From: Variovorax boronicumulans
Lineage (GTDB): Bacteria > Pseudomonadota > Gammaproteobacteria > Burkholderiales > Burkholderiaceae_C
Direction: 5' to 3'
Length of the DNA stretch: 64,000 nucleotides
Assembly: GCF_029892485.1 (NCBI RefSeq)
Contig: NZ_JARXVG010000001.1
Span: forward strand, 992,001-1,056,000
The notes beneath the pieces were generated by a model, which worked only from the letters and a program-made list of their open reading frames with translations, was not told the origin of the DNA and made no database searches. Made by a program: the position numbers and the translations under genes. This document shows, piece by piece, positions 1 through 64,000 of the stretch; the stretch's first letter is position 1; each line of letters opens with the position of its first letter.

Positions 1-1074
1 ATACGGGTCGTACGAAGAACGCGTCCACTGCCACACGTGGCCGGTCATCTGCGTTATGCCGGGTGCGTCGAACGCGGCCTCCCATTCGAACTCGGTCGGC
101 AGCCGCGCCCCGGCCCACTCGGCATACGCGGCGGCTTCATAGAAACTCAGTTGCGACACCGGCGCATCGGCCTCCATCGGCCGCACGCCGTGCAGGCCGA
201 ACACATGCCATTCGGCCGTGCCTTGCTGCTGCGTCCCAAGGTTCAGCCGCGGATCGTCGGCTGCGAGCCAGTACGCCGGATGCCGCCAGCCCTGCGCCTG
301 CACAGCCGCCCATCCATCGGACAGCCACAGCTCGGCGCGCTGGTAACCGCCATCGGCAATGAACTGCGCATAGTCGCCGCAATTCACCAGCCGGTCGGCA
401 ATCGCATACGGCTGCAGCAACGCCTTGTGGCGCGGCGTCTCGTTGTCGAAAGAAAAGTCCTGCCCCGCATGTCCCACTTCGGCGATGCCGCCGTGCTGCG
501 GGATCCAGCGCACCGCGGGCGGCACGGCGGCCAGTCGCAACGCGGGCCCGCTCGCCGGCTTGTACGCAGGCAACAACGGATTGCACGAAAGCGCATGCAG
601 GATGTCGGTGAGCAGCAGCTCCTGGTGCTGTTGTTCGTGGTTCAGCCCGAGCGTGACGATGGGTTCGATTGCCCCCCAATCCTGCTCGTCAACGCCGCCT
701 TCGAGCAGCGCGAGCACCGCCTCGTCCACATGCCGCCGGTACGCATGCACCTCGTCAACCGAAGGCCGGGTGAGCAGCCCGCGATGCGGCCGCGGATGCC
801 GCGGCCCGAGCGCTTCGTAATACGAGTTGAAGAGGTAATGGAATCGCGGATCGAAGGGCCGGTAGCCCCCGGCATGCGGTTGCAACAGAACCGTCTCGAA
901 GAACCACGTCGTGTGCGCCAGGTGCCACTTCGTCGGACTCGCATCGGGCATCGACTGGATGCACTGGTCTTCGGCGGAAAGCGGAGCGGCAAGTGCCAAG
1001 GTCGTGGCGCGCACGTCGCGGAATCTGTCGCGCAGTGCGCTCGCCGCCTGTGTGATCGGCCGGGAAAGCGTCAT
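1..1074 (-). CDS. egtB: Ergothioneine biosynthesis protein EgtB, 3' end outside window
   Basis: Non-heme iron sulfoxide synthase that joins hercynine (trimethylhistidine) to a thiol donor in ergothioneine synthesis. 358 codons are visible from ATG 1074, and the frame runs open off the left edge. The N-terminal DinB-like four-helix region has KWHLAHTTWFFE (about residues 49-60) and NHEQQHQEL (145-153). His51, His146 and His150 match the three-histidine iron site of the family. The FGE-sulfatase-like domain follows, with QLSFYEAAAYAEWAGARLP. It is divergent from the NADH dehydrogenase gene, so 1075-1229 should hold both promoters. egtD, the usual partner, is not in the window and may lie past the left edge. 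The family call is firm; the thiol donor cannot be read from this fragment. Confidence 0.93.
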   Translation of the reverse strand, partial: MTLSRPITQAASALRDRFRDVRATTLALAAPLSAEDQCIQSMPDASPTKWHLAHTTWFFETVLLQPHAGGYRPFDPRFHYLFNSYYEALGPRHPRPHRGLLTRPSVDEVHAYRRHVDEAVLALLEGGVDEQDWGAIEPIVTLGLNHEQQHQELLLTDILHALSCNPLLPAYKPASGPALRLAAVPPAVRWIPQHGGIAEVGHAGQDFSFDNETPRHKALLQPYAIADRLVNCGDYAQFIADGGYQRAELWLSDGWAAVQAQGWRHPAYWLAADDPRLNLGTQQQGTAEWHVFGLHGVRPMEADAPVSQLSFYEAAAYAEWAGARLPTEFEWEAAFDAPGITQMTGHVWQWTRSSYDPY

Positions 1075-1229
1075 GGGATCTCCAGTCGGGTCAGCTGCAA
1101 GTTTTAGCCCATCCGGGTCGGCGCAGTCCGTAGGACAAAACGCCGCAGGGCCGCCGCCGGAAAGTCGACGGGCAGCCACTGTGGCACAAGATGGCGGGGT
1201 GTGCAGGGCGGCTGCGTATCATCCGTTCG

Positions 1230-2576
1230 ATGCAAACGAACACCTCCCAGGCAAGGCCCAAGGTTGTCATCGTCGGCTGCGGATTCGGCGGACTCGAGGC
1301 GGCCCGCAAGCTGCAGCGCGCCGACGTCGATGTCACCGTGATCGACAAGACCAACCACCACCTGTTCCAGCCCCTGCTCTACCAGGTGGCGACCGCCGGG
1401 CTCGCCGCGCCCTCCATCGCGGCCCCGGTGCGCGCGCTGTTCAGGAAGCAACCCAACATCACCACGCTGCTCGGCGAAGTGAGCGCCATCGATCCCGTCG
1501 GCCGCAGCGTGCAGCTGGCCAGCGGCGCCAGCGTGCCCTACGACCACCTGATCGTCGCCGCCGGCGCCACGCACAGCTATTTCGGCCACGACGAATGGGC
1601 GCCCGTGGCGCCGGGCCTGAAGACGCTGGCCGATGCCTTCGAGATCCGCCGCCGCGTGCTGCTGTCGTTCGAAACCGCCGAGACCACCACCGACCCCGCG
1701 CTACGCCGCGCGCTGCTCACCTTCGTGGTGATCGGCGCCGGCCCGACCGGCGTGGAGATGGCCGGCACGCTGGCAGAGATCGCCAAGCACACGCTCTCGG
1801 GCGAGTTCCGCCACATCGACCCGAGCAGCTCGCAGGTGCTGCTCGTGGAAGGCGGCCCGCGCGTGCTGCAGGCCATGCCCGAGAGCCTGAGCCAGAAGGC
1901 GCTCGAGCAGCTGGAAAAACTGGGCGTCGAAGTGCGCCTGAATGCGCGCGTCACCGCCATCGACAGCCGCGGGCTCGAAGTGCAGACGGGCGGCGGCGCG
2001 GATGGCGCAGCAGTCGACAGCTACCGAATCGATAGCAGCTGCGTGGTCTGGGCCGCGGGGGTCGCGGCCTCGCCGCTGGGCCGCATGCTGGGCGCGGCCA
2101 CCGGTGTCGAATGCGACCGTGCGGGCCGCATCAAGGTCGAGCCCGACCTGAGCCTGGCGGGCCACCCCGAAATCAGCGTGGTGGGCGACCTTGCGGCCGC
2201 CATGAGCCATGCGCCCGGCAAGCCGCCCAAGCCGGTGCCCGGCGTGTCGCCCGGCGCCAAGCAGATGGGCCGCGCCGCGGCGTCGAACATCCTGCGCCGC
2301 ATCGCCGGTCAGCCGACCGTGCCGTTCCGCTATGCGGACTACGGCAACCTCGCGACCATCGGCCGCAACTCGGCGGTGGTGGACCTGGGCACGCCCTTCG
2401 GCCCGCTGCGTTTCAGCGGCCGGCTCGCGTGGCTGTTCTGGCTGTTCGCGCACGCGTATTTCCTCATCGGGTTCCGCAACCGCATCGTCGTGATGATGGA
2501 CTGGGCTGGTGCGTACTGGAGCTTCCAGCGCAATGCGCGCGTGGTGGCGGACGTGCAGGGCAAGAGCGAGTCCTGA
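1230..2576 (+). CDS. ndh: Type II NADH:quinone oxidoreductase
   Basis: Single-subunit flavoprotein passing electrons from NADH to quinone without pumping protons, attached to the inner face of the membrane. 448 aa from ATG 1230, a normal length. The N-terminal FAD fold has VIVGCGFGGLEAARKL; a second dinucleotide fold carries VVIGAGPTGVEMAG (NADH site). The quinone-side loop GVSPGAKQMGRAAA is typical of NDH-2. The C-terminus (FWLFAHAYFLIGFRNRIVVMM) is amphipathic and fits membrane binding. An in-frame ATG at 1191 would add 13 poorly conserved-looking residues; neither start has a good ribosome binding site. It is followed after 16 bases by a small membrane protein gene that may be co-transcribed. 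Confidence 0.92.
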   Translation: MQTNTSQARPKVVIVGCGFGGLEAARKLQRADVDVTVIDKTNHHLFQPLLYQVATAGLAAPSIAAPVRALFRKQPNITTLLGEVSAIDPVGRSVQLASGASVPYDHLIVAAGATHSYFGHDEWAPVAPGLKTLADAFEIRRRVLLSFETAETTTDPALRRALLTFVVIGAGPTGVEMAGTLAEIAKHTLSGEFRHIDPSSSQVLLVEGGPRVLQAMPESLSQKALEQLEKLGVEVRLNARVTAIDSRGLEVQTGGGADGAAVDSYRIDSSCVVWAAGVAASPLGRMLGAATGVECDRAGRIKVEPDLSLAGHPEISVVGDLAAAMSHAPGKPPKPVPGVSPGAKQMGRAAASNILRRIAGQPTVPFRYADYGNLATIGRNSAVVDLGTPFGPLRFSGRLAWLFWLFAHAYFLIGFRNRIVVMMDWAGAYWSFQRNARVVADVQGKSES

Positions 2577-2592
2577 ACCCGAAACCGAAACC

Positions 2593-2841
2593 ATGTCGCT
2601 GATCTGGTGGGTCGCCATTCATGCGCTCGAAGCGCTGTTCCTGCTCTGGGTTCTTCGCTGGGGTGGCGCGGAACGGCTCGAGGGCACCTTCGCCTCGGGT
2701 CTCATCAGCAGCTTTGCGCCGCGCTGGAGCGCCGACGGGCTGCGGATGGCGGCGCTGATCCTGCTGGTGTTCTGCGCCATCACCTTCGTCGTGGGCCTTT
2801 TCATGCCCTCGCTGCGCTGCTGGGTTGGCGGTGCCTGCTGA
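2593..2841 (+). CDS. Small two-helix membrane protein, unknown function
   Basis: 82 aa, not recognised. Two hydrophobic stretches (about residues 3-18 and 48-70, the second with ALILLVFCAITFVVGLFM) are separated by a short polar loop with WGGAERLEG. The 16-base gap to the NADH dehydrogenase gene and the same strand suggest one transcript. The start at ATG 2593 was chosen because the upstream in-frame extension is Arg-rich and overlaps the preceding gene. Low complexity is absent and the hydrophobic pattern fits a real membrane protein. Confidence 0.6.
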   Translation: MSLIWWVAIHALEALFLLWVLRWGGAERLEGTFASGLISSFAPRWSADGLRMAALILLVFCAITFVVGLFMPSLRCWVGGAC

Positions 2842-2867
2842 GCACCGCCTAGCCACCCGGTGGGCGC

Positions 2868-3407
2868 CTAGAAAAGGCCCTCGCCCCAGCGTGTTTTGCC
2901 CCAACGTGATTCGCGGTGGCGCTGGTTCTTGCGCCAGTCCCACGGTGGTTCCGGCTTCGAATCCGCCCACAGGCCCAGGTGCTCTGCGCGCGCCCGGTCC
3001 TGCAGCCTGAACAATCCGCCGCCGCGCTTCGTCGCGATCTTGTCGTAGTCGTACACCCAGGCCCAGCCGCCCGACACCATGCGGCTGCCGGCGTCCTCGC
3101 CGTTGCACGACACGTCGGCCACGGTGCGGCCGTAGCGGTCGGTGTCGCGTTCGGTGATGACGGCCTTCTCGGCGTAGCAGAGGCGGCTCAGCGCCTGCCG
3201 GCTGCGCTGGCCGTAGGGCTGCTTTTTTTCAGGCGCGTCGATGGCGGCGATGCGCACCTTGACCTGTTCATAGGCGCCGATGCGGCCGCAGCGTGCGGTG
3301 AGCGTGTCGCCGTCGGTCACGCCGACGATGAGGCAGTTGCGGGGTGCGGCTGGCGCCAGCAGTGGAAGGAAGAAGAGAACGAGAAGAAGAGACGAGCGAA
3401 AGCGCAT
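2868..3407 (-). CDS. Secreted thermonuclease-family (SNase-like) nuclease
   Basis: 179 aa with an N-terminal signal peptide (MRFRSSLLLVLFFLPLLAPA). The staphylococcal-nuclease fold follows: VTDGDTLTARC with the metal-binding Asp, VRIAAIDAPE, YGQRSRQALSRL and DRYGRTVADV. The Arg of VRIAAIDAPE and the YGRT motif match catalytic positions of the family, so an active Ca-dependent phosphodiesterase is likely, acting in the periplasm or outside. The usual GW(A/AW)VY element is present (GGWAWVYDYDK). ATG 3407 was chosen because it opens directly on the signal peptide. The gene converges on the small membrane protein gene with 26 bases between them. Confidence 0.88.
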   Translation of the reverse strand: MRFRSSLLLVLFFLPLLAPAAPRNCLIVGVTDGDTLTARCGRIGAYEQVKVRIAAIDAPEKKQPYGQRSRQALSRLCYAEKAVITERDTDRYGRTVADVSCNGEDAGSRMVSGGWAWVYDYDKIATKRGGGLFRLQDRARAEHLGLWADSKPEPPWDWRKNQRHRESRWGKTRWGEGLF

Positions 3408-3491
3408 GCAGGAATGGAACGGACGCGTTGCGAGGAGAAAGATCGGCGAGCGAAGATTCTCGACGCGAAGCGCCCGCGCCATCCGGCCGAA

Positions 3492-5183
3492 TCATTTGTT
3501 TTCGTCTTCCTGCAACAGGCGCCACATCACCTTGCCGCTGCCGCTCTTGGGCAGCACATCCACGAACTGCACCTTGCGCGGGATCTTGTAGACCGCCATG
3601 TTCTCGCGGCACCAGTCGATGATCTCCTGCTCGGTGGTGTCCTTGTGCGTGGCGCGCAGCACCACCACCGCCTTGACCGATTCGCCGCGGTATTCGTCCT
3701 TGGTCGAGATGACGCAGGCCTCCTGGATCGCGGGGTGGCGGAACATCAGCAGTTCGACCTCGGCCGGCCACACCTTGAAGCCGCTCGCGTTGATCATGCG
3801 TTTGAGGCGGTCGGTGATGAAGAAGTAGCCGTCCTCGTCCATGCGGCCCATGTCGCCCGAGCGGAAGAAGCGCTTGCCCTCGAACTCGACGAAGGCGGAG
3901 GCCGTGGCGTCGGGGCGCTTCCAGTAGCCCTGGAACACCTCGGGGCCATGGATGATGATCTCGCCCGATTCGCCGATGGGCAGCTCGGCCAGCGTGTCGG
4001 GATCGACCACGCGTGCGTCGGTGCTCATGAACGGAATGCCCAGGCACTGCTGCTTGGGGTTGTCCGAGGGGTTGGTGTGCGAAGGCGCGGCGGTCTCGGT
4101 GAGGCCGTAGCCCTCCTGGTATTTCAGGCCGTACTGCTCGAGCAGGCGTTGTGCCACGGCCTGCGGCATGGCCGCGCCGCCGCCGCCGATGTAGCTCATG
4201 CTCGACAGGTCGTAGCTCGCGAAGTTGGGGCTGGCCATGAGGTCGATGACCATGGTCGGGATGTTGGTCCAGCTCGTGACCTTCCAGCGCGAGATGAGCC
4301 GGCCGGCCACGTCGCGGTCCCAGCGCGGCATGATGACCAGCGTGGCCGCCGCAAGGATGGCGGTGTGCATCATGCTCACCACGCCGGTGATGTGGAACAT
4401 GGGCACCACCGCCAGCACCACCGCTTCGGAGGTGGCCTGGCTCCAGAGCTGGCCCGACACGGCGTTGTGCATCAGGCTCGAATGGTGGTGCACGCAACCC
4501 TTGGGCAGGCCGGTGGTGCCGCTGGTGTAGGGCAGTAGCGCCATGTCGTTGGCGCCCACCACATGCGCGGGTGCCGGGTGGCCGGCCTCGAGCGCATCGG
4601 TCCAGGCCATCACCTGGCCGCCGGCGAGCGCGGGCAGCGGGTGGCGGGTGGTGAGCCAGGCGGTCCATGCGGGCGCCGGTGCATCGTCGCCGGTCACGCT
4701 GGCGTCGAATGCGTCGGTGAACTGGGTCACGATGATGTGCGCGAGCTGCTGTGCGGCCGGCAGCGCGTCGCTGGCCTTGGCCAGCTCGCCCGCAAGGTCG
4801 CCGGTGGTGATCGCCACCTTGGCGTCGGGGTCGACGATGTAGTGCTTGAGCTCCTCGGCCCGGTTCATCGGGTTGACCGGCACCACCACCGCATTGGCAC
4901 GCAGGATCGCGAAATGCGCCACCACGAGCTGCGGGCAGTTCTGCATGTTCAGCACCACGCGGTCCCCGCGCTGCACGCCCAGCGCATGCAGCGTGCCCGC
5001 CAGCCGCTCGATCTGGTCGGCGAGCTCGCCGTAGCTCATCACGCGCCCGAAGAACACGAGCGCGGCCTTGTCGGGGTAGCGGGCGGCGGAGGTCGCGAGG
5101 TTGTGCCAGAGCGAGGTGGCGGGGACGGTGATCGAATGCGGGAGGCGTTTGGGCCAGAACTTGTGATGCGGGCGTTGTTGCAT
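3492..5183 (-). CDS. Long/medium-chain acyl-CoA synthetase (AMP-forming)
   Basis: 563 aa adenylate-forming enzyme that activates a carboxylic acid with ATP and CoA. The core motifs are intact: PYTSGTTGLPKGC (A3, ATP loop), YGLTETAAPSHTNPS (A5), FFRSGDMGRMDEDGY (A7), DRLKRMINASGFKVWP (A8) and the A10 lysine in PKSGSGKVMW. ANAVVVPVNPMNRAEEL is typical of the fatty-acyl and short-chain CoA ligases. The substrate cannot be set from sequence; FadD-like fatty acid or aromatic acid are both possible. ATG 5183 begins a plausible N-terminus; the upstream open frame is Arg-rich and lacks family features. It is divergent from osmC with a 207-base gap in which I see no clear site. Confidence 0.88.
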   Translation of the reverse strand: MQQRPHHKFWPKRLPHSITVPATSLWHNLATSAARYPDKAALVFFGRVMSYGELADQIERLAGTLHALGVQRGDRVVLNMQNCPQLVVAHFAILRANAVVVPVNPMNRAEELKHYIVDPDAKVAITTGDLAGELAKASDALPAAQQLAHIIVTQFTDAFDASVTGDDAPAPAWTAWLTTRHPLPALAGGQVMAWTDALEAGHPAPAHVVGANDMALLPYTSGTTGLPKGCVHHHSSLMHNAVSGQLWSQATSEAVVLAVVPMFHITGVVSMMHTAILAAATLVIMPRWDRDVAGRLISRWKVTSWTNIPTMVIDLMASPNFASYDLSSMSYIGGGGAAMPQAVAQRLLEQYGLKYQEGYGLTETAAPSHTNPSDNPKQQCLGIPFMSTDARVVDPDTLAELPIGESGEIIIHGPEVFQGYWKRPDATASAFVEFEGKRFFRSGDMGRMDEDGYFFITDRLKRMINASGFKVWPAEVELLMFRHPAIQEACVISTKDEYRGESVKAVVVLRATHKDTTEQEIIDWCRENMAVYKIPRKVQFVDVLPKSGSGKVMWRLLQEDENK

Positions 5184-5390
5184 GGTGAGAGCGGATGAAA
5201 CGACAGCCCGCAGCCTAAGCCGCCCCGGCCGCGCCTCCCATCGGGGAAGCCCCCGGAGCGTCACATTGGCGACGCCCTTTTTTCTCACACTCGCCACTTG
5301 TCGCAGATGCGCCGTGCGACTACAGACACGGCCGGCTTTCCGCGCGAACCTGTCCCTCCCCTCCACCCATCACCCCACCGAAGGACCACC

Positions 5391-5831
5391 ATGGCAGCAG
5401 ACAAGCACGCAAGCGTTCACTGGGAAGGCGCCGGCAAGACCGGCAAGGGCCAGATCAGCACCGAGACCGGCGCCCTGAAGGACTACCCCTACGGCTTCGC
5501 GAGCCGCTTCGAGGACGACAAGCGCGGCACCAACCCCGAGGAGATCGTCGGCGCGGCCCATGCGGCCTGCTTCACGATGGCCTTTGCCTTCGCGCTGGAA
5601 GCAGCGGGCCTGGCCGCGACGCGCATCGACACCAAGGCGGCCGTGCGGCTGGCCAAGGACGGTGCCGGTTTCAAGATCGACCGCATCCAGCTCGAACTGG
5701 ACGCGGCCGTGCCCAACCTCGACGAAGCGAAGTTCCAGGAAATCGCGGCCGCCGCCAAGGCCGGCTGCCCGCTGTCGAAGGCGCTCGCGAGCGTGCCCGA
5801 GATCACGCTGAAGGCCACGCTGGCCAGCTGA
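5391..5831 (+). CDS. osmC: OsmC-family peroxiredoxin
   Basis: 146 aa, the usual OsmC length. The family reduces organic hydroperoxides in the cytoplasm using a pair of redox cysteines. Both are here: AAHAACFTMAFAF (about Cys60) and AAKAGCPLSKAL (about Cys126). The N-terminal ASVHWEGAGKTGKGQIST and the NPEEIVGAAHA element are characteristic. The start is ATG 5391, directly after ACCACC. It stands alone between the divergent acyl-CoA synthetase gene and the Bug gene. Confidence 0.92.
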   Translation: MAADKHASVHWEGAGKTGKGQISTETGALKDYPYGFASRFEDDKRGTNPEEIVGAAHAACFTMAFAFALEAAGLAATRIDTKAAVRLAKDGAGFKIDRIQLELDAAVPNLDEAKFQEIAAAAKAGCPLSKALASVPEITLKATLAS

Positions 5832-5873
5832 GCGGCGCTGCTTATGATCGTCTCCACAACAAGGAGACGGATC

Positions 5874-6851
5874 ATGAACAAGCCCACCCGGACCGCATTG
5901 GCGGTCCTTTCTTTCGCGCTCGGCGCATTCGGCACCACGGCGGCCATCGCCGCCTATCCCGACAAGCCAATCAAGATCGTCATCGGCTTCCCGGCCGGAG
6001 GCCCGCTCGACCAGCACGCGCGCCTGCTCACCGACAAGCTGCAGGCCGTGCTGGGCCAGCCGCTGATCGTCGACTACAAGCCCGGTGCGGGCGGTTCCGT
6101 AGGCGCGGACGCGGTCGCCAAGAGCCCGGCGGACGGCTACACGCTGATGCTCGCCAACACCGGCGTGGCGGTGATCAATGGCGCGCTCTACAGCAAGCTG
6201 CCCTACAACACGCAGCGCGACTTCGTGCCGATCGCGCGCACGGCCATGCAGCCGCTGGCCTTGCTGGTCACGCCCAAGCTGCCCGTGCAGAACTTGAAGC
6301 AGTTCATCGACTACGCCAAGGCGCGGCCCGGTCAGGTCAACTACGGCTCGGCGGGCAACGGCGGCATCAGCCACCTCGTGCCCGAGATGTTCAAGACCGC
6401 GACCGGCATCTTCATGGTCCACATCCCCTACCGCGGCAGCGCGCCGGCCTTCACCGATTTGATGGGCGGGCAGGTGCAGTTCATGGCCGAGTCGATTCCG
6501 CAGGCCGCCAACTATCACAAGCAGGGCAAGGTGCGTGCGCTGGCCGTGACCAGCCGCGAGCGCAACCCCGCGCTGCCCGACGTGCCGACGGTCATCGAAT
6601 CGGGCGTCAAGGGCTTCGAGGTGGTCGGCTTCTACGGCTTCCTTGCGCCGAAGGACACGCCCAAGGACGTGGTCGCCAAGCTGAGCGAGGCCTTCAAGCA
6701 GGTGCTGACCAGCCCCGAGGTGCGCGATCGCATGGTGAGCCAGGGCGCTGACCCGGCCTATCTGGGCAGCGAGGACTTCGCGCGTTTCCTCGCGACGGAA
6801 GCGCCGCGGTGGGACAAGGCGGTGAAGGCCTCGGGCGCGCGGATGGACTGA
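5874..6851 (+). CDS. Bug-family periplasmic solute-binding protein (tripartite tricarboxylate type), orphan
   Basis: 325 aa. A signal peptide ends near AIAA, followed by YPDKPIKIVIGFPAGGP, the standard opening of Bug (TctC-like) proteins, and PGAGGSVGADAVAKSPADGYTLM. These bind carboxylates or related small anions in the periplasm. No TctA/TctB permease is nearby, as is usual for the large orphan Bug sets of Burkholderiales. AAGGAG at 5861-5866 supports ATG 5874. It converges on the Crp/Fnr-type regulator gene with 13 bases between. The ligand is unknown. Confidence 0.92.
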   Translation: MNKPTRTALAVLSFALGAFGTTAAIAAYPDKPIKIVIGFPAGGPLDQHARLLTDKLQAVLGQPLIVDYKPGAGGSVGADAVAKSPADGYTLMLANTGVAVINGALYSKLPYNTQRDFVPIARTAMQPLALLVTPKLPVQNLKQFIDYAKARPGQVNYGSAGNGGISHLVPEMFKTATGIFMVHIPYRGSAPAFTDLMGGQVQFMAESIPQAANYHKQGKVRALAVTSRERNPALPDVPTVIESGVKGFEVVGFYGFLAPKDTPKDVVAKLSEAFKQVLTSPEVRDRMVSQGADPAYLGSEDFARFLATEAPRWDKAVKASGARMD

Positions 6852-6864
6852 GCGCCGGCCGCGT

Positions 6865-7635
6865 TCAGCGCGGTGTGGGCGCGTGCCGCTCCAGCTGCTC
6901 GCGGCGCAGGAGTTCGATGCTGCGGTAGCGCACGCGCAGCGTGCCGTCTTCCTCCCAGAGCTTCAGCTGCCGGTTCACGCTCTGGCGCGACACGCCGAGC
7001 ATGAACGACAGGTCTTCCTGCGACACGCCCAGCATCGTGCTGCCGCTTGCATCGCCCGGCACGGCGGCGCGCGCATCCAGCGTCAGCAGCCGGTGCGCGA
7101 GCCGCACGGGCAGCGGCATCAGGATCACGTCGTCGATCCACGCCAGCGCCTGGCGTAACCGCAAACAGACCAGCCGGGTGAAGGCCATGTGCACATCGGG
7201 TTGGTCGGCGATCAGCCGGTGGAAGTCCGCCGCGGCCACCACGGCCATCTCGGTGACGTCGACCGCGAAGGTGTCGTAGACGCGCTCGCGCCCCACGAGC
7301 AGCGACACCTCGCCGAACCAGTGCCCCGGTTCGAGCATCGCGATCACCGCCTCGCGCCCGCCCGGCGCGACCACGCTCACGCGCAGCGACCCGCTCACCA
7401 CGCCGAACAGCGCATCGGGCGACGAGCCCTTGTGGAACAGCGATTCGCCGCGCGCCAGGGTGCGCCGGTGTGCGACCGCGAGCAGGCGCTCCTGCACGTC
7501 CTCGGCCAGCCGCATGTCGTTGCCCTGCGGCGGTGACGGTGTCGCCTGGGCTTTGGCAGCGCGGGATGAAGGAGTGCGTGGCATCGCGGGTTTGCCCGGG
7601 GTGGCGAATGCCAACAACGGACAGTCTTGGTGCAT
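6865..7635 (-). CDS. Crp/Fnr-family transcriptional regulator
   Basis: 256 aa. The cyclic-nucleotide-binding-like beta barrel lies at about residues 50-165 (LFHKGSSPDALFGVVSGSLRV, EPGHWFGEVSLL). The C-terminal winged helix has a clear recognition helix (VSQEDLSFMLGVSRQSVNRQLK, in two parts). There is no Fnr-type N-terminal cysteine cluster, so it is not an oxygen-sensing Fnr. The first about 40 residues are Ser/Ala/Pro-rich, so translation could also begin at ATG 7584. It is divergent, by 82 bases, from the SnoaL/SDR/MBL/MFS cluster, which is its most likely target. The effector is unknown. Confidence 0.88.
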   Translation of the reverse strand: MHQDCPLLAFATPGKPAMPRTPSSRAAKAQATPSPPQGNDMRLAEDVQERLLAVAHRRTLARGESLFHKGSSPDALFGVVSGSLRVSVVAPGGREAVIAMLEPGHWFGEVSLLVGRERVYDTFAVDVTEMAVVAAADFHRLIADQPDVHMAFTRLVCLRLRQALAWIDDVILMPLPVRLAHRLLTLDARAAVPGDASGSTMLGVSQEDLSFMLGVSRQSVNRQLKLWEEDGTLRVRYRSIELLRREQLERHAPTPR

Positions 7636-7717
7636 GGGGGTGCCGATAGTACGCAGCGAGCCCGGGTCACCGCAATTGCAGCAACCCGATGTCGCCTGTC
7701 ACATGGAGCACACCCCG

Positions 7718-8233
7718 ATGAACACCCAGACCGAACGATGCGAACTTCAAGCCCGCCGCGAGCGCCTCGTGCTCGACCATTTCGCCGACGAGACGCGGCA
7801 GGACTTCGACGCGGTGCTTGGAACCTTCCCGCATCCGCACTACGAGCTGATTCCGAGCGGCGAGGTGCACGACGGCAACGACGACGTGCGCCAGTACTAC
7901 GCTGAAACGCGCCGCGCCTTCCCCGACCAGCGCCACGAGATCATCCAGCTGCGGCACGCCGACGATTCGGTGATCGTCGAGTTCTGGCTGCTGGGCACGC
8001 ACCGCGGCCCGCTCAAGGGCATTCCGCCGACGGGCAACGCCTTCCGCTGCCGCATGAACGCCTTCTTCATCTTCGAGGGCGACACGCTGGTCTGCGAGCG
8101 CGTGTACTTCGACACGCTGACGATGCTGCGGCAGCTGCTGGTCGGCGTGCCGCCGGAGATGGTCGGCACGCTGGTGAGCGGACTGCTCGGCCAGCCGGCG
8201 GCAACGCCCAAGGTTGAGGCCGCCGTCGCATGA
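7718..8233 (+). CDS. SnoaL-like (NTF2-fold) protein, ester cyclase family
   Basis: 171 aa cone-shaped NTF2-like fold. Typical pieces are DDVRQYYAETRRAFPD, the strand VIVEFWLLGTHRGPLKGIPPTG, and FFIFEGDTLVCERVYFD. Members include polyketide cyclases and many small hydrolases or isomerases; the reaction cannot be assigned here. ATG 7718 is chosen over ATG 7703 because GGAG lies at 7706-7709, 8 bases upstream. The stop overlaps the start of the SDR gene (ATGA), so the two are translationally coupled and probably act on the same substrate. A weak two-fold element (TGTCG-N4-TCACA, 7690-7703) sits just upstream and could be a Crp/Fnr-type site. Confidence 0.8.
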   Translation: MNTQTERCELQARRERLVLDHFADETRQDFDAVLGTFPHPHYELIPSGEVHDGNDDVRQYYAETRRAFPDQRHEIIQLRHADDSVIVEFWLLGTHRGPLKGIPPTGNAFRCRMNAFFIFEGDTLVCERVYFDTLTMLRQLLVGVPPEMVGTLVSGLLGQPAATPKVEAAVA

Positions 8234-8997
8234 CCACCGCGCGGCCGCTCGAAGGCCGCCACGCCGTCGTGACGGGCGGTGCGCGCGGCATCGGCCTCGC
8301 CATTGCGCAGCGCTGCATGGCGAGCGGTGCGAGCGTGGCGTTGTGGGATGTGGAAGCTGCGGCGCTGGCCGATGCAGTGCGGCAACTCGCCCCGTTGGGC
8401 ACCGTGACTTCGGCCCTCGTCGACGTGCGCGACGAAGACCAGATCGCGCGCGCGGCTTCGCAGTCGCAGGAGAACTTCGGCGGCATCGACATCCTCGTCA
8501 ACAACGCGGGCGTGCTCGGGCCGACGGTTTCTGCGTGGGAACACACGCCTGCGCAATGGCGCAACGTGCTCGACATCAACCTCACGGGCGCATGGCTGTG
8601 TTGCCGCGCGATCGTGCCGGTGATGCTGGCAAGGCAGCGCGGTCGCATCGTCAACATCGCCTCGGTGGCAGGCAAGGAAGGCAACGGCTTCAACGCAGCG
8701 TACTCGGCCTCGAAGGCGGGGTTGATTTCGCTGACCAAGTCGCTGGGCAAGGAGCTCGCGTTGTCCGGTGTGCTGGTGAACTGCATCACGCCGTCGGCGG
8801 CGGACACGGCGGTGTTCGCGGATGTTCCGGCCGAGCATCGCGAACAACTGCGAAGCGCCCTGCTGGCGCGTGTGCCTATGGGGCGCTTCGTCGAGGTGGA
8901 TGAAGTGGCTGCGATGGCTGCGTGGCTGGCTTCGGACGACTGCTCTTTCAGTACGGGGGCTGTGTTCGATATCTCGGGTGGGCGGTCCATGTATTGA
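8230..8997 (+). CDS. Short-chain dehydrogenase/reductase
   Basis: 255 aa classical SDR using NAD(P)H. It has TGGARGIGLAIAQ (cofactor glycines), NNAGVLG, the catalytic Ser in NIASVAGKEG and the YSASK catalytic Tyr/Lys. VDVRDE near position 65 places an Asp after the second strand region, and ALWDVEAA has an Asp at the end of beta-2, which favours NAD over NADP. It overlaps the SnoaL-like gene by 4 bases. An imperfect hairpin repeat begins 16 bases after its stop, before the next gene of the cluster. The alcohol or ketone substrate is unknown. Confidence 0.9.
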   Translation: MTTARPLEGRHAVVTGGARGIGLAIAQRCMASGASVALWDVEAAALADAVRQLAPLGTVTSALVDVRDEDQIARAASQSQENFGGIDILVNNAGVLGPTVSAWEHTPAQWRNVLDINLTGAWLCCRAIVPVMLARQRGRIVNIASVAGKEGNGFNAAYSASKAGLISLTKSLGKELALSGVLVNCITPSAADTAVFADVPAEHREQLRSALLARVPMGRFVEVDEVAAMAAWLASDDCSFSTGAVFDISGGRSMY

Positions 8998-9012
8998 ACC
9001 CCTTCAGGGCGT

Positions 9013-9108
9013 GTACGCAGGGCACCGGGTACTCCCCTCCGCGAATGTCCCCCGGGCTTCGCCCTCCTCCTTGATTTCGCTGCGGGGAGCACCCGATGCC
9101 CTGCGCAC
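9013..9108. repeat. Structured intergenic repeat, copy 1
   Basis: About 96 bases sharing a conserved core with 15434-15529. Outer arms 9013-9037 and 9084-9108 pair over 25 positions (22 Watson-Crick). The three mismatches are all A-C or C-A on the plus strand and so would be G-U pairs in RNA read from the minus strand. The 46-base loop contains a small hairpin GGGC-TTC-GCCC (9054-9064). It lies between the SDR and MBL genes of one apparent operon. The 8998-9188 gap holds no gene. Confidence 0.85.
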
Positions 9109-9188
9109 ACCAGGCGCTGTCGTTGTGCCGAACGATCGACGGCCGTGCATCGAATCGAAAGACAAGTCCTTATTTCCAGGAGACGAAC

Positions 9189-10262
9189 ATGATCCGAGAC
9201 CCTGACCCCACCGGCTTCGCGCAGCTGGCGCACTTCGACGGCGCGCGCAGCGCCGCGATGCCGCAAGACCGCCTGCGCGTCATCCGCCGTGGTGCCGAAG
9301 CATTGCGCGAAGAACTGCTCGATGCGCCGCCGGTGCGCTTTGCGCGCAGCTTCAACCTGTTGCGCATTCCGTATCCCGCGTGGTTCGCCTTCACCGGCGT
9401 GTATTCGCAGCAGTTGCTCAAGCCGCACATGGTCCACCTGCTGGCGCGCACCGTGCTGATTCAGTACGACGACTTCGAAGGCCGGCTGCGCACGCTGCTC
9501 TTCACGCCGGCCGACTTCGAGGCGGGCAATGAAACGCCCTACTTCAAGCGGCTGAGCGAGCAGACGCCGAAGTTCCTGCACAAGACCATCGCCCCGGTCT
9601 ACCAGACGGTGCCGCAGGCGCTGGCGAGCTGCGGCGTGGCACCTGAACAGATCGACTACATCACCTACGACCACCTGCACACGCAGGACGTGCGGCGCTG
9701 GCTGGGCAACGCGGATGCGCCGGGCCTGTTGCCGAACGCGAAGCTGCTCGTCCACCGGCAGGAACTCGCGAATGTGCAGGGACTGCTGCCGGTGCAGGCC
9801 GAGTGGTACTGCCCGCATGGGATCGATGGCGTGCCGGCCGAACGCGTCGTCGCTTTCGACGGCAGCATCCAGTTGGGCCGCGGGCTTGCGCTGGTGCACA
9901 CGCCGGGGCACACCGAAGGGAACCACTCGCTGGTCTATCGCACCGCCGACGGCCTGCGGGTGAGCAGCGAAAACGGCGTGGCGGCCGACAGCTGGGCGCC
10001 GCTGCAGTCGCGCCACAACGGCATCCGCCGCTACGCGCAGGCGACGGGCGCGGAGGTGATCCTCAACGGCAACACGCAGGAGAGCAGCAACGACCAGTAC
10101 CTGTCGATGGTGCTGGAGAAAACGCTCGCGGGCACCTCGTCGTCGCATGGGTTCAGCAACGTCGTGCCGTCGAGCGAATGCTCTCCGCACTGGCTCTTTC
10201 CGGGCGCACCGACGAGTCACCTCTGGGGCGAGACGAGCTTCGGCGCGCTGGCCCGGCCCTGA
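9189..10262 (+). CDS. Metallo-beta-lactamase-fold protein with altered metal motif
   Basis: 357 aa. The fold is indicated by LVHTPGHTEGNHSLVY (His241) and the preceding strand pattern. The signature HxHxDH reads H162-L-H164-T-Q-D167, so the Asp is Gln and the last His is Asp. The late region (SSENGVAADSW, LNGNTQESSNDQY) also lacks the usual Asp and His ligands in recognisable form. Either the metal site is rearranged or hydrolase activity is lost. AGGAG at 9179-9183 supports ATG 9189. It sits between an SDR gene and an MFS permease gene, suggesting a role in uptake and breakdown of one compound. It could also be an enzyme related to lactonases; the reaction is unknown. Confidence 0.78.
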   Translation: MIRDPDPTGFAQLAHFDGARSAAMPQDRLRVIRRGAEALREELLDAPPVRFARSFNLLRIPYPAWFAFTGVYSQQLLKPHMVHLLARTVLIQYDDFEGRLRTLLFTPADFEAGNETPYFKRLSEQTPKFLHKTIAPVYQTVPQALASCGVAPEQIDYITYDHLHTQDVRRWLGNADAPGLLPNAKLLVHRQELANVQGLLPVQAEWYCPHGIDGVPAERVVAFDGSIQLGRGLALVHTPGHTEGNHSLVYRTADGLRVSSENGVAADSWAPLQSRHNGIRRYAQATGAEVILNGNTQESSNDQYLSMVLEKTLAGTSSSHGFSNVVPSSECSPHWLFPGAPTSHLWGETSFGALARP

Positions 10263-10283
10263 GAAAAAAGAAGGAGACACCCG

Positions 10284-11618
10284 ATGAACACCGCCACCCT
10301 CGATGCCACCGATGCGCGCACGCCCGCCTCGGCCGATGCGCGCGACGACGCCGCGCTTTTCCGCAAGATCACCTGGCGGCTGATGCCGCTGCTGTGCGCC
10401 TGCTATGTGCTGAACTACCTGGACCGCACCAACGTCGGCTATGCGCAGTTGCAGATGAAGGACCAGCTGGGCTTCAGCGATGCGGTGTTCGGCCTGGGGG
10501 CCGGCATCTTCTTCATCGGCTATGCGGTGTTCGAGATTCCGAGCAACCTGATGCTCGCGAAGATCGGCGTGCGTGCAACGCTGCTGCGCATCATGGGCCT
10601 GTGGGGCCTGGCCTCGGCGGCCATGATGTTCGCGACGACGCCGACGCAGTTCTATGTGCTGCGCTTTCTGATCGGCGTGTTCGAGGCGGGCTTCGCGCCC
10701 GGCGTGCTGTTCTACCTGACGCTCTGGTTTCCCTCGCACCGCCGCGCGCAGGCAACCGCGCTGTTCTTCATGGCCTTCGGCGCGGCGCCGATCGTCGCGG
10801 GGCCCATCGCCGGGCTCACGATGACCTACCTCGACGGCGTGCTCTCGCTGCGTGGCTGGCAGTGGCTGTTTTTGCTCGAAGGGCTGCCGAGCGTGATGCT
10901 GGGCATTGCGGCCTTCCGCTGGCTCTCGAACAGCCCTGCGCAGGCCCCCTGGCTCACCGCCACCGAGAAACAACGCGTGGCGCGCCTGCTGGCCGAGGAC
11001 CAGGCCGCGCACGGAGCCGCCGAGCGGCATACCTTCGGCGCGGCCATGCGTGACGGGCGAGTGTGGCTGATCGGCTTCATGTCGTTCCTGATCATCCTGG
11101 GCATCTATGCGCTGTCGTTCTGGCAGCCGACCATCCTGAAGTCGATGGGGCTCAGCGTGCTGCAGATCGGCTTCTATTCGGTCATTCCGGCGGTCGCGGG
11201 CATCGCGGCCAACATCGTGGTCGGGCGGCATTCCGACCGCATGAAGGAACGGCGCTGGCACTTCGCACTTGGTGCGCTCGTGGGTGCAGCGGGCCTCGCG
11301 CTGACCACGCTCTTCATGCAGAGCCCGTTCGCGGCCGTCCTGTGCCTGGCGCTGGCGTCGATGGGCATCTCGAGCGCGTTCACCGTGCTCTGGGCGATTC
11401 CGGGCAACTTCATGTCCAGGAGCGCCGCGGCCGCGGGCATCGCGCTCATCAGCACCATCGGCGGCAGCGCGGGGCTGGTCGCGCCGATGATGGTCGGCGC
11501 GCTCAAGACGCTGACGGGTGGCTTCACGGCCAGCCTTTACGTGCTGGGCGGGGCGCTAGTCCTGTCGGCGCTTCTGATGTTGCTGGCTCTGCCCGCGAGC
11601 GCGCTGGCCAGGCGATAG
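10284..11618 (+). CDS. MFS transporter, anion:cation symporter family
   Basis: 444 aa with 12 predicted helices. The opening CYVLNYLDRTNVGYAQLQM and the FLIGVFEAGFAPGVLFYLTLWFP segment (helices 4-5) are typical of the ACS family, which takes up organic anions such as phthalate, glucarate or tartrate by proton symport. AAGAAGGAG 7 bases before ATG 10284 is a strong ribosome binding site. It is the last gene of the SnoaL/SDR/MBL cluster, 21 bases after the MBL gene, so it probably imports that cluster's substrate, a carboxylate. Confidence 0.9.
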   Translation: MNTATLDATDARTPASADARDDAALFRKITWRLMPLLCACYVLNYLDRTNVGYAQLQMKDQLGFSDAVFGLGAGIFFIGYAVFEIPSNLMLAKIGVRATLLRIMGLWGLASAAMMFATTPTQFYVLRFLIGVFEAGFAPGVLFYLTLWFPSHRRAQATALFFMAFGAAPIVAGPIAGLTMTYLDGVLSLRGWQWLFLLEGLPSVMLGIAAFRWLSNSPAQAPWLTATEKQRVARLLAEDQAAHGAAERHTFGAAMRDGRVWLIGFMSFLIILGIYALSFWQPTILKSMGLSVLQIGFYSVIPAVAGIAANIVVGRHSDRMKERRWHFALGALVGAAGLALTTLFMQSPFAAVLCLALASMGISSAFTVLWAIPGNFMSRSAAAAGIALISTIGGSAGLVAPMMVGALKTLTGGFTASLYVLGGALVLSALLMLLALPASALARR

Positions 11619-11674
11619 CCCGCTCGCGCCGCACCATGGGCGCACGGCACCGATCCATTTCGGTGCACAGATCT

Positions 11675-11709
11675 TGCATACCAGTTGGCACAAAAGCTGC
11701 TGGTATGCA
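11675..11709. promoter_or_regulatory. Perfect 10-base inverted repeat, candidate GntR operator
   Basis: TGCATACCAG (11675-11684) and CTGGTATGCA (11700-11709) are exact inverse complements separated by 15 bases, directly before the GntR-type regulator gene. Such paired sites commonly bind the FCD-type regulator itself. The spacer and its edge (11685-11701) also match the minus 24/minus 12 pattern of sigma-54 promoters, TTGGCAC with GG and GC ten bases apart, but transcription from it would start at about 11712, only 3 bases before the start codon. Confidence 0.6.
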
Positions 11710-11714
11710 GGCGA

Positions 11715-12482
11715 ATGTCTACCTCCGCATCCGAAATCAGTGCACGCATCGTCGAAGCGGTGATGGCGCAGAAGCTCGCGCCGGGTTCGCGCCTGGGCGA
11801 GCAGCAGCTGGCCATGCTCTTCGACTGCAGCCGCACCATCGTGCGCGAAGCCCTCACCCGGCTGGCGGCGCGCGGCATCGTCACCGTGAGCGCGCGGCGC
11901 GGCTGGTTCGTGATCGAGCCCTCGCAGGAAGAAGCGCGCGAAGCCTTCGAGGCGCGGCGCGTCATCGAGCTGGGCCTCATCCGCAGCGCAGGCACCACCG
12001 GCAAGCTCGACAAGACGGCCCTGCGCCAACTGAAGGCGCACCTCCAGCGTGAAAAGGGCGCACTGAAAGAGAGCGACGTCGGCAACCGCAGCTTCCTGCT
12101 CGGCGACTTCCATGTGTGCCTGGCCGAGTGCCTGGGCAACACGCTGCTCGCAGACACGCTGCGCGACTTCACCGCGCGCACCACGCTGATCGCCATGCTC
12201 TACCAGAGCACGCACGACGCGGTGCAGTCCTGCGAAGACCACGTGCAGATCATCGCGGCGCTCGAGCGTGGCGACCACGCCGCCGCCGAGGCGCTGATGG
12301 CCGCGCACATAGGCACCGTGCAGTCGGCACTGCGCGTGCAGGCGCCGACCGATCCGCTGGCGCAGCTGCGCGATGCGCTGGCGCCGCTGCAGAACACGGC
12401 CTCGGCCAAACCCAGGCGCCGCAAGCCTGCGCCCTCCCCCGACGACACCGATTCATCGACTTACCTAGGAGCCCTGCTATGA
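11715..12482 (+). CDS. GntR-family (FCD domain) transcriptional regulator
   Basis: 255 aa. The N-terminal winged helix has LGEQQLAMLFDCSRTIVREAL and the wing ARGIVTVSARRGWFV. The helical FCD ligand domain follows (about residues 80-220) with FHVCLAECLGN and CEDHVQIIAALERGD, which supply the Asp/His metal-binding positions of this class. The last 40 residues are basic and Pro-rich. The start ATG 11715 follows the inverted repeat at 11675-11709. The stop overlaps the solute-binding protein gene (ATGA), unusual tight coupling of regulator and transporter, so it very probably controls the amino acid ABC operon and itself. Confidence 0.88.
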   Translation: MSTSASEISARIVEAVMAQKLAPGSRLGEQQLAMLFDCSRTIVREALTRLAARGIVTVSARRGWFVIEPSQEEAREAFEARRVIELGLIRSAGTTGKLDKTALRQLKAHLQREKGALKESDVGNRSFLLGDFHVCLAECLGNTLLADTLRDFTARTTLIAMLYQSTHDAVQSCEDHVQIIAALERGDHAAAEALMAAHIGTVQSALRVQAPTDPLAQLRDALAPLQNTASAKPRRRKPAPSPDDTDSSTYLGALL

Positions 12483-13279
12483 ACTTCTCTGCATCCAAAC
12501 GCCACTTCGCTCTTGCCATCACCTCCCTCGCCATGCTGGCCGCGGCCGGTGGCGCACATGCCCAGAACGCCCTGGACAACGTGCTCAAGGCCAAGACCAT
12601 CAAGATCGCCGTGCCGACCGACTACCCGCCCTACGGTTCGGTCGACAAGAACATGAAGCCGCAGGGCCTCGACGTCGAAATGGCCGAGCTCATCGCCGCC
12701 AAGCTCGGCGTGAAGGTCGAGCTGGTGCCCGTCACCAGCGCCAACCGCATTCCGTATCTGCAGACGCGCAAGGCCGACCTCGTGATCTCCACGCTCGGCA
12801 AGAACCCCGAGCGCGAGAAGGTGATCGATTTCTCGTCGGCCTACGCGCCCTTCTTCCAGGCCGTGTACGCCGCCAAGAGCATGAAGCTCACCAACTTCTC
12901 CGAGATGGCCGGCAAGACCGTCGCCGTGACGCGCGGCGCCATGGAAGACCAGGAGCTGAACAAGGTGGCGCCGGCGAACGTCGACTACCGCCGCTTCGAG
13001 GACAACAACGCGACGATCGCAGCCTTCGTGGCCGGCCAGACGCAAACCCTCGCGACCAGCGCTGCAGTGGCCGGCGACATGCTCGCCAAGAATCCGAAGG
13101 TCAGCGCCGAGTTCAAGCTGCTGCTCAAAGACAGCCCCTGCTTCGTGGGCGTCGCCAAGGGCGAAACCGCCTTGAAGGCCAAGGTCAACGAAATCATTGC
13201 CGCCGCCAAGAAGGACGGCACGCTGGACGCCATGTCGAAGAAGTGGCTCGGCAAGGCAGCCGGCGACCTTCCGGTCTGA
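12479..13279 (+). CDS. Polar amino acid ABC transporter, periplasmic binding protein
   Basis: 266 aa of the family-3 (HisJ/GlnH-like) binding proteins. A signal peptide ends at AHAQ. IKIAVPTDYPPYGSVD, GLDVEMAELIAAKLGVKVELV and RKADLVISTLGKNPEREKVIDFS are the canonical ligand-domain motifs. It delivers an amino acid or related cationic/polar ligand to the membrane permeases encoded next. The gene overlaps the regulator by 4 bases and begins the order binding protein, permease, permease, ATPase. The exact ligand is not readable from sequence. Confidence 0.92.
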   Translation: MNFSASKRHFALAITSLAMLAAAGGAHAQNALDNVLKAKTIKIAVPTDYPPYGSVDKNMKPQGLDVEMAELIAAKLGVKVELVPVTSANRIPYLQTRKADLVISTLGKNPEREKVIDFSSAYAPFFQAVYAAKSMKLTNFSEMAGKTVAVTRGAMEDQELNKVAPANVDYRRFEDNNATIAAFVAGQTQTLATSAAVAGDMLAKNPKVSAEFKLLLKDSPCFVGVAKGETALKAKVNEIIAAAKKDGTLDAMSKKWLGKAAGDLPV

Positions 13280-13294
13280 TCGAACCACGCGGCC

Positions 13295-13957
13295 ATGAAC
13301 ATCGAGTTTGACTTTGGCGCGGTGCTCGCCGAATGGCCGCTGCTGCTGCGCGGCGTGGCGTGGACCGTCGGCCTCACCGCCATCGGCACCGTGCTCGGCA
13401 TGATCGTGGGCACGCTGTGCGCGTGGGCGCGTTCGGGCGGACCCGCGTGGCTGCGCGCCATCGTGGGCACCTATGTGGAGCTGATCCGCAACACGCCCTT
13501 CATCGTGCAGCTGTTCTTCATCTTCTTCGGACTGCCGGCGGCGGGCGTGAAGCTCTCGCCCGAGGTGGCGTCGGTGATCGCGATGGTGATGAACCTGGGC
13601 GCGTACTCCACGGAGATCATTCGTGCCGGCATCGAGGCCACGCCCAAGGGGCAGATCGAAGCCGCCGTGAGCCTGGCGCTCAGCAAGTCGCAGGTGTTCC
13701 TGCGCGTGGTGCTGCCGCCCGCGCTCAAGAAGGTGTGGCCCTCGATGGTGAGCCAGATCATCATCGTGATGCTGGGCTCGGCGGTGTGCGGCCAGATCTC
13801 GACCGAGGAGCTGAGCTACGCGGCCAACCTGATCCAGAGCCGCAACTTCCGCGCGTTCGAGGCCTTCATCATCGCCACGCTGATTTATCTCGCGCTGTCG
13901 GTGGCGCTGCGGCGTTTGCTCAATTGGGCAGGGCCGAAGTTCTTCTTCGGCCGTTGA
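13295..13957 (+). CDS. Amino acid ABC transporter permease
   Basis: 220 aa HisM/GlnP-type inner membrane subunit with about five helices. The family region YVELIRNTPFIVQLFFIFFG and the EAA loop (EAAVSLALSKSQVFLRVVLP) that docks on the ATPase are both clear. It forms a heterodimeric pore with the product of 13985-14638. The start codon comes 16 bases after the binding protein stop. Confidence 0.93.
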   Translation: MNIEFDFGAVLAEWPLLLRGVAWTVGLTAIGTVLGMIVGTLCAWARSGGPAWLRAIVGTYVELIRNTPFIVQLFFIFFGLPAAGVKLSPEVASVIAMVMNLGAYSTEIIRAGIEATPKGQIEAAVSLALSKSQVFLRVVLPPALKKVWPSMVSQIIIVMLGSAVCGQISTEELSYAANLIQSRNFRAFEAFIIATLIYLALSVALRRLLNWAGPKFFFGR

Positions 13958-13984
13958 ACGCACCACAGAAGGAAACCCATCGTC

Positions 13985-14621
13985 ATGAGTGATTTTTCTC
14001 TGTGGGACATCGTTCGCAACCTGCTGATGGCGCTGCGCTGGACCGTGGTGCTCTCGCTGATCGCCTTCATCGGCGGCGGCATCGTGGGCGGGCTGCTGCT
14101 GTTCGTGCGTCTGCGCGGCGGCAAGATTGCGGGCAAGGCCGTCGGCCTCTACGTGCAGCTCTTCCAGGGCACGCCGCTGCTGATGCAGCTGTTTCTTGCC
14201 TATTTCGGCATCACGCTGTTCGGCATCGACGTGTCGGCGTGGACCGCCGCGAGCGTGGCGCTCACGCTCTACACCAGCGCCTTTCTCACCGAGATCTGGC
14301 GCGGCTGCGTGGCCTCGATTCCGAAGGGCCAGTGGGAAGCTTCGGGCAGCCTGGCCCTGAGCTTCGGCGAGCAGATGCGCCATGTGATCCTGCCGCAGGC
14401 CGTGAAGATCGCGATCGCGCCCACGGTCGGCTTCCTGGTGCAGGTGATCAAGGGCACGGCGCTCGCCTCGGTGATCGGCTTCGTCGAACTCACCAAGGCC
14501 GGCAGCATGATTTCGAACGCCACCTTCAAGCCCTTCGTGGTGTTCAGCTGCGTGGCGCTGCTTTACTTCGTGCTGTGCTTTCCCGTGAGCCTGTACGCCA
14601 AGAACCTCGAGAGGAAGACCC

Positions 14622-14638
<17 letters not shown>
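13985..14638 (+). CDS. Amino acid ABC transporter permease, second subunit
   Basis: 217 aa HisQ/GlnP-type permease. YVQLFQGTPLLMQLFLAYFG corresponds to the conserved gating region, and WEASGSLALSFGEQMRHVIL is the EAA loop. It pairs with the permease encoded just upstream. AAGGAAA at 13971-13977 is the ribosome binding site. Its end overlaps the ATPase gene by 17 bases. Confidence 0.93.
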
Positions 14639-15407
<769 letters not shown>

Positions 15408-15433
15408 TTTTTTGCGCTGCTGGTTAGGGGTGG

Positions 15434-15529
15434 GTGCACAGGCCGCCGGGTGCTCCCCTCCGCGAATGTCCCCCGGCCTGCGGCCTCCTCCTTGATTTCG
15501 CTGCGGGGAGCACCCGACGCCCTGCGCAC
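15434..15529. repeat. Structured intergenic repeat, copy 2
   Basis: Second copy of the element at 9013-9108, same orientation, with the same 25-position arms (15434-15458 and 15505-15529) and a 46-base loop. Twenty-two pairs are Watson-Crick, two more are G-U if read from the minus strand, and one is a true mismatch. The inner hairpin is GGCC-TGC-GGCC (15475-15485), where both strands of one pair differ from copy 1. Similarity continues weakly to about 15566 (an ACGGCCG block is shared with 9139-9145). The gap 15408-15601 holds no other feature. Confidence 0.85.
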
Positions 15530-15601
15530 TGGGCACGCTCCGGTGAACCGCCGATCAACGGCCGCTCTGATGACTTCTGGGTCCGCTATCCTCGGCCCGC
15601 G

Positions 15602-16090
15602 ATGCACATCGAACAAGCCCTCCCCGCCGAAGCGGCCGCTGTCGCCGCCGTCCTGAACGAAGCCGCCCAATGGCTCGCCACCGGGGGCCGGCCGCTGTGG
15701 TCAGCCACCGATGTCGGCCTCGAACGCGTGCAGGGCGATACCGATGCCGGGCGCTACTTCATCGCACGCGAGAACGGCGACGTGGCCGGCGTGGTGCGGA
15801 TCGACATGGAAGACGCCTTCTTCTGGCCCGAGATCGAACCCGGAAGTTCGGCGTTCGTGCACAAGCTGGCAGTGCGCAGGTCGTGGGGCGGCAAGGGCGT
15901 ATCGACCGCCCTCCTGGCCTTCGCGCGCGAACGCACCCGCAGCCTGGGGCGCCCGTACCTGCTCCTCGATTGCGTGGCTGACCGGCAGGCGCTGCGCACG
16001 CTCTACGAAGGCTTCGGCTTCGTGCTGCACAGCGTCATCCAGAAGGGAACCCGGTCTTTCGCCCGCTATGAATTGCGCATCGACGGCTGA
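15602..16090 (+). CDS. GNAT-family N-acetyltransferase
   Basis: 162 aa. The GNAT core is seen in FVHKLAVRRSWGGKGVSTAL, where the Arg/Gln-x-x-Gly-x-Gly/Ala acetyl-CoA loop appears as RSWGGKG. It is followed by LLLDCVADRQALRTLYEGFGF, which is motif B. Members acetylate small molecules or protein N-termini; no substrate can be named. ATG 15602 follows the repeat region and lacks a strong ribosome binding site. The strand matches the DUF1439 operon that follows after 72 bases. Confidence 0.86.
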   Translation: MHIEQALPAEAAAVAAVLNEAAQWLATGGRPLWSATDVGLERVQGDTDAGRYFIARENGDVAGVVRIDMEDAFFWPEIEPGSSAFVHKLAVRRSWGGKGVSTALLAFARERTRSLGRPYLLLDCVADRQALRTLYEGFGFVLHSVIQKGTRSFARYELRIDG

Positions 16091-16162
16091 CTGTCCGACA
16101 GGCGATGGCGCCGCACCGGCGCTGGCGGGAACGCATCGGCCTGTGGCAAGCTCCGAACTCCT

Positions 16163-16756
16163 ATGACCCTCCGCCCCTCGTCCCCCCACCGCTCCTTCGC
16201 CTCCCGCCGCCGGGTGCTGCACGCGCTGTTGGGCGCCGCAGCCCTGCAAGCCCCGTTCGCGGCGCTGGCTGGTTTCAACTTCTTCACCAGCGAATACACC
16301 GCGAGCCGCGACGAGCTGCAGACGATGATCGCCAAGCGATTTCCCGTGGCCGAGCGCTATGCCGAGATCTTCATGGTCGGCCTGCGCGATCCGCAACTGG
16401 GCCTGGATGCCGCCACCAACCGCGCGGCGCTCACCGCCACGCTGACCATTGCGAGCCCGCTGCTGGCCGCCTCGCCAGTGCAGGGCGTGGTGTCGATGAG
16501 CAGCGCGCTGCGCTACGACGCGGCCACGCGCACGCTGAGGCTCGATCACCCGAAGGCCGAGCGGCTCGAACTGCAGGGCGTGGAAGGCCGCGATGCCGAG
16601 CGGCTGCAGAAGGTTGGCGCCGTGGTCGCGCAGGAACTGCTGCAGGGCCAGGTGCTGCGCAGCTTCACCGCCGACGAACTCACCATGGGCCGCAAGACCT
16701 ACGAGATCGGCGACATCACCGTGCAGGACAACGGCATCAAGGTGCAGCTGAAATGA
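16163..16756 (+). CDS. DUF1439-domain envelope protein
   Basis: 197 aa. A twin-Arg-containing signal-like N-terminus (SRRRVLHALLGAAALQAP) precedes FNFFTSEYTASRDELQTMIAKRFP, the start of the DUF1439 domain also found in the E. coli lipoprotein YceB. Here there is no lipobox Cys, so it is more likely soluble in the periplasm. The domain is thought to bind hydrophobic ligands, by analogy with SMP/YceB-like folds. The stop overlaps the glycerophosphodiesterase gene (ATGA), suggesting a lipid-related role in the envelope. Confidence 0.8.
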   Translation: MTLRPSSPHRSFASRRRVLHALLGAAALQAPFAALAGFNFFTSEYTASRDELQTMIAKRFPVAERYAEIFMVGLRDPQLGLDAATNRAALTATLTIASPLLAASPVQGVVSMSSALRYDAATRTLRLDHPKAERLELQGVEGRDAERLQKVGAVVAQELLQGQVLRSFTADELTMGRKTYEIGDITVQDNGIKVQLK

Positions 16757-17754
16757 AATACCCCCTGCTCGTCGCCACATTGCTCGTCGCGGTCTTCGCG
16801 GGCTGCGCCGCCATCGCCCCGACCGCCAAACAGCACTTCGACCTGCAGGCCCACCGGGGCGGGCGCGGCCTGGCGCCCGAGAACACGCTGGCAGCGTTCT
16901 CCAATGCCATCGATCTCGGCGTAACCACGCTGGAGCTGGACATCGGCCTGACCGCCGACAACGTGGTCGTGATCTCGCACGACACCGCGCTCAACCCCGA
17001 CCACACGCGCGATGCCGGCGGCAACTGGCTCCCGGCGAAGAGCGGCGCGCCCGTGCGTTCGCTCACGCTGGCGCAGTTGCAGACCTACGACGTGGGGCGC
17101 CTGAACCCGAGCAGCAACTACGGCAAGCAGTTCGCGCTGCAGCAGCCGCGCGACGGCGAGCGCATTCCGACGCTCGCCGCGCTGTTCGCGCTGGTGCAGG
17201 CGCGCGGCGCGGCAGCGGCCACGGTGCACTTCAACATCGAGACCAAGATCGATCCGACGAAGCCCGACGAAACCGCAGCCCCCGAGCCCATGGTGCGCGC
17301 CGTGCTCGCGGAAATCGACAAGGCGAAGATGGCCGACCGCGTGACCATCCAGAGCTTCGACTGGCGCACGTTGGCGCTCGTCGGCCAGCTCGCGCCGCAA
17401 TTGCCTCGCGCCTACCTCAGCACCGCTCGCACGCTGAAGGACAGCCGCTGGACCGCCGGGCTCGATGCGGCCAGCTTTGCCTCGGTGCCGCAACTTGTGA
17501 AGGCCGCAGCAAGCCCGGGCGCCGGTCCGGTGATCTGGTCGCCGGCCTATGCGGACCTCACGCCGGCCGTCATCAAGGAAGCGCAGAAGCTCGGCATGAA
17601 GGTGCTGCCCTGGACCGTGAACCAGCGCGCCGACATGCTGCGGCTGATGGACTGGGGCGCGGATGGGCTGATTACCGACTATCCCGATGTGCTGCGCGAC
17701 CTGATGCGCGAGCGCGGGCTGTCGACGCCGCCTTCGGGAAAGGCATCGTCGTGA
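16753..17754 (+). CDS. Glycerophosphodiester phosphodiesterase, probable lipoprotein
   Basis: 333 aa GlpQ/UgpQ-type TIM-barrel enzyme that splits glycerophosphodiesters into glycerol 3-phosphate and an alcohol. Metal and catalytic motifs are AHRGGRGLAPENTLAAF, TLELDIGLTAD and ISHDTALNPDHTRDA. The N-terminus has a hydrophobic stretch ending VFAGC, a weak lipobox, so the protein may be anchored at the membrane. It is coupled by 4-base overlaps to both neighbours (16756/16753 and 17754/17751). Confidence 0.92.
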   Translation: MKYPLLVATLLVAVFAGCAAIAPTAKQHFDLQAHRGGRGLAPENTLAAFSNAIDLGVTTLELDIGLTADNVVVISHDTALNPDHTRDAGGNWLPAKSGAPVRSLTLAQLQTYDVGRLNPSSNYGKQFALQQPRDGERIPTLAALFALVQARGAAAATVHFNIETKIDPTKPDETAAPEPMVRAVLAEIDKAKMADRVTIQSFDWRTLALVGQLAPQLPRAYLSTARTLKDSRWTAGLDAASFASVPQLVKAAASPGAGPVIWSPAYADLTPAVIKEAQKLGMKVLPWTVNQRADMLRLMDWGADGLITDYPDVLRDLMRERGLSTPPSGKASS

Positions 17755-18029
17755 GCATCGCCGCACAGCAACTCGATGCCATCGCCGGCCGCATCGCAGC
17801 GCTGCGCGGCAGCGGCGGATCGGTCACCACGCTCTCGAACGAGGCCCGCGCCAGCACCGAGCTGCTGGGCGCCCTGCCAACGCGCTACAGCGAGGTCTTG
17901 CTGAACCTGCTCGACCGCCTCGAATCGAGCGCGCTTTTCAGCGAAGAGAGCTGCTCCTTCAGCCAGAAGGACCTGCTGGACAACCTGCAGGTGTGGGTCG
18001 ACAAGGCCCGCGGGCAGCTGGTGTCTTAG
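17751..18029 (+). CDS. Small cytoplasmic protein, unknown function
   Basis: 92 aa, starting at GTG 17751 inside the stop of the phosphodiesterase gene. Not recognised. It is mostly helical, with two amphipathic stretches (AAQQLDAIAGRIAALRGS and YSEVLLNLLDRLESS), a single Cys and no signal or membrane segment. The GTGA overlap implies translational coupling, so it is likely a real third member of this operon. Confidence 0.6.
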   Translation: MSIAAQQLDAIAGRIAALRGSGGSVTTLSNEARASTELLGALPTRYSEVLLNLLDRLESSALFSEESCSFSQKDLLDNLQVWVDKARGQLVS

Positions 18030-18053
18030 GGCACCGGTTTATCATCGTTACCC

Positions 18054-18467
18054 ATGCGCACCCTGCTGCTCGCTCTCATGATCGCCCTGCTGCCCATCCG
18101 CGGCTGGCTGGGCGATGCGATGGCGGTGGAGATGGTGCGGCACTCGCTGCCGGCTGCATCGGTCGTTGCTGAAGAGGCCTCCCCAGCCCCGGTGGCGGCA
18201 GATGCGCATTGCCATGAAGCCATGAACGCAGCCGATAGCGGCATGAGCGCTATGGCGCACCATGACGATGGCAGCAGCACCAGCCACGGCACCGACCACC
18301 AGGGCTGCGGCACCTGCACCGTCTGCCAGGTCTGCCACACGGTGGCTCTAGGCGGCACACTCCTCATCGATATCGTCCACGGCGCCCCTCAAGCGCCGCC
18401 GGCTGCCCACGCGGCCCGCTTCGCGAGCGCAGAGCCCGTGCCGGGCCTCAAGCCGCCCATTTCCTGA
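18054..18467 (+). CDS. His/Cys-rich periplasmic protein of the copper locus
   Basis: 137 aa, not assigned to a named family. After a signal peptide (LLLALMIALLPIRGWLGDA) come metal-binding clusters: ADAHCHEAMNA, SAMAHHDDGSS, then GTDHQGCGTCTVCQVCHTVA with four Cys and two His in twenty residues. It is the first gene before the TolC-like and multicopper oxidase genes, so metal sequestration or delivery in the periplasm is a fair inference. The ORF starts 24 bases after the previous gene without an obvious ribosome binding site. Similar short proteins are often found beside copper genes in Burkholderiales. Confidence 0.72.
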   Translation: MRTLLLALMIALLPIRGWLGDAMAVEMVRHSLPAASVVAEEASPAPVAADAHCHEAMNAADSGMSAMAHHDDGSSTSHGTDHQGCGTCTVCQVCHTVALGGTLLIDIVHGAPQAPPAAHAARFASAEPVPGLKPPIS

Positions 18468-18544
18468 CCTCCCTGCCCGTAGTCCGTCCGCAGTGAGCCT
18501 TTGCCGGCTCTCGGCGTTGATCGTATTGCTCATGGAGATCGAGC

Positions 18545-20020
18545 GTGAACCCCATTGTTCGCCGGCAGCTTGCCGGTCCCCTTCGCTATCGAAGAAGTAG
18601 CGCGCTGCTCAAGCGCGCCGCCGCACTCGGCAGCGCTCTGGTGCTGGCCGGATGTGCCAGTCTGTCGCCCGACGGCGGCACTGCCGACGTGCAGGCGCTG
18701 GTCGCGGGCAACCCGCTGATGGCGGGCAGCACCGCGCAGCGTGCGCCCGACGAAGCTTCGCAGAAGAGCGTCGACGCGCTGCTCGCCAAGCCGCTCGATG
18801 CCGAAGCCGCCGTGCGCATCGCCCTCCTCAACAGCCCACGCGTGCAGGACGCCTTCGCCACGCTGCAGCTGAGCGACGCCGACCGCGTGCAGGCCGCGAG
18901 CCTGCCGAACCCGGTGCTCTCGTTCAGCCGCCTCGCGCAAGGCCGCGAGCGCGAGTTCGAGCGGATGCTGAGCTTCAACGTGATCGGGCTCGTCACGCTG
19001 CCGTGGCAGGCCCGCTGGGCTGGCCAGCGGCATGAGGCCGCCAAGCTGCAGGCCGCGCAGAACGTGCTGCTGCTGGCCGCCGACACACGCCGCGCGTGGG
19101 TGCGCGCAGTGTCGGCGCAGCAGAGCGTGGCGTACCTGCGCGATGCGAAGGACGCGGCCGAAGCCGGCGCCGAGCTCGCGCACCGCATGGCCAAGGCCGG
19201 CAACTGGAGCACGCTGCAGCGCACGCGCGAACAGCTACTGCTGGCCGATGCCGCGGCGCAGCTCGCGCGCGCCGAGCAGATGGCCGTCGCCACGCGTGAG
19301 CAACTCAATCGATTGCTCGGCCTCGGCGGCGAGCGCACCAGCTACACGCTGCCCGATCGCCTGCCTCCTCTGCCGCAGTCCGCGCCCGACCTCGGCGACG
19401 TGCAGGCCCGCGCCCTGCGCGACCGGCTCGACGTGCGTTCGGCACAGGCGCAGAACACGGCGGTGGCCGATTCGCTCGGCCTCACGCGTGCCACGCATGT
19501 CATCAACGCCCTGGAGATCGGTGCCGTACGCAACACCACCTTCGCCAACGACGGCGAGCGTTCGCGTTCGACCAAGAGAGGCTTCGAACTCGACCTGCCG
19601 CTGCCGTTGTTCGACTGGGGCCAGGCACGCACCGGCCGCGCCGAGGCGCAGTACATGCAGTCGGCCGCCCGCGTGCGCGACGTGGGCGTGCTGGCCGCGA
19701 GCGAGGCGCGCGAAGCCTGGCAGGGCTGGAACACCGCCTATGCGCTGGCGCGCCGCTACCGCGACGAGGTGCTGCCGCTGCGCAAGAAGGTCAACGAGGA
19801 AATGGTGCTGCGCTACAACGGCATGCTCGCGAGCGTGTGGGAATTGCTCGGCGAAACCCGCGCGAGCATGCTCGTGGTGAACGCCGGCATGGAGGCTCAG
19901 CGCGACTTCTGGCTCGCCGACACCGACCTGCAACTCGTGCTCACCGGCAGTTCGCCCGGCGGCATGACGGCGCTGCAGACGACCACGGCCGGCGATGCAC
20001 CTGCGGCGGGAGGGCACTGA
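18545..20020 (+). CDS. TolC-family outer membrane lipoprotein
   Basis: 491 aa, GTG start with GGAG upstream at 18536-18539. A lipobox (LVLAGCASLSP, Cys about 37) marks an outer membrane lipoprotein like CusC/OprM. The repeated helical hairpins of the family are visible, such as AVRIALLNSPRVQDAFATLQ and the second repeat near ALRDRLDVRSAQAQN, ending LDLPLPLFDWGQART. The usual partners (RND pump and membrane fusion protein) are absent; the gene instead precedes the copper oxidase gene by one base. A role in copper tolerance is inferred from context. Confidence 0.88.
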   Translation: MNPIVRRQLAGPLRYRRSSALLKRAAALGSALVLAGCASLSPDGGTADVQALVAGNPLMAGSTAQRAPDEASQKSVDALLAKPLDAEAAVRIALLNSPRVQDAFATLQLSDADRVQAASLPNPVLSFSRLAQGREREFERMLSFNVIGLVTLPWQARWAGQRHEAAKLQAAQNVLLLAADTRRAWVRAVSAQQSVAYLRDAKDAAEAGAELAHRMAKAGNWSTLQRTREQLLLADAAAQLARAEQMAVATREQLNRLLGLGGERTSYTLPDRLPPLPQSAPDLGDVQARALRDRLDVRSAQAQNTAVADSLGLTRATHVINALEIGAVRNTTFANDGERSRSTKRGFELDLPLPLFDWGQARTGRAEAQYMQSAARVRDVGVLAASEAREAWQGWNTAYALARRYRDEVLPLRKKVNEEMVLRYNGMLASVWELLGETRASMLVVNAGMEAQRDFWLADTDLQLVLTGSSPGGMTALQTTTAGDAPAAGGH

Positions 20021-20021
20021 C

Positions 20022-21401
20022 ATGAACCGCCGCAATTTCTTCGCAGGCGCCGCCACGGCCGTGGCAGCCACCACCGTGAGCCGCGTCTCGATGGCCGCGC
20101 TGCCCGAACCGGTGACGCAAAGCTCCACCGCCACCGCGCCACCGCTCGCCCCGCCGAACGGCCGCCCCTACAACCCGGTCGTCACCCTCAACGGCTGGAC
20201 GCTCCCCTGGCGCATGAACGCCGGCGTCAAGGAATTCCACCTCGTCGCCGAACCCGTCGTGCGCGAGATGGCGCCCGGCTTCAAGGTCAACATGTGGGGC
20301 TACAACGGCCAGTCGCCCGGCCCCACCATCGAGGTGGTAGAGGGCGACCGCGTGCGCATCTACGTGACCAACAGGCTGCCCGAGCACACGACCGTGCACT
20401 GGCACGGCCAGCGCCTGCCCAACGGCATGGACGGCGTGGGCGGCATCACGCAGCCGCACATTCCGCCGGGCAAGACCTTCGTCTACGAGTTCACTGCGCG
20501 TCGGCCCGGCACCTTCATGTACCACCCGCATGCCGACGAGATGGTGCAGATGGCGATGGGGATGATGGGTTTCTGGGTCACGCACCCGAAAGAGAGCCAT
20601 CCGCTCATCGAACCGGTGCAGCGCGATTTCTGCTTCCTGCTCGGCAGCTTCGACGTGGAGCCCGGCAGCGCGACGCCCAAGGTCAACACCATGACCGACT
20701 TCAACATCTGGAGCTTCAACAGCCGCGTGTTCCCCGGCATCGACACGCTCAATGTGCGCAAGGGCGACCGGGTGCGCATCCGCGTGGGCAACCTCACGAT
20801 GACCAACCACCCGATCCACATCCACGGCCACGAGTTCGAGGTGACCGGCACCGACGGCGGCCCCGTGCCGCGCACCGCGCGCTGGCCCGAGGTGTCGGTG
20901 GACGTGGCGGTGGGCCAGATGCGGCAGATGGAATTCATCGCGGATGAAGAAGGCGACTGGTCGCTGCACTGCCACAAGGCGCATCACACGATGGGACCGA
21001 TGGGCCACGAGGTGCCGACCATGATCGGCGTGGACCACAAGGGCGTGGCCGAGAAGATCAAGAAGCTCGTGCCCGACTACATGGTGATGGGCGACAAGGG
21101 CATGGCCGACATGGGCGGAATGGAGATGCCCATCCCCGACAACACGATGCCCATGATGACTGGCGCCGGCCCGTTCGGCTCGGCCGAGATGGGTGGCATG
21201 TTCACGCTGCTGAAGGTACGGCGCGACCAGAAGCCGGGGGACTACAAGGACCCGGGCTGGTTCAAGCACCCGGCCGGCACGGTGGCGCACGAAGTGGCCG
21301 GCGCCGCCGTGCCGCCGGCCACGCGCGACGCACCATCGCCGGGCAACAGCAGCGACACCGACGCCACCGTGCGCAAGCCGTCGGGCACGCACAACCACTG
21401 A
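20022..21401 (+). CDS. Multicopper oxidase, copper-tolerance type
   Basis: 459 aa. A Tat signal (MNRRNFFAGAATAVAA) directs folded export. All four copper motifs are present: HWHGQRLPNG, YHPHADEM, NHPIHIHGHEF and HCHKAHHTMGPM, giving the type 2/3 cluster plus a type 1 site with Cys, two His and an axial Met. It probably oxidises Cu(I) in the periplasm. It is shorter than CopA (about 600 aa) and has a Met-rich stretch (MADMGGMEMPIPDNTMPMM in part) near residue 365-385, like copper-binding inserts in CueO and PcoA. Its start comes one base after the TolC-like stop. Confidence 0.93.
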   Translation: MNRRNFFAGAATAVAATTVSRVSMAALPEPVTQSSTATAPPLAPPNGRPYNPVVTLNGWTLPWRMNAGVKEFHLVAEPVVREMAPGFKVNMWGYNGQSPGPTIEVVEGDRVRIYVTNRLPEHTTVHWHGQRLPNGMDGVGGITQPHIPPGKTFVYEFTARRPGTFMYHPHADEMVQMAMGMMGFWVTHPKESHPLIEPVQRDFCFLLGSFDVEPGSATPKVNTMTDFNIWSFNSRVFPGIDTLNVRKGDRVRIRVGNLTMTNHPIHIHGHEFEVTGTDGGPVPRTARWPEVSVDVAVGQMRQMEFIADEEGDWSLHCHKAHHTMGPMGHEVPTMIGVDHKGVAEKIKKLVPDYMVMGDKGMADMGGMEMPIPDNTMPMMTGAGPFGSAEMGGMFTLLKVRRDQKPGDYKDPGWFKHPAGTVAHEVAGAAVPPATRDAPSPGNSSDTDATVRKPSGTHNH

Positions 21402-21432
21402 CCACATTCACTTTCATTTCGGAGTTCATCGC

Positions 21433-21948
21433 ATGAACAAGATCTTCAAGTCCATCGCACTTTGCATCGCGCTAGCCGCTGCAGCAACCGCATCGCAGGC
21501 CCATGAAAACCACACGCCGAAGCCGAAGGGCGCCACCACGCTCGCCCTCGAGCAAAAGCCTTGGGGCATCGAAGGCAAGGCGAGCGCCGTGCGCCGCACC
21601 ATCGACATCGCGATGGCCGACGACATGACCTTCACGCCTTCGGTGATCGAGGTGCGCGAGGGCGACACCATCCGCCTGCGCCTGAGGAACAAGGGCAAGG
21701 AGCTGCACGAGCTCGTGCTCGGCACCGAGTCCGAGATCGCGAACCACGCGGCCATGATGAAGAAATTCCCGGACATGGAACACGACGATCCGTGGATGGT
21801 GCATGTGCCCGCAGGCAAGAGCGGCGAGATGGTCTGGACCTTCAACCGCGCCGGCGACTTCGACTTCGCGTGCCTCGTGAAAGACCACTTCGAACTCGGC
21901 ATGGCCGGCTGCATCCGCGTGCTGGCCGTTTCGCCCCAAGAGTCCTGA
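21433..21948 (+). CDS. Cupredoxin-domain periplasmic protein
   Basis: 171 aa. A signal peptide ends near ASQA|HENH. The cupredoxin fold shows DDMTFTPSVIEVREGDTIR, the ligand His in ELHELVLG, and FACLVKDHFELGMAG with the Cys-His-Met loop of a type 1 copper site. It may pass electrons or copper to the oxidase encoded upstream. GGAG lies 9 bases before the start. The region before the domain (HENHTPKPKG) adds possible copper-binding His. Confidence 0.9.
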   Translation: MNKIFKSIALCIALAAAATASQAHENHTPKPKGATTLALEQKPWGIEGKASAVRRTIDIAMADDMTFTPSVIEVREGDTIRLRLRNKGKELHELVLGTESEIANHAAMMKKFPDMEHDDPWMVHVPAGKSGEMVWTFNRAGDFDFACLVKDHFELGMAGCIRVLAVSPQES

Positions 21949-21967
21949 TCGAACCAAGGAGATCACC

Positions 21968-22429
21968 ATGCAACGACGAATCCTCTTGAAGCGCGCCGCC
22001 CCGCTGCTGGCGCTCGCATCCACCCTGCCGCTCACCGCTTTCGCTGCGGCGCCAATGGTCGAGATATGGAAAGACCCGAACTGCGGCTGCTGTCAGGACT
22101 GGGTGAAGCACCTCAACAAGAACGGCTTTGCCACGAAGGTGCACGACGAAGGCAACACGGCCGCGCGCACCCGGTTCGGCGTGCCTGCCAAGCTGGGCTC
22201 GTGCCACACCGGCCTGATCGGCGGCTATGCCATCGAGGGTCATGTGCCCGCGCGCGAAGTGCAGCGCCTCTTGAAGGAAAAGCCCAAGGCCGTCGGCCTC
22301 GCGGTGCCCGGCATGCCGGTCGGCTCGCCGGGCATGGATGGCCCGGCCTACGGGGACCAGCGCGATCCGTACGACGTGCTGCTCGTGCTGGCCGATGGCA
22401 GCACGCGTGTCTATCAAAGCTATCGCTGA
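21968..22429 (+). CDS. DUF411-family (CopG-like) copper protein
   Basis: 153 aa. A Tat-like or Sec signal ends at AFAA. The thioredoxin-like DUF411 core has WKDPNCGCCQDWVKHL with the C-x-C-C motif, LGSCHTGLIGGYAIEGHVP and PGMPVGSPGMDG. Members such as CopG bind copper clusters and take part in periplasmic copper redox chemistry. AAGGAGA at 21956-21962 supports the start. It sits between the cupredoxin and CusF-like genes. Confidence 0.92.
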   Translation: MQRRILLKRAAPLLALASTLPLTAFAAAPMVEIWKDPNCGCCQDWVKHLNKNGFATKVHDEGNTAARTRFGVPAKLGSCHTGLIGGYAIEGHVPAREVQRLLKEKPKAVGLAVPGMPVGSPGMDGPAYGDQRDPYDVLLVLADGSTRVYQSYR

Positions 22430-22441
22430 AGGAACATGGCC

Positions 22442-22732
22442 ATGAAGAAACTCCTCACCGTCCTCTCCGCCGCCCTCCTCGCCGCGGCCGCCTTCGCGCA
22501 AGCTGCGCTGCCCGCCGTCGAAGGCGAGGTGCGCAAGATCGACACCGATGCGAAGAAGATCACCTTGAAGCACGGCGACATCCCGAACCTCGAGATGACC
22601 GGCATGACGATGGTCTTCCGCGTGAAAGACCCCGAGCTGCTCGGCAAGGTGAAGCCGGGCGACAAGGTGCGCTTCACGGCGGACAAGGTCGACGGCGCGC
22701 TCACGGTGCTGTCGATCGAGCCAGAGGGTTGA
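22442..22732 (+). CDS. CusF-like periplasmic copper-binding protein
   Basis: 96 aa. The signal peptide ends at FAQA. The OB-fold CusF domain shows GEVRKIDTDAKKITLKHG and TGMTMVFRV, keeping the His and both Met ligands. The Trp that caps Cu(I) in E. coli CusF (W-P-x-M-T-M) is Met here (MTGMTM). ATG 22442 fits AAGGA at 22429-22433 better than ATG 22436. It is the last gene of the copper operon and may shuttle Cu(I) to the oxidase or TolC-like factor, since no CusAB is encoded. Confidence 0.9.
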   Translation: MKKLLTVLSAALLAAAAFAQAALPAVEGEVRKIDTDAKKITLKHGDIPNLEMTGMTMVFRVKDPELLGKVKPGDKVRFTADKVDGALTVLSIEPEG

Positions 22733-22796
22733 GAGCCGAACCCATCGCAAGGCCTCTGCATAGAATGAAGAATTACCAACGCATCGGGAGATCGAA

Positions 22797-23015
22797 ATGG
22801 GAAGTTCCGATCTGCAATTGGCTCTTTCTTCGCTGAGCGTGGCCGAGCGCATCGAACTCGCAGAGGAGCTGTGGGACAGCGTCGCTCGCGAGGCCGAATC
22901 ACAAGCGCTGACTGAGCGCGAACAGAGCGAAATCGCGCGGCGCCGTGCCGAGCATCGCGCAGATCCGCAAGCCGTCGTGCCCTGGAGTCAGGTCAAGACC
23001 TCGCTGAAGCTCTGA
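22797..23015 (+). CDS. Addiction-module antitoxin
   Basis: 72 aa of the short Glu-rich addiction module family that partners RelE/ParE toxins: ALSSLSVAERIELAEELWDS is its signature. The C-terminal half (ARRRAEHRADPQAVVPW) is the toxin-wrapping tail. GGGAG at 22786-22790 precedes the ATG. A possible minus 10 box TAGAAT lies at 22761-22766. The gene is followed 2 bases later by the toxin. These antitoxins usually repress their own operon. Confidence 0.85.
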   Translation: MGSSDLQLALSSLSVAERIELAEELWDSVAREAESQALTEREQSEIARRRAEHRADPQAVVPWSQVKTSLKL

Positions 23016-23017
23016 CC

Positions 23018-23308
23018 TTGCTCGACATCGTTTTTCGGGAGAGCGCCGCGCTCCAGCTTCAGGAGGCACAGGGCTGGTACGAATCACAGCGTGTGGGCCT
23101 CGGCGCCGAGTTCGCTCGCAGCCTGGAGGCGGTGGTGAATCGGATTGCGCGGCAACCGGAAGGTGCCCCACTGGTTTGGGAAGATGTTCGCCGGGCCCAC
23201 CTCAAGCGCTTTCCCTATGCCGTCTTCTTTGTCGTCGAGCCTGATCGCGTAGTGGTGCTCAGCTGCATGCACCATCGCCGGAATCCTGCCAACTGGCCGC
23301 AGTCCTGA
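23018..23308 (+). CDS. RelE/ParE-family toxin
   Basis: 96 aa beginning at TTG 23018. It shows the RelE/ParE fold: VFRESAALQLQEAQGWYESQ, EFARSLEAVVNRIARQPEGAP and the C-terminal KRFPYAVFFVVEPDRVVVL strands ending CMHHRRNP. The basic C-terminal strand Arg/His residues fit the active region. The family blocks translation or gyrase; ParE-like is the closer guess because of the YAVFFVVEPD pattern. TTG is weak and would keep toxin below antitoxin. It converges on the DadA-like gene with 18 bases between. Confidence 0.85.
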   Translation: MLDIVFRESAALQLQEAQGWYESQRVGLGAEFARSLEAVVNRIARQPEGAPLVWEDVRRAHLKRFPYAVFFVVEPDRVVVLSCMHHRRNPANWPQS

Positions 23309-23326
23309 GCACAGGCCCTTCTCTGC

Positions 23327-24637
23327 CTACCTGAATCGCCCCGGATCGAACGGCGCCAGCGGCGTCTCGGGTTCAACGCCCGCAAGCAGTTGCGCCGCGA
23401 GACGCCCGGTACGCGCCGAGCCGCACAGGCCCACATGCCCATGGCCGAACGCGAGCACGACATCGGCGCTCGCCGCCGACGGCCCGATGCAGGGCAACCC
23501 GTCGGGCATGCTCGGGCGGCGGCCGAGCCAGTGCTTGAAGGTCCTGGCGCCACCCCTTTCTGCAAGCGCCGGAAACATCGATTGCAGGTGGCGATGCAGG
23601 ATCTCCGCGCGGCGCCAGTCGGGCTCTGCGTCCAATCCGCCGATCTCGACCTGGCCCGCTGCGCGCAAGCCGCCGTCCATCCAGTGCGCGATGAGCTTGC
23701 CGTCGGCCACCATCACCGGCGTGCGCGGCCCGACGGTCGCGCCTTCGATGACCACGTGGTAACCGCGTTCGGTATCGAGCGGCACCGGTGAATCCGCAGC
23801 TGCGGCCAGCGGGCGTGAATACGCACCGGCACAGATGGCGGCGGCATCGCAGGCGATGTCGCCGTCGTTCGTGCGCACCGCGCGCAGCCGGCCACCCTCG
23901 ATGCGAAAACCTGTGGCGCGCCCGAAGATCCGTTCGGCCCCCATGGCGACTGCATGCTGCGCCAGCGCGGCCACGTAGATGCCCGGGTTGCGACAGTGAC
24001 CGGCCTCGGGCACGAAGATGCCGAGCGTGTAGCGCGCATCGAGGTCGGGCTCGCGGCGACGCAGTTCGTCGGTCGGCCATTCCTCCCAGTGCACGCCCAC
24101 GCGTCCGCGAACGCGCCAGCCCAGTGCATCGTCTTCGAATTCGGCACGCGAGCGGTAGGCATGCAGCAGCCCGCGCCGTTCGATGAGCTGCGGCACGCCG
24201 GCCTCGGCTGCGAGTTGCGCGTGCAGCGCGGGCGCATCCGCCAGCAGGGTGCGCAGCGCATCGGCGGTGCGCTGCACGCGCGCCTCGGTCCAGCCCGAGG
24301 CCAGGTAGCGCAGCAGCCACGGCAACGCGCGCGGCAGGTAGTGCCAGCGCACGGCAAGCGGCCCCAGCGGATCGGCCAGCCAGCCCGGCACCTTGCGCCA
24401 GGCGCCGGGGAGCGCGGGCGGCACCACCGAGTGCGAGGAGAGCCAGCCTGCGTTGCCATAGCTCGTCGCCTGCGGGCCGCCGGGGTCCTCGGGCTCCAGA
24501 AGGGTCACGCGCAGGCCTGCGCGCAATGCCTCGATGGCCGTGGCGCAGCCCACCGCGCCCGCACCGATCACCACCACGTGGCGCCTTGCATCGCCATCGG
24601 TGCCGAAACTACTTCTTGCAACTGTCATGGCGCCCAT
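23327..24637 (-). CDS. D-amino acid dehydrogenase-like FAD oxidoreductase
   Basis: 436 aa DadA/DAO-type flavoprotein. The FAD loop is VVIGAGAVGCATAIEAL, and a C-terminal GHGHVGLCGSARTGRLAAQLL completes the cofactor site. GNAGWLSSHSVVPPALPG matches the conserved segment after the first helix in DadA. It likely oxidises a D-amino or imino acid at the inner membrane, but glycine/sarcosine-like substrates are possible. Starts at 24637 or 24628 (both ATG) are equally plausible. It is divergent from the P1 peptidase gene by 30 bases, so the promoters overlap. Confidence 0.87.
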   Translation of the reverse strand: MGAMTVARSSFGTDGDARRHVVVIGAGAVGCATAIEALRAGLRVTLLEPEDPGGPQATSYGNAGWLSSHSVVPPALPGAWRKVPGWLADPLGPLAVRWHYLPRALPWLLRYLASGWTEARVQRTADALRTLLADAPALHAQLAAEAGVPQLIERRGLLHAYRSRAEFEDDALGWRVRGRVGVHWEEWPTDELRRREPDLDARYTLGIFVPEAGHCRNPGIYVAALAQHAVAMGAERIFGRATGFRIEGGRLRAVRTNDGDIACDAAAICAGAYSRPLAAAADSPVPLDTERGYHVVIEGATVGPRTPVMVADGKLIAHWMDGGLRAAGQVEIGGLDAEPDWRRAEILHRHLQSMFPALAERGGARTFKHWLGRRPSMPDGLPCIGPSAASADVVLAFGHGHVGLCGSARTGRLAAQLLAGVEPETPLAPFDPGRFR

Positions 24638-24667
24638 CGTAGAGGCACGGTCCCATAATCGGCCGCC

Positions 24668-25705
24668 ATGTCAGCCACGACTTCCACTTCTTCCTCTCCC
24701 TCCAACTCCGCCGGTGCCATCACCGACGTCGCCGGCATCGAAGTCGGCCATTTCTCCGACACCCGCCGCCCCACCGGCTGCACCGTCGTCATGGCGCGCG
24801 AGGGCGCCGTGGCCGGTGTCGATGTGCGCGGCGCCGCGCCCGGCACCCGCGAGACCGACCTGCTCTCGCCCGGCAACCTGGTGCAGCAGGTGCATGCGGT
24901 AATGCTCGCGGGCGGCAGCGCCTGGGGCCTCTCGGCGGCCGAGGGCGCGATGCGCTGGCTCGAGGAGCGCGGCATCGGCATGGACGTGCGCTTCGGCACC
25001 CTGCCCATCGTGCCCGCCGCGGTGCTGTTCGACCTGCCGATGGGCGATGCGCGCATCCGCCCCGATGCGGCATCCGGCTACGCGGCCTGCGATGCCGCAT
25101 CGAACGCCGTCCCCGCCGAGGGCAACGTGGGCGCCGGCAGCGGCGCGCTGGTGGGCAAGCTCTTCGGCGTGCACCGCGCGATGAAGGGCGGCATCGGCAC
25201 CGCGTCGGTCACTGTCGGTGGCGTCACCGTGGGTGCGCTGATCGCGGTCAATTCGCTGGGCGACGTGATCGACCACAACACCGCGCAGCCCGTGGCCGGT
25301 GCGCGCACCGAAGACGGCACCGCATTGCTCGACACCCGCCGCGCCCTGCTGCGAGGCGAGCTGCCCAAGCCACTGCTCGCGGGCACCAACACCACGCTGG
25401 GCGTGGTCGCCACCGACGCGGTGCTCACCAAGGTGCAGGCCAACCGGCTGGCCAACGTGGCGCACGACGGCCTCGCGCGCGCCATCAACCCGGTGCACAC
25501 GATGAGCGACGGCGACACGCTGTTCGCGCTGGCCACCGGCCGCGTGCCGCTCGAAGGCAATGCGCCGGGCATGACGGTGCTGGGCACGATGGCCGCGGAG
25601 GCCGTGGCCATTGCCACGCTGCGCGCCGTGCACGCGGCGCAATCGGTGACGGTGGGCGACCTGCACATCCCGTCCGCGACGGACTTCGCCGCAGCGCGCC
25701 CCTGA
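24668..25705 (+). CDS. P1-family (S58) N-terminal-nucleophile peptidase/amidase
   Basis: 345 aa self-processing hydrolase of the DmpA/NylC fold. The predicted autocleavage is between Asn241 and Thr242 in LLAGTNTTLGVVATDA, freeing Thr242 as the nucleophile; this matches the Asn/Thr site of nylon-oligomer hydrolase NylC rather than the Gly/Ser site of DmpA. Other family pieces are ITDVAGIEVGHFSD at the N-terminus, and GNVGAGSGALVGKLFG. It probably acts on small peptides or unusual amides in the cytoplasm; no signal peptide is seen. The TAXI gene follows after 28 bases. Confidence 0.88.
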   Translation: MSATTSTSSSPSNSAGAITDVAGIEVGHFSDTRRPTGCTVVMAREGAVAGVDVRGAAPGTRETDLLSPGNLVQQVHAVMLAGGSAWGLSAAEGAMRWLEERGIGMDVRFGTLPIVPAAVLFDLPMGDARIRPDAASGYAACDAASNAVPAEGNVGAGSGALVGKLFGVHRAMKGGIGTASVTVGGVTVGALIAVNSLGDVIDHNTAQPVAGARTEDGTALLDTRRALLRGELPKPLLAGTNTTLGVVATDAVLTKVQANRLANVAHDGLARAINPVHTMSDGDTLFALATGRVPLEGNAPGMTVLGTMAAEAVAIATLRAVHAAQSVTVGDLHIPSATDFAAARP

Positions 25706-25733
25706 CGCACCCCACAACAAAGAAAGGACCACC

Positions 25734-27128
25734 ATGGCGTTCCCCCGAACCCTGAAGCTGATCCTGCTGTCGATCCGCGACCTGATCGCCTCGGCCGGCC
25801 CCATCATCTTTCTCGTGATCGGCCTGTTGATCGCGGCCTACTGGTATCTGCAGCCGCAACCGCCCAGGCACGTGACGCTGGCCACCGGCCCCACGGGCAG
25901 CGCCTACGCCGAGTTCGGCAAGCGCTATGCGGCTGCACTCAAGACCAACGGCATCACGGTCGAGCTCAAGCCCACCTCGGGCTCCTCGGAAAACCTGGAG
26001 CTGCTGCGCAAGGGCGGGGCCGACGTGGGCTTCGTGCGCGGAGGCAGCGCCGACCCGGTGGCCGACGAAGAGGCGGGACTCAGTTCGCTGGGCAGCCTGT
26101 TCTACGAGCCGATCTGGCTCTTCTACCGCGCCGACAGCGCGCTGAAGGTCGACAAGAAGACCGGCACGCTGACTTCGCTCACCCAGCTGCGCGGCCTGCG
26201 CGTGAACGTCGACATGCCGGGCAGCGGCCTCCCCGAGATCATGGAACGCCTCTTCAAGGCCAACCGGATCGGGCCCGACGATGTGCTGCTGTCGAACCTC
26301 GAACAGGCCGCCGCGGCCGAGGCGCTGCAGGCCGGGCTGCTCGATGCGATCGTGCTGTCTTCCGCACCGCAATCGCCGCAGGTGCAGCGGCTGCTGCGTG
26401 CGGGCGACATCAAGCTGATGGACTTCGGCCAGGCCGATGCGTACTCGCGGCGCTTTCCGTTTCTCTCGGCGGTGACGCTGCCACGCGGCGTGGTCGACCT
26501 GTCGAAAGACCTTCCGCCGTCGGACGTGTCGCTGCTCGCGGCCACCACCTCGCTCTTGTCGCGCGAACAAACCCACCCTGCCCTGCGCCAGCTGTTCGCG
26601 CAATCGGCGCAGACGGTGCACAGCGACGCGGGCTGGTTCAACCGGGCGCGCGACTTTCCGAACACGCGCACCAGCGAACTGCCGGTGAGCCCCGAGGGCG
26701 ACCGCGCGATCAACGGCACGCCGCCGTTCTGGCAGCGCTACCTGCCCTTCTGGGCCAGCAACCTGGTCGAGCGCATGTGGCTGGTGCTGGGCGGTTTGCT
26801 GGTGCTGATGCTGCCGCTGAGCCGCGTGATCCCGCCGCTCTACCAGTTCCGTGTGCGGCGGCGCGTGTTCCGCTGGTATGCGCGGCTGCGCGACATCGAG
26901 GGCAAGGTCGATGCGAAGCAAGGCGAACGCGACACGCTGCTCAAGGAGCTCGATGATCTCGATCGCGTGGTCAACAAGGTGGCGGTGCCGCTGTCGTATG
27001 CCGATGAGCTCTACGCGCTGCGCAACAACATCTATGCGGTGAGGAAGCGCGTGCTGGCCGGATCGGCGAAGGGCGAAGCCGCTGCTACGCAGGCGCCTGT
27101 GACGCCGAAGCCCGCGGAATCCGCCTGA
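25734..27128 (+). CDS. TAXI-family solute-binding protein with two membrane anchors
   Basis: 464 aa. The periplasmic ligand domain (about residues 45-335) is a TAXI TRAP binding domain: HVTLATGPTGSAYAEFGKRY, TSGSSENLELLRKGGADVGF. Unusually it is held by two helices, at 18-40 and 347-369, and continues with a basic, helical cytoplasmic tail (370-464: RRRVFRWYARLRDIEGKVDA onward) likely to form a coiled coil. No TRAP permease gene is near. It may be a receptor rather than part of an uptake system. AAAGGA at 25721-25726 supports ATG 25734; the next gene begins 4 bases after the stop. Confidence 0.85.
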   Translation: MAFPRTLKLILLSIRDLIASAGPIIFLVIGLLIAAYWYLQPQPPRHVTLATGPTGSAYAEFGKRYAAALKTNGITVELKPTSGSSENLELLRKGGADVGFVRGGSADPVADEEAGLSSLGSLFYEPIWLFYRADSALKVDKKTGTLTSLTQLRGLRVNVDMPGSGLPEIMERLFKANRIGPDDVLLSNLEQAAAAEALQAGLLDAIVLSSAPQSPQVQRLLRAGDIKLMDFGQADAYSRRFPFLSAVTLPRGVVDLSKDLPPSDVSLLAATTSLLSREQTHPALRQLFAQSAQTVHSDAGWFNRARDFPNTRTSELPVSPEGDRAINGTPPFWQRYLPFWASNLVERMWLVLGGLLVLMLPLSRVIPPLYQFRVRRRVFRWYARLRDIEGKVDAKQGERDTLLKELDDLDRVVNKVAVPLSYADELYALRNNIYAVRKRVLAGSAKGEAAATQAPVTPKPAESA

Positions 27129-27132
27129 CGAT

Positions 27133-28902
27133 TTGGTCTTGCAAACGCTGATCGATTTCGCCGAGCCACGCGGCGATGGCGCGACGCGGTTGCGCGTGGC
27201 TTTCGGTGCGCCATCGCGCGTGCTCGTTGCGCGCTCCGCCGAAGAAGTGAAGCCGGTGCTGGAGACCGTCGAAGCGCTGTCGCGCGAGGGCCGCTGGTGC
27301 GTGGGCTATCTGCGCTACGAGGCAGCCGCGGCTTTCGACCCGGCCTTCGCGGTGCATGCAGGCGACGGGCCGCTGGCTTGGTTCGGCGTGCATGACGCGG
27401 CCGTGCCGTGGCCCGACGAGGCGGCCAGCCCCGTGCCTGCTGTCGATTGGCAAGCCGGCCTGTCACGCGCTGGCTTCGACCGCAACATGCAGGCCATTCA
27501 TCGCGCCATCGCGGACGGCGAGCTGTACCAGCTCAACTACACCGCGCCGCTGCGGGCCGAATTCCGGGGCAATGCGCGCGACTGGTTCATGGCCCTGCGA
27601 GCAGCGCAGCCCAACGGCTATGCCGCCTTCATCGACACCGGCGACGAGCAGGTGCTGTCGGTATCGCCCGAGCTCTTCTTCGACTGGCAAGGCGACCGGA
27701 TCCTTGCGCGCCCCATGAAAGGCACCGCCCCGCGCGGCGCGACCGCCGCCGAGGACGAGGCGATGGCGCTGCGCCTTCGCACCGTGCCCAAGGAGCGCGC
27801 CGAGAACGTGATGATCGTGGACCTGATCCGCAACGATCTCTCGCGCATCGCGCAGCCCTTCTCGGTGCGCGTGCCGTGGCTCTTTCACACCGAGGCGCTG
27901 CCCACTGTTTGGCAGATGACCTCCGATGTCGAGGCGAAGGTGCGCGACGGCGTCTCGCTGGTGGATGTGTTCTCGGCCCTCTTCCCCTGCGGCTCGATCA
28001 CGGGCGCGCCCAAGGTCAGCGCGATGCGCATGATCCGCGACCTGGAGCCCGAGCCGCGCGGCGTGTACTGCGGCGCTGTCGGCGTGGTGCGTCCGGGCGG
28101 GCATGCGACCTTCAACGTGCCGATCCGCACCGTCACGCTGCGTGGCACCCAGGCGCGCTGCGGCATCGGCAGCGGCATCACGGCCGATGCGCGAGCCGAT
28201 GCGGAGTGGGATGAATGGAGGCACAAGCGGGCCTTTCTGGAGCGAGGGCCCGCGCCTGTATCGTCTGCTGCCATGAGTTCCTTCGAATTGCTCGAGACCT
28301 TTGCGCTGGTCGATGGCGCGCTGCGCGATACGCCCGCGCACCTGGCGCGCATGCAGAACGCGGCTTCGCACTTCGGCTATCCATGGAACGAGGCGCTTGT
28401 GGCGACACACCTTCATCGCCTGGCCAAAGCGCATTCCACAGGTAAGTGGCGCGTTCGCCTCCTGCTCGACGCACAAGGACAGCCGCACGCAGAAGCCTTC
28501 GCCATGGAGGCACCACTGTCGCGTGTGCAACTGCAATTGGCCTCCTGCGCCTTCGACGAGGCCGACAGCGAGTTCTCGCGCTTCAAGACCACGCGCCGCG
28601 CGCACTACGAGGCCTTCGCGCCCACCACGCCGGGCGTGTTCGACACGCTGCTGTGGAACCGCCATGGCGAGATCACCGAATGCACGCGCGGCAACATCGC
28701 CCTGCTGCTGGACGGCCGCTGGGTCACGCCGCCGCTGCGCTGCGGGTTGCTTGACGGCATCGGCCGCGCCAGGCGCCTGCACAACGGCCAGCTTGCCGAA
28801 ACCGTCGTGCGGGTAGACGATCTGCCCCGCGTGCAGGCTTTCGCATTCGTCAACAGCCTGCGCGGCTGGATCGATGCCGATCTCCTGCTTCCGCAGAAAT
28901 AG
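27133..28902 (+). CDS. pabBC: Aminodeoxychorismate synthase component I fused to aminodeoxychorismate lyase
   Basis: 589 aa, TTG start (no in-frame ATG for over 100 codons). The PabB domain (about 1-370) has ELYQLNYTAPLRAEF, LARPMKGTAPRG, ERAENVMIVDLIRNDLSRI and PCGSITGAPKVSAMRMI, with the catalytic Glu and Lys of chorismate enzymes. The PLP-dependent PabC domain (about 380-589) has ETFALVDGALRDTPAHL, SRFKTTRRAHYEAF with the PLP lysine, and TECTRGNIALLLDGRW. Together they convert chorismate and ammonia to 4-aminobenzoate for folate. The glutaminase PabA is not in the window. This fusion is common in Burkholderiales. Confidence 0.93.
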   Translation: MVLQTLIDFAEPRGDGATRLRVAFGAPSRVLVARSAEEVKPVLETVEALSREGRWCVGYLRYEAAAAFDPAFAVHAGDGPLAWFGVHDAAVPWPDEAASPVPAVDWQAGLSRAGFDRNMQAIHRAIADGELYQLNYTAPLRAEFRGNARDWFMALRAAQPNGYAAFIDTGDEQVLSVSPELFFDWQGDRILARPMKGTAPRGATAAEDEAMALRLRTVPKERAENVMIVDLIRNDLSRIAQPFSVRVPWLFHTEALPTVWQMTSDVEAKVRDGVSLVDVFSALFPCGSITGAPKVSAMRMIRDLEPEPRGVYCGAVGVVRPGGHATFNVPIRTVTLRGTQARCGIGSGITADARADAEWDEWRHKRAFLERGPAPVSSAAMSSFELLETFALVDGALRDTPAHLARMQNAASHFGYPWNEALVATHLHRLAKAHSTGKWRVRLLLDAQGQPHAEAFAMEAPLSRVQLQLASCAFDEADSEFSRFKTTRRAHYEAFAPTTPGVFDTLLWNRHGEITECTRGNIALLLDGRWVTPPLRCGLLDGIGRARRLHNGQLAETVVRVDDLPRVQAFAFVNSLRGWIDADLLLPQK

Positions 28903-28915
28903 TTCGACAAAGCGC

Positions 28916-28946
28916 TTGACTTAGAGCGCGCTCTAATTTCGAGAAT
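28916..28946 (+). promoter_or_regulatory. MerR-type promoter and operator
   Basis: TTGACT (28916-28921) and GAGAAT (28941-28946) are 19 bases apart, the long spacing typical of MerR-regulated promoters. The exact 16-base palindrome TTAGAGCGCGCTCTAA (28921-28936) lies between them, where a MerR dimer twists DNA. The expected start of transcription is about 28953, next to the ATG at 28954, so the message could be leaderless. Confidence 0.75.
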
Positions 28947-28953
28947 CAACGCC

Positions 28954-29451
28954 ATGGAAACCAGTCTGACCATTGCGGAAGTCGCAGAGCGAACCGGCCT
29001 CACGGCCTACACGCTGCGCTACTACGAACGCATCGGGCTGATTGCCGCGGTGCCGCGTGCACCGGGCGGTCAGCGGCGCTATGCGAGCGCCGACATGGAC
29101 TTGCTGGATTTCCTGTTGCGCCTGCGCGAGACCGGCATGTCCATCCAGGGCATGCAGGCCTTCGTCAGGCTTCGAAACCAGGGGGACGCCAGCGTCGGCG
29201 AACGGCGCGAGCTGCTCGAGGAGCACCTTGCCGAAGTTCAGGCCCGGGTGGCGGCGCTGCAGCAATCCATGCAGGCGCTGTCGCTCAAGATCGACCACTA
29301 CCGCGCGGTCGAGAAGACGAAGAAGCGTCCTCCTTCATCGGGCACTGCCCCGAAAGGAAAGACGAGCAATGACGAACACACAGAACCAGGGCCACAACGA
29401 CAACCTGCGCTACACGCGTGGCCTGGCCAAGCTCCACGAGATCGACGGTGA
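28954..29451 (+). CDS. MerR-family transcriptional regulator
   Basis: 165 aa. The winged-helix N-terminus TIAEVAERTGLTAYTLRYYE continues with RRYASADMDLLDFLLRLR; the dimerisation coiled coil follows (RRELLEEHLAEVQARVAALQ). There is no metal-binding Cys loop, so it belongs to the small-molecule or redox group. The last about 30 codons overlap the next gene by 83 bases and look unconserved, which suggests the coding sequence could have been extended by drift of a stop codon. It has its own MerR-type operator at 28916-28946. Confidence 0.9.
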   Translation: METSLTIAEVAERTGLTAYTLRYYERIGLIAAVPRAPGGQRRYASADMDLLDFLLRLRETGMSIQGMQAFVRLRNQGDASVGERRELLEEHLAEVQARVAALQQSMQALSLKIDHYRAVEKTKKRPPSSGTAPKGKTSNDEHTEPGPQRQPALHAWPGQAPRDRR

Positions 29452-29821
29452 AGGCGGCATCAAGGTGGTCGAAAGCCTGGCCGACATCGCGCCGGACTTT
29501 GGCCGCCTGGTGATCGAGTTTCCGTTCGGCGACATCTACTCGCGCCCCGGCCTCGACCTGCGCGCCCGCGAGATCGCGACCGTGGCCGCGCTCACGGCCA
29601 TGGGCAATGCCGCGCCGCAGTTGAAGGTGCACATCCAGGCTGCGCTGAACGTCGGCTTGACGCGCTCCGAGGTGGTCGAGGTCATCATGCAGATGGCGGT
29701 GTACGCAGGCTTCCCGGCGGCACTGAACGGCCTCTTCGCCGCACGCGAGGTGTTTGCGGCGGACGATGAAAAAAGCGCGCGGCCCCTTGCGGAACCGCGC
29801 GCTCTTGCCGAAGCAGCCTGA
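29369..29821 (+). CDS. Carboxymuconolactone decarboxylase-family protein
   Basis: 150 aa. The fold is shown by RAREIATVAALTAMGNAAPQ and HIQAALNVGLTRSEVVEVIM, then YAGFPAALNGLFAAREVF. There is no CxxC, so it is not an AhpD-type peroxidase; it resembles gamma-carboxymuconolactone decarboxylase, which may act on a lactone. AAAGGAAAG lies just upstream of ATG 29369. It overlaps the MerR gene out of frame by 83 bases and is probably controlled with it. The 3-base gap to the convergent ettA stop leaves no room for a terminator. Confidence 0.86.
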   Translation: MTNTQNQGHNDNLRYTRGLAKLHEIDGEGGIKVVESLADIAPDFGRLVIEFPFGDIYSRPGLDLRAREIATVAALTAMGNAAPQLKVHIQAALNVGLTRSEVVEVIMQMAVYAGFPAALNGLFAAREVFAADDEKSARPLAEPRALAEAA

Positions 29822-29824
29822 GGC

Positions 29825-31486
<1,662 letters not shown>

Positions 31487-31776
31487 CTGTGGATACTTAC
31501 CTTGGGTAGCGGAAATTGGGGGAAAAGCGCGGGCGCCAGAACAACGCATCCGGACGCGGCAAACCACCGATTATCGACTCATGCGACAATAGCGACCGTT
31601 GCCGGGTCCAGTTGCCCGCAACACCGGCTCTCTGCCGGGGACGAAGAAGACCCTTCTCACAACGGTTTTTCCGGCTCCCACCCCTGACCTTCATCTGCCT
31701 TGACTGGCTCGGCGTCCACGATAAGACGCCAAGCGGGCCGATGCCACTGCGCCGTGTATGGCGCTTATTGTTTCCA
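31487..31776. other. 290-base divergent gap between ettA and rhlE
   Basis: No gene is seen. The stretch has a CCGGC-TCTCT-GCCGG hairpin at 31625-31639, a TTGACT-N16-TAAGAC promoter-like pair on the plus strand (31700-31727), and the leader hairpin at 31721-31768. Promoters for both genes must lie here; the ettA one was not located with confidence. Confidence 0.4.
31721..31768 (+). promoter_or_regulatory. Leader hairpin upstream of rhlE
   Basis: ATAAG-A-CGCCA (31721-31731) pairs with TGGCGCTTAT (31759-31768), ten pairs with one bulged A. It ends 8 bases before ATG 31777, in a leader with no clear ribosome binding site. It could affect translation of the helicase gene. This is a visual fold only. 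Confidence 0.4.
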
Positions 31777-33603
31777 ATGAATTTTGATGAACTGAAGCTG
31801 GCTCCCGCCATCTTGAAGGCTGTGCACGAGCACGGTTACGACACTCCCACCCCCATCCAGGCGCAGGCCATTCCCGCCGTTCTCGAAGGCCACGACCTGC
31901 TCGGCGGCGCGCAAACGGGCACCGGCAAGACGGCCGCCTTCACGCTGCCGATGCTGCACAAGCTCACCATGAGCCGCAGCGCCACCAACAAGTTCGGCGG
32001 CATCGGCATCCGAGCCCTCGTGCTGACCCCCACCCGCGAACTCGCGGCGCAGGTCGAAGAGTCGGTGCGCACCTACGGCAAGTACCTGCAACTCGACTCC
32101 ACCGTGATCTTCGGCGGCGTCGGCATGAACCCGCAGATCAGCAAGCTCAAGAAGGGCGTCGACATCCTCGTGGCCACCCCCGGCCGCCTGCTCGACCTGC
32201 AACAGCAAGGCATGCTCGACCTGAGCCAGGTCCAGATGCTGATCCTGGACGAAGCCGACCGCATGCTGGACATGGGCTTCATCCACGACGTGAAGAAAAT
32301 CCTGGCGCTGGTGCCCAAGGAAAAGCAGAGCCTGCTGTTCTCGGCCACCTTCAGCGACGAAATCCGCGACCTGGCCGCCACGCTGCTCAAGAACCCGCAG
32401 AGCATCCAGGTCACGCCGCGAAACACCACCGTGCAGCGCATCACCCAGGTGATCCACCCCGTGGGCCGCGGCAAGAAGAAGGCGCTGCTCGCGCACATCA
32501 TCAACGAGAACAAGTGGAGCCAGGTGCTCGTGTTCACGCGCACCAAGTTCGGCGCCAACAGCGTGGCCGAATTCCTCACAAAGAACGGCATCGAGGCGAT
32601 GGCGCTGCACGGCAACAAGAGCCAGAGCGCCCGCACGCAGGCGCTGGCCGGCTTCAAGAGCGGCGACATCCGCGCGCTGGTGGCCACCGACATCGCGGCC
32701 CGCGGCATCGACATCGACGAACTGCCGCACGTCGTGAACTACGAGATCCCGAACGTCAGCGAAGACTACGTCCACCGCATCGGCCGCACCGGCCGTGCCG
32801 GTTCGAGCGGCGAGGCCGTGAGCTTCGTGTGCCTGGACGAAGAAGGCTTCATGCAGGAAATCGAACGCTTCACCAAGCAGACGATTCCGGTGCAGATCGT
32901 CGAGGGCTACGGCCCTGAAGACGGCGAGCGCGCCGAGCCGATCGCCATGGGTCGCCAGACGATCTGGGGCGGCGCCGGCCGTCCGCCGAGCCGCGACGTG
33001 ATGCAGGCGGCCGCCAAGGCTGCACGCACCGAGATGCTCTCGCGCATCCGCGAGAACAAGGCTGGCCAGGGCGGCGGTGAACGCGCTGGTGGCGGCGGCG
33101 GCGGTGGCGGCGGTCAACGCCGTGGCGGCCAGGGTGGCGGCGGTGGTGGCGGTCAAGGCCGCAACGCCAATGGTGGCGGCCAAGGCCAGGGCCAGGGTCC
33201 GCGCGGCCAGGGCGCACGCCCGGCGCAAGGCCGCGGCCCGCAAGGTCCGGCGCGCACGCCGCACCATGCACCCCAGCATCAACAACAGAACCATCTGCCA
33301 CACGACGAGCGCCAACCGCGCCATCACGGCAACAGCCACAGCCCGACGCAGGCCAACCAGGTCGCGCACCTGCGTGCCGAAGCGGTCGCCGGTGGCGGTG
33401 ACGGCCAGCCGGATCCGTTGCGCACGAGCGTCGACCACATGGGTGGCGGACGCGGGCGCGGACGCCCGGGTGGCGGTGGTGGCGGCTACGGCGGCAACCG
33501 CTCGGGCGGCGGTGGCCGTTCGGGTGGCGGCGGTGGTGGTTACGGCGGTGGCGGTGGCAACCGCTCCGGTGGTGGCGGCGGCGGCCGTTCCTTCGGGCGC
33601 TGA
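31777..33603 (+). CDS. rhlE: DEAD-box RNA helicase RhlE-type with glycine-rich tail
   Basis: 608 aa. The helicase core has the Q motif ([13 protein letters not shown]), [55 protein letters not shown] and [10 protein letters not shown]. After about residue 430 comes a low-complexity tail of Gly, Arg, Gln and His (runs of GGGGG, RGG and GQGQGQG, a His/Gln patch [11 protein letters not shown], and a second Gly/Arg/Ser region). Such tails bind RNA and can drive condensate formation. RhlE helicases act in RNA turnover and ribosome assembly. The start at ATG 31777 gives the usual MNFDELKL opening. Confidence 0.93.
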
Positions 33604-33639
33604 GCGCTGCGGGCAGGCACACCTGCCCCGAAAACGAGC

Positions 33640-33666
33640 AAGGGCACTTCGGTGCCCTTTTCTTTT
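33640..33666 (+). terminator. Rho-independent terminator after rhlE
   Basis: AAGGGCAC-TTCG-GTGCCCTT (33640-33659) with a following T-rich TTCTTTT. It is preceded by GGGCAGG-CACA-CCTGCCC (33611-33628). The pair separates rhlE from the convergent lipoprotein operon and can serve both directions only partly, since the A-rich side is short. Confidence 0.85.
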
Positions 33667-33681
33667 AGGCGCGCTGCTGCG

Positions 33682-34416
33682 TCAGCGCGGCGGCGCGGTG
33701 TTCGCCCGGATGTTCCTGGCGATCCGGGTTGCCAGCGCTGTGACCGCATCGTCGTAGCTGCGCGCCACGTCCTGCGGACGCGCCACCAGTTCGCCGAAGC
33801 TGGCCCAGCGATCGCGGGCATTCGCGGGCACGCTGGCGGAGGTGTCGCCGCTGGCGTCGGCGCCGTAGTAGATGGTCTCGGAGTAGACGGTGTCGCCCTC
33901 CTTCGAATCCATCAGGTAGGCGCTCAGGTTGACGCGCGGCACGTAGTCCGTCGAGAAGCGCGCCGAGTACATGCCGACTTCGTTGAAGTAGACATGCAGC
34001 ACGGGTTCCTGGGTCGGAAGCTTGCCGTAATCGAGGTTGTCGGGCGAAGCCGCCGGCCGGATCACGCCCTCGAGCGCCTCTGCCCGGTAGCCCTGTGCAT
34101 TCAGCTGCTCGACCAGCGCCGCCGTCAGCTTCGGTCCCATGTCCTTGCGGACCGACTCCATGCGCTCGTTGAATTCCGAGCCCTTCACGCGGTCGGCAAT
34201 CGACTGCCACAGCACGCCGAGGGGAATGCCCTTGTTCTCGGTGTGAAGCTTGGCGATGGGGGCCACGGGGATCACCATGATGCGGGTGATCACCGGGAGC
34301 GGCGGCGGTGCCTTGGGGCTGGAGCCGCAGGCGACAAGCGCGAGCGTGCCCGCGCAGGCCACGGCCAGTCCCAGGCTGCGCAGCAGGGTGCGCCGATGCG
34401 TCATGACTGCGCTCAT
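33682..34416 (-). CDS. Lipoprotein, unknown function
   Basis: 244 aa with signal peptide and lipobox LALVACGSSP. After a Pro-rich linker come ITRIMVIPVAPIAKLHTENK and a mixed alpha/beta domain (DMGPKLTAALVEQLNAQGYRAEAL; VLHVYFNEVGMYS; NLSAYLMDSKEGDTVYSETIYYGA). The layout, a lipid anchor then a domain that builds a quantity like variable-exposed envelope lipoproteins of the GNA1162/DUF799 kind, is suggestive only; I do not recognise the family. It is translationally coupled (ATGA at 34413-34416) to the larger lipoprotein gene upstream. Confidence 0.72.
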   Translation of the reverse strand: MSAVMTHRRTLLRSLGLAVACAGTLALVACGSSPKAPPPLPVITRIMVIPVAPIAKLHTENKGIPLGVLWQSIADRVKGSEFNERMESVRKDMGPKLTAALVEQLNAQGYRAEALEGVIRPAASPDNLDYGKLPTQEPVLHVYFNEVGMYSARFSTDYVPRVNLSAYLMDSKEGDTVYSETIYYGADASGDTSASVPANARDRWASFGELVARPQDVARSYDDAVTALATRIARNIRANTAPPR

Positions 34417-35801
34417 TGCTCGACCGCCGTGATCTTCTTGATGCCTTCGGAAGGAGGCTTGGCCGCAGCCTCTCGAACCTGAACGGCGTAGCCATAGTCG
34501 GTCAGATAGACATAGGTGTCGGTCCGATCGAGCGAATCGGGCTGCATGCGGCACTCCAGGCGCCTGGCGTCGCCGCTCAGATCGGGATGAAGTTCGGCCG
34601 CAGCGCTGATGCCGACGACTTTGCAGACCGTCGAGTAGTCGTAGGTCACTCCGCCGATCATGCTGAAGAGGCTCAGTTTCCTCGTGACGTAGCGCAATTC
34701 CGAGCCCACAGCCATGCGCTGCCAGTCGCCGGTCAACGTGAGATCGGTCATCGCCTGGCTGATCGTGTCGGAGCCGGGAAGAAAGTTGACGAAGCTGCTC
34801 AGATCGACCAGGCCCAGGAACGAAGCGGATTGCGCCCATGTGCCGTCCGTACGACCTGTACCGCTCTTCGTCCGGGTTCGGAAGGTGGAAGCTGTCGCGT
34901 CCGGCGCGATCTGGAGCTCGCTCCGGGTTGGCGATGTCTTTCCTTCACGGGTCCATGTTCCTTCAAGGACGATGCGCTTCAGGCGCTTTGTCGCCGGCGG
35001 AAGTCCCAACTGCGAAATGGCATTCATCACCACCGGGCTCGGCGTGGTCAGGCCTGCGGGATCGGGCATCGCCTTGGCGCGAGGAATAAAAGCAGGCAAT
35101 GCCCGCCATGCCGGAGCGCCGCCGCAGGCCGCCTTGAAGAGCGCCTTGTACTCCGCATTCGTGTCGCCGCCGACCAGGTGCGACTTCGCCTTGTCGCCGT
35201 CGACCCGACCGTCCGTGACGCGACCGCGCTCGTCGATGTCGAAGCCGCTCGTCTGAGCGTAGGCCTGCGATGGGCACGCGAGTCTGAAGCGCTCTCGCTT
35301 CTGACCGAACGGCGCCCGGTAAGGCAAGTCGAAATCCATCCGCGGATAGTCGAACGCCCCCCAGAAGAGCAATGCCCCGTCCGATGTCTCGACGCTTGCG
35401 ATGTCGATGAGCGTGAAAGTCCCGTCGGGGCTGCGTTGCACCTCGCGCCAATCGGGTGACGCCGCGCGGCACGCGCGCTCGACGGCCGGCAACGCTTTCA
35501 GGGCTTGCGCCTGACGCTCGTCCAGTTCCTTGCGAACGCCGTAACGCCGGGCGTTCACCGGATAGCTGCGGCCGGTACGCAAGTCGGAGTAGAGCAACCA
35601 CGCCTGCAGCGCTTTGCAGGCGACAGTGAAGTTGCGCGTCTCGGGCCCATCTTCCAGGGCGAAGGACACTTGATCGTCGACGCGCAGCAAGCTGTGTTCG
35701 ACAAGGCTGCCGCCGAAGGACATCGACGGATTGCCCCTGGACGCGCAGCCCGCAACGAGCAACGCCGCCACGGCGCACATGGTGATATGGATGAGCTTCA
35801 T
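34413..35801 (-). CDS. Lipoprotein, unknown function
   Basis: 462 aa with lipobox LLVAGCASRG (Cys about 17). No family recognised. Several short blocks stand out: VSFALEDGPETRNFTVACKALQ, an extended middle with RSPDGTFTLIDIAS, FWGAFDYPRMDFDLPYRAP, and a late domain with MIGGVTYDYSTVCKVVG and DTYVYLTDYGYAVQVREA. Five or more Cys lie past the anchor and may pair. Its stop overlaps the next lipoprotein gene. ATG 35801 was chosen because it opens on the signal peptide; the frame continues open upstream across another promoter. The two products probably act together in the outer membrane. Confidence 0.7.
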   Translation of the reverse strand: MKLIHITMCAVAALLVAGCASRGNPSMSFGGSLVEHSLLRVDDQVSFALEDGPETRNFTVACKALQAWLLYSDLRTGRSYPVNARRYGVRKELDERQAQALKALPAVERACRAASPDWREVQRSPDGTFTLIDIASVETSDGALLFWGAFDYPRMDFDLPYRAPFGQKRERFRLACPSQAYAQTSGFDIDERGRVTDGRVDGDKAKSHLVGGDTNAEYKALFKAACGGAPAWRALPAFIPRAKAMPDPAGLTTPSPVVMNAISQLGLPPATKRLKRIVLEGTWTREGKTSPTRSELQIAPDATASTFRTRTKSGTGRTDGTWAQSASFLGLVDLSSFVNFLPGSDTISQAMTDLTLTGDWQRMAVGSELRYVTRKLSLFSMIGGVTYDYSTVCKVVGISAAAELHPDLSGDARRLECRMQPDSLDRTDTYVYLTDYGYAVQVREAAAKPPSEGIKKITAVEQ

Positions 35802-35921
35802 GCATTCCGCGCTGGGCGGCTCCCCGGTTCGTTGTTGTCTTTGCGGCCGGCCCCGGCGTCGGATGACATGGCGGGCGGCGCTTCCCTCAGGAATCCTAAC
35901 CCGGGACACAATCGTGTTTCC

Positions 35922-36962
35922 ATGCAATACATCCCCCCCAACTACGCCACCCTCTTCGTAGCCACCTGCAACCTGCTCAACCTCGCGAACCCCGACCGGG
36001 TGTACTACGAGAACCAGGACGCCTACAACGAGCGCGAGTACGAGCGAAAGATCGACTGGATCGGCGAGCGCTTCCATGCGCTCAACGCCGACGTGCTGGC
36101 GGTGCAGGAGGTGTGGGACGAGGCGGCGCTCAAGGCGGCCATCGCGCGCAGCGGCCTGCGCTATGACTTCGTGTCAGTGCCCGGTGCCGAGAACACGCCG
36201 CCGCCCGGGAGCCCGCCGGGCACGCCAGCGAGACCAGGCGCGCAGGGCACGCCGCGTGTGGGCATCGCCACGCGCCTGCAGGTGGACAACGTCCAGTCCT
36301 TCATCGACTTTCCGCTGGGCTTCGGCGTGGACGTGCCGGGCCTCGGCCCACACACCCGCTTCGAGCGCCCGCCCCTTCTCGCCACGCTGCGGATGAAGCA
36401 CGGCCAGCAGGTGCACATACTGACCGTGCACCTGAAGTCCAAGCGCCCCAAGTTCCTCCAGGACGCGCAAGGCAACCACCTGGAAGACCGAGACGACCGC
36501 AAGGTGGGCGTGATGGCCTCGCTGCGTTCGCTGCTGATGCGCGGCGCGGAGGCTGCGGCCCTGCGCTGCATCGTCATCGACCTGTTGCAGGACACGAACA
36601 CGCCGCTGGTGGTGATGGGCGACTTCAACGACAACCCGCACAGCGTGACCACGCAGCTGGTGGCCGCCACGTCCGAAGTGGCCTACGACAAGGCGGCGCG
36701 CGACGTGGCGCTGTTCAATGCCTACGAGATGCAGGGCGAGTCGGCGTTGAAGAAGGACGTGGCCTATTCGCACATCCACCAGGGCTTTCCGGACGTGCTC
36801 GACCAGATCCTGGTGAGCGAGGAGTTCATCGCCAGCAGCCGGCACAGCCTGGGCGACGTGCGGCGGGTCGACTACTTCAACGACCATCTGCACGAAGGGC
36901 GCGACCGCACGCGCTCGGACCACGGCTTCGTGCGCGCCCTGCTGCGGCTGCGCACGGCCTGA
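35922..36962 (+). CDS. Endonuclease/exonuclease/phosphatase-family hydrolase
   Basis: 346 aa. EEP motifs: ATCNLLNLANPDR (Asn), DVLAVQEVWD (Glu metal ligand), HILTVHLKSKRP, VVMGDFNDNPHS (Asp/Asn) and the C-terminal RSDHGFV (Asp-His pair). It could be a DNase, phosphodiesterase or sphingomyelinase-type enzyme. A Pro/Gly insert lies near residues 95-112 (ENTPPPGSPPGTPARPGAQG in part). No signal peptide is seen. It converges on the sugar ABC ATPase gene with only 7 bases between. Confidence 0.86.
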   Translation: MQYIPPNYATLFVATCNLLNLANPDRVYYENQDAYNEREYERKIDWIGERFHALNADVLAVQEVWDEAALKAAIARSGLRYDFVSVPGAENTPPPGSPPGTPARPGAQGTPRVGIATRLQVDNVQSFIDFPLGFGVDVPGLGPHTRFERPPLLATLRMKHGQQVHILTVHLKSKRPKFLQDAQGNHLEDRDDRKVGVMASLRSLLMRGAEAAALRCIVIDLLQDTNTPLVVMGDFNDNPHSVTTQLVAATSEVAYDKAARDVALFNAYEMQGESALKKDVAYSHIHQGFPDVLDQILVSEEFIASSRHSLGDVRRVDYFNDHLHEGRDRTRSDHGFVRALLRLRTA

Positions 36963-36969
36963 AGCGCGC

Positions 36970-38043
36970 TCAGCGCCCCATGCGCTTGCCGGTCTGCCGG
37001 TCGAACAGGTGCACGGCCTCGAGGTCGATGGCCAGGCCCACGGTTTCGTCGGGCCTGGCATCGACGCGGCCATGCACGGCCAGCACCAGCTTGGCTTCGC
37101 CGACCTGCACCAGCAGTTCGGTTTCGGCGCCCGTGGGCTCGACCACGATCACCTGCGCGTCGACACCGCTGCCCGGCGCGCCCAGCGTGATGTCGCCCGG
37201 CCGGATGCCGTAGTGCACCGGCTGGCCGTCGGCCGCCGAGGTGCCCGCCGGCACCGGCCAGCGCGCGCCATGCGCCTCGACATGGCACTCGCCGCCCGAG
37301 CGCCGCACCGTGCCCTCGATCACGTTCATCGACGGCGAGCCGATGAACTGCGCGACGAACAGGTTGTCGGGCCGGTCGTACAGGTCCAGCGGCGTGCCGA
37401 TCTGCTCGACGATGCCGTCATGCATCACCACGATGCGGTCGGCCATGGTCATGGCCTCGATCTGATCGTGCGTCACGTAGACCGTGGTGGTCTTCAGGCG
37501 CTGGTGCAGCGCCTTGATCTCGGCACGCATTGCCACGCGCAGCTTGGCGTCCAGATTCGAGAGCGGTTCGTCGAACAGGAACACCTTCGGGTCGCGCACG
37601 ATCGCTCGGCCCATCGCCACGCGCTGGCGCTGTCCGCCCGAGAGCTCGCGCGGATAGCGCCCGAGCAACGCATCGAGGTTCAGGATCTTCGCGGCGCGCA
37701 TCACGCGCTCGTCGGTCACCGACTTCTCGGCGTTGCGAAGGCGCAGGCTGAAGCCCATGTTCTCGCCCACCGTCATGTGCGGATAGAGCGCGTAGCTCTG
37801 GAACACCATCGCGATGTCGCGGTCCTTCGACTCGAGGTCGTTGACCACGCGGCCGTCGATCATGATCTCGCCGCCGCTGATGTCTTCGAGGCCCGCGAGC
37901 ATGCGCAGCAAGGTCGACTTGCCGCAGCCCGAAGGCCCGACCAGCACCACGAACTCACCGTCGGTGATGTCGAAGCTCAGGCCCTGGATGATCTGGACCT
38001 TGCCGAAGGATTTCTGGATATTGCGAAAAGATACGGATGCCAT
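36970..38043 (-). CDS. Sugar ABC transporter ATP-binding protein (UgpC/MalK type)
   Basis: 357 aa. Walker [11 protein letters not shown]-loop [13 protein letters not shown], signature [15 protein letters not shown], Walker [16 protein letters not shown], then H-loop [14 protein letters not shown]. The C-terminal 120 residues form the regulatory OB/TOBE domain ([11 protein letters not shown]). It energises the CUT1 permeases encoded upstream. It is the last gene of the transporter operon on the minus strand. Confidence 0.95.
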
Positions 38044-38062
38044 GTGTTGTTCCTGAAATCGT

Positions 38063-38914
38063 TCAGCTCTTGACGGCGCCGGCAGTCAGCCCGCCGACCA
38101 TGTAGCGCTTGAAGGCGTAATAGATCGCCGCCGGCGGCAGCGCGTAGATAAGGCCGGTGGCCATCAGCAATTCCCACGGCGAATCGTCGGCCGAGAGGAA
38201 GTTGCCCAGGGCCACCGCCAGCGTCACGCTCTTGTCGTTCGACAGCAGCAGGAAGGCATAGAGGTACTCGTTCCACGCCAGCAGCAGCGAGTACGTGCCC
38301 ACGGCCACGAGCGACGGCACCATCAGCGGCAGGTACACGAGGCGGAACAGCTGCAGCGGCGAGGCGCCGTCCATGCGCGCGGCTTCGTCGAGTTCGTAGG
38401 GCAGCTTGTCCGACGCCTGCTTCAGCACCCAGATGCAGTACGGCGAGGCAATGGTCACCATCGCGAGGATCAACGCCCACTGGCTGTTCAAGAGGCCGTA
38501 GTTGCCCATGGTCTTGTACATGGGCACCGCGAGGAAGGCCGCGGGAATGAAGTAGGTGAAGAGCGCCAGGTTCATCACCGTGCGCCCGCCGCGCACGCGC
38601 AGCCGGCTGATCGCGAACGCCGCGGTGGTCGCGACGAAGAGCGTGATCGCGCCCACCGACACCGCGATCAACAACGAGTTCCACAGCTGCAGCCAGAAGT
38701 GGTCGAGGTAGAAGTGCTTCTGCTGGAACACGATGCGGAAGTTGTCCAGCGTCGGGTTCTTGGGCCACAGGTGGCCCGAGGTCGCGGAGTCCTTCGACGA
38801 GATCGCGAAGAGCACCATGTGGTAGACCGGGATCAGCGTCCACAGCAGCACCGGAATGCCGATGAGCAGCAGCTTGGCCTCGGTCGCGACGGCCTTGGGG
38901 GTCCAGCGCTTCAT
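38063..38914 (-). CDS. Sugar ABC transporter permease (MalG type)
   Basis: 283 aa with six predicted helices. The EAA loop reads [20 protein letters not shown], typical of carbohydrate permeases. The end [19 protein letters not shown] is a family hallmark. ATG 38914 overlaps the stop of the first permease gene (ATGA). Confidence 0.94.
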
Positions 38915-39783
38915 TTCGAGAGCCTCTTCATCATGAAGTAAACGAGGGGCAGCACCAGCGGCAGCGCCACCACGATCGAAGCCATCGACAGGTCGACCTG
39001 GTCGAGCCGCAGGTAGCGGATGCCCAGCGTGGCGAGCACATGCGTCAGGTCGGCAGGTCCGCCGCCGGTCAGCAGGTAGACGCTGTTGAAGTCGCCCAGC
39101 GTCCAGATCATCGAGAGGATGGTCGAGGTGATGTAAAGCGTCTTGAGCGCGGGCCAGCTCACGAAGCGGAACTTCTGCCACGTCGAGGCGCCGTCCACCG
39201 AGGCCGCCTCGTACTGTTCAGTGGGAATGGCCAGCCGCCCCGCCACCAGGATCAGCGTCCAGAACGGCAGCGACTTCCAGATGTGGACCAGCATCGCGAA
39301 GGCCAGCGCCAGCGAGGGGTCGTTGAGCCAGTTGGGGCCGTCGGCCCCGGTCAGGCGGAAGATGGTGCTGTTGATCACGCCCCACTCGGGGTTGAGCATG
39401 AAGCGGATCGACAGGATGGTGGGAATCGACGGCATCGCCCACGGCAGGATGAAGATCGCCGAGACGATCTTGATCCACCAGCGCGAGGTCACGAAGAAGC
39501 CCGAGAGCACGAGCGCCACGATCATCTTCAGGTTGATCGCCACGACCAGGAAGATGGCCGTGTTGATCACCGAGCGGAAGAAGATCGGGTCTTCGACCAG
39601 CTTCACATAGCTTTGCGGATGGCGCGCGAGCCAGAGCCCGTACCCCACCGGGTAGAGCACGAACACCACGAACACCAGCAGGTAGGGCACGACCATCACA
39701 GCGCCCCAGAACTGCCAGCGCGCGTGACGCGCCCCGAGATTGGCAACAGGCGCCGGAGCCGGCGCGACGGTGGTTGTGCTCAT
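38911..39783 (-). CDS. Sugar ABC transporter permease (MalF type)
   Basis: 290 aa. Helices flank the conserved EQYEAASVDGASTWQKFRFV loop that contacts the ATPase; MIWTLGDFNSVYLLTGGGP is typical of CUT1 subunits. A short Pro/Ala-rich cytoplasmic N-terminus precedes the first helix. It works with the MalG-type permease that overlaps its end, after the binding protein gene. Confidence 0.94.
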   Translation of the reverse strand: MSTTTVAPAPAPVANLGARHARWQFWGAVMVVPYLLVFVVFVLYPVGYGLWLARHPQSYVKLVEDPIFFRSVINTAIFLVVAINLKMIVALVLSGFFVTSRWWIKIVSAIFILPWAMPSIPTILSIRFMLNPEWGVINSTIFRLTGADGPNWLNDPSLALAFAMLVHIWKSLPFWTLILVAGRLAIPTEQYEAASVDGASTWQKFRFVSWPALKTLYITSTILSMIWTLGDFNSVYLLTGGGPADLTHVLATLGIRYLRLDQVDLSMASIVVALPLVLPLVYFMMKRLSK

Positions 39784-39835
39784 GCAGTTCGCCCCATGAA
39801 AGCTGGTGTGGGTGTGGTTGGTGCCCGCGTGCGGC

Positions 39836-41221
39836 TTACTGCGCCGCCACCGTCTTGATGCGCGCGATCATCTCGTCGACCGCCTTGTCCACCGGCACTT
39901 TGTCGGTGACCACGCGGCTCATCGCCTTGGCCCAGACGTTCTCGTTGTTGAGCACGGTGAACTTGTAGTTCTTGGTGAATTCGAAGGTCACGGTGCCGGC
40001 GGCGTACTGGTTGAACACCGACAGGCGATGCCGGTCGGCCTTCCAGAACTCGCTCGCCTGCCCGGCCTTGGTGACCGGGAACCAGCGGCCCAGCGAACCC
40101 TCGACGTACGGCGTGAGGTTTTCCTCCTGCATGAGGAAGGCCACGAACTCCTTGGCGCGCGCCTTGTTCTTCGCGTCCTTGAACACCACGCCGGTCTTCA
40201 CCGCGCTGCGGTAGACCATCTTGCTGCCGTCGGGCTTGTTCGGAAAGCCGGCGGTGTGGATGCGCTCGGTGTAGTTCTTGCGGGCTTCCTCGCGCTGCTC
40301 GGGCGTGAGCGTGGCGTTGTTGGAATCGTCGAGCCACTTGGCGGCGATCGAGATGGTCGCGTTGTGCGTCATCACGGTCGTCTTGTTGTGGAACGCGACG
40401 TTGTTGTCCGGGTCCTTCCAGCTCGTCGACGAGGGCGGCGTGCAGCCCGTGAGGTAGGGCTTGGTGTAGTCGGTCACGGCGCTGATCAGGCCGGCGCGCA
40501 CCTTCGGGTCGTCGACCAGCAACTTGCCGTTGTCGTCCACCAGCTTGACGTTGTAGGCGTCCATGAAGGTCAGGAACGAATAGAACGCGTCGCTCGAATC
40601 CACGCCCATCGGCATGCCGATGCCGAAGGTACGCTTGCCGCTGGCCTTGCGGCTGGCGGGCTGGACCTTCTCGCACCAGAACGACCAGTAGTCCTTCCAG
40701 GTGGTGGGAATGTCGGACTCCTTGAAACCGGCCTCCGTCAGCATGTCGTTCCAGTACTCGATGTGCATCGTCTGCTGCTTGATCGGGAACGCGTAGTACG
40801 CCTTCTTCTTCGTCTGCTCGTTGTAGAGGAACGTCGTCTCGAGCGTGTTGGGCGCGAAGCGGTCCTTCATGGGTGCGAGCACGCTGCCGATGTCTTCGAG
40901 CTTGCCGTCGTAGGCCCATTTGCCGGTGACCTGGAAGTCGTACACGTCGGCATAGGCCACGTCGGGCGGGCTGCCCGAGTCGAGCGCGGACACGGTCTTG
41001 GGAATCATGTCCTGGATCGGGTACTGCGACAGCTCGATCTTCACGTTCTTGTTCTTGTCCTCGAACTTCTTGATGGCGGCGAAGAGCGCTTCGTCCTCCG
41101 CCTTGTAGAAGCCCTTGACCCACCAGACGGTGAGCTTCTCCTGCGCGGCGGCGGGGCCCGCCGATGCCAGCAGCCCCAGCGCGACCAACGTCGGCGCTAT
41201 CAGCGATTTCACGACTCTCAT
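39836..41221 (-). CDS. Sugar ABC transporter periplasmic binding protein
   Basis: 461 aa family-1 extracellular solute-binding protein. The signal peptide ends at PAAAQ. KLTVWWVKGFYKAEDEALFA and GSPPDVAYADVYDFQ are family features, and YYAFPIKQQTMHIEYWND forms part of the ligand cleft with aromatic residues. The ligand is a sugar or sugar acid by context with the dgo-type genes across the divergent promoter region. AAGGAG lies just before the start. It heads the transporter operon. Confidence 0.92.
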   Translation of the reverse strand: MRVVKSLIAPTLVALGLLASAGPAAAQEKLTVWWVKGFYKAEDEALFAAIKKFEDKNKNVKIELSQYPIQDMIPKTVSALDSGSPPDVAYADVYDFQVTGKWAYDGKLEDIGSVLAPMKDRFAPNTLETTFLYNEQTKKKAYYAFPIKQQTMHIEYWNDMLTEAGFKESDIPTTWKDYWSFWCEKVQPASRKASGKRTFGIGMPMGVDSSDAFYSFLTFMDAYNVKLVDDNGKLLVDDPKVRAGLISAVTDYTKPYLTGCTPPSSTSWKDPDNNVAFHNKTTVMTHNATISIAAKWLDDSNNATLTPEQREEARKNYTERIHTAGFPNKPDGSKMVYRSAVKTGVVFKDAKNKARAKEFVAFLMQEENLTPYVEGSLGRWFPVTKAGQASEFWKADRHRLSVFNQYAAGTVTFEFTKNYKFTVLNNENVWAKAMSRVVTDKVPVDKAVDEMIARIKTVAAQ

Positions 41222-41322
41222 GCTGTCTCCTTCTTCTTGGGTGGAAATGCTCGCCGGGCGAGCGTGGGTAAAAACAGGGTTGAAGTGCGGGCCGTTGCCT
41301 GAGGCTGCGACGGGCTGGCCAG

Positions 41323-42066
41323 CTAGCTGGCCTTCAGCCTCGGCGGTGGTCTGTTCAGTCTTGGCAGGCGCCGGCTGGAGCCGAGCACGTCTTCGATGTC
41401 CTGGCGCGCACTGTCGATGAGGCGGATGATCGCGCGCTCGGCCCGGGCCGGCTGGTGCGCGATCACTGCATCGAGCACCGCGCGGTGCATCGGCAGCGAG
41501 AGTGCGGGGCCGTCGGGCTTGGCGGTCGATATCTCGAAGCTGGTGCGCAGCAGCGCGCTCAGCGCCTTGCTCATCTGGGCCAGCATGCGGTTGCGCGCGG
41601 CGCTCAGGAGGCCGTTGTGAAAGCGCAGGTCGAAGGTGACGTAGTCGCCGCCGTTCTCGATGGCCTCTTTCATGCCGGCATAGGCTTGTTCGATTTCATC
41701 GATGTCCTTGCGATCGGCGCGCTCGGCCGCGAGCCGCACGGCCGCCGGCTCCACCACGCGGCGCAGGTCCTGCAGGTCGCGCAGGAATTCGGGCGTGAGC
41801 CCGGCGCGCGACTGCCAGGTGATGACGTCGGGATCGAACCAGTTCCACTTGTCCTGCGGCAGCACACGCGTGCCGACCTTGGGCCCGGTGACGATCAATC
41901 CCTTGGCCGCGAGCGACTTGATGGCCTCGCGCACCACGGTGCGGCTCACGCCGAGTTCTTCACCCAGGACCGGCTCGGAGGGTATGGACGCACCGATCGC
42001 ATAACGACCTGCCACGATGGCTTCGCCGAGCAGTTCGAGCGTGCGACCGTGGATGTTCTTGATCAT
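41323..42066 (-). CDS. FadR/DgoR-type GntR regulator of the sugar-acid locus
   Basis: 247 aa. Winged helix: IPSEPVLGEELGVSRTVVRE with the wing KGLIVTGPKVGTRVLPQ and then WNWFDPDVITWQ, a segment typical of the DgoR/ExuR subgroup. The FCD domain has FDLRFHNGLLSAARN and MHRAVLDAVIAHQPA, with metal-binding Asp and His. It sits between the divergent transporter and catabolic operons and very probably represses both until a sugar acid or KDPGal-like intermediate binds. The candidate operator is at 42135-42144. Confidence 0.9.
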   Translation of the reverse strand: MIKNIHGRTLELLGEAIVAGRYAIGASIPSEPVLGEELGVSRTVVREAIKSLAAKGLIVTGPKVGTRVLPQDKWNWFDPDVITWQSRAGLTPEFLRDLQDLRRVVEPAAVRLAAERADRKDIDEIEQAYAGMKEAIENGGDYVTFDLRFHNGLLSAARNRMLAQMSKALSALLRTSFEISTAKPDGPALSLPMHRAVLDAVIAHQPARAERAIIRLIDSARQDIEDVLGSSRRLPRLNRPPPRLKAS

Positions 42067-42134
42067 GGATGCGATGTGGAATTTGGTATCCCGGAGGTCG
42101 AAAACATCAAGTCTCCGTGCGTTTCTTCACACTT

Positions 42135-42144
42135 ATCATATGAT
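42135..42144. promoter_or_regulatory. Palindrome in divergent promoter, candidate GntR operator
   Basis: ATCATATGAT is a perfect 10-base palindrome in an AT-rich island (TTATCATATGATGATTGAA) between the regulator start (42066) and dehydratase start (42218). Short palindromes of this length are usual for FadR-subfamily regulators. It is the only clear symmetric element in the 151-base gap. Confidence 0.55.
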
Positions 42145-42217
42145 GATTGAAAACGCGATTCGGCAGGACAAACCCTGAGGTTGGCCGTCGAAATCGGCAA
42201 CGACGGAGACAAACCCG

Positions 42218-43954
42218 ATGAGCAATTCCCCCAGGAAAAAGGCGAGCGAACTGCGCAGCCAACAATGGTTCGGCCGCCACGATCGCGACGGCTTCATCTA
42301 CCGGAGCTGGATGAAGGGCAAGGGCGTTCCGCACGATCAATTCGATGGTCGCCCGGTCATCGGCATCTGCAACACCTTCAGCGAACTCACGCCCTGCAAC
42401 TCGCATTTCCGCACGCTCGCCGAGCAGGTGAAGATCGGCGTGTACGAGGCCGGCGGCTTCCCGCTCGAGTTCCCGGTGATGTCGCTCGGCGAGACGCTGC
42501 TGCGCCCCACCGCCATGCTGTATCGCAACCTCGCGAGCATGGACGTGGAAGAAAGCATTCGCGGCAATCCGCTCGACGGCGTGGTGCTGCTCATGGGCTG
42601 CGACAAGACCACGCCCGCGCTGATGATGGGCGCGGCCAGCGTCGACCTGCCGACCATCGGCGTCTCGGGCGGCCCGATGCTCTCGGGCAAGTGGCGCGGA
42701 CAGGAACTGGGCTCGGGCACCGGCGTGTGGCAGATGAGCGAGCAGGTGCGCGCCGGCACGCTCAAGCTGCAGGACTTCTTCGAGGCCGAGAGCTGCATGC
42801 ATCGCAGCCACGGCCACTGCATGACGATGGGCACCGCGAGCACCATGGCCTGCATGGTCGAAGCGCTCGGCATTGGCCTGCCGGGCAATGCGGCCTACCC
42901 TGCCGTCGATGGGCGCCGCAACGTGCTGGCGCGCCAGGCGGGCCGGCGCATCGTGGACATGGTGCATGAAGACATGAACATGTCGAAGATCCTCACGCGC
43001 CAGGCGATCGAGAACGCGATCAAGGTCAACGCGGCCGTGGGCGGCTCGACCAATCTCGTGATCCATCTGCTGGCCATTGCGGGCCGCATCGGCGTGGACC
43101 TCACGCTCGACGACTTCGACCGTCTCGCCTCCGAGCTGCCCTGCCTGGTGAACCTGCAGCCCTCGGGCCAGTACCTGATGGAAGACTTCTGCTATGCGGG
43201 CGGCCTGCCGGTGGTCATCAAGGAGATCGCCCAGCACCTGCACAAGGACATCCTCACCGTCACCGGCCAGAGCCTGTGGGACAACGTGAAGGACGCCGAG
43301 AACTACGGCCCGCAGGTCATCCGTCCCCTGGCCGAGCCCTTCAAGGAGAAGGCCGGCATCTGCGTGCTGCGCGGCAACCTCGCGCCCAACGGCGCGATCA
43401 TCAAGCCGAGCGCGGCCACGCCCGAGCTGCTGGTGCACAAGGGCCGCGCGGTGGTGTTCGAGAGCGCCGACGACCTGCACAGGCGCATCGATGACGAAGA
43501 CCTGGACATCGACGAGCACTGCATCATGGTGCTCAAGAACTGCGGCCCCAAGGGCTACCCCGGCATGGCCGAAGCCGGCAACATGCCGCTGCCGCCGAAG
43601 GTGCTGCGCCGCGGTATCACCGACATGGTCCGCATCAGCGATGCGCGCATGAGCGGCACGGCCTACGGCACGGTGGTGCTGCACACCGCGCCCGAGGCGG
43701 CAGCCGGCGGGCCGCTGGCGCTGGTGCAGAACGGCGACATCGTCGAACTCGATGTACCCAACCGCAAACTGCACCTGCATGTGAGCGACGAAGAGCTGGC
43801 GAAGCGCCGCGAGAAGTGGGTCGCGCCGAGAGCGCCGCTCGACTCGGGCTACTGGAAGCTCTACGTCGACACGGTGCTGCAGGCCGACCAGGGCGCCGAC
43901 CTGGCTTTCCTGCGCGGCCGGCGCGGGGCTTTCGTGCCGCGCGACAATCACTGA
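42218..43954 (+). CDS. IlvD/Edd-family sugar-acid dehydratase
   Basis: 578 aa. It removes water from an aldonate to give a 2-keto-3-deoxy sugar acid. Iron-sulfur cysteines at Cys60 (TPCNSH), Cys128 (MGCDKTTPA) and Cys201 (HGHCMTMG) match, with a one-residue offset, the [2Fe-2S] ligands of the L-arabinonate/D-galactonate dehydratase of Rhizobium. Lys130 and the Ser of DARMSGTAYG are the other active-site residues. The following dgoK and dgoA genes favour D-galactonate as substrate, but L-arabonate or D-fuconate remain possible. Confidence 0.9.
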   Translation: MSNSPRKKASELRSQQWFGRHDRDGFIYRSWMKGKGVPHDQFDGRPVIGICNTFSELTPCNSHFRTLAEQVKIGVYEAGGFPLEFPVMSLGETLLRPTAMLYRNLASMDVEESIRGNPLDGVVLLMGCDKTTPALMMGAASVDLPTIGVSGGPMLSGKWRGQELGSGTGVWQMSEQVRAGTLKLQDFFEAESCMHRSHGHCMTMGTASTMACMVEALGIGLPGNAAYPAVDGRRNVLARQAGRRIVDMVHEDMNMSKILTRQAIENAIKVNAAVGGSTNLVIHLLAIAGRIGVDLTLDDFDRLASELPCLVNLQPSGQYLMEDFCYAGGLPVVIKEIAQHLHKDILTVTGQSLWDNVKDAENYGPQVIRPLAEPFKEKAGICVLRGNLAPNGAIIKPSAATPELLVHKGRAVVFESADDLHRRIDDEDLDIDEHCIMVLKNCGPKGYPGMAEAGNMPLPPKVLRRGITDMVRISDARMSGTAYGTVVLHTAPEAAAGGPLALVQNGDIVELDVPNRKLHLHVSDEELAKRREKWVAPRAPLDSGYWKLYVDTVLQADQGADLAFLRGRRGAFVPRDNH

Positions 43955-43955
43955 G

Positions 43956-44870
43956 ATGACAAGACTGGTAGCAATCGACTGGGGCACGAGTTCGCTGCGC
44001 GGCGCCCTGCTGGACGCCGACGGCAAGGTACTCGAAGAGCGCAGCGATGCGCGCGGCATCCTCAAGGTGCCCGACGGCGGATTCCCCGCGGTCTTCGACG
44101 CGCTGTTCGGCGACTGGATGCGCCTGGAAGGGGCGCACTGCCTCATCTCCGGCATGGCCGGCAGCAAGCAGGGCTGGGTCGAGGCGCCGTACTGTGCCTG
44201 CCCGGCGGGCCGTGTCGAAGTGGGGCGCAAGATCATCCACATCGACGCGGTTCCCGGTGCGCGCATCGCCATCGTGCCCGGCCTCAGCGACGAACACGAC
44301 GGCGTGCCCGACGTGATGCGTGGCGAGGAGGTGCAGATCTTCGGCGCCATGTCGCTCACCGGTGCGAGCGACGGCCTCTTCGTGCTGCCGGGCACCCACA
44401 ACAAGTGGGCCACCGTCAGCAAAGGCCGCGTTGCAGGCTTTCGAACCTGCATGACGGGCGAGTTCTACGCACTGCTGAGCCAGCATTCGATCCTCGCGCG
44501 TACGCTCGATGCCGCCGCGCCGCTCGACGAAGCGGCGTTCCTTCAGGGCGTGACGCAATCCGAGAACGGCCACGGCCTGCTGCACAACGCCTTCGGCACA
44601 CGCACGCTTGCGCTGTTCGAGCGCATGCCGAAGGAAGAGCTGTCGAGCTACCTCTCGGGCCTGCTGATCGGCGAAGAGCTTCGCACCCAGTCGCTGCACG
44701 CGGTCGGCGAGGTGGTGCTGATCGGCTCGCCGGTGCTCACCGAGCGCTACACCCTGGCGCTGCGCGCCGCCGGCGTTGCCACGCGCACGCTGGGCGCCGA
44801 AGCCACCTGGGCCGGACTGCATGCGCTGTCCGGCTTTCTTGCAGCAGACAGCAACAGAACTCAGCCATGA
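43956..44870 (+). CDS. dgoK: 2-Dehydro-3-deoxygalactonokinase
   Basis: 304 aa kinase that phosphorylates 2-keto-3-deoxygalactonate at O-6 with ATP. The FGGY/ASKHA-type opening is VAIDWGTSSLRGALLD; the family blocks ISGMAGSKQGW, LPGTHNKWATV and CMTGEFYALLSQHS follow. It begins one base after the dehydratase stop and overlaps dgoA by 4 bases, an order that fits the De Ley-Doudoroff pathway. Confidence 0.94.
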   Translation: MTRLVAIDWGTSSLRGALLDADGKVLEERSDARGILKVPDGGFPAVFDALFGDWMRLEGAHCLISGMAGSKQGWVEAPYCACPAGRVEVGRKIIHIDAVPGARIAIVPGLSDEHDGVPDVMRGEEVQIFGAMSLTGASDGLFVLPGTHNKWATVSKGRVAGFRTCMTGEFYALLSQHSILARTLDAAAPLDEAAFLQGVTQSENGHGLLHNAFGTRTLALFERMPKEELSSYLSGLLIGEELRTQSLHAVGEVVLIGSPVLTERYTLALRAAGVATRTLGAEATWAGLHALSGFLAADSNRTQP

Positions 44871-45508
44871 CCACGCCCCTCGAAAAATTCAACGCCGCGA
44901 TGCGCGAACTGCCGCTCGTGGCCATCCTTCGCGGCCTCTCTCCCGCCGAGGCCGCGGACGTCGGCGATGCCATCGTCGAGCCCGGCTTCCGGCTGCTCGA
45001 GGTGCCGCTCAATTCGCCGCAGCCGCTGGACAGCATCGCGCTCATGCGCGCGCGCTTTCCAGAGGCGCTGGTGGGCGCAGGCACGGTGCTCGATGCGCAG
45101 CAGGTGCGCGACGTGCATGCGGCCGGCGGCGAACTGATCGTTTCGCCCAACTTCAACGCCGCGGTCATCGCCGAGGCCGTGAAGCTCGGCATGGTCTGCC
45201 TCCCCGGCGTGGTGACGCCGACCGAGGCCTTCGGGGCGCTGGCAGCCGGTGCCACCGGGCTCAAGTTGTTTCCCGCCGAACTGGCGTCGCCCGCAGTGGT
45301 GAAGGCATTGCTCGCCGTGCTCCCCACCGGCACGCCGGTGATGCCCGTGGGTGGCATCACGCCGCTGAACATGGCCGAGTGGCGCACGGCCGGTGCGGCC
45401 GGCTTCGGCATCGGCTCCGCGCTCTACAAGCCCGGCAAGCAGGCCCCGGCCGTGCGCGAGGATGCGCAGAAGTTCGTCGCGGCCTGGACGGGCACCACGC
45501 ACGCCTGA
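44867..45508 (+). CDS. dgoA: 2-Dehydro-3-deoxy-6-phosphogalactonate aldolase
   Basis: 213 aa class I aldolase that splits KDPGal to pyruvate and glyceraldehyde 3-phosphate. Motifs: LVAILRGLSPAEA (Arg), LEVPLNSPQPLDS with the catalytic Glu position, VGAGTVLD, IVSPNF, GATGLKLFPAEL with the Schiff-base Lys, and PVGGITPLNM. It resembles DgoA more than Eda; the true Eda is encoded at 56482-57123. It is translationally coupled to dgoK. Confidence 0.94.
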   Translation: MTTPLEKFNAAMRELPLVAILRGLSPAEAADVGDAIVEPGFRLLEVPLNSPQPLDSIALMRARFPEALVGAGTVLDAQQVRDVHAAGGELIVSPNFNAAVIAEAVKLGMVCLPGVVTPTEAFGALAAGATGLKLFPAELASPAVVKALLAVLPTGTPVMPVGGITPLNMAEWRTAGAAGFGIGSALYKPGKQAPAVREDAQKFVAAWTGTTHA

Positions 45509-45553
45509 TCCATCCAGCGCCTCGCTGTTCACAAGAAAAAAGAAGGAGACCCG

Positions 45554-46291
45554 ATGTCCGCAGAATCCGACTACGCCAGCCCCGCCGTCAGCAAGCTGCG
45601 GGAAGACCTCTCGCTGGCCTTGCGCGCCGCCGCCCACCACGGGCTGTCCGAAGGGGTCTGCAACCACTTCAGCGTGATGGTGCCGGGCGCGCAGGACCGC
45701 TACCTGATCAATCCGCGCGGCCTGCACTGGAGCGAGATCGGCCCCGACGACATCGTGTTGATCGACGTGCACGGCGAAGTGCTGGCCGGCCGCCATCGGG
45801 TGGAGCCGACCGCCCTCTTCATCCACGGCGCGGTGCACAGGCTCACCGGGCATGCGGTCGTGCTGCACTGCCACATGCCTTACGCCACCGCGCTCACCAT
45901 CACGGTCGACCGCGCGCTCGATCCGACCGCCAGCCAGAACGCGATGCGCTACATGAACCGCATCGCGATCGACGCGGTCTACAACGGCCTGGCGCTCGAC
46001 GATGCCGAGGGCGAGCGCATTGCCCGTGCAATGGCCGGCAAGGATGTCGCGTTCCTCGCGAACCACGGCGTGATCGTGGCGGGCTCCAACATCGCGCATG
46101 CCTACGACGACCTCTACTACCTCGAACGTGCGTGCCTGCACCAGGTGATCGCGCAATCGACCGGGCGGCCGCTGGTGCCCGTCGATGCGAAGCTGGCCGC
46201 GCATATGGCGGCGCAGATCCAGGGCGAGCGCGAGCAGTCGGACCTGTTCTTCGAGGCGCTGCGCCGCATGCTGCCCGCCCCGCGCGCCTGA
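45554..46291 (+). CDS. Class II aldolase/adducin-family protein
   Basis: 245 aa. The zinc site is conserved: EPTALFIHGAVHR, the His pair in VVLHCHMPYAT, and a third His in FLANHGVIVAG. NHFSVMVPGAQDRYLINPRG is the phosphate/substrate-binding opening. These enzymes include fuculose-1-phosphate aldolases and many decarboxylase-like members; no substrate is known. AAGAAGGAG precedes ATG 45554. As the last gene of the sugar-acid operon it may act on a side product. Confidence 0.88.
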   Translation: MSAESDYASPAVSKLREDLSLALRAAAHHGLSEGVCNHFSVMVPGAQDRYLINPRGLHWSEIGPDDIVLIDVHGEVLAGRHRVEPTALFIHGAVHRLTGHAVVLHCHMPYATALTITVDRALDPTASQNAMRYMNRIAIDAVYNGLALDDAEGERIARAMAGKDVAFLANHGVIVAGSNIAHAYDDLYYLERACLHQVIAQSTGRPLVPVDAKLAAHMAAQIQGEREQSDLFFEALRRMLPAPRA

Positions 46292-46510
46292 GCGCGCGCG
46301 GACAAGCACACGGCCTCCCGGCCTACAACCAACGGCACACCCGCGACAGCGCCCGGCGGGCGCACCACGCATTAGCATGGGTGGCATGCCCACTGGACGT
46401 CACGCGTCTACGGGCTGCTTACAGCTCTTCATCCGATTTCGCCTCAGCCTTACACAAGGTTCACACAGGGCGGCGACGATGAGGCTTCCAACCACTCCAC
46501 GGGAGTTGAA
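46292..46510 (+). other. 219-base gap before the small secreted protein gene
   Basis: No gene is seen. The region is less GC-rich toward its end, where the promoter for the following gene must lie (GGGAG ribosome binding site at 46500-46504). I find no clear minus 35/minus 10 pair and no strong hairpin. Confidence 0.4.
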
Positions 46511-46828
46511 ATGAAAAAGCTCACTTTTGCAGTCGCCGCAGCCGCCTTGATGTCGCTGGCTGCACTCAGCGCACCGGCGCAGGCCCAGACCGGCGGCCGC
46601 TTCATCCAGGCCCAGGTGTACGTGGTGCCCGCACCGCCGCCACCGCGCCGCTACTACGCGCCGCCGCCTCCGCGCCACTTTCACCCCGGCTACCACCGCG
46701 ATGGCCGTCGCTACGACCATGGCCGCCGCTGGGATGACCGCCGCCACTACGGCGGCCGCCGGGACAACGATGGAGACGGCGTGCCCAACCGCTACGACCG
46801 CCGGCCCAACAATCCGTACCGCAACTGA
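46511..46828 (+). CDS. Small secreted Arg/Tyr/His-rich protein with Ca-binding-like motif
   Basis: 105 aa. Signal peptide ends at AQAQ. The mature part is Pro-rich (PAPPPPRRYYAPPPPRHF) then Arg/His/Tyr/Asp-rich (HRDGRRYDHGRRWDDRRHYG). The end RRDNDGDGVPNRYDRRPNNP contains a D-x-D-x-D-G loop like thrombospondin type 3 Ca repeats. Function unknown; envelope or metal-binding is a guess. A terminator follows. The ATG has GGGAG 6 bases upstream. Confidence 0.8.
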   Translation: MKKLTFAVAAAALMSLAALSAPAQAQTGGRFIQAQVYVVPAPPPPRRYYAPPPPRHFHPGYHRDGRRYDHGRRWDDRRHYGGRRDNDGDGVPNRYDRRPNNPYRN

Positions 46829-46835
46829 TCGATGA

Positions 46836-46865
46836 AGAAACCCGGGCCGAGCGCCCGGGTTTTTC
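46836..46865 (+). terminator. Rho-independent terminator
   Basis: CCCGGGC-CGAGC-GCCCGGG (46841-46859), with AAGAAA on the left and TTTTT on the right, so it can stop transcripts from both sides. It separates the small secreted protein gene from the convergent MATE exporter gene. Confidence 0.9.
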
Positions 46866-46886
46866 CTTGAGGGATGCCGAGCGCGC

Positions 46887-48314
46887 TCAGGCCTGCGCCA
46901 CGCGGCGCAGCAATCCAGTGGGCGTGCGCGGCCAGCCCACGCGGCCGAACCAGGCGCCGCCTGCAATCGCCGAGGCGATCACGATGCCGTACACCACCAG
47001 CGCCACGCCCTGCGCCGCGAACACGCCGGTGAGACCGCCACCCCAGCGCAGCGCAAGCCAGCCGCCCGTGCCCGCCACCGCGAGCCGCGCGATATTGCCG
47101 AGCACCGGCCACATCAGGCGTCCCGCGCCCTGCGAAGCGAAGTACAGGACCAGTCCCACGCCGAAGAAGCCGTAGAGCGGCCCCACCACGCGCAGGTAGT
47201 GCGCGCCGGTCTCCAGCATCGCGGGGTCGTTGCCGAACAGCAGCAGCCACGGACGCGGGAATAACGCGGCCGCGAGGCCGATGGTTTCGGTCAGCGCGAA
47301 GGCCAGCGCCGCGCCGGCCCAGGTGGCGCGCAGCGCGCGTTCGCGCTGCCCCGCGCCCATGCAGGTGCCGACCATTGCGACCAGCGGCGCGCCCAGGCCG
47401 AACACCAGCGGCACCAGCAGGTATTCCAGCCGCGACGCCGTGCCGTAGCCGGCCAGCGCGCCCGAGCCGAAGTGGCCGGTGAGCGCTGTCGCGATGCCGA
47501 TCGACAGATTGGTCGCCACCGTCGACACCGCACCCACGAGCCCGATGCGGAGGATGTCGCGGAACATCGGCCACTGCAGCTTCAGCGCCGACAGCGTCGG
47601 CTTGAGCAGGCTGCGCGGCGAGCGCAGGTAAATGATCAGCGCAATGGAGCCCAGCAGGTAGTACAGCAACAGCGCCATCGCGCCGCCAGCGATGCCCATG
47701 CCCGGAATCGGCCCCCAGCCGAAGATGAGAAGCGGCGATGCCGGAATGAGGAACACCACGCCCACCACCGTGACGTTGGCCGGCACCGCCATGTTGCCGG
47801 TGCCGCGGATGATGGCCGAGAGCGAGTTGAAGAGCCACACCAGCACAGCACCCGCGAACACCCAGTTCGAGTACGTCAGTGCGGCATCGAGCGAGGCGCC
47901 CGTGCCGCCCATGATTCCGTAGAGCCAGCGTCCGCCGGCCAGGAGCGCCAGCGAAAAGAACAGGCCGAAGCCGAGCGCGATGACGACCGCATGCCACACC
48001 AGCGCATCGGCGTTGTCGCGGCGGCGTGCGCCGAGCGCGCGGGCGATCGACGAGGCGATGCCGCCACCCATCGCGCCGCTGGAGGTCATCTGCATCAGCA
48101 TCACGATCGGGAACACCAGCGCCATGCCTGCGAGCGCATCGGTGCCGAGCTTGCCGACGAAGTAGGTCTCGATGAGCCCGACGGAGGCCTGCGCCACCAT
48201 CACGAGCACATTGGGGGCGGCCAGGCGCAGCAGCGTGGGGACGATGGGCGCCTCCAGCAGCAGGCGGGTGCGCGGATCGAGTTCGGCGTTGGCCGAGGTC
48301 GCGGAGGTGGTCAT
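46887..48314 (-). CDS. MATE-family efflux transporter
   Basis: 475 aa, 12 helices in two halves. VPTLLRLAAPNVLVMVAQAS and LGLIETYFVGKLG-type opening (here SVGLIETYFVGKLGTDALAG), and the second half with LRIGLVGAVSTVATNLSIG, are standard. It exports cationic drugs or metabolites by Na/H exchange. It lies 19 bases after the MFS gene on the same strand and is probably co-transcribed with it. Confidence 0.93.
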   Translation of the reverse strand: MTTSATSANAELDPRTRLLLEAPIVPTLLRLAAPNVLVMVAQASVGLIETYFVGKLGTDALAGMALVFPIVMLMQMTSSGAMGGGIASSIARALGARRRDNADALVWHAVVIALGFGLFFSLALLAGGRWLYGIMGGTGASLDAALTYSNWVFAGAVLVWLFNSLSAIIRGTGNMAVPANVTVVGVVFLIPASPLLIFGWGPIPGMGIAGGAMALLLYYLLGSIALIIYLRSPRSLLKPTLSALKLQWPMFRDILRIGLVGAVSTVATNLSIGIATALTGHFGSGALAGYGTASRLEYLLVPLVFGLGAPLVAMVGTCMGAGQRERALRATWAGAALAFALTETIGLAAALFPRPWLLLFGNDPAMLETGAHYLRVVGPLYGFFGVGLVLYFASQGAGRLMWPVLGNIARLAVAGTGGWLALRWGGGLTGVFAAQGVALVVYGIVIASAIAGGAWFGRVGWPRTPTGLLRRVAQA

Positions 48315-48333
48315 GGCTGGAGCGTCCCGATCA

Positions 48334-49653
48334 TCAGGCGCGCGCGCCTGCCGCGGCGGGCGTCACTGGGGTGCCGGCCTTTGCAGCCGGGCGGCGGATC
48401 ATCATCACGATCACCGCCGCGACGAGGCAGGCGGCACCGGCTGCGTACAGCGCCGGCGTGTAGGTCAGCAGCAGCGTGCGCGCGAAGCCCGCGCCGTATG
48501 CGGCCGTGGCGGCGCCCAGCTGGTGCGCGGCAAAGATCCAGCCGAACACGAGGCCCACCTTGGCCGGGCCGAAGGTGGCGCCGGCGAGTTTGACGGTCGG
48601 CGGCACGGTGGCGATCCAGTCGAGGCCGTAGAACATCGCGAAGAGGCCCAGCCCGTAGATGGTGAATTCGGAGTGCGGCAGCCAGAACAGCGACAGGCCG
48701 CGAAGGCCGTAGTACCAGAAGAGCAGCTTGCGGTTGTCGTAGCGGTCCGAGAGCCAGCCCGAAAGAATGGTGCCCACGAAGTCGAAGGCGCCCATCATCG
48801 CAAGCACCGAGGCCGCCGGCACCGCGCCCATGCCGTTGTCGCCGCACAGCGAGATGAAGTGCGTCTGCACGAGGCCGTTGGTGCTGAGGCCGCAGATGAA
48901 GAAGGTGCCGGCCAGGATCAGGAAGGTGCGGTTGGTCGCCACCTCCTTCAGCACGCGGAACGGCGTGGCGAAATTCATCATCGCCACGGGCGCGGCCGGT
49001 GCGGCTGGTTGGGTGCCGGGCTTTTCGCCGTAGGGTAGCAGGCCAACGTCGGACGGCCGGTTGCGCACGAGGCACAGCGCGAGCACGGCGATCAGCACGC
49101 TGCCGATCACGATCGGCACGATGGCCGAGCGCCAGCCCCAGTGCTCGATCATCCAGGCCGCGAACGGCAGGAAGGCCAGTTGCCCCGTCGCCGAGCTGGC
49201 GGTGAGCATGCCGATGACCAGCCCGCGGCGCGCGACGAACCAGCGGTTGGCCACCACCGCGCCGAGCACCAGTGCCGTCATGCCGGTGCCCAGGCCCAGC
49301 ATCAGGCTCCAGAGCACGAAGAGCTGCCACAGCTGCGAGGCCATGGTGACCAGCGCCATGCCCATGCCGACCAGCGCGAGCCCGGTACAGATCACCGCGC
49401 GCAGGCCGTAGCGTTCCATCAGCACCGCGGCGAACGGGCCCATGAGGCCGAAGAGCGCGAAGCGCAGTGCGAGCGCCGACGAGATCTGCTCGGTGCTCCA
49501 GCCGAACTCCTTGCCCAGCGGTTGCAGCATCGCGCCCGGCAGGCCCAATGCGGCCGACATCGTCAGCATGGTCAGGAAGGTGATGGCGGCGACGATCCAT
49601 CCGTAGTGGATGCCGCGGCGCTGCAGCCATGCGGAAACTTGGGTGGCGAACAT
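48334..49653 (-). CDS. MFS transporter (monocarboxylate/oxalate-formate type)
   Basis: 439 aa. GIHYGWIVAAITFLTMLTMSA and QPLGKEFGWSTEQIS are features of the oxalate:formate/monocarboxylate porter group, with VANRWFVARRGLVIGM in the cytoplasmic loop. The upstream in-frame extension crosses the MarR gene region, so ATG 49653 (MFATQVSAWL) is the likely start. It sits downstream of a MarR gene and upstream of the MATE gene. Confidence 0.9.
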   Translation of the reverse strand: MFATQVSAWLQRRGIHYGWIVAAITFLTMLTMSAALGLPGAMLQPLGKEFGWSTEQISSALALRFALFGLMGPFAAVLMERYGLRAVICTGLALVGMGMALVTMASQLWQLFVLWSLMLGLGTGMTALVLGAVVANRWFVARRGLVIGMLTASSATGQLAFLPFAAWMIEHWGWRSAIVPIVIGSVLIAVLALCLVRNRPSDVGLLPYGEKPGTQPAAPAAPVAMMNFATPFRVLKEVATNRTFLILAGTFFICGLSTNGLVQTHFISLCGDNGMGAVPAASVLAMMGAFDFVGTILSGWLSDRYDNRKLLFWYYGLRGLSLFWLPHSEFTIYGLGLFAMFYGLDWIATVPPTVKLAGATFGPAKVGLVFGWIFAAHQLGAATAAYGAGFARTLLLTYTPALYAAGAACLVAAVIVMMIRRPAAKAGTPVTPAAAGARA

Positions 49654-49744
49654 GGGGCCTCGGCTGTTGGAATGAGATGTGGAGGAGGAAAGGAAATCCG
49701 GTCCGCGTTGCGATCGCGCGGCTGTGTCGTGTGGGTGGTGTGCT

Positions 49745-50200
49745 TCAGTCCTGAAGGTCTGCGGCTTCGTCCGCGCCCAGCAGTTCGAGCGACTCGTCGA
49801 TGAGCTGGTGCAGCGCCAGCACGCGCTCCACGCCCAGCAGCGCATTGAGCTTCTGCTGCGCGGTCTTCCAGTGGTGCTGCGCTTCGCGCCACTTGGCCTC
49901 GCCTTCGGGCGTGAGCGCCACCAGGAGGCTGCGCGCATCGGCACCGGCGCTTTGCGCAATCCAGCCCGCGGCGATCAGCGGCTGCAGGTTGCGGCTCAAG
50001 GTGGAAGCAGTCATCTTGAGCTCGCTCGCAAGGTCGACCGGGCGGGAGGAGCCCAGCCGCTTGAGGTTCGACAGCAGCGAGTACTGCGTGGTCTTCAGGC
50101 CGCTCCTGGACACCTCGGCGTCGTAGTGCGTCGACAGGCGACGCATGAGCTGTCGTACTTTGAAACTGGTGCAGCCGCGCGGCTTGGTCTGAATGTCCAT
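49745..50200 (-). CDS. MarR-family transcriptional regulator
   Basis: 151 aa from ATG 50200 (a TTG at 50221 would overlap the operator). The winged helix is in PVDLASELKMTASTLSRNLQ with the wing AGADARSLLVALTPEGEAKW. There is one Cys near residue 10 and none elsewhere, so a redox mechanism is not evident. It is divergent from the thioesterase gene and just upstream of the MFS/MATE exporter genes; either or both may be targets. Confidence 0.9.
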   Translation of the reverse strand: MDIQTKPRGCTSFKVRQLMRRLSTHYDAEVSRSGLKTTQYSLLSNLKRLGSSRPVDLASELKMTASTLSRNLQPLIAAGWIAQSAGADARSLLVALTPEGEAKWREAQHHWKTAQQKLNALLGVERVLALHQLIDESLELLGADEAADLQD

Positions 50201-50209
50201 GGGCGATGA

Positions 50210-50237
50210 TTGTAGGTGCAACTATTGCATATACAAT
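50210..50237. promoter_or_regulatory. Tandem candidate MarR operators
   Basis: TTGTAGGTGCAA (50210-50221) and ATTGCATATACAAT (50224-50237) are two near-symmetric elements with TTG...CAA ends, 3 bases apart. They lie between the divergent MarR and thioesterase starts. The second is a good match to MarR-type sites (10 of 12 positions of TTGCATATACAA symmetric). Autorepression and control of the thioesterase gene are inferred. Confidence 0.6.
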
Positions 50238-50275
50238 TCACAACCTCATTCAAAGCCCCCAGGAGCAGTACAGGC

Positions 50276-50824
50276 ATGACGCAACCCACCAGCCAGCTCG
50301 ACGCATGGATCGCCGAGGAACGCGCGATCACCGACCGCCTCGAAGGTGGCCCCGGCCCCGGACTCGCCCGCCCCGAGCAGATCGCCGGCAAGACCGGGCT
50401 CGAAGTGATGCAGGCGATGCTGAACGGCGAGATTCCCTACGCGGCCATCGCCAAGACGCTGGACTTCACGATCGTCTCGGTGAGCAAGGGCGTCGCCGTG
50501 TTCCAGGGCACGCCCCTCGCACAGCACTTGAACCCGCTGGGCACCATCCACGGCGGCTGGGTCGCCACGATGCTCGACTCGGCCCTGGGCTGCTCGGTCC
50601 ACACGATGATGCCGGCCGGCCGCGCCTACACGACCGCCGAACTGAGCGTGAACTACGTGAAGGGCCTCACGCCGAAGGTGCAGCGGGTGCGCGCCGAGGG
50701 CAAGGTGATCCACTGCGGCAGGCAGCTCGCGACGGCTGAGGCAAGGCTCTTCGGGGCGGACGGCACGCTGTATGCGCATGCGACGACGACGTGTTTGGTG
50801 TTCGAGATTCCAACGGCCCGGTGA
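50276..50824 (+). CDS. PaaI-family hotdog thioesterase
   Basis: 182 aa. The hotdog core has NPLGTIHGGWVATMLDSALGCS (HGG motif with the active-site Asp in the helix) and YTTAELSVNYVKGLTP. These hydrolyse acyl- or phenylacetyl-CoA thioesters. The N-terminal 45 residues are an extra helical region. AGGAG lies at 50261-50265, 10 bases from the start. MarR-type operators lie upstream. Confidence 0.88.
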   Translation: MTQPTSQLDAWIAEERAITDRLEGGPGPGLARPEQIAGKTGLEVMQAMLNGEIPYAAIAKTLDFTIVSVSKGVAVFQGTPLAQHLNPLGTIHGGWVATMLDSALGCSVHTMMPAGRAYTTAELSVNYVKGLTPKVQRVRAEGKVIHCGRQLATAEARLFGADGTLYAHATTTCLVFEIPTAR

Positions 50825-50957
50825 CGCAGTAGGCCTTCTGCTTGTAAGTCCAAAAGGCTCCTGCCTCTTTCCTGTCTTGATAATTGTTCGCATCGGCGGC
50901 CGCAGGCCGGCCCGCCGGTGTCTCCCCAAGAACATCTATCGAACTGGAGGATCTTTC

Positions 50958-52010
50958 ATGACCCAACGCTCCCGCGTCCGCGCTGCGCACGCCCTGATCG
51001 GCGCCACCACTGCATGGCTCGCCCTCACCGCCCTGCCCACGCACGCCGCCGAAGAACTCACGCTCTACACGACGCGGGAGCCCGCGTTGATCCAGCCGCT
51101 GATCTCCGCCTTCAGCGCGCAGAGCAACATCAAGGTCAATACCGTGTTCGTGAAAGACGGGCTCCTGGAGCGGGTGAAGGCCGAGGGCGCACGCTCGCCG
51201 GCCGACGTGCTGATGACGGTGGACATCGGCAACCTGATGGACCTCGTCGATGGCGGCGTGACGCAGCCCGTGAAATCGCCCGCGCTCGAATCGGCCATCC
51301 CGGCCAACCTGCGCGGCGCCGACGGCCAGTGGTTCGCGCTCTCGCTGCGCGCCCGTGTTCTGTATGCCGACAAGATGCAACCGCTCACCAGCTTCCGCTA
51401 CGAAGACCTGGCCAACCCGAAGTACAAGGGCAAGGTCTGCATCCGCGCGGGCCAGCATCCCTACAACACGGCCCTCGTCGCAGCGCTGATCGCGCACGAC
51501 GGCGAAGCCAAGGCCGAGCAGTGGCTGCGCGGCGTCAAGGCCAACCTCGCGCGCAAGGCCACGGGCGGCGACCGCGACGTGGCGCGCGACATCCTCGGCG
51601 GCATCTGCGACATCGGCATCGCCAACTCGTACTACGTCGGCCAGATGAAGAGCGCCAAGGAAGGCACCGACGCGCGCAAGTGGGGCGATGCGATCAAGGT
51701 GGTTCGCCCGACTTTCGCCAACGCGAAAAGCGGCGGCACGCACGTCAACATCAGCGGCGCCTCGGTGGCGAAGAATGCACCGCAGCGCGCCAACGCGGTC
51801 AAGCTGATCGAGTTCCTGGTGTCCGAGCCGGCGCAGGCGCTGTATGCGCAGACCAACTACGAGTACCCGGTGCGCAAGGGCGTGGCGCTCGATCCGATCA
51901 TCGGCCAGAGCATCGGCGAATTGAAGGTCGATCCTCTGCCGCTCACCGAGATCGCCAAGTACCGCAAGCAGGCCAGCGCGCTCGTGGACAAGGTCGGCTT
52001 CGACCAGTGA
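50958..52010 (+). CDS. fbpA: Iron(III) ABC transporter periplasmic binding protein
   Basis: 350 aa. A signal peptide ends at THAA. The FbpA/FutA-type fold shows ELTLYTTREPALIQPLISAF, and the tandem iron-binding tyrosines are at 225-226 in IANSYYVGQM. It captures ferric iron in the periplasm for the permease and ATPase encoded next. GGAGG at 50946-50950 supports ATG 50958. The upstream gap (50825-50957) has a possible weak Fur-like half site GATAAT at 50879-50884, not enough to call a Fur box. Confidence 0.9.
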   Translation: MTQRSRVRAAHALIGATTAWLALTALPTHAAEELTLYTTREPALIQPLISAFSAQSNIKVNTVFVKDGLLERVKAEGARSPADVLMTVDIGNLMDLVDGGVTQPVKSPALESAIPANLRGADGQWFALSLRARVLYADKMQPLTSFRYEDLANPKYKGKVCIRAGQHPYNTALVAALIAHDGEAKAEQWLRGVKANLARKATGGDRDVARDILGGICDIGIANSYYVGQMKSAKEGTDARKWGDAIKVVRPTFANAKSGGTHVNISGASVAKNAPQRANAVKLIEFLVSEPAQALYAQTNYEYPVRKGVALDPIIGQSIGELKVDPLPLTEIAKYRKQASALVDKVGFDQ

Positions 52011-52020
52011 TGGACCCAAG

Positions 52021-52046
52021 CAGGCACGCCGTGCCGGTGGTGCCTG
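52021..52046 (+). other. Intercistronic hairpin between fbpA and permease
   Basis: CAGGCAC (52021-52027) and GTGCCTG (52040-52046) pair exactly, with an alternative inner stem GGCAC/GTGCC. It follows the fbpA stop by 10 bases and has AAAA, not T, after it. Such hairpins often protect the binding-protein part of an ABC transcript and lower expression of the permease. Confidence 0.45.
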
Positions 52047-52050
52047 AAAA

Positions 52051-53730
52051 ATGCAAATGACACGGCGCCAGCCGCCAGCCCTGCAAGCCACAGGACCGGT
52101 CTGGCGCCTTGCCTCGTTTGCCATCGCGATCGGCGTGCTTGCGCCGGTGCTCACGCTCCTGTGGCTCGCGTTCGGTTCCGGCATCGGGCACTGGGGGCCG
52201 CTGTTCGCGCACGTGCTGCCGCAGGCGGCGCTCAACACGGCCCTGCTGCTGGCCGGTGTCGGCACGCTGGTGCTGGTGATCGGCACCGGCTGCGCGTGGC
52301 TCGTGACGGCGCATGACTTTCCGGGACGCGGCGTGCTGCACTGGGCGCTGCTGCTGCCGCTCGCGATGCCGACCTACATCGTCGCCTTCGCCTACCTCGA
52401 CCTGCTGCATCCCATCGGCCCGGTGCAGGGCGCGATCCGCTGGGTGCTGGGCTTCGACAGCCCGCGCCAGTTCCGCCTGCCCGATCTGCGCTCCATGCCG
52501 GGTGCGATCTTCGTGCTCGGCTTCGTGCTCTATCCGTACGTCTACATGACGGCGCGCGCGATGTTCATGACGCAACCGGCGCACCTGCTCGAAGCCGCGC
52601 GCACGCTGGGCGAAAGCCGGCGCGGCGCGTTCTTTCGCGTGGCACTGCCGCTCGCGCGCCCTGCCCTCGCGGTGGGCCTGAGCCTTGCGCTGCTCGAAAC
52701 GCTCAACGACATCGGCGCCTCGGAATTCCTCGGCGTGAACACGCTGACGGTGGCGGTCTACACGACGTGGATCACGCGCTCGGACCTCGCGGGCGCAGCG
52801 CAGATCGCCTGCGCGATGCTGTTCGTGGTGGTGGCGCTGGTCTGGCTCGAACGCAACGGCCGTCAGCACCAGCGCTTCGGTTCGGCGCAGCGCATGCGTG
52901 CCGTGCAGCCGCGGCGCCTGCACGGCGGCGCCGGCTGGGTCGCGACGGCCGTCACCGCGTTGCCGGTGCTGATCGGCTTCGTCGCGCCGGCCATTTACCT
53001 GGTCTGGGAAAGCGCCAAGCGGCTGCGCCAGGGCGGCGGCATTTCGCAGGGGTTGGTCGCGAGCCTTGGCAACACGATCGCGTTGGCCGCGGGTGTCACC
53101 GTGGTCGCAGTGGCTGCGGGACTGATCGTCGCCTGGGCGGCGCGCAGCCAGGGCACGAGCCCCAACCGCTCACGTTGGCAGGCACGCGCCGCCACGCTGG
53201 GCTACGCGGTGCCGGGCACGGTGCTCGCCATCGGCCTGCTCACGCCGGCGCTGGCCTTCGACGCCGCGCTCGCCACAGCCTTCGGGCTGCAGGGCCTGCC
53301 GCTGATGGGCGCGGGCATCGTGCTGGTCGTGGCCTGCGCGATCCGGTTTCTCGCGATGCCGGTCGGCGGCATCGAGGCCGGCCTCGCGCGCATTCCGCCC
53401 GCCATCGAGCAGGCCTCGCGCCTGCTCGGCGAAACAACCGCGGGCACGCTGCGCCGCGTGCACCTGCCGCTGCTGCAGCCGGCCATTGCCGCGGGCGCGC
53501 TGCTGGTCTTCGTCGATGCGATGAAGGAACTGCCCGCCACGCTGCTGCTGCGCCCCGCCAACTTCGACACCCTGGCCACCTGGCTCTACGCCGAGGCCGC
53601 GCGCGGCACTTACGAAGAAGGCGCGATCGCGGCGCTCGCCATCGTGCTGGCCGGCCTGCTGCCGGTGGTGCTGCTGGCGCGCAACCAACTGGGCGCAACG
53701 CCTGTCGCGCCCGTTCCGGAACACGCATGA
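52051..53730 (+). CDS. fbpB: Iron(III) ABC transporter permease
   Basis: 559 aa, two fused permease halves with about 12 helices, as in FbpB/SfuB. Each half has an EAA loop: LLEAARTLGESRRGAFFRVA and IEQASRLLGETTAGTLRRVH. It carries iron released from FbpA. ATG 52051 or 52057 may be used. The stop overlaps the ATPase gene (ATGA at 53727-53730). Confidence 0.93.
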   Translation: MQMTRRQPPALQATGPVWRLASFAIAIGVLAPVLTLLWLAFGSGIGHWGPLFAHVLPQAALNTALLLAGVGTLVLVIGTGCAWLVTAHDFPGRGVLHWALLLPLAMPTYIVAFAYLDLLHPIGPVQGAIRWVLGFDSPRQFRLPDLRSMPGAIFVLGFVLYPYVYMTARAMFMTQPAHLLEAARTLGESRRGAFFRVALPLARPALAVGLSLALLETLNDIGASEFLGVNTLTVAVYTTWITRSDLAGAAQIACAMLFVVVALVWLERNGRQHQRFGSAQRMRAVQPRRLHGGAGWVATAVTALPVLIGFVAPAIYLVWESAKRLRQGGGISQGLVASLGNTIALAAGVTVVAVAAGLIVAWAARSQGTSPNRSRWQARAATLGYAVPGTVLAIGLLTPALAFDAALATAFGLQGLPLMGAGIVLVVACAIRFLAMPVGGIEAGLARIPPAIEQASRLLGETTAGTLRRVHLPLLQPAIAAGALLVFVDAMKELPATLLLRPANFDTLATWLYAEAARGTYEEGAIAALAIVLAGLLPVVLLARNQLGATPVAPVPEHA

Positions 53731-54410
53731 GTTCTCCGCTGCATATCGAATCGATCCAGCTCGCGTATGAAACGCCGCGCGGTCTGCACACCGTCGTCGA
53801 CGATTTTTCGCTGTCACTCGCGGCCGGCGACATCGCCTGCCTGTTCGGCCCCTCGGGCTGCGGCAAGACCACGGTGCTGCGCGCCATCGCGGGCTTCGAA
53901 CCGTTGCGCGCGGGCACGATCCGCCTCGACGAGGTGATGCTCTCTTCCGCCCGCTCGCACCTGCCGCCCGAGCAGCGGCGCGTGGGAATGATGTTCCAGG
54001 AGTACGCGCTGTTTCCGCATCTCTCGGCTGCGAAGAACGTTGCCTTCGGCCTGCGCCGCCTCGGTCGCGCAGCCCAGCAGGCGCGCGTGGCCGAGATGCT
54101 GGCGCTGGTGGGCCTGGCCGATGCCGGCGAGCGCTATCCGCACGAGCTCTCGGGCGGCCAGCAGCAACGCATCGCGCTGGCCCGCGCGCTCGCGCCCTCG
54201 CCCGCGCTGCTGCTGCTCGACGAACCTTTTTCCAACCTCGACGGTGCCACGCGCGAACGCCTCACCGCCGAGGTGCGCGGCATCCTGAAGCAGGCCGGCC
54301 AGACCGCCATCCTCGTCACGCACAACGAGGCCGAGGCGCATGCGATGGCCGACCGTATCGGCGTGATGCACAACGGGCGCATCACGCACTGGCTCGACAC
54401 GGTGCCCTAG
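53727..54410 (+). CDS. fbpC: Iron(III) ABC transporter ATP-binding protein, short form
   Basis: 227 aa. Walker A GPSGCGKTT, Q-loop MMFQEYALFPHLSAA, signature LSGGQQQRIALARAL, Walker B LLLLDEPFSNLD, and H-loop ILVTHNEAEAHAMAD. It is shorter than classic FbpC (about 350 aa) because the C-terminal regulatory domain is missing; the protein ends at DTVP, directly after the ABC core. It is coupled to the permease gene. Confidence 0.92.
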   Translation: MSSPLHIESIQLAYETPRGLHTVVDDFSLSLAAGDIACLFGPSGCGKTTVLRAIAGFEPLRAGTIRLDEVMLSSARSHLPPEQRRVGMMFQEYALFPHLSAAKNVAFGLRRLGRAAQQARVAEMLALVGLADAGERYPHELSGGQQQRIALARALAPSPALLLLDEPFSNLDGATRERLTAEVRGILKQAGQTAILVTHNEAEAHAMADRIGVMHNGRITHWLDTVP

Positions 54411-54431
54411 CACAAGGCGCCCAAACAGCGA

Positions 54432-54512
54432 ATGGGCTTTCCGGGAAAAGGTTGTTCGAGACCGCAAGAATCGCGGCGATCCAAGTACACAACCGAACAC
54501 GGAAAAGCCCAT
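54432..54512 (+). promoter_or_regulatory. Inverted repeat covering the GST start codon
   Basis: ATGGGCTTTCCG (54432-54443) pairs with CGGAAAAGCCCAT (54500-54512), 12 pairs with one bulged A. The right arm contains the ribosome binding sequence GGAAAAG and the first two bases of the start codon at 54511. If transcribed from upstream it would hide the initiation site. The loop is 56 bases. Confidence 0.5.
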
Positions 54513-55191
54513 GTCCCAACCCCTCACCCTCGTCAGCCACCTGCTGTGCCCCTACGTCCAGCGCGCCGCCATCGCGCTCGGTGAAAAAGGCGTGCCCTTC
54601 GAGCGCATCGTGATCGATCTGGCGAACAAGCCCCAATGGTTTCTCGACATCTCGCCGCTCGGCAAGGTGCCGCTGCTGAAGGTGCAGCGCGCCGACGGCA
54701 CCGAGGCCGTGCTGTTCGAGAGCAACGTGATCTGCGAGTACCTCGAAGAGACCCAACCCGGAGCGCGCCTGCACCCCGAAGACCCGCTCACCCGTGCCGA
54801 GCATCGCGCGTGGATGGAGTTTGGCTCGGCCATCCTCGCCGACCTCTGGGGCTACGAGACCACGCAGGACGCGGCCGTGTTCGAGCAGAAGCGCCTCGCG
54901 CTGGTCGCGAAGTTCGAGCGTGTCGAGACTGCGCTCGGCGCCGGCCCTTATTTCGCGGGCCAGAGCTTCAGCCTGGTCGATGCGGTGTTCGCGTCTGTGT
55001 TCCGCTACTTCGAGGTGTTCGACACGCTCATCGATTCGCGTATCTTCGCTGCGCTGCCCAAGGTCGACGCCTGGCGCAAGGCACTGGCCGCCCGGCCGAG
55101 CGTGCGCGATGCGGTCGTGCCCGAATATCCGCAGCACCTGATGGAATTCCTCAAGCGCCACGAGTCCCACCTGCTGACCGCAGCAACTTGA
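54511..55191 (+). CDS. Glutathione S-transferase family protein
   Basis: 226 aa. The N-terminal thioredoxin-like domain ([43 protein letters not shown]) binds glutathione; the helical C-terminal domain has [26 protein letters not shown] places a Cys as the possible catalytic residue, as in omega or beta class enzymes. The start ATG 54511 lies in an inverted repeat. Role: detoxification or deglutathionylation, substrate unknown. Confidence 0.92.
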
Positions 55192-55255
55192 TTGCCGCGG
55201 CGGGAAGCCGACAATGGCGGCTTCCCCTTTTCCCATCACTACACGGCACCACGAG

Positions 55256-55669
55256 ATGCGACTTCTTCACACCATGCTGCGCGTTGGCAATCTCCAGCGC
55301 TCCATCGACTTCTACACCAAGGTGCTCGGCATGAACCTGCTGCGCACGTCCGAGAACCCCGAGTACAAGTACAGCCTGGCCTTCATCGGCTTCGACAAGG
55401 GCAACCCCGACCAGGCCGAGATCGAGCTCACCTACAACTGGGGCACCGAGAGCTACGAACTGGGCACCGCCTACGGCCACATCGCGCTCGGCGTGCCCGA
55501 TGCGTATGCGGCCTGCGAAAAAATCAAGGCCGCGGGCGGCAACGTGACGCGCGAGGCGGGTCCGGTCAAGGGCGGCACGACGGTGATCGCCTTCGTGACG
55601 GACCCCGATGGCTACAAGATCGAACTGATCCAGCGGGCCGAGAGCGCAGAAGGCGCCGGCCTGCGCTGA
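55256..55669 (+). CDS. gloA: Lactoylglutathione lyase (glyoxalase I)
   Basis: 137 aa. It turns the methylglyoxal-glutathione adduct into S-lactoylglutathione. Metal ligands: His5 (LLHTMLRV), Glu56 (AEIELTYN), His74 (GYGHIALGV-type, here YGHIALGV) and Glu122 (GYKIELIQ). The spacing and length match the Ni-type bacterial enzyme. It follows the GST gene by 64 bases, which makes a glutathione-based detoxification pair. Confidence 0.95.
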
Positions 55670-55751
55670 GGCGCTGCGGACGAAGACCCGCTACAAGTCG
55701 AGCGCCGCCGCGCGCAACTCGCGCACGGTGGAAAAGCGCCCGACAGCCTGA

Positions 55752-56480
55752 TCAGCAGCCCAGCAGATCGGCCAGCTCGTTGATGTCGCGCGCATGCAGG
55801 CTGTTGTCGGGCTGCGGCGAAACATCCTTGGGCTTGGCAACGCCGAACTCGTGGGGCCGCTCGATGTAGGCGGTCTTGAGGCCGCACACGCGTGCGGCGG
55901 CCAAGTCATCGTGATGCGCGGCGGCCAGCATCACCTGCCCCGGCGTGGCATCGAACACGCCCGCTACGCCCAGGTAGGTGCGCGGGTCGGGCTTGTAGGC
56001 CTTGAACACCTCGGCCGACAGCACGCAATCCCAGGGCAGGCCCGCACGCTTGGCCATCTCGGTCAGCAAACCGATGTTGCCGTTGGAGAGCGTGCAGATG
56101 GTGAACTTCTTCTTGAGCCGGGTGAGCCCGTCCACCGAATCGGGCCATGCGGGCAGGCGGTGCCAGGCACGGCTCAGGTCGCGCTTGGCGGCGGTGTCGA
56201 GGCGATCGCTCAGGTCGAAGTCGCGCAGCACCTGTTCGAGCATGCTCAGGTGCAGCTCGTCGAGCAGCGTGAAGCCGCCCTCTCCCGCTGCGATGCGCTC
56301 CATCACCGCCTTCATCGCGGGCTGGTAGCCGGCGCGCCATGCGAGCGCGAAGGTCGCGCCTTCCACGCCCGGCAGCACGCGTTCGACTTCGGCCGCGATG
56401 CCGCTGTGCCAGTCGACCACGGTGCCGAACACATCGAACGCGATGACCTTCAGGTCGCTCGCGTCGAACGCGGTGCTCAT
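55752..56480 (-). CDS. HAD-superfamily hydrolase, haloacid dehalogenase type II
   Basis: 242 aa. HAD motifs are FDVFGTVVDWHSG (nucleophile Asp, with Phe in place of the general-acid position used by phosphatases), CTLSNGN (Ser/Thr), AEVFKAYKPDPRTY (Lys) and AAAHHDDLAAARVCG (acidic end). The pattern is that of L-2-haloacid dehalogenases, though the physiological substrate may not be halogenated. It starts 1 base after the eda stop, so it is part of the edd-eda operon. Confidence 0.9.
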   Translation of the reverse strand: MSTAFDASDLKVIAFDVFGTVVDWHSGIAAEVERVLPGVEGATFALAWRAGYQPAMKAVMERIAAGEGGFTLLDELHLSMLEQVLRDFDLSDRLDTAAKRDLSRAWHRLPAWPDSVDGLTRLKKKFTICTLSNGNIGLLTEMAKRAGLPWDCVLSAEVFKAYKPDPRTYLGVAGVFDATPGQVMLAAAHHDDLAAARVCGLKTAYIERPHEFGVAKPKDVSPQPDNSLHARDINELADLLGC

Positions 56481-56481
56481 G

Positions 56482-57123
56482 TCAACGTGACAGCTGGCTC
56501 GCGGCGCGGGCCAGCTGTTCGATGCGGGCCCAGTCGCCGTCGCGGATCGCGTCGGTCGGCACGATCCACGAGCCGCCCACGCAGGCCACGTTCGAGAGCG
56601 CCAGGAACTCGGCCGCATTGCCCGCATGGATGCCGCCCGTGGGACAGAAGGTGACGTCGCCGAACGGTCCTTGCCAGGCCTTGAGCATCGGCAGGCCGCC
56701 TGCCTGCAGCGCCGGGAAGAACTTGAGTTCGGTGTAGCCGTCTTCCTGCGCCATCATGATTTCGCTGCCCGTCGCCACGCCCGGCAACAGCGGCAGGCCG
56801 AGGTCGTGGCAGGCCTTGCCGACCGAGCGCGTGTAGCCCGGGCTCACGCCGAACTTCGCGCCCGCCAGCGCCGAGGCCTGCGCATCGGCCGCGCTGCGAA
56901 TGGTGCCGGCGCCGGCCACGGCTTCAGGCACTTCCCTGGCAATGGCCTCGATGCACTGCAACGCCTGCGGTGTGCGCAGCGTGACCTCGAGCATGCGGAT
57001 GCCGCCGGCCACCAATGCGCGCGCCAGCGGAATGGCGTCTTTCACGTCGTTGAGCACGATGACCGGGATGACCGGTGCATCGCGCATCACGTCGAGGGCG
57101 GTGAGTTTGTCGTTTACAGCCAT
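56482..57123 (-). CDS. eda: 2-Keto-3-deoxy-6-phosphogluconate aldolase
   Basis: 213 aa class I aldolase producing pyruvate and glyceraldehyde 3-phosphate in the Entner-Doudoroff pathway. Glu in [30 protein letters not shown], the Schiff-base Lys in YTELKFFPA, and [10 protein letters not shown] are conserved. It overlaps edd by 10 bases. It is a distinct paralogue of the DgoA-type aldolase at 44867-45508. Confidence 0.96.
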
Positions 57124-58946
57124 GAGCAGGCTCCTTCTTCGGCAGTCAATGCATTGCGGCGCATGCCGGCGAACAGCTCCCGGCCGAGGCCGTGTCCGTC
57201 GGCGATGCGCTGCGCTTCGGGCAGCGTCGCGGTCTCGCGCGCGGCCCATTCGTCTTCGGGCAGCAGCACGGCGAGCGTACCCGCTACCGAATCGAGTCGG
57301 ATCAGGTCGCCGTCGCGCACCTTCGCAAGGGGTCCGCCCGCAGCCGCCTCGGGCGAGACGTGGATGGCGGCCGGGATCTTGCCCGACGCGCCGCTCATGC
57401 GTCCGTCGGTGACCAGCGCCACGCGGAAGCCCTTGCCCTGCAGCACCGACAGCGGCGGGGTGAGCTTGTGCAGTTCGGGCATGCCGTTGGCCTGCGGGCC
57501 CTGCCAGCGCACCACGCAGACCACGTCGCGCTCCAGTTCGCCGGCGGTGAAGGCCTTGTGCAGGGCGGCCTGCGAGTCGAAGACGCGCGCGGGCGCTTCG
57601 ATCACGTGGCGGTCGTCGGGCACCGAAGAGACCTTGATCACGCTGCGGCCCAGGTTGCCGCTCAGCAGCTTCAAGCCGCCGGTGGCGCTGAACGGCTCGG
57701 CCACCGGGCGTGCCACCGCATCGTTCTTCGACGGGGCGGCAGGCGTCCATGTCAGGCGCTGCTCGCCGCCTTCGGCCAGGGTCGGGATGTTGGCGAATTC
57801 GCGGATGCCACCGGCGCGCACGGTGAGCACGTCGGCGTGCATCAGGCCCGCATCGACGAGTTCGCCGATGACGAAGCCCGGACCGCCCGCGGCCTGGAAC
57901 TCGTTCACGTCGGCACTGCCGTTGGGGTACACGCGGGTCAGCAGCGGAATGATGTCCGAGAGCTTGGAGAAATCGTCCCAGTCGATCACGATGCCGGCGG
58001 CGCGGGCCACCGCCACCCAGTGGATCAGGTGGTTGGTGGAACCGCCCGTGGCCAGCAGCGCAGCCATGGCGTTGACGATGCAGCGCTCATCGACCATCTC
58101 GCCGATGGGCGGGCAGCTGAACGCGCTGTCGCCCGCCTTGCCCAGCACCGTGCGCACGGCCTCGCGCGTGAGCGTGTCGCGCATCGCATCGCCGGGCTGG
58201 ATGAAGGCCGTGCCGGGCACGTGCAGGCCCATGGCCTCGAGCAGCATCTGGTTGCTGTTGGCGGTGCCGTAGAAGGTGCAGGTGCCCACGGTGTGATAGG
58301 CCGCCATCTCGGCGTCGAGCAGGCCCTGCCGGCCCACGAGCCCCTGTGCCGCCTGCTCACGCACCTTCGACTTCGCATTGTTCGAGAGGCCCGAAGGCAT
58401 CGGGCCCGCGGGCACGAACACGGTCGGCAGGTGGCCGAAGTGCAATGCGCCGATCAAGAGGCCCGGCACGATCTTGTCGCACACGCCGAGCATCAGCGCG
58501 CCGTCGAACATGTCGTGCGTGAGTGCGATGGCGGTGCTCATGGCGATGACATCGCGGCTGAAGAGACTCAGCTCCATGCCGGGCGTGCCCTGCGTGACGC
58601 CGTCGCACATCGCAGGCACGCCGCCGGCCACCTGCGCCGTGGCGCCCAGGCGCCGGGCCTCCTGCTTGACGATGTCCGGATAGCCCTGGTACGGCGCGTG
58701 GGCCGAGAGCATGTCGTTGTAGGCGGTGACGATGCCGATGTTGGGCGCGCGCTCGGTCACCACCCTGAACTTGTCGTTTGCCGGGATGCCGGCCACGGCG
58801 TGCGCCACGTTGGCGCAGCCCATGCGGTCGGCACCGCGGTCGCGGTTGCGGATCTCGGCCAGCCTTGCGAGGTAGGTGCTGCGCAAGCCATGGCTGCGCT
58901 CGCGGATGCGATCGGCGACGTCGCGGACGATGGGGTGTGTGCTCAT
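57114..58946 (-). CDS. edd: 6-Phosphogluconate dehydratase
   Basis: 610 aa, the usual Edd length. Cluster and catalytic motifs: [38 protein letters not shown] and [16 protein letters not shown], giving the Cys ligands of the iron-sulfur centre, then [16 protein letters not shown]. It converts 6-phosphogluconate to KDPG for Eda. ATG 58946 was chosen because the upstream in-frame part does not resemble Edd. It heads the edd-eda-HAD operon. Confidence 0.96.
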
Positions 58947-59097
58947 GGGGTAGATGGCTCTTGCTGGGTCGCAAGCGCGACTGTGGGCCTGGAACTCATC
59001 GTACCAAGCCAGGCGCAAAGTCCTGATGAAATCCGGGCGCCAAGCGATACGAATTTACTCGGGCATTGCCCGGGCATGGCCCACCGGGCCGCAGGCA

Positions 59098-59123
59098 CAA
59101 AAAAGCCCGGCATCGCCGGGCTG
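59098..59123 (-). terminator. Terminator of the OmpA-domain gene
   Basis: AGCCCGGC-ATC-GCCGGGCT (59105-59123) with a run of A on the left, which is a T run for minus-strand transcripts. It lies 21 bases beyond the stop of the OmpA-domain gene. Confidence 0.85.
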
Positions 59124-59144
59124 GTTTGCACAGGCAGAGCGGGT

Positions 59145-59708
59145 TCAGTCGACCAGCCTGGCCTCCACGCGGCGCGCCTCGGCATTGTTGCCCGACCCTG
59201 CCGTCACCTCGGGCTTTTGCAGGTCGATCTTGCCGGCAGGTACGCCCAGGCCCACGAGCACGTCGCGCACCATCTCGGCGCGCTTCTTGGCGAGCGATTC
59301 GTTGAGGGCGGCATCGCCCGTGGTGTCGTGAAAGCCCGAGACCACCACCTTGCGACCGCTCTCCACGCCCTTGATGACCGCGGCCAGCGCCTCGGCGGCG
59401 CCCGGTGCGAGGTCGGCGCTGCCCGTCGCGAAGTAGAAGTTCACCACGCCGTTGACCACACGGATGCTGGCGCCGTCGGGGATCGTGACCGTGACTGTCT
59501 CGGTCACCTCGGCCAGCTTGGGCGCCTCGCCCGGCGGAGGCGAGGAAATGACCACGGCGGGAGGCTTGCCCGGCGCTGCGACCGCGGCACCGGAGGCGCT
59601 GTGGCCCTTGTGCCAGATCACGATGCCCACCACGAAAAAGATCACCAGCGCGATCAGCGCCATGAGGAAGCCGAGGATGAAATTCTGCTGGCCGTCGTCG
59701 TCGCTCAT
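59145..59708 (-). CDS. Inner-membrane-anchored OmpA-domain protein
   Basis: 187 aa. An N-terminal helix (NFILGFLMALIALVIFFVVG) anchors it in the inner membrane. After a Pro-rich linker the C-terminal OmpA domain (about 95-187) has VNFYFATGSADLAPGAAEAL, VVSGFHDTTGDAALNESLAK and RAEMVRDVLVGLGVP. The usual peptidoglycan-binding pattern (Asp ... Arg) appears as HDTTGDAALNESLAKKRA. It differs from OmpA itself by lacking a barrel; MotB-like or cell-wall tethering is possible. Divergent from chaC, 84 bases apart. Confidence 0.87.
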   Translation of the reverse strand: MSDDDGQQNFILGFLMALIALVIFFVVGIVIWHKGHSASGAAVAAPGKPPAVVISSPPPGEAPKLAEVTETVTVTIPDGASIRVVNGVVNFYFATGSADLAPGAAEALAAVIKGVESGRKVVVSGFHDTTGDAALNESLAKKRAEMVRDVLVGLGVPAGKIDLQKPEVTAGSGNNAEARRVEARLVD

Positions 59709-59792
59709 GGGTGGGCGTGCTCCGTAATTGAGGGGTCGGTAAATAATGGTGCGGTGAACCATGATCAGGAAATTGTAGGCGGCGCCCCTGAC

Positions 59793-60542
59793 ATGCCCGT
59801 GTCGGACCCCGCGCCGAACCCCGGACCACCGGGGCTGGACCCGATGCCCAGGCCCTTGCGCGACCCGCAGCCCATGCTCGAACGCGCGATTGCCGACTGG
59901 GGAGGGCACGACGACCTCTGGCTGTTCGGCTACGGCTCGCTGATCTGGCGGCCGGAGTTCGGCTTCATCGAGCGGCGCCCGGCCTGGGTGCACGGCTGGC
60001 ACCGGGCGCTGAAGATGTGGAGCCGCGTGAACCGCGGCAGCATCCAGACGCCGGGCCTCGTGTTCGGCCTGCTCTCGGGCGGCAGTTGCCGGGGCATGGT
60101 GTTCCGGGTACCGAAGGCCGAGGGACTCGAGACGCTGCGCCGCCTCTGGCTGCGCGAGATGCCCACCGGCGTGTACGACCCCAAGTGGCTGCGCTGCGGC
60201 ACGGCTGAGGGCCCGGTCAACGCGCTGGCCTTCACGTTGTCACGGCGCAGTCCCAATTTCACCGGCGATCTCAGCGACGAGCGCTACCGCCACATCTTCG
60301 CCCACGCGGTGGGCCGCTATGGCAGCTCGCTCGACTATGCACAGCAGACCCTGCTGGAGCTGCAGCGGCATTCGATCCACGATGCGGCGCTGGCCCGGCT
60401 GGTGGCGCTGGCCGAGGCCAAACAACAGGCAGCCGCGGCGGCGGCCGATTGCGATGCGCTCCCGGCTTCGGTATATGTTCCGGGGTCTTCCGACAATTCT
60501 TCTTCCCAACCCTCATCCGGACCGTCCAAGGAAAAACCATGA
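59793..60542 (+). CDS. chaC: Gamma-glutamylcyclotransferase, ChaC-like
   Basis: 249 aa. It would break glutathione to 5-oxoproline and Cys-Gly. DLWLFGYGSLIWRPEFGF carries the YGSL substrate loop; REMPTGVYDPKWL contains the family Glu-x-x-x-G/Y region, but the usual catalytic Glu context (REx-GY) is read here as LREMPTGVY. The tail after residue 205 (AAAAAADCDALPA, Ser/Pro-rich end) is low-complexity and unlike ChaC. Later starts (ATG 59844) are possible. Its stop overlaps the SOD gene (ATGA at 60539-60542). Confidence 0.88.
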   Translation: MPVSDPAPNPGPPGLDPMPRPLRDPQPMLERAIADWGGHDDLWLFGYGSLIWRPEFGFIERRPAWVHGWHRALKMWSRVNRGSIQTPGLVFGLLSGGSCRGMVFRVPKAEGLETLRRLWLREMPTGVYDPKWLRCGTAEGPVNALAFTLSRRSPNFTGDLSDERYRHIFAHAVGRYGSSLDYAQQTLLELQRHSIHDAALARLVALAEAKQQAAAAAADCDALPASVYVPGSSDNSSSQPSSGPSKEKP

Positions 60543-61078
60543 ACCATCGTCGTCTCTTCGCCACCGGCACCGCCCTCCTCGCCACCGCCGTGCTCGCTGC
60601 CTGCGGCAGCATGGGCGGCAAGCCGAGCACGGTCGTCGAACTGGTGCCGACCGCCGCGATCACGCCCAACCCGACCCGCGGCACGGTGAAGTTCACCGCC
60701 CTGGACCACGGCGTGCGCGTCTCGGGTGAAGTGCGCGGCCTCGTGCCGGGCAGCGAGCATGGCTTCCACATCCATGAAAAGGGCGATTGCGGCGACAACG
60801 GCAACGCCTCGGGCGGCCACTTCAACCCGACCGGCGGCACGCACGGCAAGTTCGCCGCGCCGGGCAGCCATGCCGGCGAACTGCCGAGCCTGGTGGCCGA
60901 CGCAGGCGGCGTGGCGCGCTTCAGCGTGGACGACCACTCGATCTCGCTGACCGACGGCGCCGCCAACAACGTGGTCGGCCGCGCGCTGGTGGTTCACCGC
61001 GACCGCGACGACTTCACGACGCAGCCGGCCGGCAACTCGGGCCCGCGCATCGCCTGTGCGGTGATTCCGAAGGGCTGA
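60539..61078 (+). CDS. sodC: Periplasmic Cu,Zn superoxide dismutase, lipoprotein
   Basis: 179 aa. Lipobox VLAACGS (Cys22). Copper ligands His77 and His79 (HGFHIHEKGDC), bridging His94 (GGHFNP) and His153 (VVHRDRDDF); zinc ligands His102 and His111. The fourth zinc ligand, normally Asp in H-x-G-D, is Glu114 here (SHAGELPSL). The disulfide cysteines (84, 173) and active-site Arg170 are present. The protein removes superoxide in the periplasm. The gene is translationally coupled to chaC. Confidence 0.92.
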   Translation: MNHRRLFATGTALLATAVLAACGSMGGKPSTVVELVPTAAITPNPTRGTVKFTALDHGVRVSGEVRGLVPGSEHGFHIHEKGDCGDNGNASGGHFNPTGGTHGKFAAPGSHAGELPSLVADAGGVARFSVDDHSISLTDGAANNVVGRALVVHRDRDDFTTQPAGNSGPRIACAVIPKG

Positions 61079-61092
61079 TCCGCCCGATCAGC
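61074..61092. terminator. Hairpin spanning two convergent stop codons
   Basis: GCTGATC-CGCCC-GATCAGC: the left arm contains the sodC stop (61076-61078) and the right arm the stop of the convergent nucleotidyltransferase gene (61088-61090). Seven perfect pairs, no T run, so at best a weak or Rho-assisted stop in both directions. Confidence 0.4.
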
Positions 61093-61654
61093 GCGCCGCG
61101 CGTTCGAGCCACAGTGCCTCGGCGCGCGCCAGGGCCTCGGGCGTGTCGATGTCGGTCACGATGCCGGCATCGTCCACCACCAGGTCGAACACCGAATCGA
61201 TGGCGCGCATCGACCGCAGAACGGGCGATGCGCCCAGATTCCCTTCCAGCGCCGCGAGCTGCGCGCGGCATCCGGCGGCAAAGGCGACCGGATGGCCTCG
61301 CTCTCCCATGAACTGTGGCTGCACCGCGTTGACCCGGCCATTGAGTGCGCCGGCCACTGCCCTCAGCGTCTCGGGCCGCACCAGCGGCAGGTCGCCCGGC
61401 AGGATCAGCCAGCCGGCGGCATCGGGCGTGGCACGCACCGCAGCCGCAATCGAGTCGCCCATGCCCGGGTGACCGGCATCTTCCAGGCGCCACGGCAGGC
61501 CGCTCGCGCGCACGGCATCGAGCGTGCGTTCCAGCACCGGCTTGCCAGCGAGCAGGGCCTTCAATTTCTGGCCCGTGCCGCCGGCTGCAATGAAGCGCTC
61601 GCCCCGGCCAGAGGCCAGCACGATCACCACGGGGGAATTCGCCTTTGTCGTCAT
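61088..61654 (-). CDS. MobA-like nucleotidyltransferase
   Basis: 188 aa. The nucleotide-binding opening is [17 protein letters not shown], followed by [33 protein letters not shown] with the metal Asp, and [14 protein letters not shown]. It resembles MocA/MobA enzymes that attach CMP or GMP to molybdopterin, or related sugar nucleotidyltransferases. ATG 61654 opens on the conserved strand. It is divergent from pdxH with 29 bases between. Confidence 0.85.
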
Positions 61655-61683
61655 GGGCCGAGTATGTGCGCAACAATCCCGGC

Positions 61684-62337
61684 ATGACTTCCCCTCCCTC
61701 CAACGAAGCGCTCGCCGCGCTGCGCAAGAGCTACGAACGCGCCGAGCTCGGCGAGGCCCACAGCGCGGACGATCCACTGAAGCAATTCGAACGCTGGCTC
61801 ACCGAGGCCATCGACGCCCAGGTGCCTGAGCCCAATGCGATGACGCTGTGCACCGTGGGCAGCGACCTCAGGCCCTCGAGCCGCATCGTGCTGATCAAGG
61901 GCTACGACGCGCGCGGCCTCGTCTGGTACACCAACTACGAAAGCCGCAAGGGCCGCGAGCTGTCGGGCAATCCGTACGCGTCGCTGCAGTTCCACTGGGT
62001 CGAGCTCGAGCGCGTGGTGCGCATCGAGGGCCGCGTCGAGAAGGCCGGCGCCGAGGAGAGCGACGCCTACTTCGCCAGCCGCCCGCTCGACTCGCGCATC
62101 GGCGCCTGGGCCAGTCCGCAGAGCGAAGTGATCAGCGGCCGCGACGTGCTGGTGAAGAACGCGGCCGTGGCCGCCGCCAGGCACCTGCTCTCGCCGCCCC
62201 GTCCGCCGCACTGGGGCGGCTACCGGCTGGTGCCGGACCGCTGGGAGTTCTGGCAGGGCCGCAAGAGCCGGCTGCACGATCGGCTGCGCTACCGGCTCGA
62301 AGGCGCGGACTGGGTGCGCGAACGGCTCGCACCCTGA
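61684..62337 (+). CDS. pdxH: Pyridoxamine/pyridoxine 5'-phosphate oxidase
   Basis: 217 aa FMN enzyme making pyridoxal phosphate. [18 protein letters not shown] at the C-terminus is the PdxH hallmark; FMN sites are [26 protein letters not shown] and ASPQSEVI. The substrate His/Arg are in [20 protein letters not shown]. It starts at ATG 61684 and overlaps no neighbour. Confidence 0.97.
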
Positions 62338-62355
62338 ATCCGTTCGGGGACCACC

Positions 62356-62379
62356 GCGGAACCGGCTCCGCCGGGCCGC
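62356..62379. terminator. GC-rich hairpin between pdxH and AEC permease genes
   Basis: CCGGC-TCC-GCCGG (62362-62374), extended by GCGG/CCGC with small bulges. No T run follows, so a Rho-independent role is doubtful. It is the only structure I see in the convergent gap 62338-62412. Confidence 0.35.
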
Positions 62380-62412
62380 AGGCACCACCTTGAATTCGAC
62401 GCGACGAGCCCC

Positions 62413-63363
62413 TCAGGGAAGCCACTGCACCCAAACCATCACGAGCGTGAGGGTACCCAGCGCCAGCACCGTAGACACCGCAACGCTGGCCGTGACGAGG
62501 TCTTCGGCCGTGCGGTAGCGCTGCGAGAACAGGAACACGTTGGCGCCGATGGGCAGCGCCGCGGCCACCACCATCACGGTGAGCGGAATGCCGCGCACGC
62601 CGAGCAGCCAGCCGATGGCCGCGACCAGCAGCGGATGCAGCAGGTTCTTGACCAGCGCCTGCACCAGCGCACCGCGCCAGTGCCGCCCGATGGGCGTGAG
62701 CGCCAGCGTGATGCCCACCATCACCAGCGCCACAGGGCCGAAGGCCTGGCCGAGCAGCTGGATGGGCTTGTCGATCACCTCGGGCATCACGAGCCCGGTC
62801 TGCGCGAACAGCAGGCCCGCGATGATCGGCAGCGGCACCGGGTGAATGATGGCGTTGCGCAGCGCGCGCAGCACGGTGCGCGCCATCGAGCGCTTTTCTT
62901 CGCCGCTGACCACCGCATGCTCGCGCGCGACGGCCAGTTCGAGCACGACCGTGGCGCTGGTCAGGAGCACCAGCGAATGCAGCGAGATGAGCGTCAGCAG
63001 CACCACCATGCCCGCCTCGCCATAGGCCAGGCCGACGAGCGCGATGCCGATCATCACGGTGTTGCTGTAGGTGTTGGCCAGCGCGATCACCGCGGCCGTG
63101 CGGTTGAACCCGCGCAGGGCGAGCGTGCCCGCGAACAGCAGGCCCGAGGCGATGAAGTACGCGGCAACCGGCTTGAGGCTGAGCTCCTGCACATGCACCG
63201 TGCTCATGGCACGGAACAGCAGCGCGGGGGCGAGCAGCAGGAAGATGAGATTCGACAGGTCCTTCACCGCGTTGCCGCCGATCCATCGGCGCTTGCCGGC
63301 CAGGTAGCCCGCGGCGATGAGGAGGACGACGGGGAGCAGCGAGGAGATGACGAAGGAGTTCAC
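62413..63363 (-). CDS. AEC-family permease
   Basis: 316 aa, ten helices in two inverted halves, typical of auxin efflux carrier proteins such as MdcF. Opening FVISSLLPVVLLIAAGYLAG; NTYSNTVMIGIALVGLAYGE and PLPIIAGLLFAQTGLVMPEV are family segments. GTG 63363 is the likely start; an upstream in-frame ATG would run through the repeat at 63386-63499. It probably moves small carboxylates. Confidence 0.88.
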   Translation of the reverse strand: MNSFVISSLLPVVLLIAAGYLAGKRRWIGGNAVKDLSNLIFLLLAPALLFRAMSTVHVQELSLKPVAAYFIASGLLFAGTLALRGFNRTAAVIALANTYSNTVMIGIALVGLAYGEAGMVVLLTLISLHSLVLLTSATVVLELAVAREHAVVSGEEKRSMARTVLRALRNAIIHPVPLPIIAGLLFAQTGLVMPEVIDKPIQLLGQAFGPVALVMVGITLALTPIGRHWRGALVQALVKNLLHPLLVAAIGWLLGVRGIPLTVMVVAAALPIGANVFLFSQRYRTAEDLVTASVAVSTVLALGTLTLVMVWVQWLP

Positions 63364-63385
63364 GCGGCGAGGATAAGCTGCCTTG

Positions 63386-63499
63386 CTCCTTCCCCCTCTG
63401 GGGGAAGGTTGGGATGGGGGCAAGCGGCGCTTGCACAAGCCGCGACTTCATCAAAGGCCGCGAGCCCCCACCCCTGCCCTCCCCCGGAAGGGGAGGGAG
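63386..63499. repeat. Long imperfect inverted repeat upstream of AEC permease gene
   Basis: Arms 63386-63421 and 63464-63499 pair at 29 of 36 positions around a 42-base loop; six of the seven differences are transitions. Left begins CTCCTTCCCCC and right ends GGGGAGGGAG. It lies between the TonB receptor gene end and the AEC permease start, and resembles the pyrimidine/purine-rich palindromes often found in intergenic DNA of Burkholderiales. It may stop or stabilise the receptor message. Confidence 0.7.
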
Positions 63500-63510
63500 A
63501 AAGACCTAGA

Positions 63511-64000
63511 TCAGAACGTCACGCGCATCCCGACCTTCAGCGACCGCCCCGGCAACGGCGCGTTCGGATACACCGTCGTCGTCAGGATCGACGTCGGGCT
63601 GTAGGCCAGCTTGTTGGTGATGTTGTCGATGCGCGCATACCAGGTGAGGTTCGCGCGCTGCACCTTCATGCGATAGGAGATGGCGGCGTTCCACAGCGTG
63701 TACGCATCGGTCTCGCGCGCCCCCACGCTCGGCACGTGGCGTTGGGCCGCGTTGTAGTAGAAGCCCAGGCGCGCGCTCCACGGACCGTTACCGTAGACCA
63801 GCGTCGCGCCCGTGCGGAACGGCGCGATGCGCGGCAGCGGCTCGCCGGTGTCCAGGTTCTTCGCGCGCACCACGTCGCCGCGCCATTCGAGATCGAGCGT
63901 CGAGGCGTCGGGCATGGGCGCGAAACCGTCGTTGCCCAGCAGGCGCAGGTTGCCGTTGGCCTCGATGCCGGTGAAATGCGCGCGCACGCCACTGTAGACG
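63511..64000 (-). CDS. TonB-dependent receptor, 3' part only
   Basis: The last 163 or so codons of an outer membrane beta-barrel receptor; the gene continues past the right edge. Alternating strands are visible: VYGNGPWSARLGFYYNAAQRHVP, YTLWNAAISYRM, NLTWYARIDNITNK and the end SLKVGMRVTF with a C-terminal Phe, the outer membrane insertion signal. The barrel's later NITNKLAYSP motif is typical of siderophore receptors. The ligand cannot be told from this part. Confidence 0.88.
   Translation of the reverse strand, partial: VYSGVRAHFTGIEANGNLRLLGNDGFAPMPDASTLDLEWRGDVVRAKNLDTGEPLPRIAPFRTGATLVYGNGPWSARLGFYYNAAQRHVPSVGARETDAYTLWNAAISYRMKVQRANLTWYARIDNITNKLAYSPTSILTTTVYPNAPLPGRSLKVGMRVTF

Follow-up and report, generated by a model that had tools for sequence, protein, structure and literature searches.

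A two-anchor TAXI-domain protein of Variovorax boronicumulans with a predicted cytoplasmic helical bundle, a candidate membrane receptor

The closest described systems are the TAXI solute-binding proteins, which the available text of published accounts describes as polypeptides of 300-350 amino acids that are secreted or lipid-anchored and mostly accompanied by a fused permease (PMC11574862, PMC12344293, PMC5812351). A large share of them are lipoproteins (PMC11574862, citing Roden 2023, in the text available), so the statement in a preliminary description of our locus that TRAP binding proteins are normally soluble needs qualifying for the many lipoproteins of the TAXI type. For VcGluP, the same partial text reports that the Y45A and Q93A substitutions weakened glutamate binding by 213-fold and 990-fold (PMC11574862). 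Two unusual arrangements have been described: the membrane-anchored TAXI system of Proteus mirabilis is presented as a reconstituted alpha-ketoglutarate transporter (Roden et al. 2023, as cited in PMC11574862), and BP0403 of Bordetella pertussis, a TAXI lipoprotein of elongated build, is coupled to gltS, the joint function of the two being, according to the text available from its authors, still to be tested (PMC12344293). The family PF16868 also appears, in the accessible part of another source, among those listed as having sensor uses too (PMC9602780).

We analyzed a 64,000-nucleotide stretch of DNA from V. boronicumulans (the window; contig NZ_JARXVG010000001.1, positions 992,001 to 1,056,000), and coordinates below are positions in this stretch. 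The gene at 25734..27128 (+ strand) is an open reading frame of 464 amino acids plus stop. Pfam searches revealed a match to PF16868 (NMT1_3/TAXI) of 71.1 bits over residues 49-288, with a cut-off of 27; the NCBIfam model TIGR02122 (TRAP_TAXI) scored 82.7, slightly below its cut-off of 84.35, and a PHROG 6856 match was confined to TAXI residues 44-216. The Kyte-Doolittle profile has peaks at residues 17-35 (2.56) and 348-366 (2.05). In the AlphaFold model of the full protein (a monomer, from an alignment of 35 sequences including the query; pLDDT 78.2, pTM 0.59), helices were predicted at residues 5-39, 332-393, 399-415, and 420-447, the second of them unbroken over 62 residues and passing from membrane to cytoplasm with no interruption. 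When residues 330-446 were folded alone, helices were obtained at 331-393, 399-415, and 420-443 (pLDDT 83.2).

Judged by its sequence and model, the protein is a TAXI domain set between two membrane helices, of which the second runs into an antiparallel cytoplasmic three-helix bundle. All of its parts lie on the + strand. The N-terminal membrane helix, residues 5-39 in the model (25746..25850), contains the first hydropathy peak and is followed by a PxPP linker at residues 41-44 (25854..25865), with proline at 41, 43, and 44 in 45/47, 43/47, and 43/47, respectively, of a diverse set comprising the query and 46 distant copies. The periplasmic TAXI (Venus-flytrap) domain, assigned from PF16868 and structure comparison, covers residues 45-330 (25866..26723). 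It leads into the continuous helix 332-393 (26727..26912), delimited by the model and by conservation, which comprises the second membrane helix (347-369) and its cytoplasmic extension. The cytoplasmic three-helix bundle predicted from the model and the alignments spans residues 373-441 (26850..27056) and carries the conserved end motif VPLSYADELYALRNNI..VRKR.

The topology was assigned from hydropathy, charge, and the AlphaFold model. Both hydrophobic segments, each with a Kyte-Doolittle value of at least 1.8, were present in 47/47 sequences of the diverse set. The net charge following the second helix was positive in all 55 aligned sequences (mean +4.1, minimum +1) and that of the N-terminus averaged +2.1 in these sequences, which is consistent with an N-in/C-in orientation and a TAXI domain outside. 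By eye, the only A-x-A in the N-terminus (residues 19-21) lies ahead of the hydrophobic core, so N-terminal cleavage appears unlikely. The anchoring of the TAXI domain by an N-terminal and a second helix, as put forward in the preliminary description, is therefore borne out by hydropathy, charge, AlphaFold, and PF16868, and its placement of a membrane helix at residues 347-369 was right within a few residues, given the peak at 348-366, the model helix 332-393, and the hydrophobic segment in 47/47 copies. Its proposal of about 95 coiled-coil-like cytoplasmic residues held in part: the tail is predicted to be helical, with 4-3 spacing, and cytoplasmic, but the final ~20 residues are variable among the query and 80 close relatives, which leaves a conserved tail closer to 70 residues than to 95.

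Comparison of the full model with solved structures placed TAXI proteins at the top, with Z scores of 25.8 for 4ddd of E. chaffeensis (rmsd 3.4, 275 residues aligned), 25.2 for 9ibo (VcGluP), 24.9 for both 8s4j (VcGluP) and 9ibp (VCA0144), and 23.8 and 23.6 for the Thermus entries 8u79 and 1us4 (TtGluBP). These six top-ranked TAXI entries represent four proteins and aligned over 271-277 residues at 3.1-3.6 Å; the first non-TAXI row was SsuA, with a Z score of 16.0. A sequence search of the PDB (E up to 1) returned seven distinct sequences, all of them TAXI entries or "immunogenic protein"/GluR0-core entries of the TAXI type. VcGluP/VC0430, TtGluBP (1us4), and 4ddd have in common with residues 39-331 of the window protein the fold and PF16868, and their pocket positions appear to correspond.

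Two positions of the putative binding pocket were followed through the alignments. Tyr58 (25905..25907, + strand), which we take by motif to be the equivalent of VcGluP Tyr45, is a tyrosine in 38/47 diverse and 78/81 close sequences. Position 102 (26037..26039, + strand), presumably that of VcGluP Gln93, an assignment also made by motif, is arginine in 81/81 close sequences and glutamine in 45/47 diverse ones; the other two of the 47 have Glu (L149) and Arg, the latter being the window protein itself. Since the close set consists of the best 80 of 128 relatives, the 81/81 figure holds for near relatives only. In the PDB sequence-search alignments to 4ddd and 9ibp, R102 stood opposite a glutamine of each. 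The retention of the pocket residues suggests that the wider family could bind a glutamate-like ligand, and the pocket of the window clade looks altered. The ligand of the Comamonadaceae clade has probably been changed through this Gln-to-Arg substitution, as far as the alignments can indicate.

The three bundle helices contain 17 core positions with 4-3 spacing that are hydrophobic in 64-100% of the 47 diverse sequences. In a permutation test of helical periodicity, p values of 0.011, 0.003, and 0.14 were obtained for the three helices in order, with convincing periodicity in the first and second helices but not in the last. No recognizable cytoplasmic output domain was found in the tail by Pfam, PDB sequence, Foldseek, or structure comparison searches. 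Pfam gave no match with the query tail and, for 41 tails, nothing better than E 0.0025 among the families listed; Foldseek gave nothing at E 0.001 or better. As for candidate homologues that we rejected, the structure comparison rows (from VIA) were generic three-helix bundles with a best Z of 11.6, below the level that the tool regards as meaningful for bundles, and the PDB sequence matches to 3jqh (a lectin neck, E 3.2e-9) and to GCN4-like coils were read as composition. In 17 searched genomes, the tail was confined to two-anchor TAXI proteins save for four weak matches, one in a 546-codon frame of genome G044 (E 3.6e-4) and three at E 0.07-0.55. Histidine kinases and chemoreceptors with solute-binding sensors resemble the window protein in that the sensor lies between two helices and the second enters cytoplasmic helices, but the two-anchor TAXI protein gave no Pfam match to a kinase, chemoreceptor, GGDEF, or HAMP domain.

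The described TAXI systems differ from this arrangement in several ways. VcGluP-type proteins have about 300-350 residues in the text available, compared with 464 residues, a second helix, and a bundle in the window protein, and their genes are mostly paired with a fused permease, for which the window genome has no match above the cut-off. The P. mirabilis system, like ours, has a membrane-anchored TAXI binding protein (Roden, via PMC11574862) but is a transporter by description, a comparison that draws on its title and citations alone. BP0403 likewise lacks a TRAP permease, has an extra helical part, and exceeds 450 residues (PMC12344293, available in part); however, it is a predicted lipoprotein with its extra domains N-terminal to TAXI and a gene that overlaps gltS, and no GltS match occurs in the window genome. 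A C-terminal membrane helix followed by a cytoplasmic bundle was not described for any TAXI protein in the literature searched, which for the most part excluded subscription papers.

A scan of named genomes yielded 128 relatives, of which the best 80 were kept (66-97% identity); these are mostly from Variovorax, with others from Rhodoferax, Xenophilus, Ottowia, and Pseudorhodoferax. Among 299 evenly drawn Pseudomonadota genomes, a model of the second helix and tail (A1, 23 sequences, 9 of them from MAGs) matched in 40, and a broader model, for which 41 diverse sequences were used, gave 53 copies distributed over 43 genomes, 22/181 genera, and 11 families; any PF16868 match at E 1e-5 was present in 177/299. 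Since model A1, like model A5, was built from the second helix and tail, both features occur in every hit by construction. Less dependent checks on the architecture are the N-terminal helix, the reading-frame length, and a full-length tblastn search of plasmids, in which the whole protein matched 18 of 72,556 records and the best place reached at least query residue 440 in 18/18. The distant set, which combines six plasmid copies with 40 of 46 A1 copies from outside the window, was read full-length, and the homologue in each locus was chosen by a full-length profile (218-684 bits). Some plasmid copies (L175, L176, L178) are on plasmids of Pseudomonas aeruginosa, Burkholderia vietnamiensis, and Roseovarius. 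Family f4 (L140-L142, L151-L153) has up to three two-anchor TAXI copies per genome (G268, G238, G175), with diverged tails. When 61 genomes of family f36 were sampled separately, the gene was found in 16, with one copy a fragment, so it is accessory there.

To compare conservation along the protein, we used the mean frequency of the commonest residue. For the query and 80 close relatives, the values were 0.95 for the second membrane helix, 0.88 for the tail motif, 0.84 for the TAXI domain, 0.81 for the N-terminal segment, and 0.71 for the linker. For the 47 diverse sequences, the second membrane helix (0.604), the juxtamembrane (0.578) and membrane-proximal (0.561) segments, and the tail motif (0.535) were followed by the TAXI domain (0.495), the N-terminal helix (0.397), and the linker between bundle helices (0.35). 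On these alignments, the second helix and the tail motif are conserved at least as well as the TAXI domain. Two of the residues invariant in 47/47 diverse sequences, Y382 and Y427, are in the tail, and the others are G52, G83, N87, G104, P126, and P309, of which G83 and N87 belong to the putative binding site. The tails of the distant copies are 19-57% identical to that of the query. The topology, the predicted fold, and the degree to which the second helix and the tail motif are conserved all support the description of the protein as built like a membrane receptor.

We then considered the permeases. As the preliminary description had noted, there is no permease nearby: none was identified in the 12 ORFs searched against protein families (18.5-29.8 kb), and no match to DctM, TctA, or GltS was found in the window. 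In the window genome as a whole, the only PF16868 protein above the cut-off is the window protein itself. No fused TAXI permease (TIGR02123) exceeded the cut-off there, the best scoring 96.8 against 320.65, and no PF03616 (GltS) match was found at E 1e-30. DctM matched 13 segments of the same genome, belonging to about 11 proteins, and TctA gave 6 matches, so a shared permease is possible in this organism. Two of the DctM segments lie in one unusually long frame of 880 codons (G000:C18:33404-35287), which is absent among the TIGR02123 matches.

Across the 299 genomes, with the four best first-look candidates scored per genome, the fused TAXI permease was above the cut-off in 92, comprising 9/43 carriers of the two-anchor gene and 83/256 non-carriers (Fisher p 0.15), and we rejected it as an obligate partner, given its presence in only 9/43 carriers. 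GltS (E 1e-30), found in 52/299 genomes, was likewise rejected as the partner, being present in 6/43 carriers and 46/256 others. DctM and TctA were counted in the 40 A1 carriers, G067, G091, and G166 (added by the broader model) falling outside this count. DctM was matched in 24/40 and unmatched in 16/40, with just a weak match (37.3 bits) for G062, and TctA was matched in 15/40 and unmatched in 25/40. DctM, TctA, and GltS were all unmatched in the same 16/40 carriers, every one of them from family f36. These 16 genomes are 1.7-3.1 Mb in size and 90-99% complete; apart from two single-contig assemblies, they are split into 20 to 390 contigs, and single permease losses could therefore be gaps. 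Constant co-occurrence with a permease gene elsewhere, which the preliminary description had named as the finding that would count against its reading, was not seen in these data: the window genome has neither a fused TAXI permease above the cut-off nor GltS, and DctM was unmatched in 16/40 carriers.

Analysis of the gene neighborhood revealed a recurrent neighbor in the Comamonadaceae clade. An S58/P1-family peptidase gene (24668..25705, + strand) ends 28 nt upstream of the TAXI start; the closest solved relative of its product is 9cxr, a nylon-6,6 (poly(hexamethylene adipamide)) hydrolase (E 2.4e-78). In 60/78 testable close loci, the S58/P1 gene was the immediate upstream neighbor and had the same orientation; in 71/78, it lay anywhere upstream. 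A gene for an FAD-dependent oxidoreductase (DAO) was upstream in 33/67 testable close loci. The PabB/aminotransferase IV gene (27133..28902, + strand; TTG start as listed), 4 nt downstream of the TAXI gene, was adjacent to it in 20/77, so a functional link with the TAXI gene is improbable. Since the S58 linkage outlasts the PabB and DAO linkages and decays more slowly than its surroundings, it is probably functional in the Comamonadaceae. Outside this clade, S58 was in the fetched stretch of only 2/46 loci (L135, L137), both of one family. Two further groups of genes lie upstream in the window, a copper-type cluster at 18545-22732 (+ strand; outer membrane efflux protein, multicopper oxidase, cupredoxin-like, DUF411, and CusF-like products) and, adjoining it at 22797-23308 (+ strand), a 72-amino-acid ORF followed by a ParE-like toxin (PF05016, E 6.8e-9), a possible toxin-antitoxin pair.

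Around the 46 distant loci, 22 neighbor clusters met the listing rule, and 12 of them spanned at least two families; because the reading frames in these loci were picked by length, some may be spurious. The clusters that span families read mostly as generic, with ABC ATPases, short-chain-dehydrogenase-like products (six loci), and LysR-like regulators that vary in side, strand, and distance. Among these clusters, no transporter neighbor recurring across families was seen. In L147 and L176, which belong to two families, a DUF3443 gene, annotated as such in L176, lies 3' of the TAXI gene and shares its strand. No TRAP, TTT, or GltS permease was present in the annotated plasmid stretches around TAXI copies; upstream of the L175 copy, at a distance of about 7 kb, lies an SLC13 permease gene, and two MFS genes occur within 8 kb of another plasmid copy.

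We consider it an even chance that the protein is a ligand-gated two-pass inner-membrane receptor that uses the TAXI domain as its sensor and has a partner encoded elsewhere. The usual partner transporters appear to be missing from some carriers, and the protein may therefore act as a receptor instead of serving an uptake pump. In such a receptor, the Venus flytrap would close on a small carboxylate or amino-acid-like ligand, closure would shift the second membrane helix and repack the cytoplasmic bundle, and the repacked bundle would bind or release a cytoplasmic or membrane partner encoded elsewhere. The TAXI domain is attached closely to both helices, by the PxPP after the first and by a strongly conserved stretch before the second. 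In the Comamonadaceae clade, the ligand may be tied to the S58/P1 peptidase encoded just upstream. The case for the receptor, which we regard as evenly balanced, draws on the predicted TAXI fold, the kept pocket residues, the conservation of the second helix and tail in the alignments, and the carriers without the permeases tested across genomes (fused TAXI permease, DctM, TctA, and GltS). Against it stand the tail, for which the searches gave no output domain, no partner, and a likeness to generic bundles only, and the N-terminal helix (0.397) and bundle linker (0.35), which in the 47 diverse sequences are less conserved than the TAXI domain. TAXI-GltS, another unusually built TAXI arrangement, has been proposed to serve transport (PMC12344293, in the text available), the DctM and TctA proteins of the window genome could be shared, and plasmid copies have SLC13 or MFS neighbors.

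The main rival to the receptor is a doubly anchored binding protein that would pass its ligand to a permease of some type other than fused TAXI, the bundle providing docking or dimerization for that permease; we regard this as unlikely though far from negligible. It accords with the available descriptions of TAXI proteins as transporter parts, one of them proposed with GltS (PMC11574862, PMC12344293), and with the published membrane-anchored TAXI system (Roden 2023, as cited in PMC11574862); the strong conservation of the second helix suggests a protein contact within the membrane, the neighboring S58 peptidase could process an imported amide, and DctM and TctA were matched in 24/40 and 15/40 carriers. 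However, 16 carriers have no DctM, TctA, or GltS match, no transporter neighbor recurs across families, the fused TAXI permease is not enriched in carriers (9/43 versus 83/256, Fisher p 0.15), and delivery alone would not require a conserved cytoplasmic domain. The S58 linkage itself fits uptake and breakdown of a substrate equally as well as sensing.

That linkage also bears on a ligand-controlled membrane scaffold or regulator, the bundle of which would hold or control a cytoplasmic enzyme, in the Comamonadaceae the S58/P1 peptidase. The position of S58 directly upstream in 60/78 and anywhere upstream in 71/78 close loci speaks for such a scaffold when set beside PabB (20/77) and DAO (33/67), but S58 is near the gene in only 2/46 loci outside the clade, where the tail motif is conserved too, and we find this explanation improbable. 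The patchy distribution (16/61 f36 genomes, 43/299 overall) would fit an orphan binding protein, accessory or in decay, whose anchoring helices arose by chance and whose tail has no specific function; yet the heptads, the invariant residues, and both helices persist in copies whose tails are just 19-57% identical to that of the query, and this explanation is disfavored and, in our estimate, highly improbable.

By default annotation, TAXI proteins are transporter parts. We tentatively propose, at somewhat less than an even chance, that the receptor reading extends to a widespread and undescribed class of one-component receptors in Pseudomonadota, in which a TAXI domain would act through a conserved helix on a bundle that recruits a partner, and in which the ligand was switched in Variovorax by the Gln-to-Arg change. 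This would be a branch that in some genomes is without the known partner transporters and that has a conserved cytoplasmic domain; if true, many "TRAP transporter solute-binding subunit" annotations would be wrong in kind, and the protein would offer a compact system for studying how a Venus-flytrap domain moves one membrane helix. For the ligand, both the Gln/Arg switch and the peptidase linkage open concrete routes.
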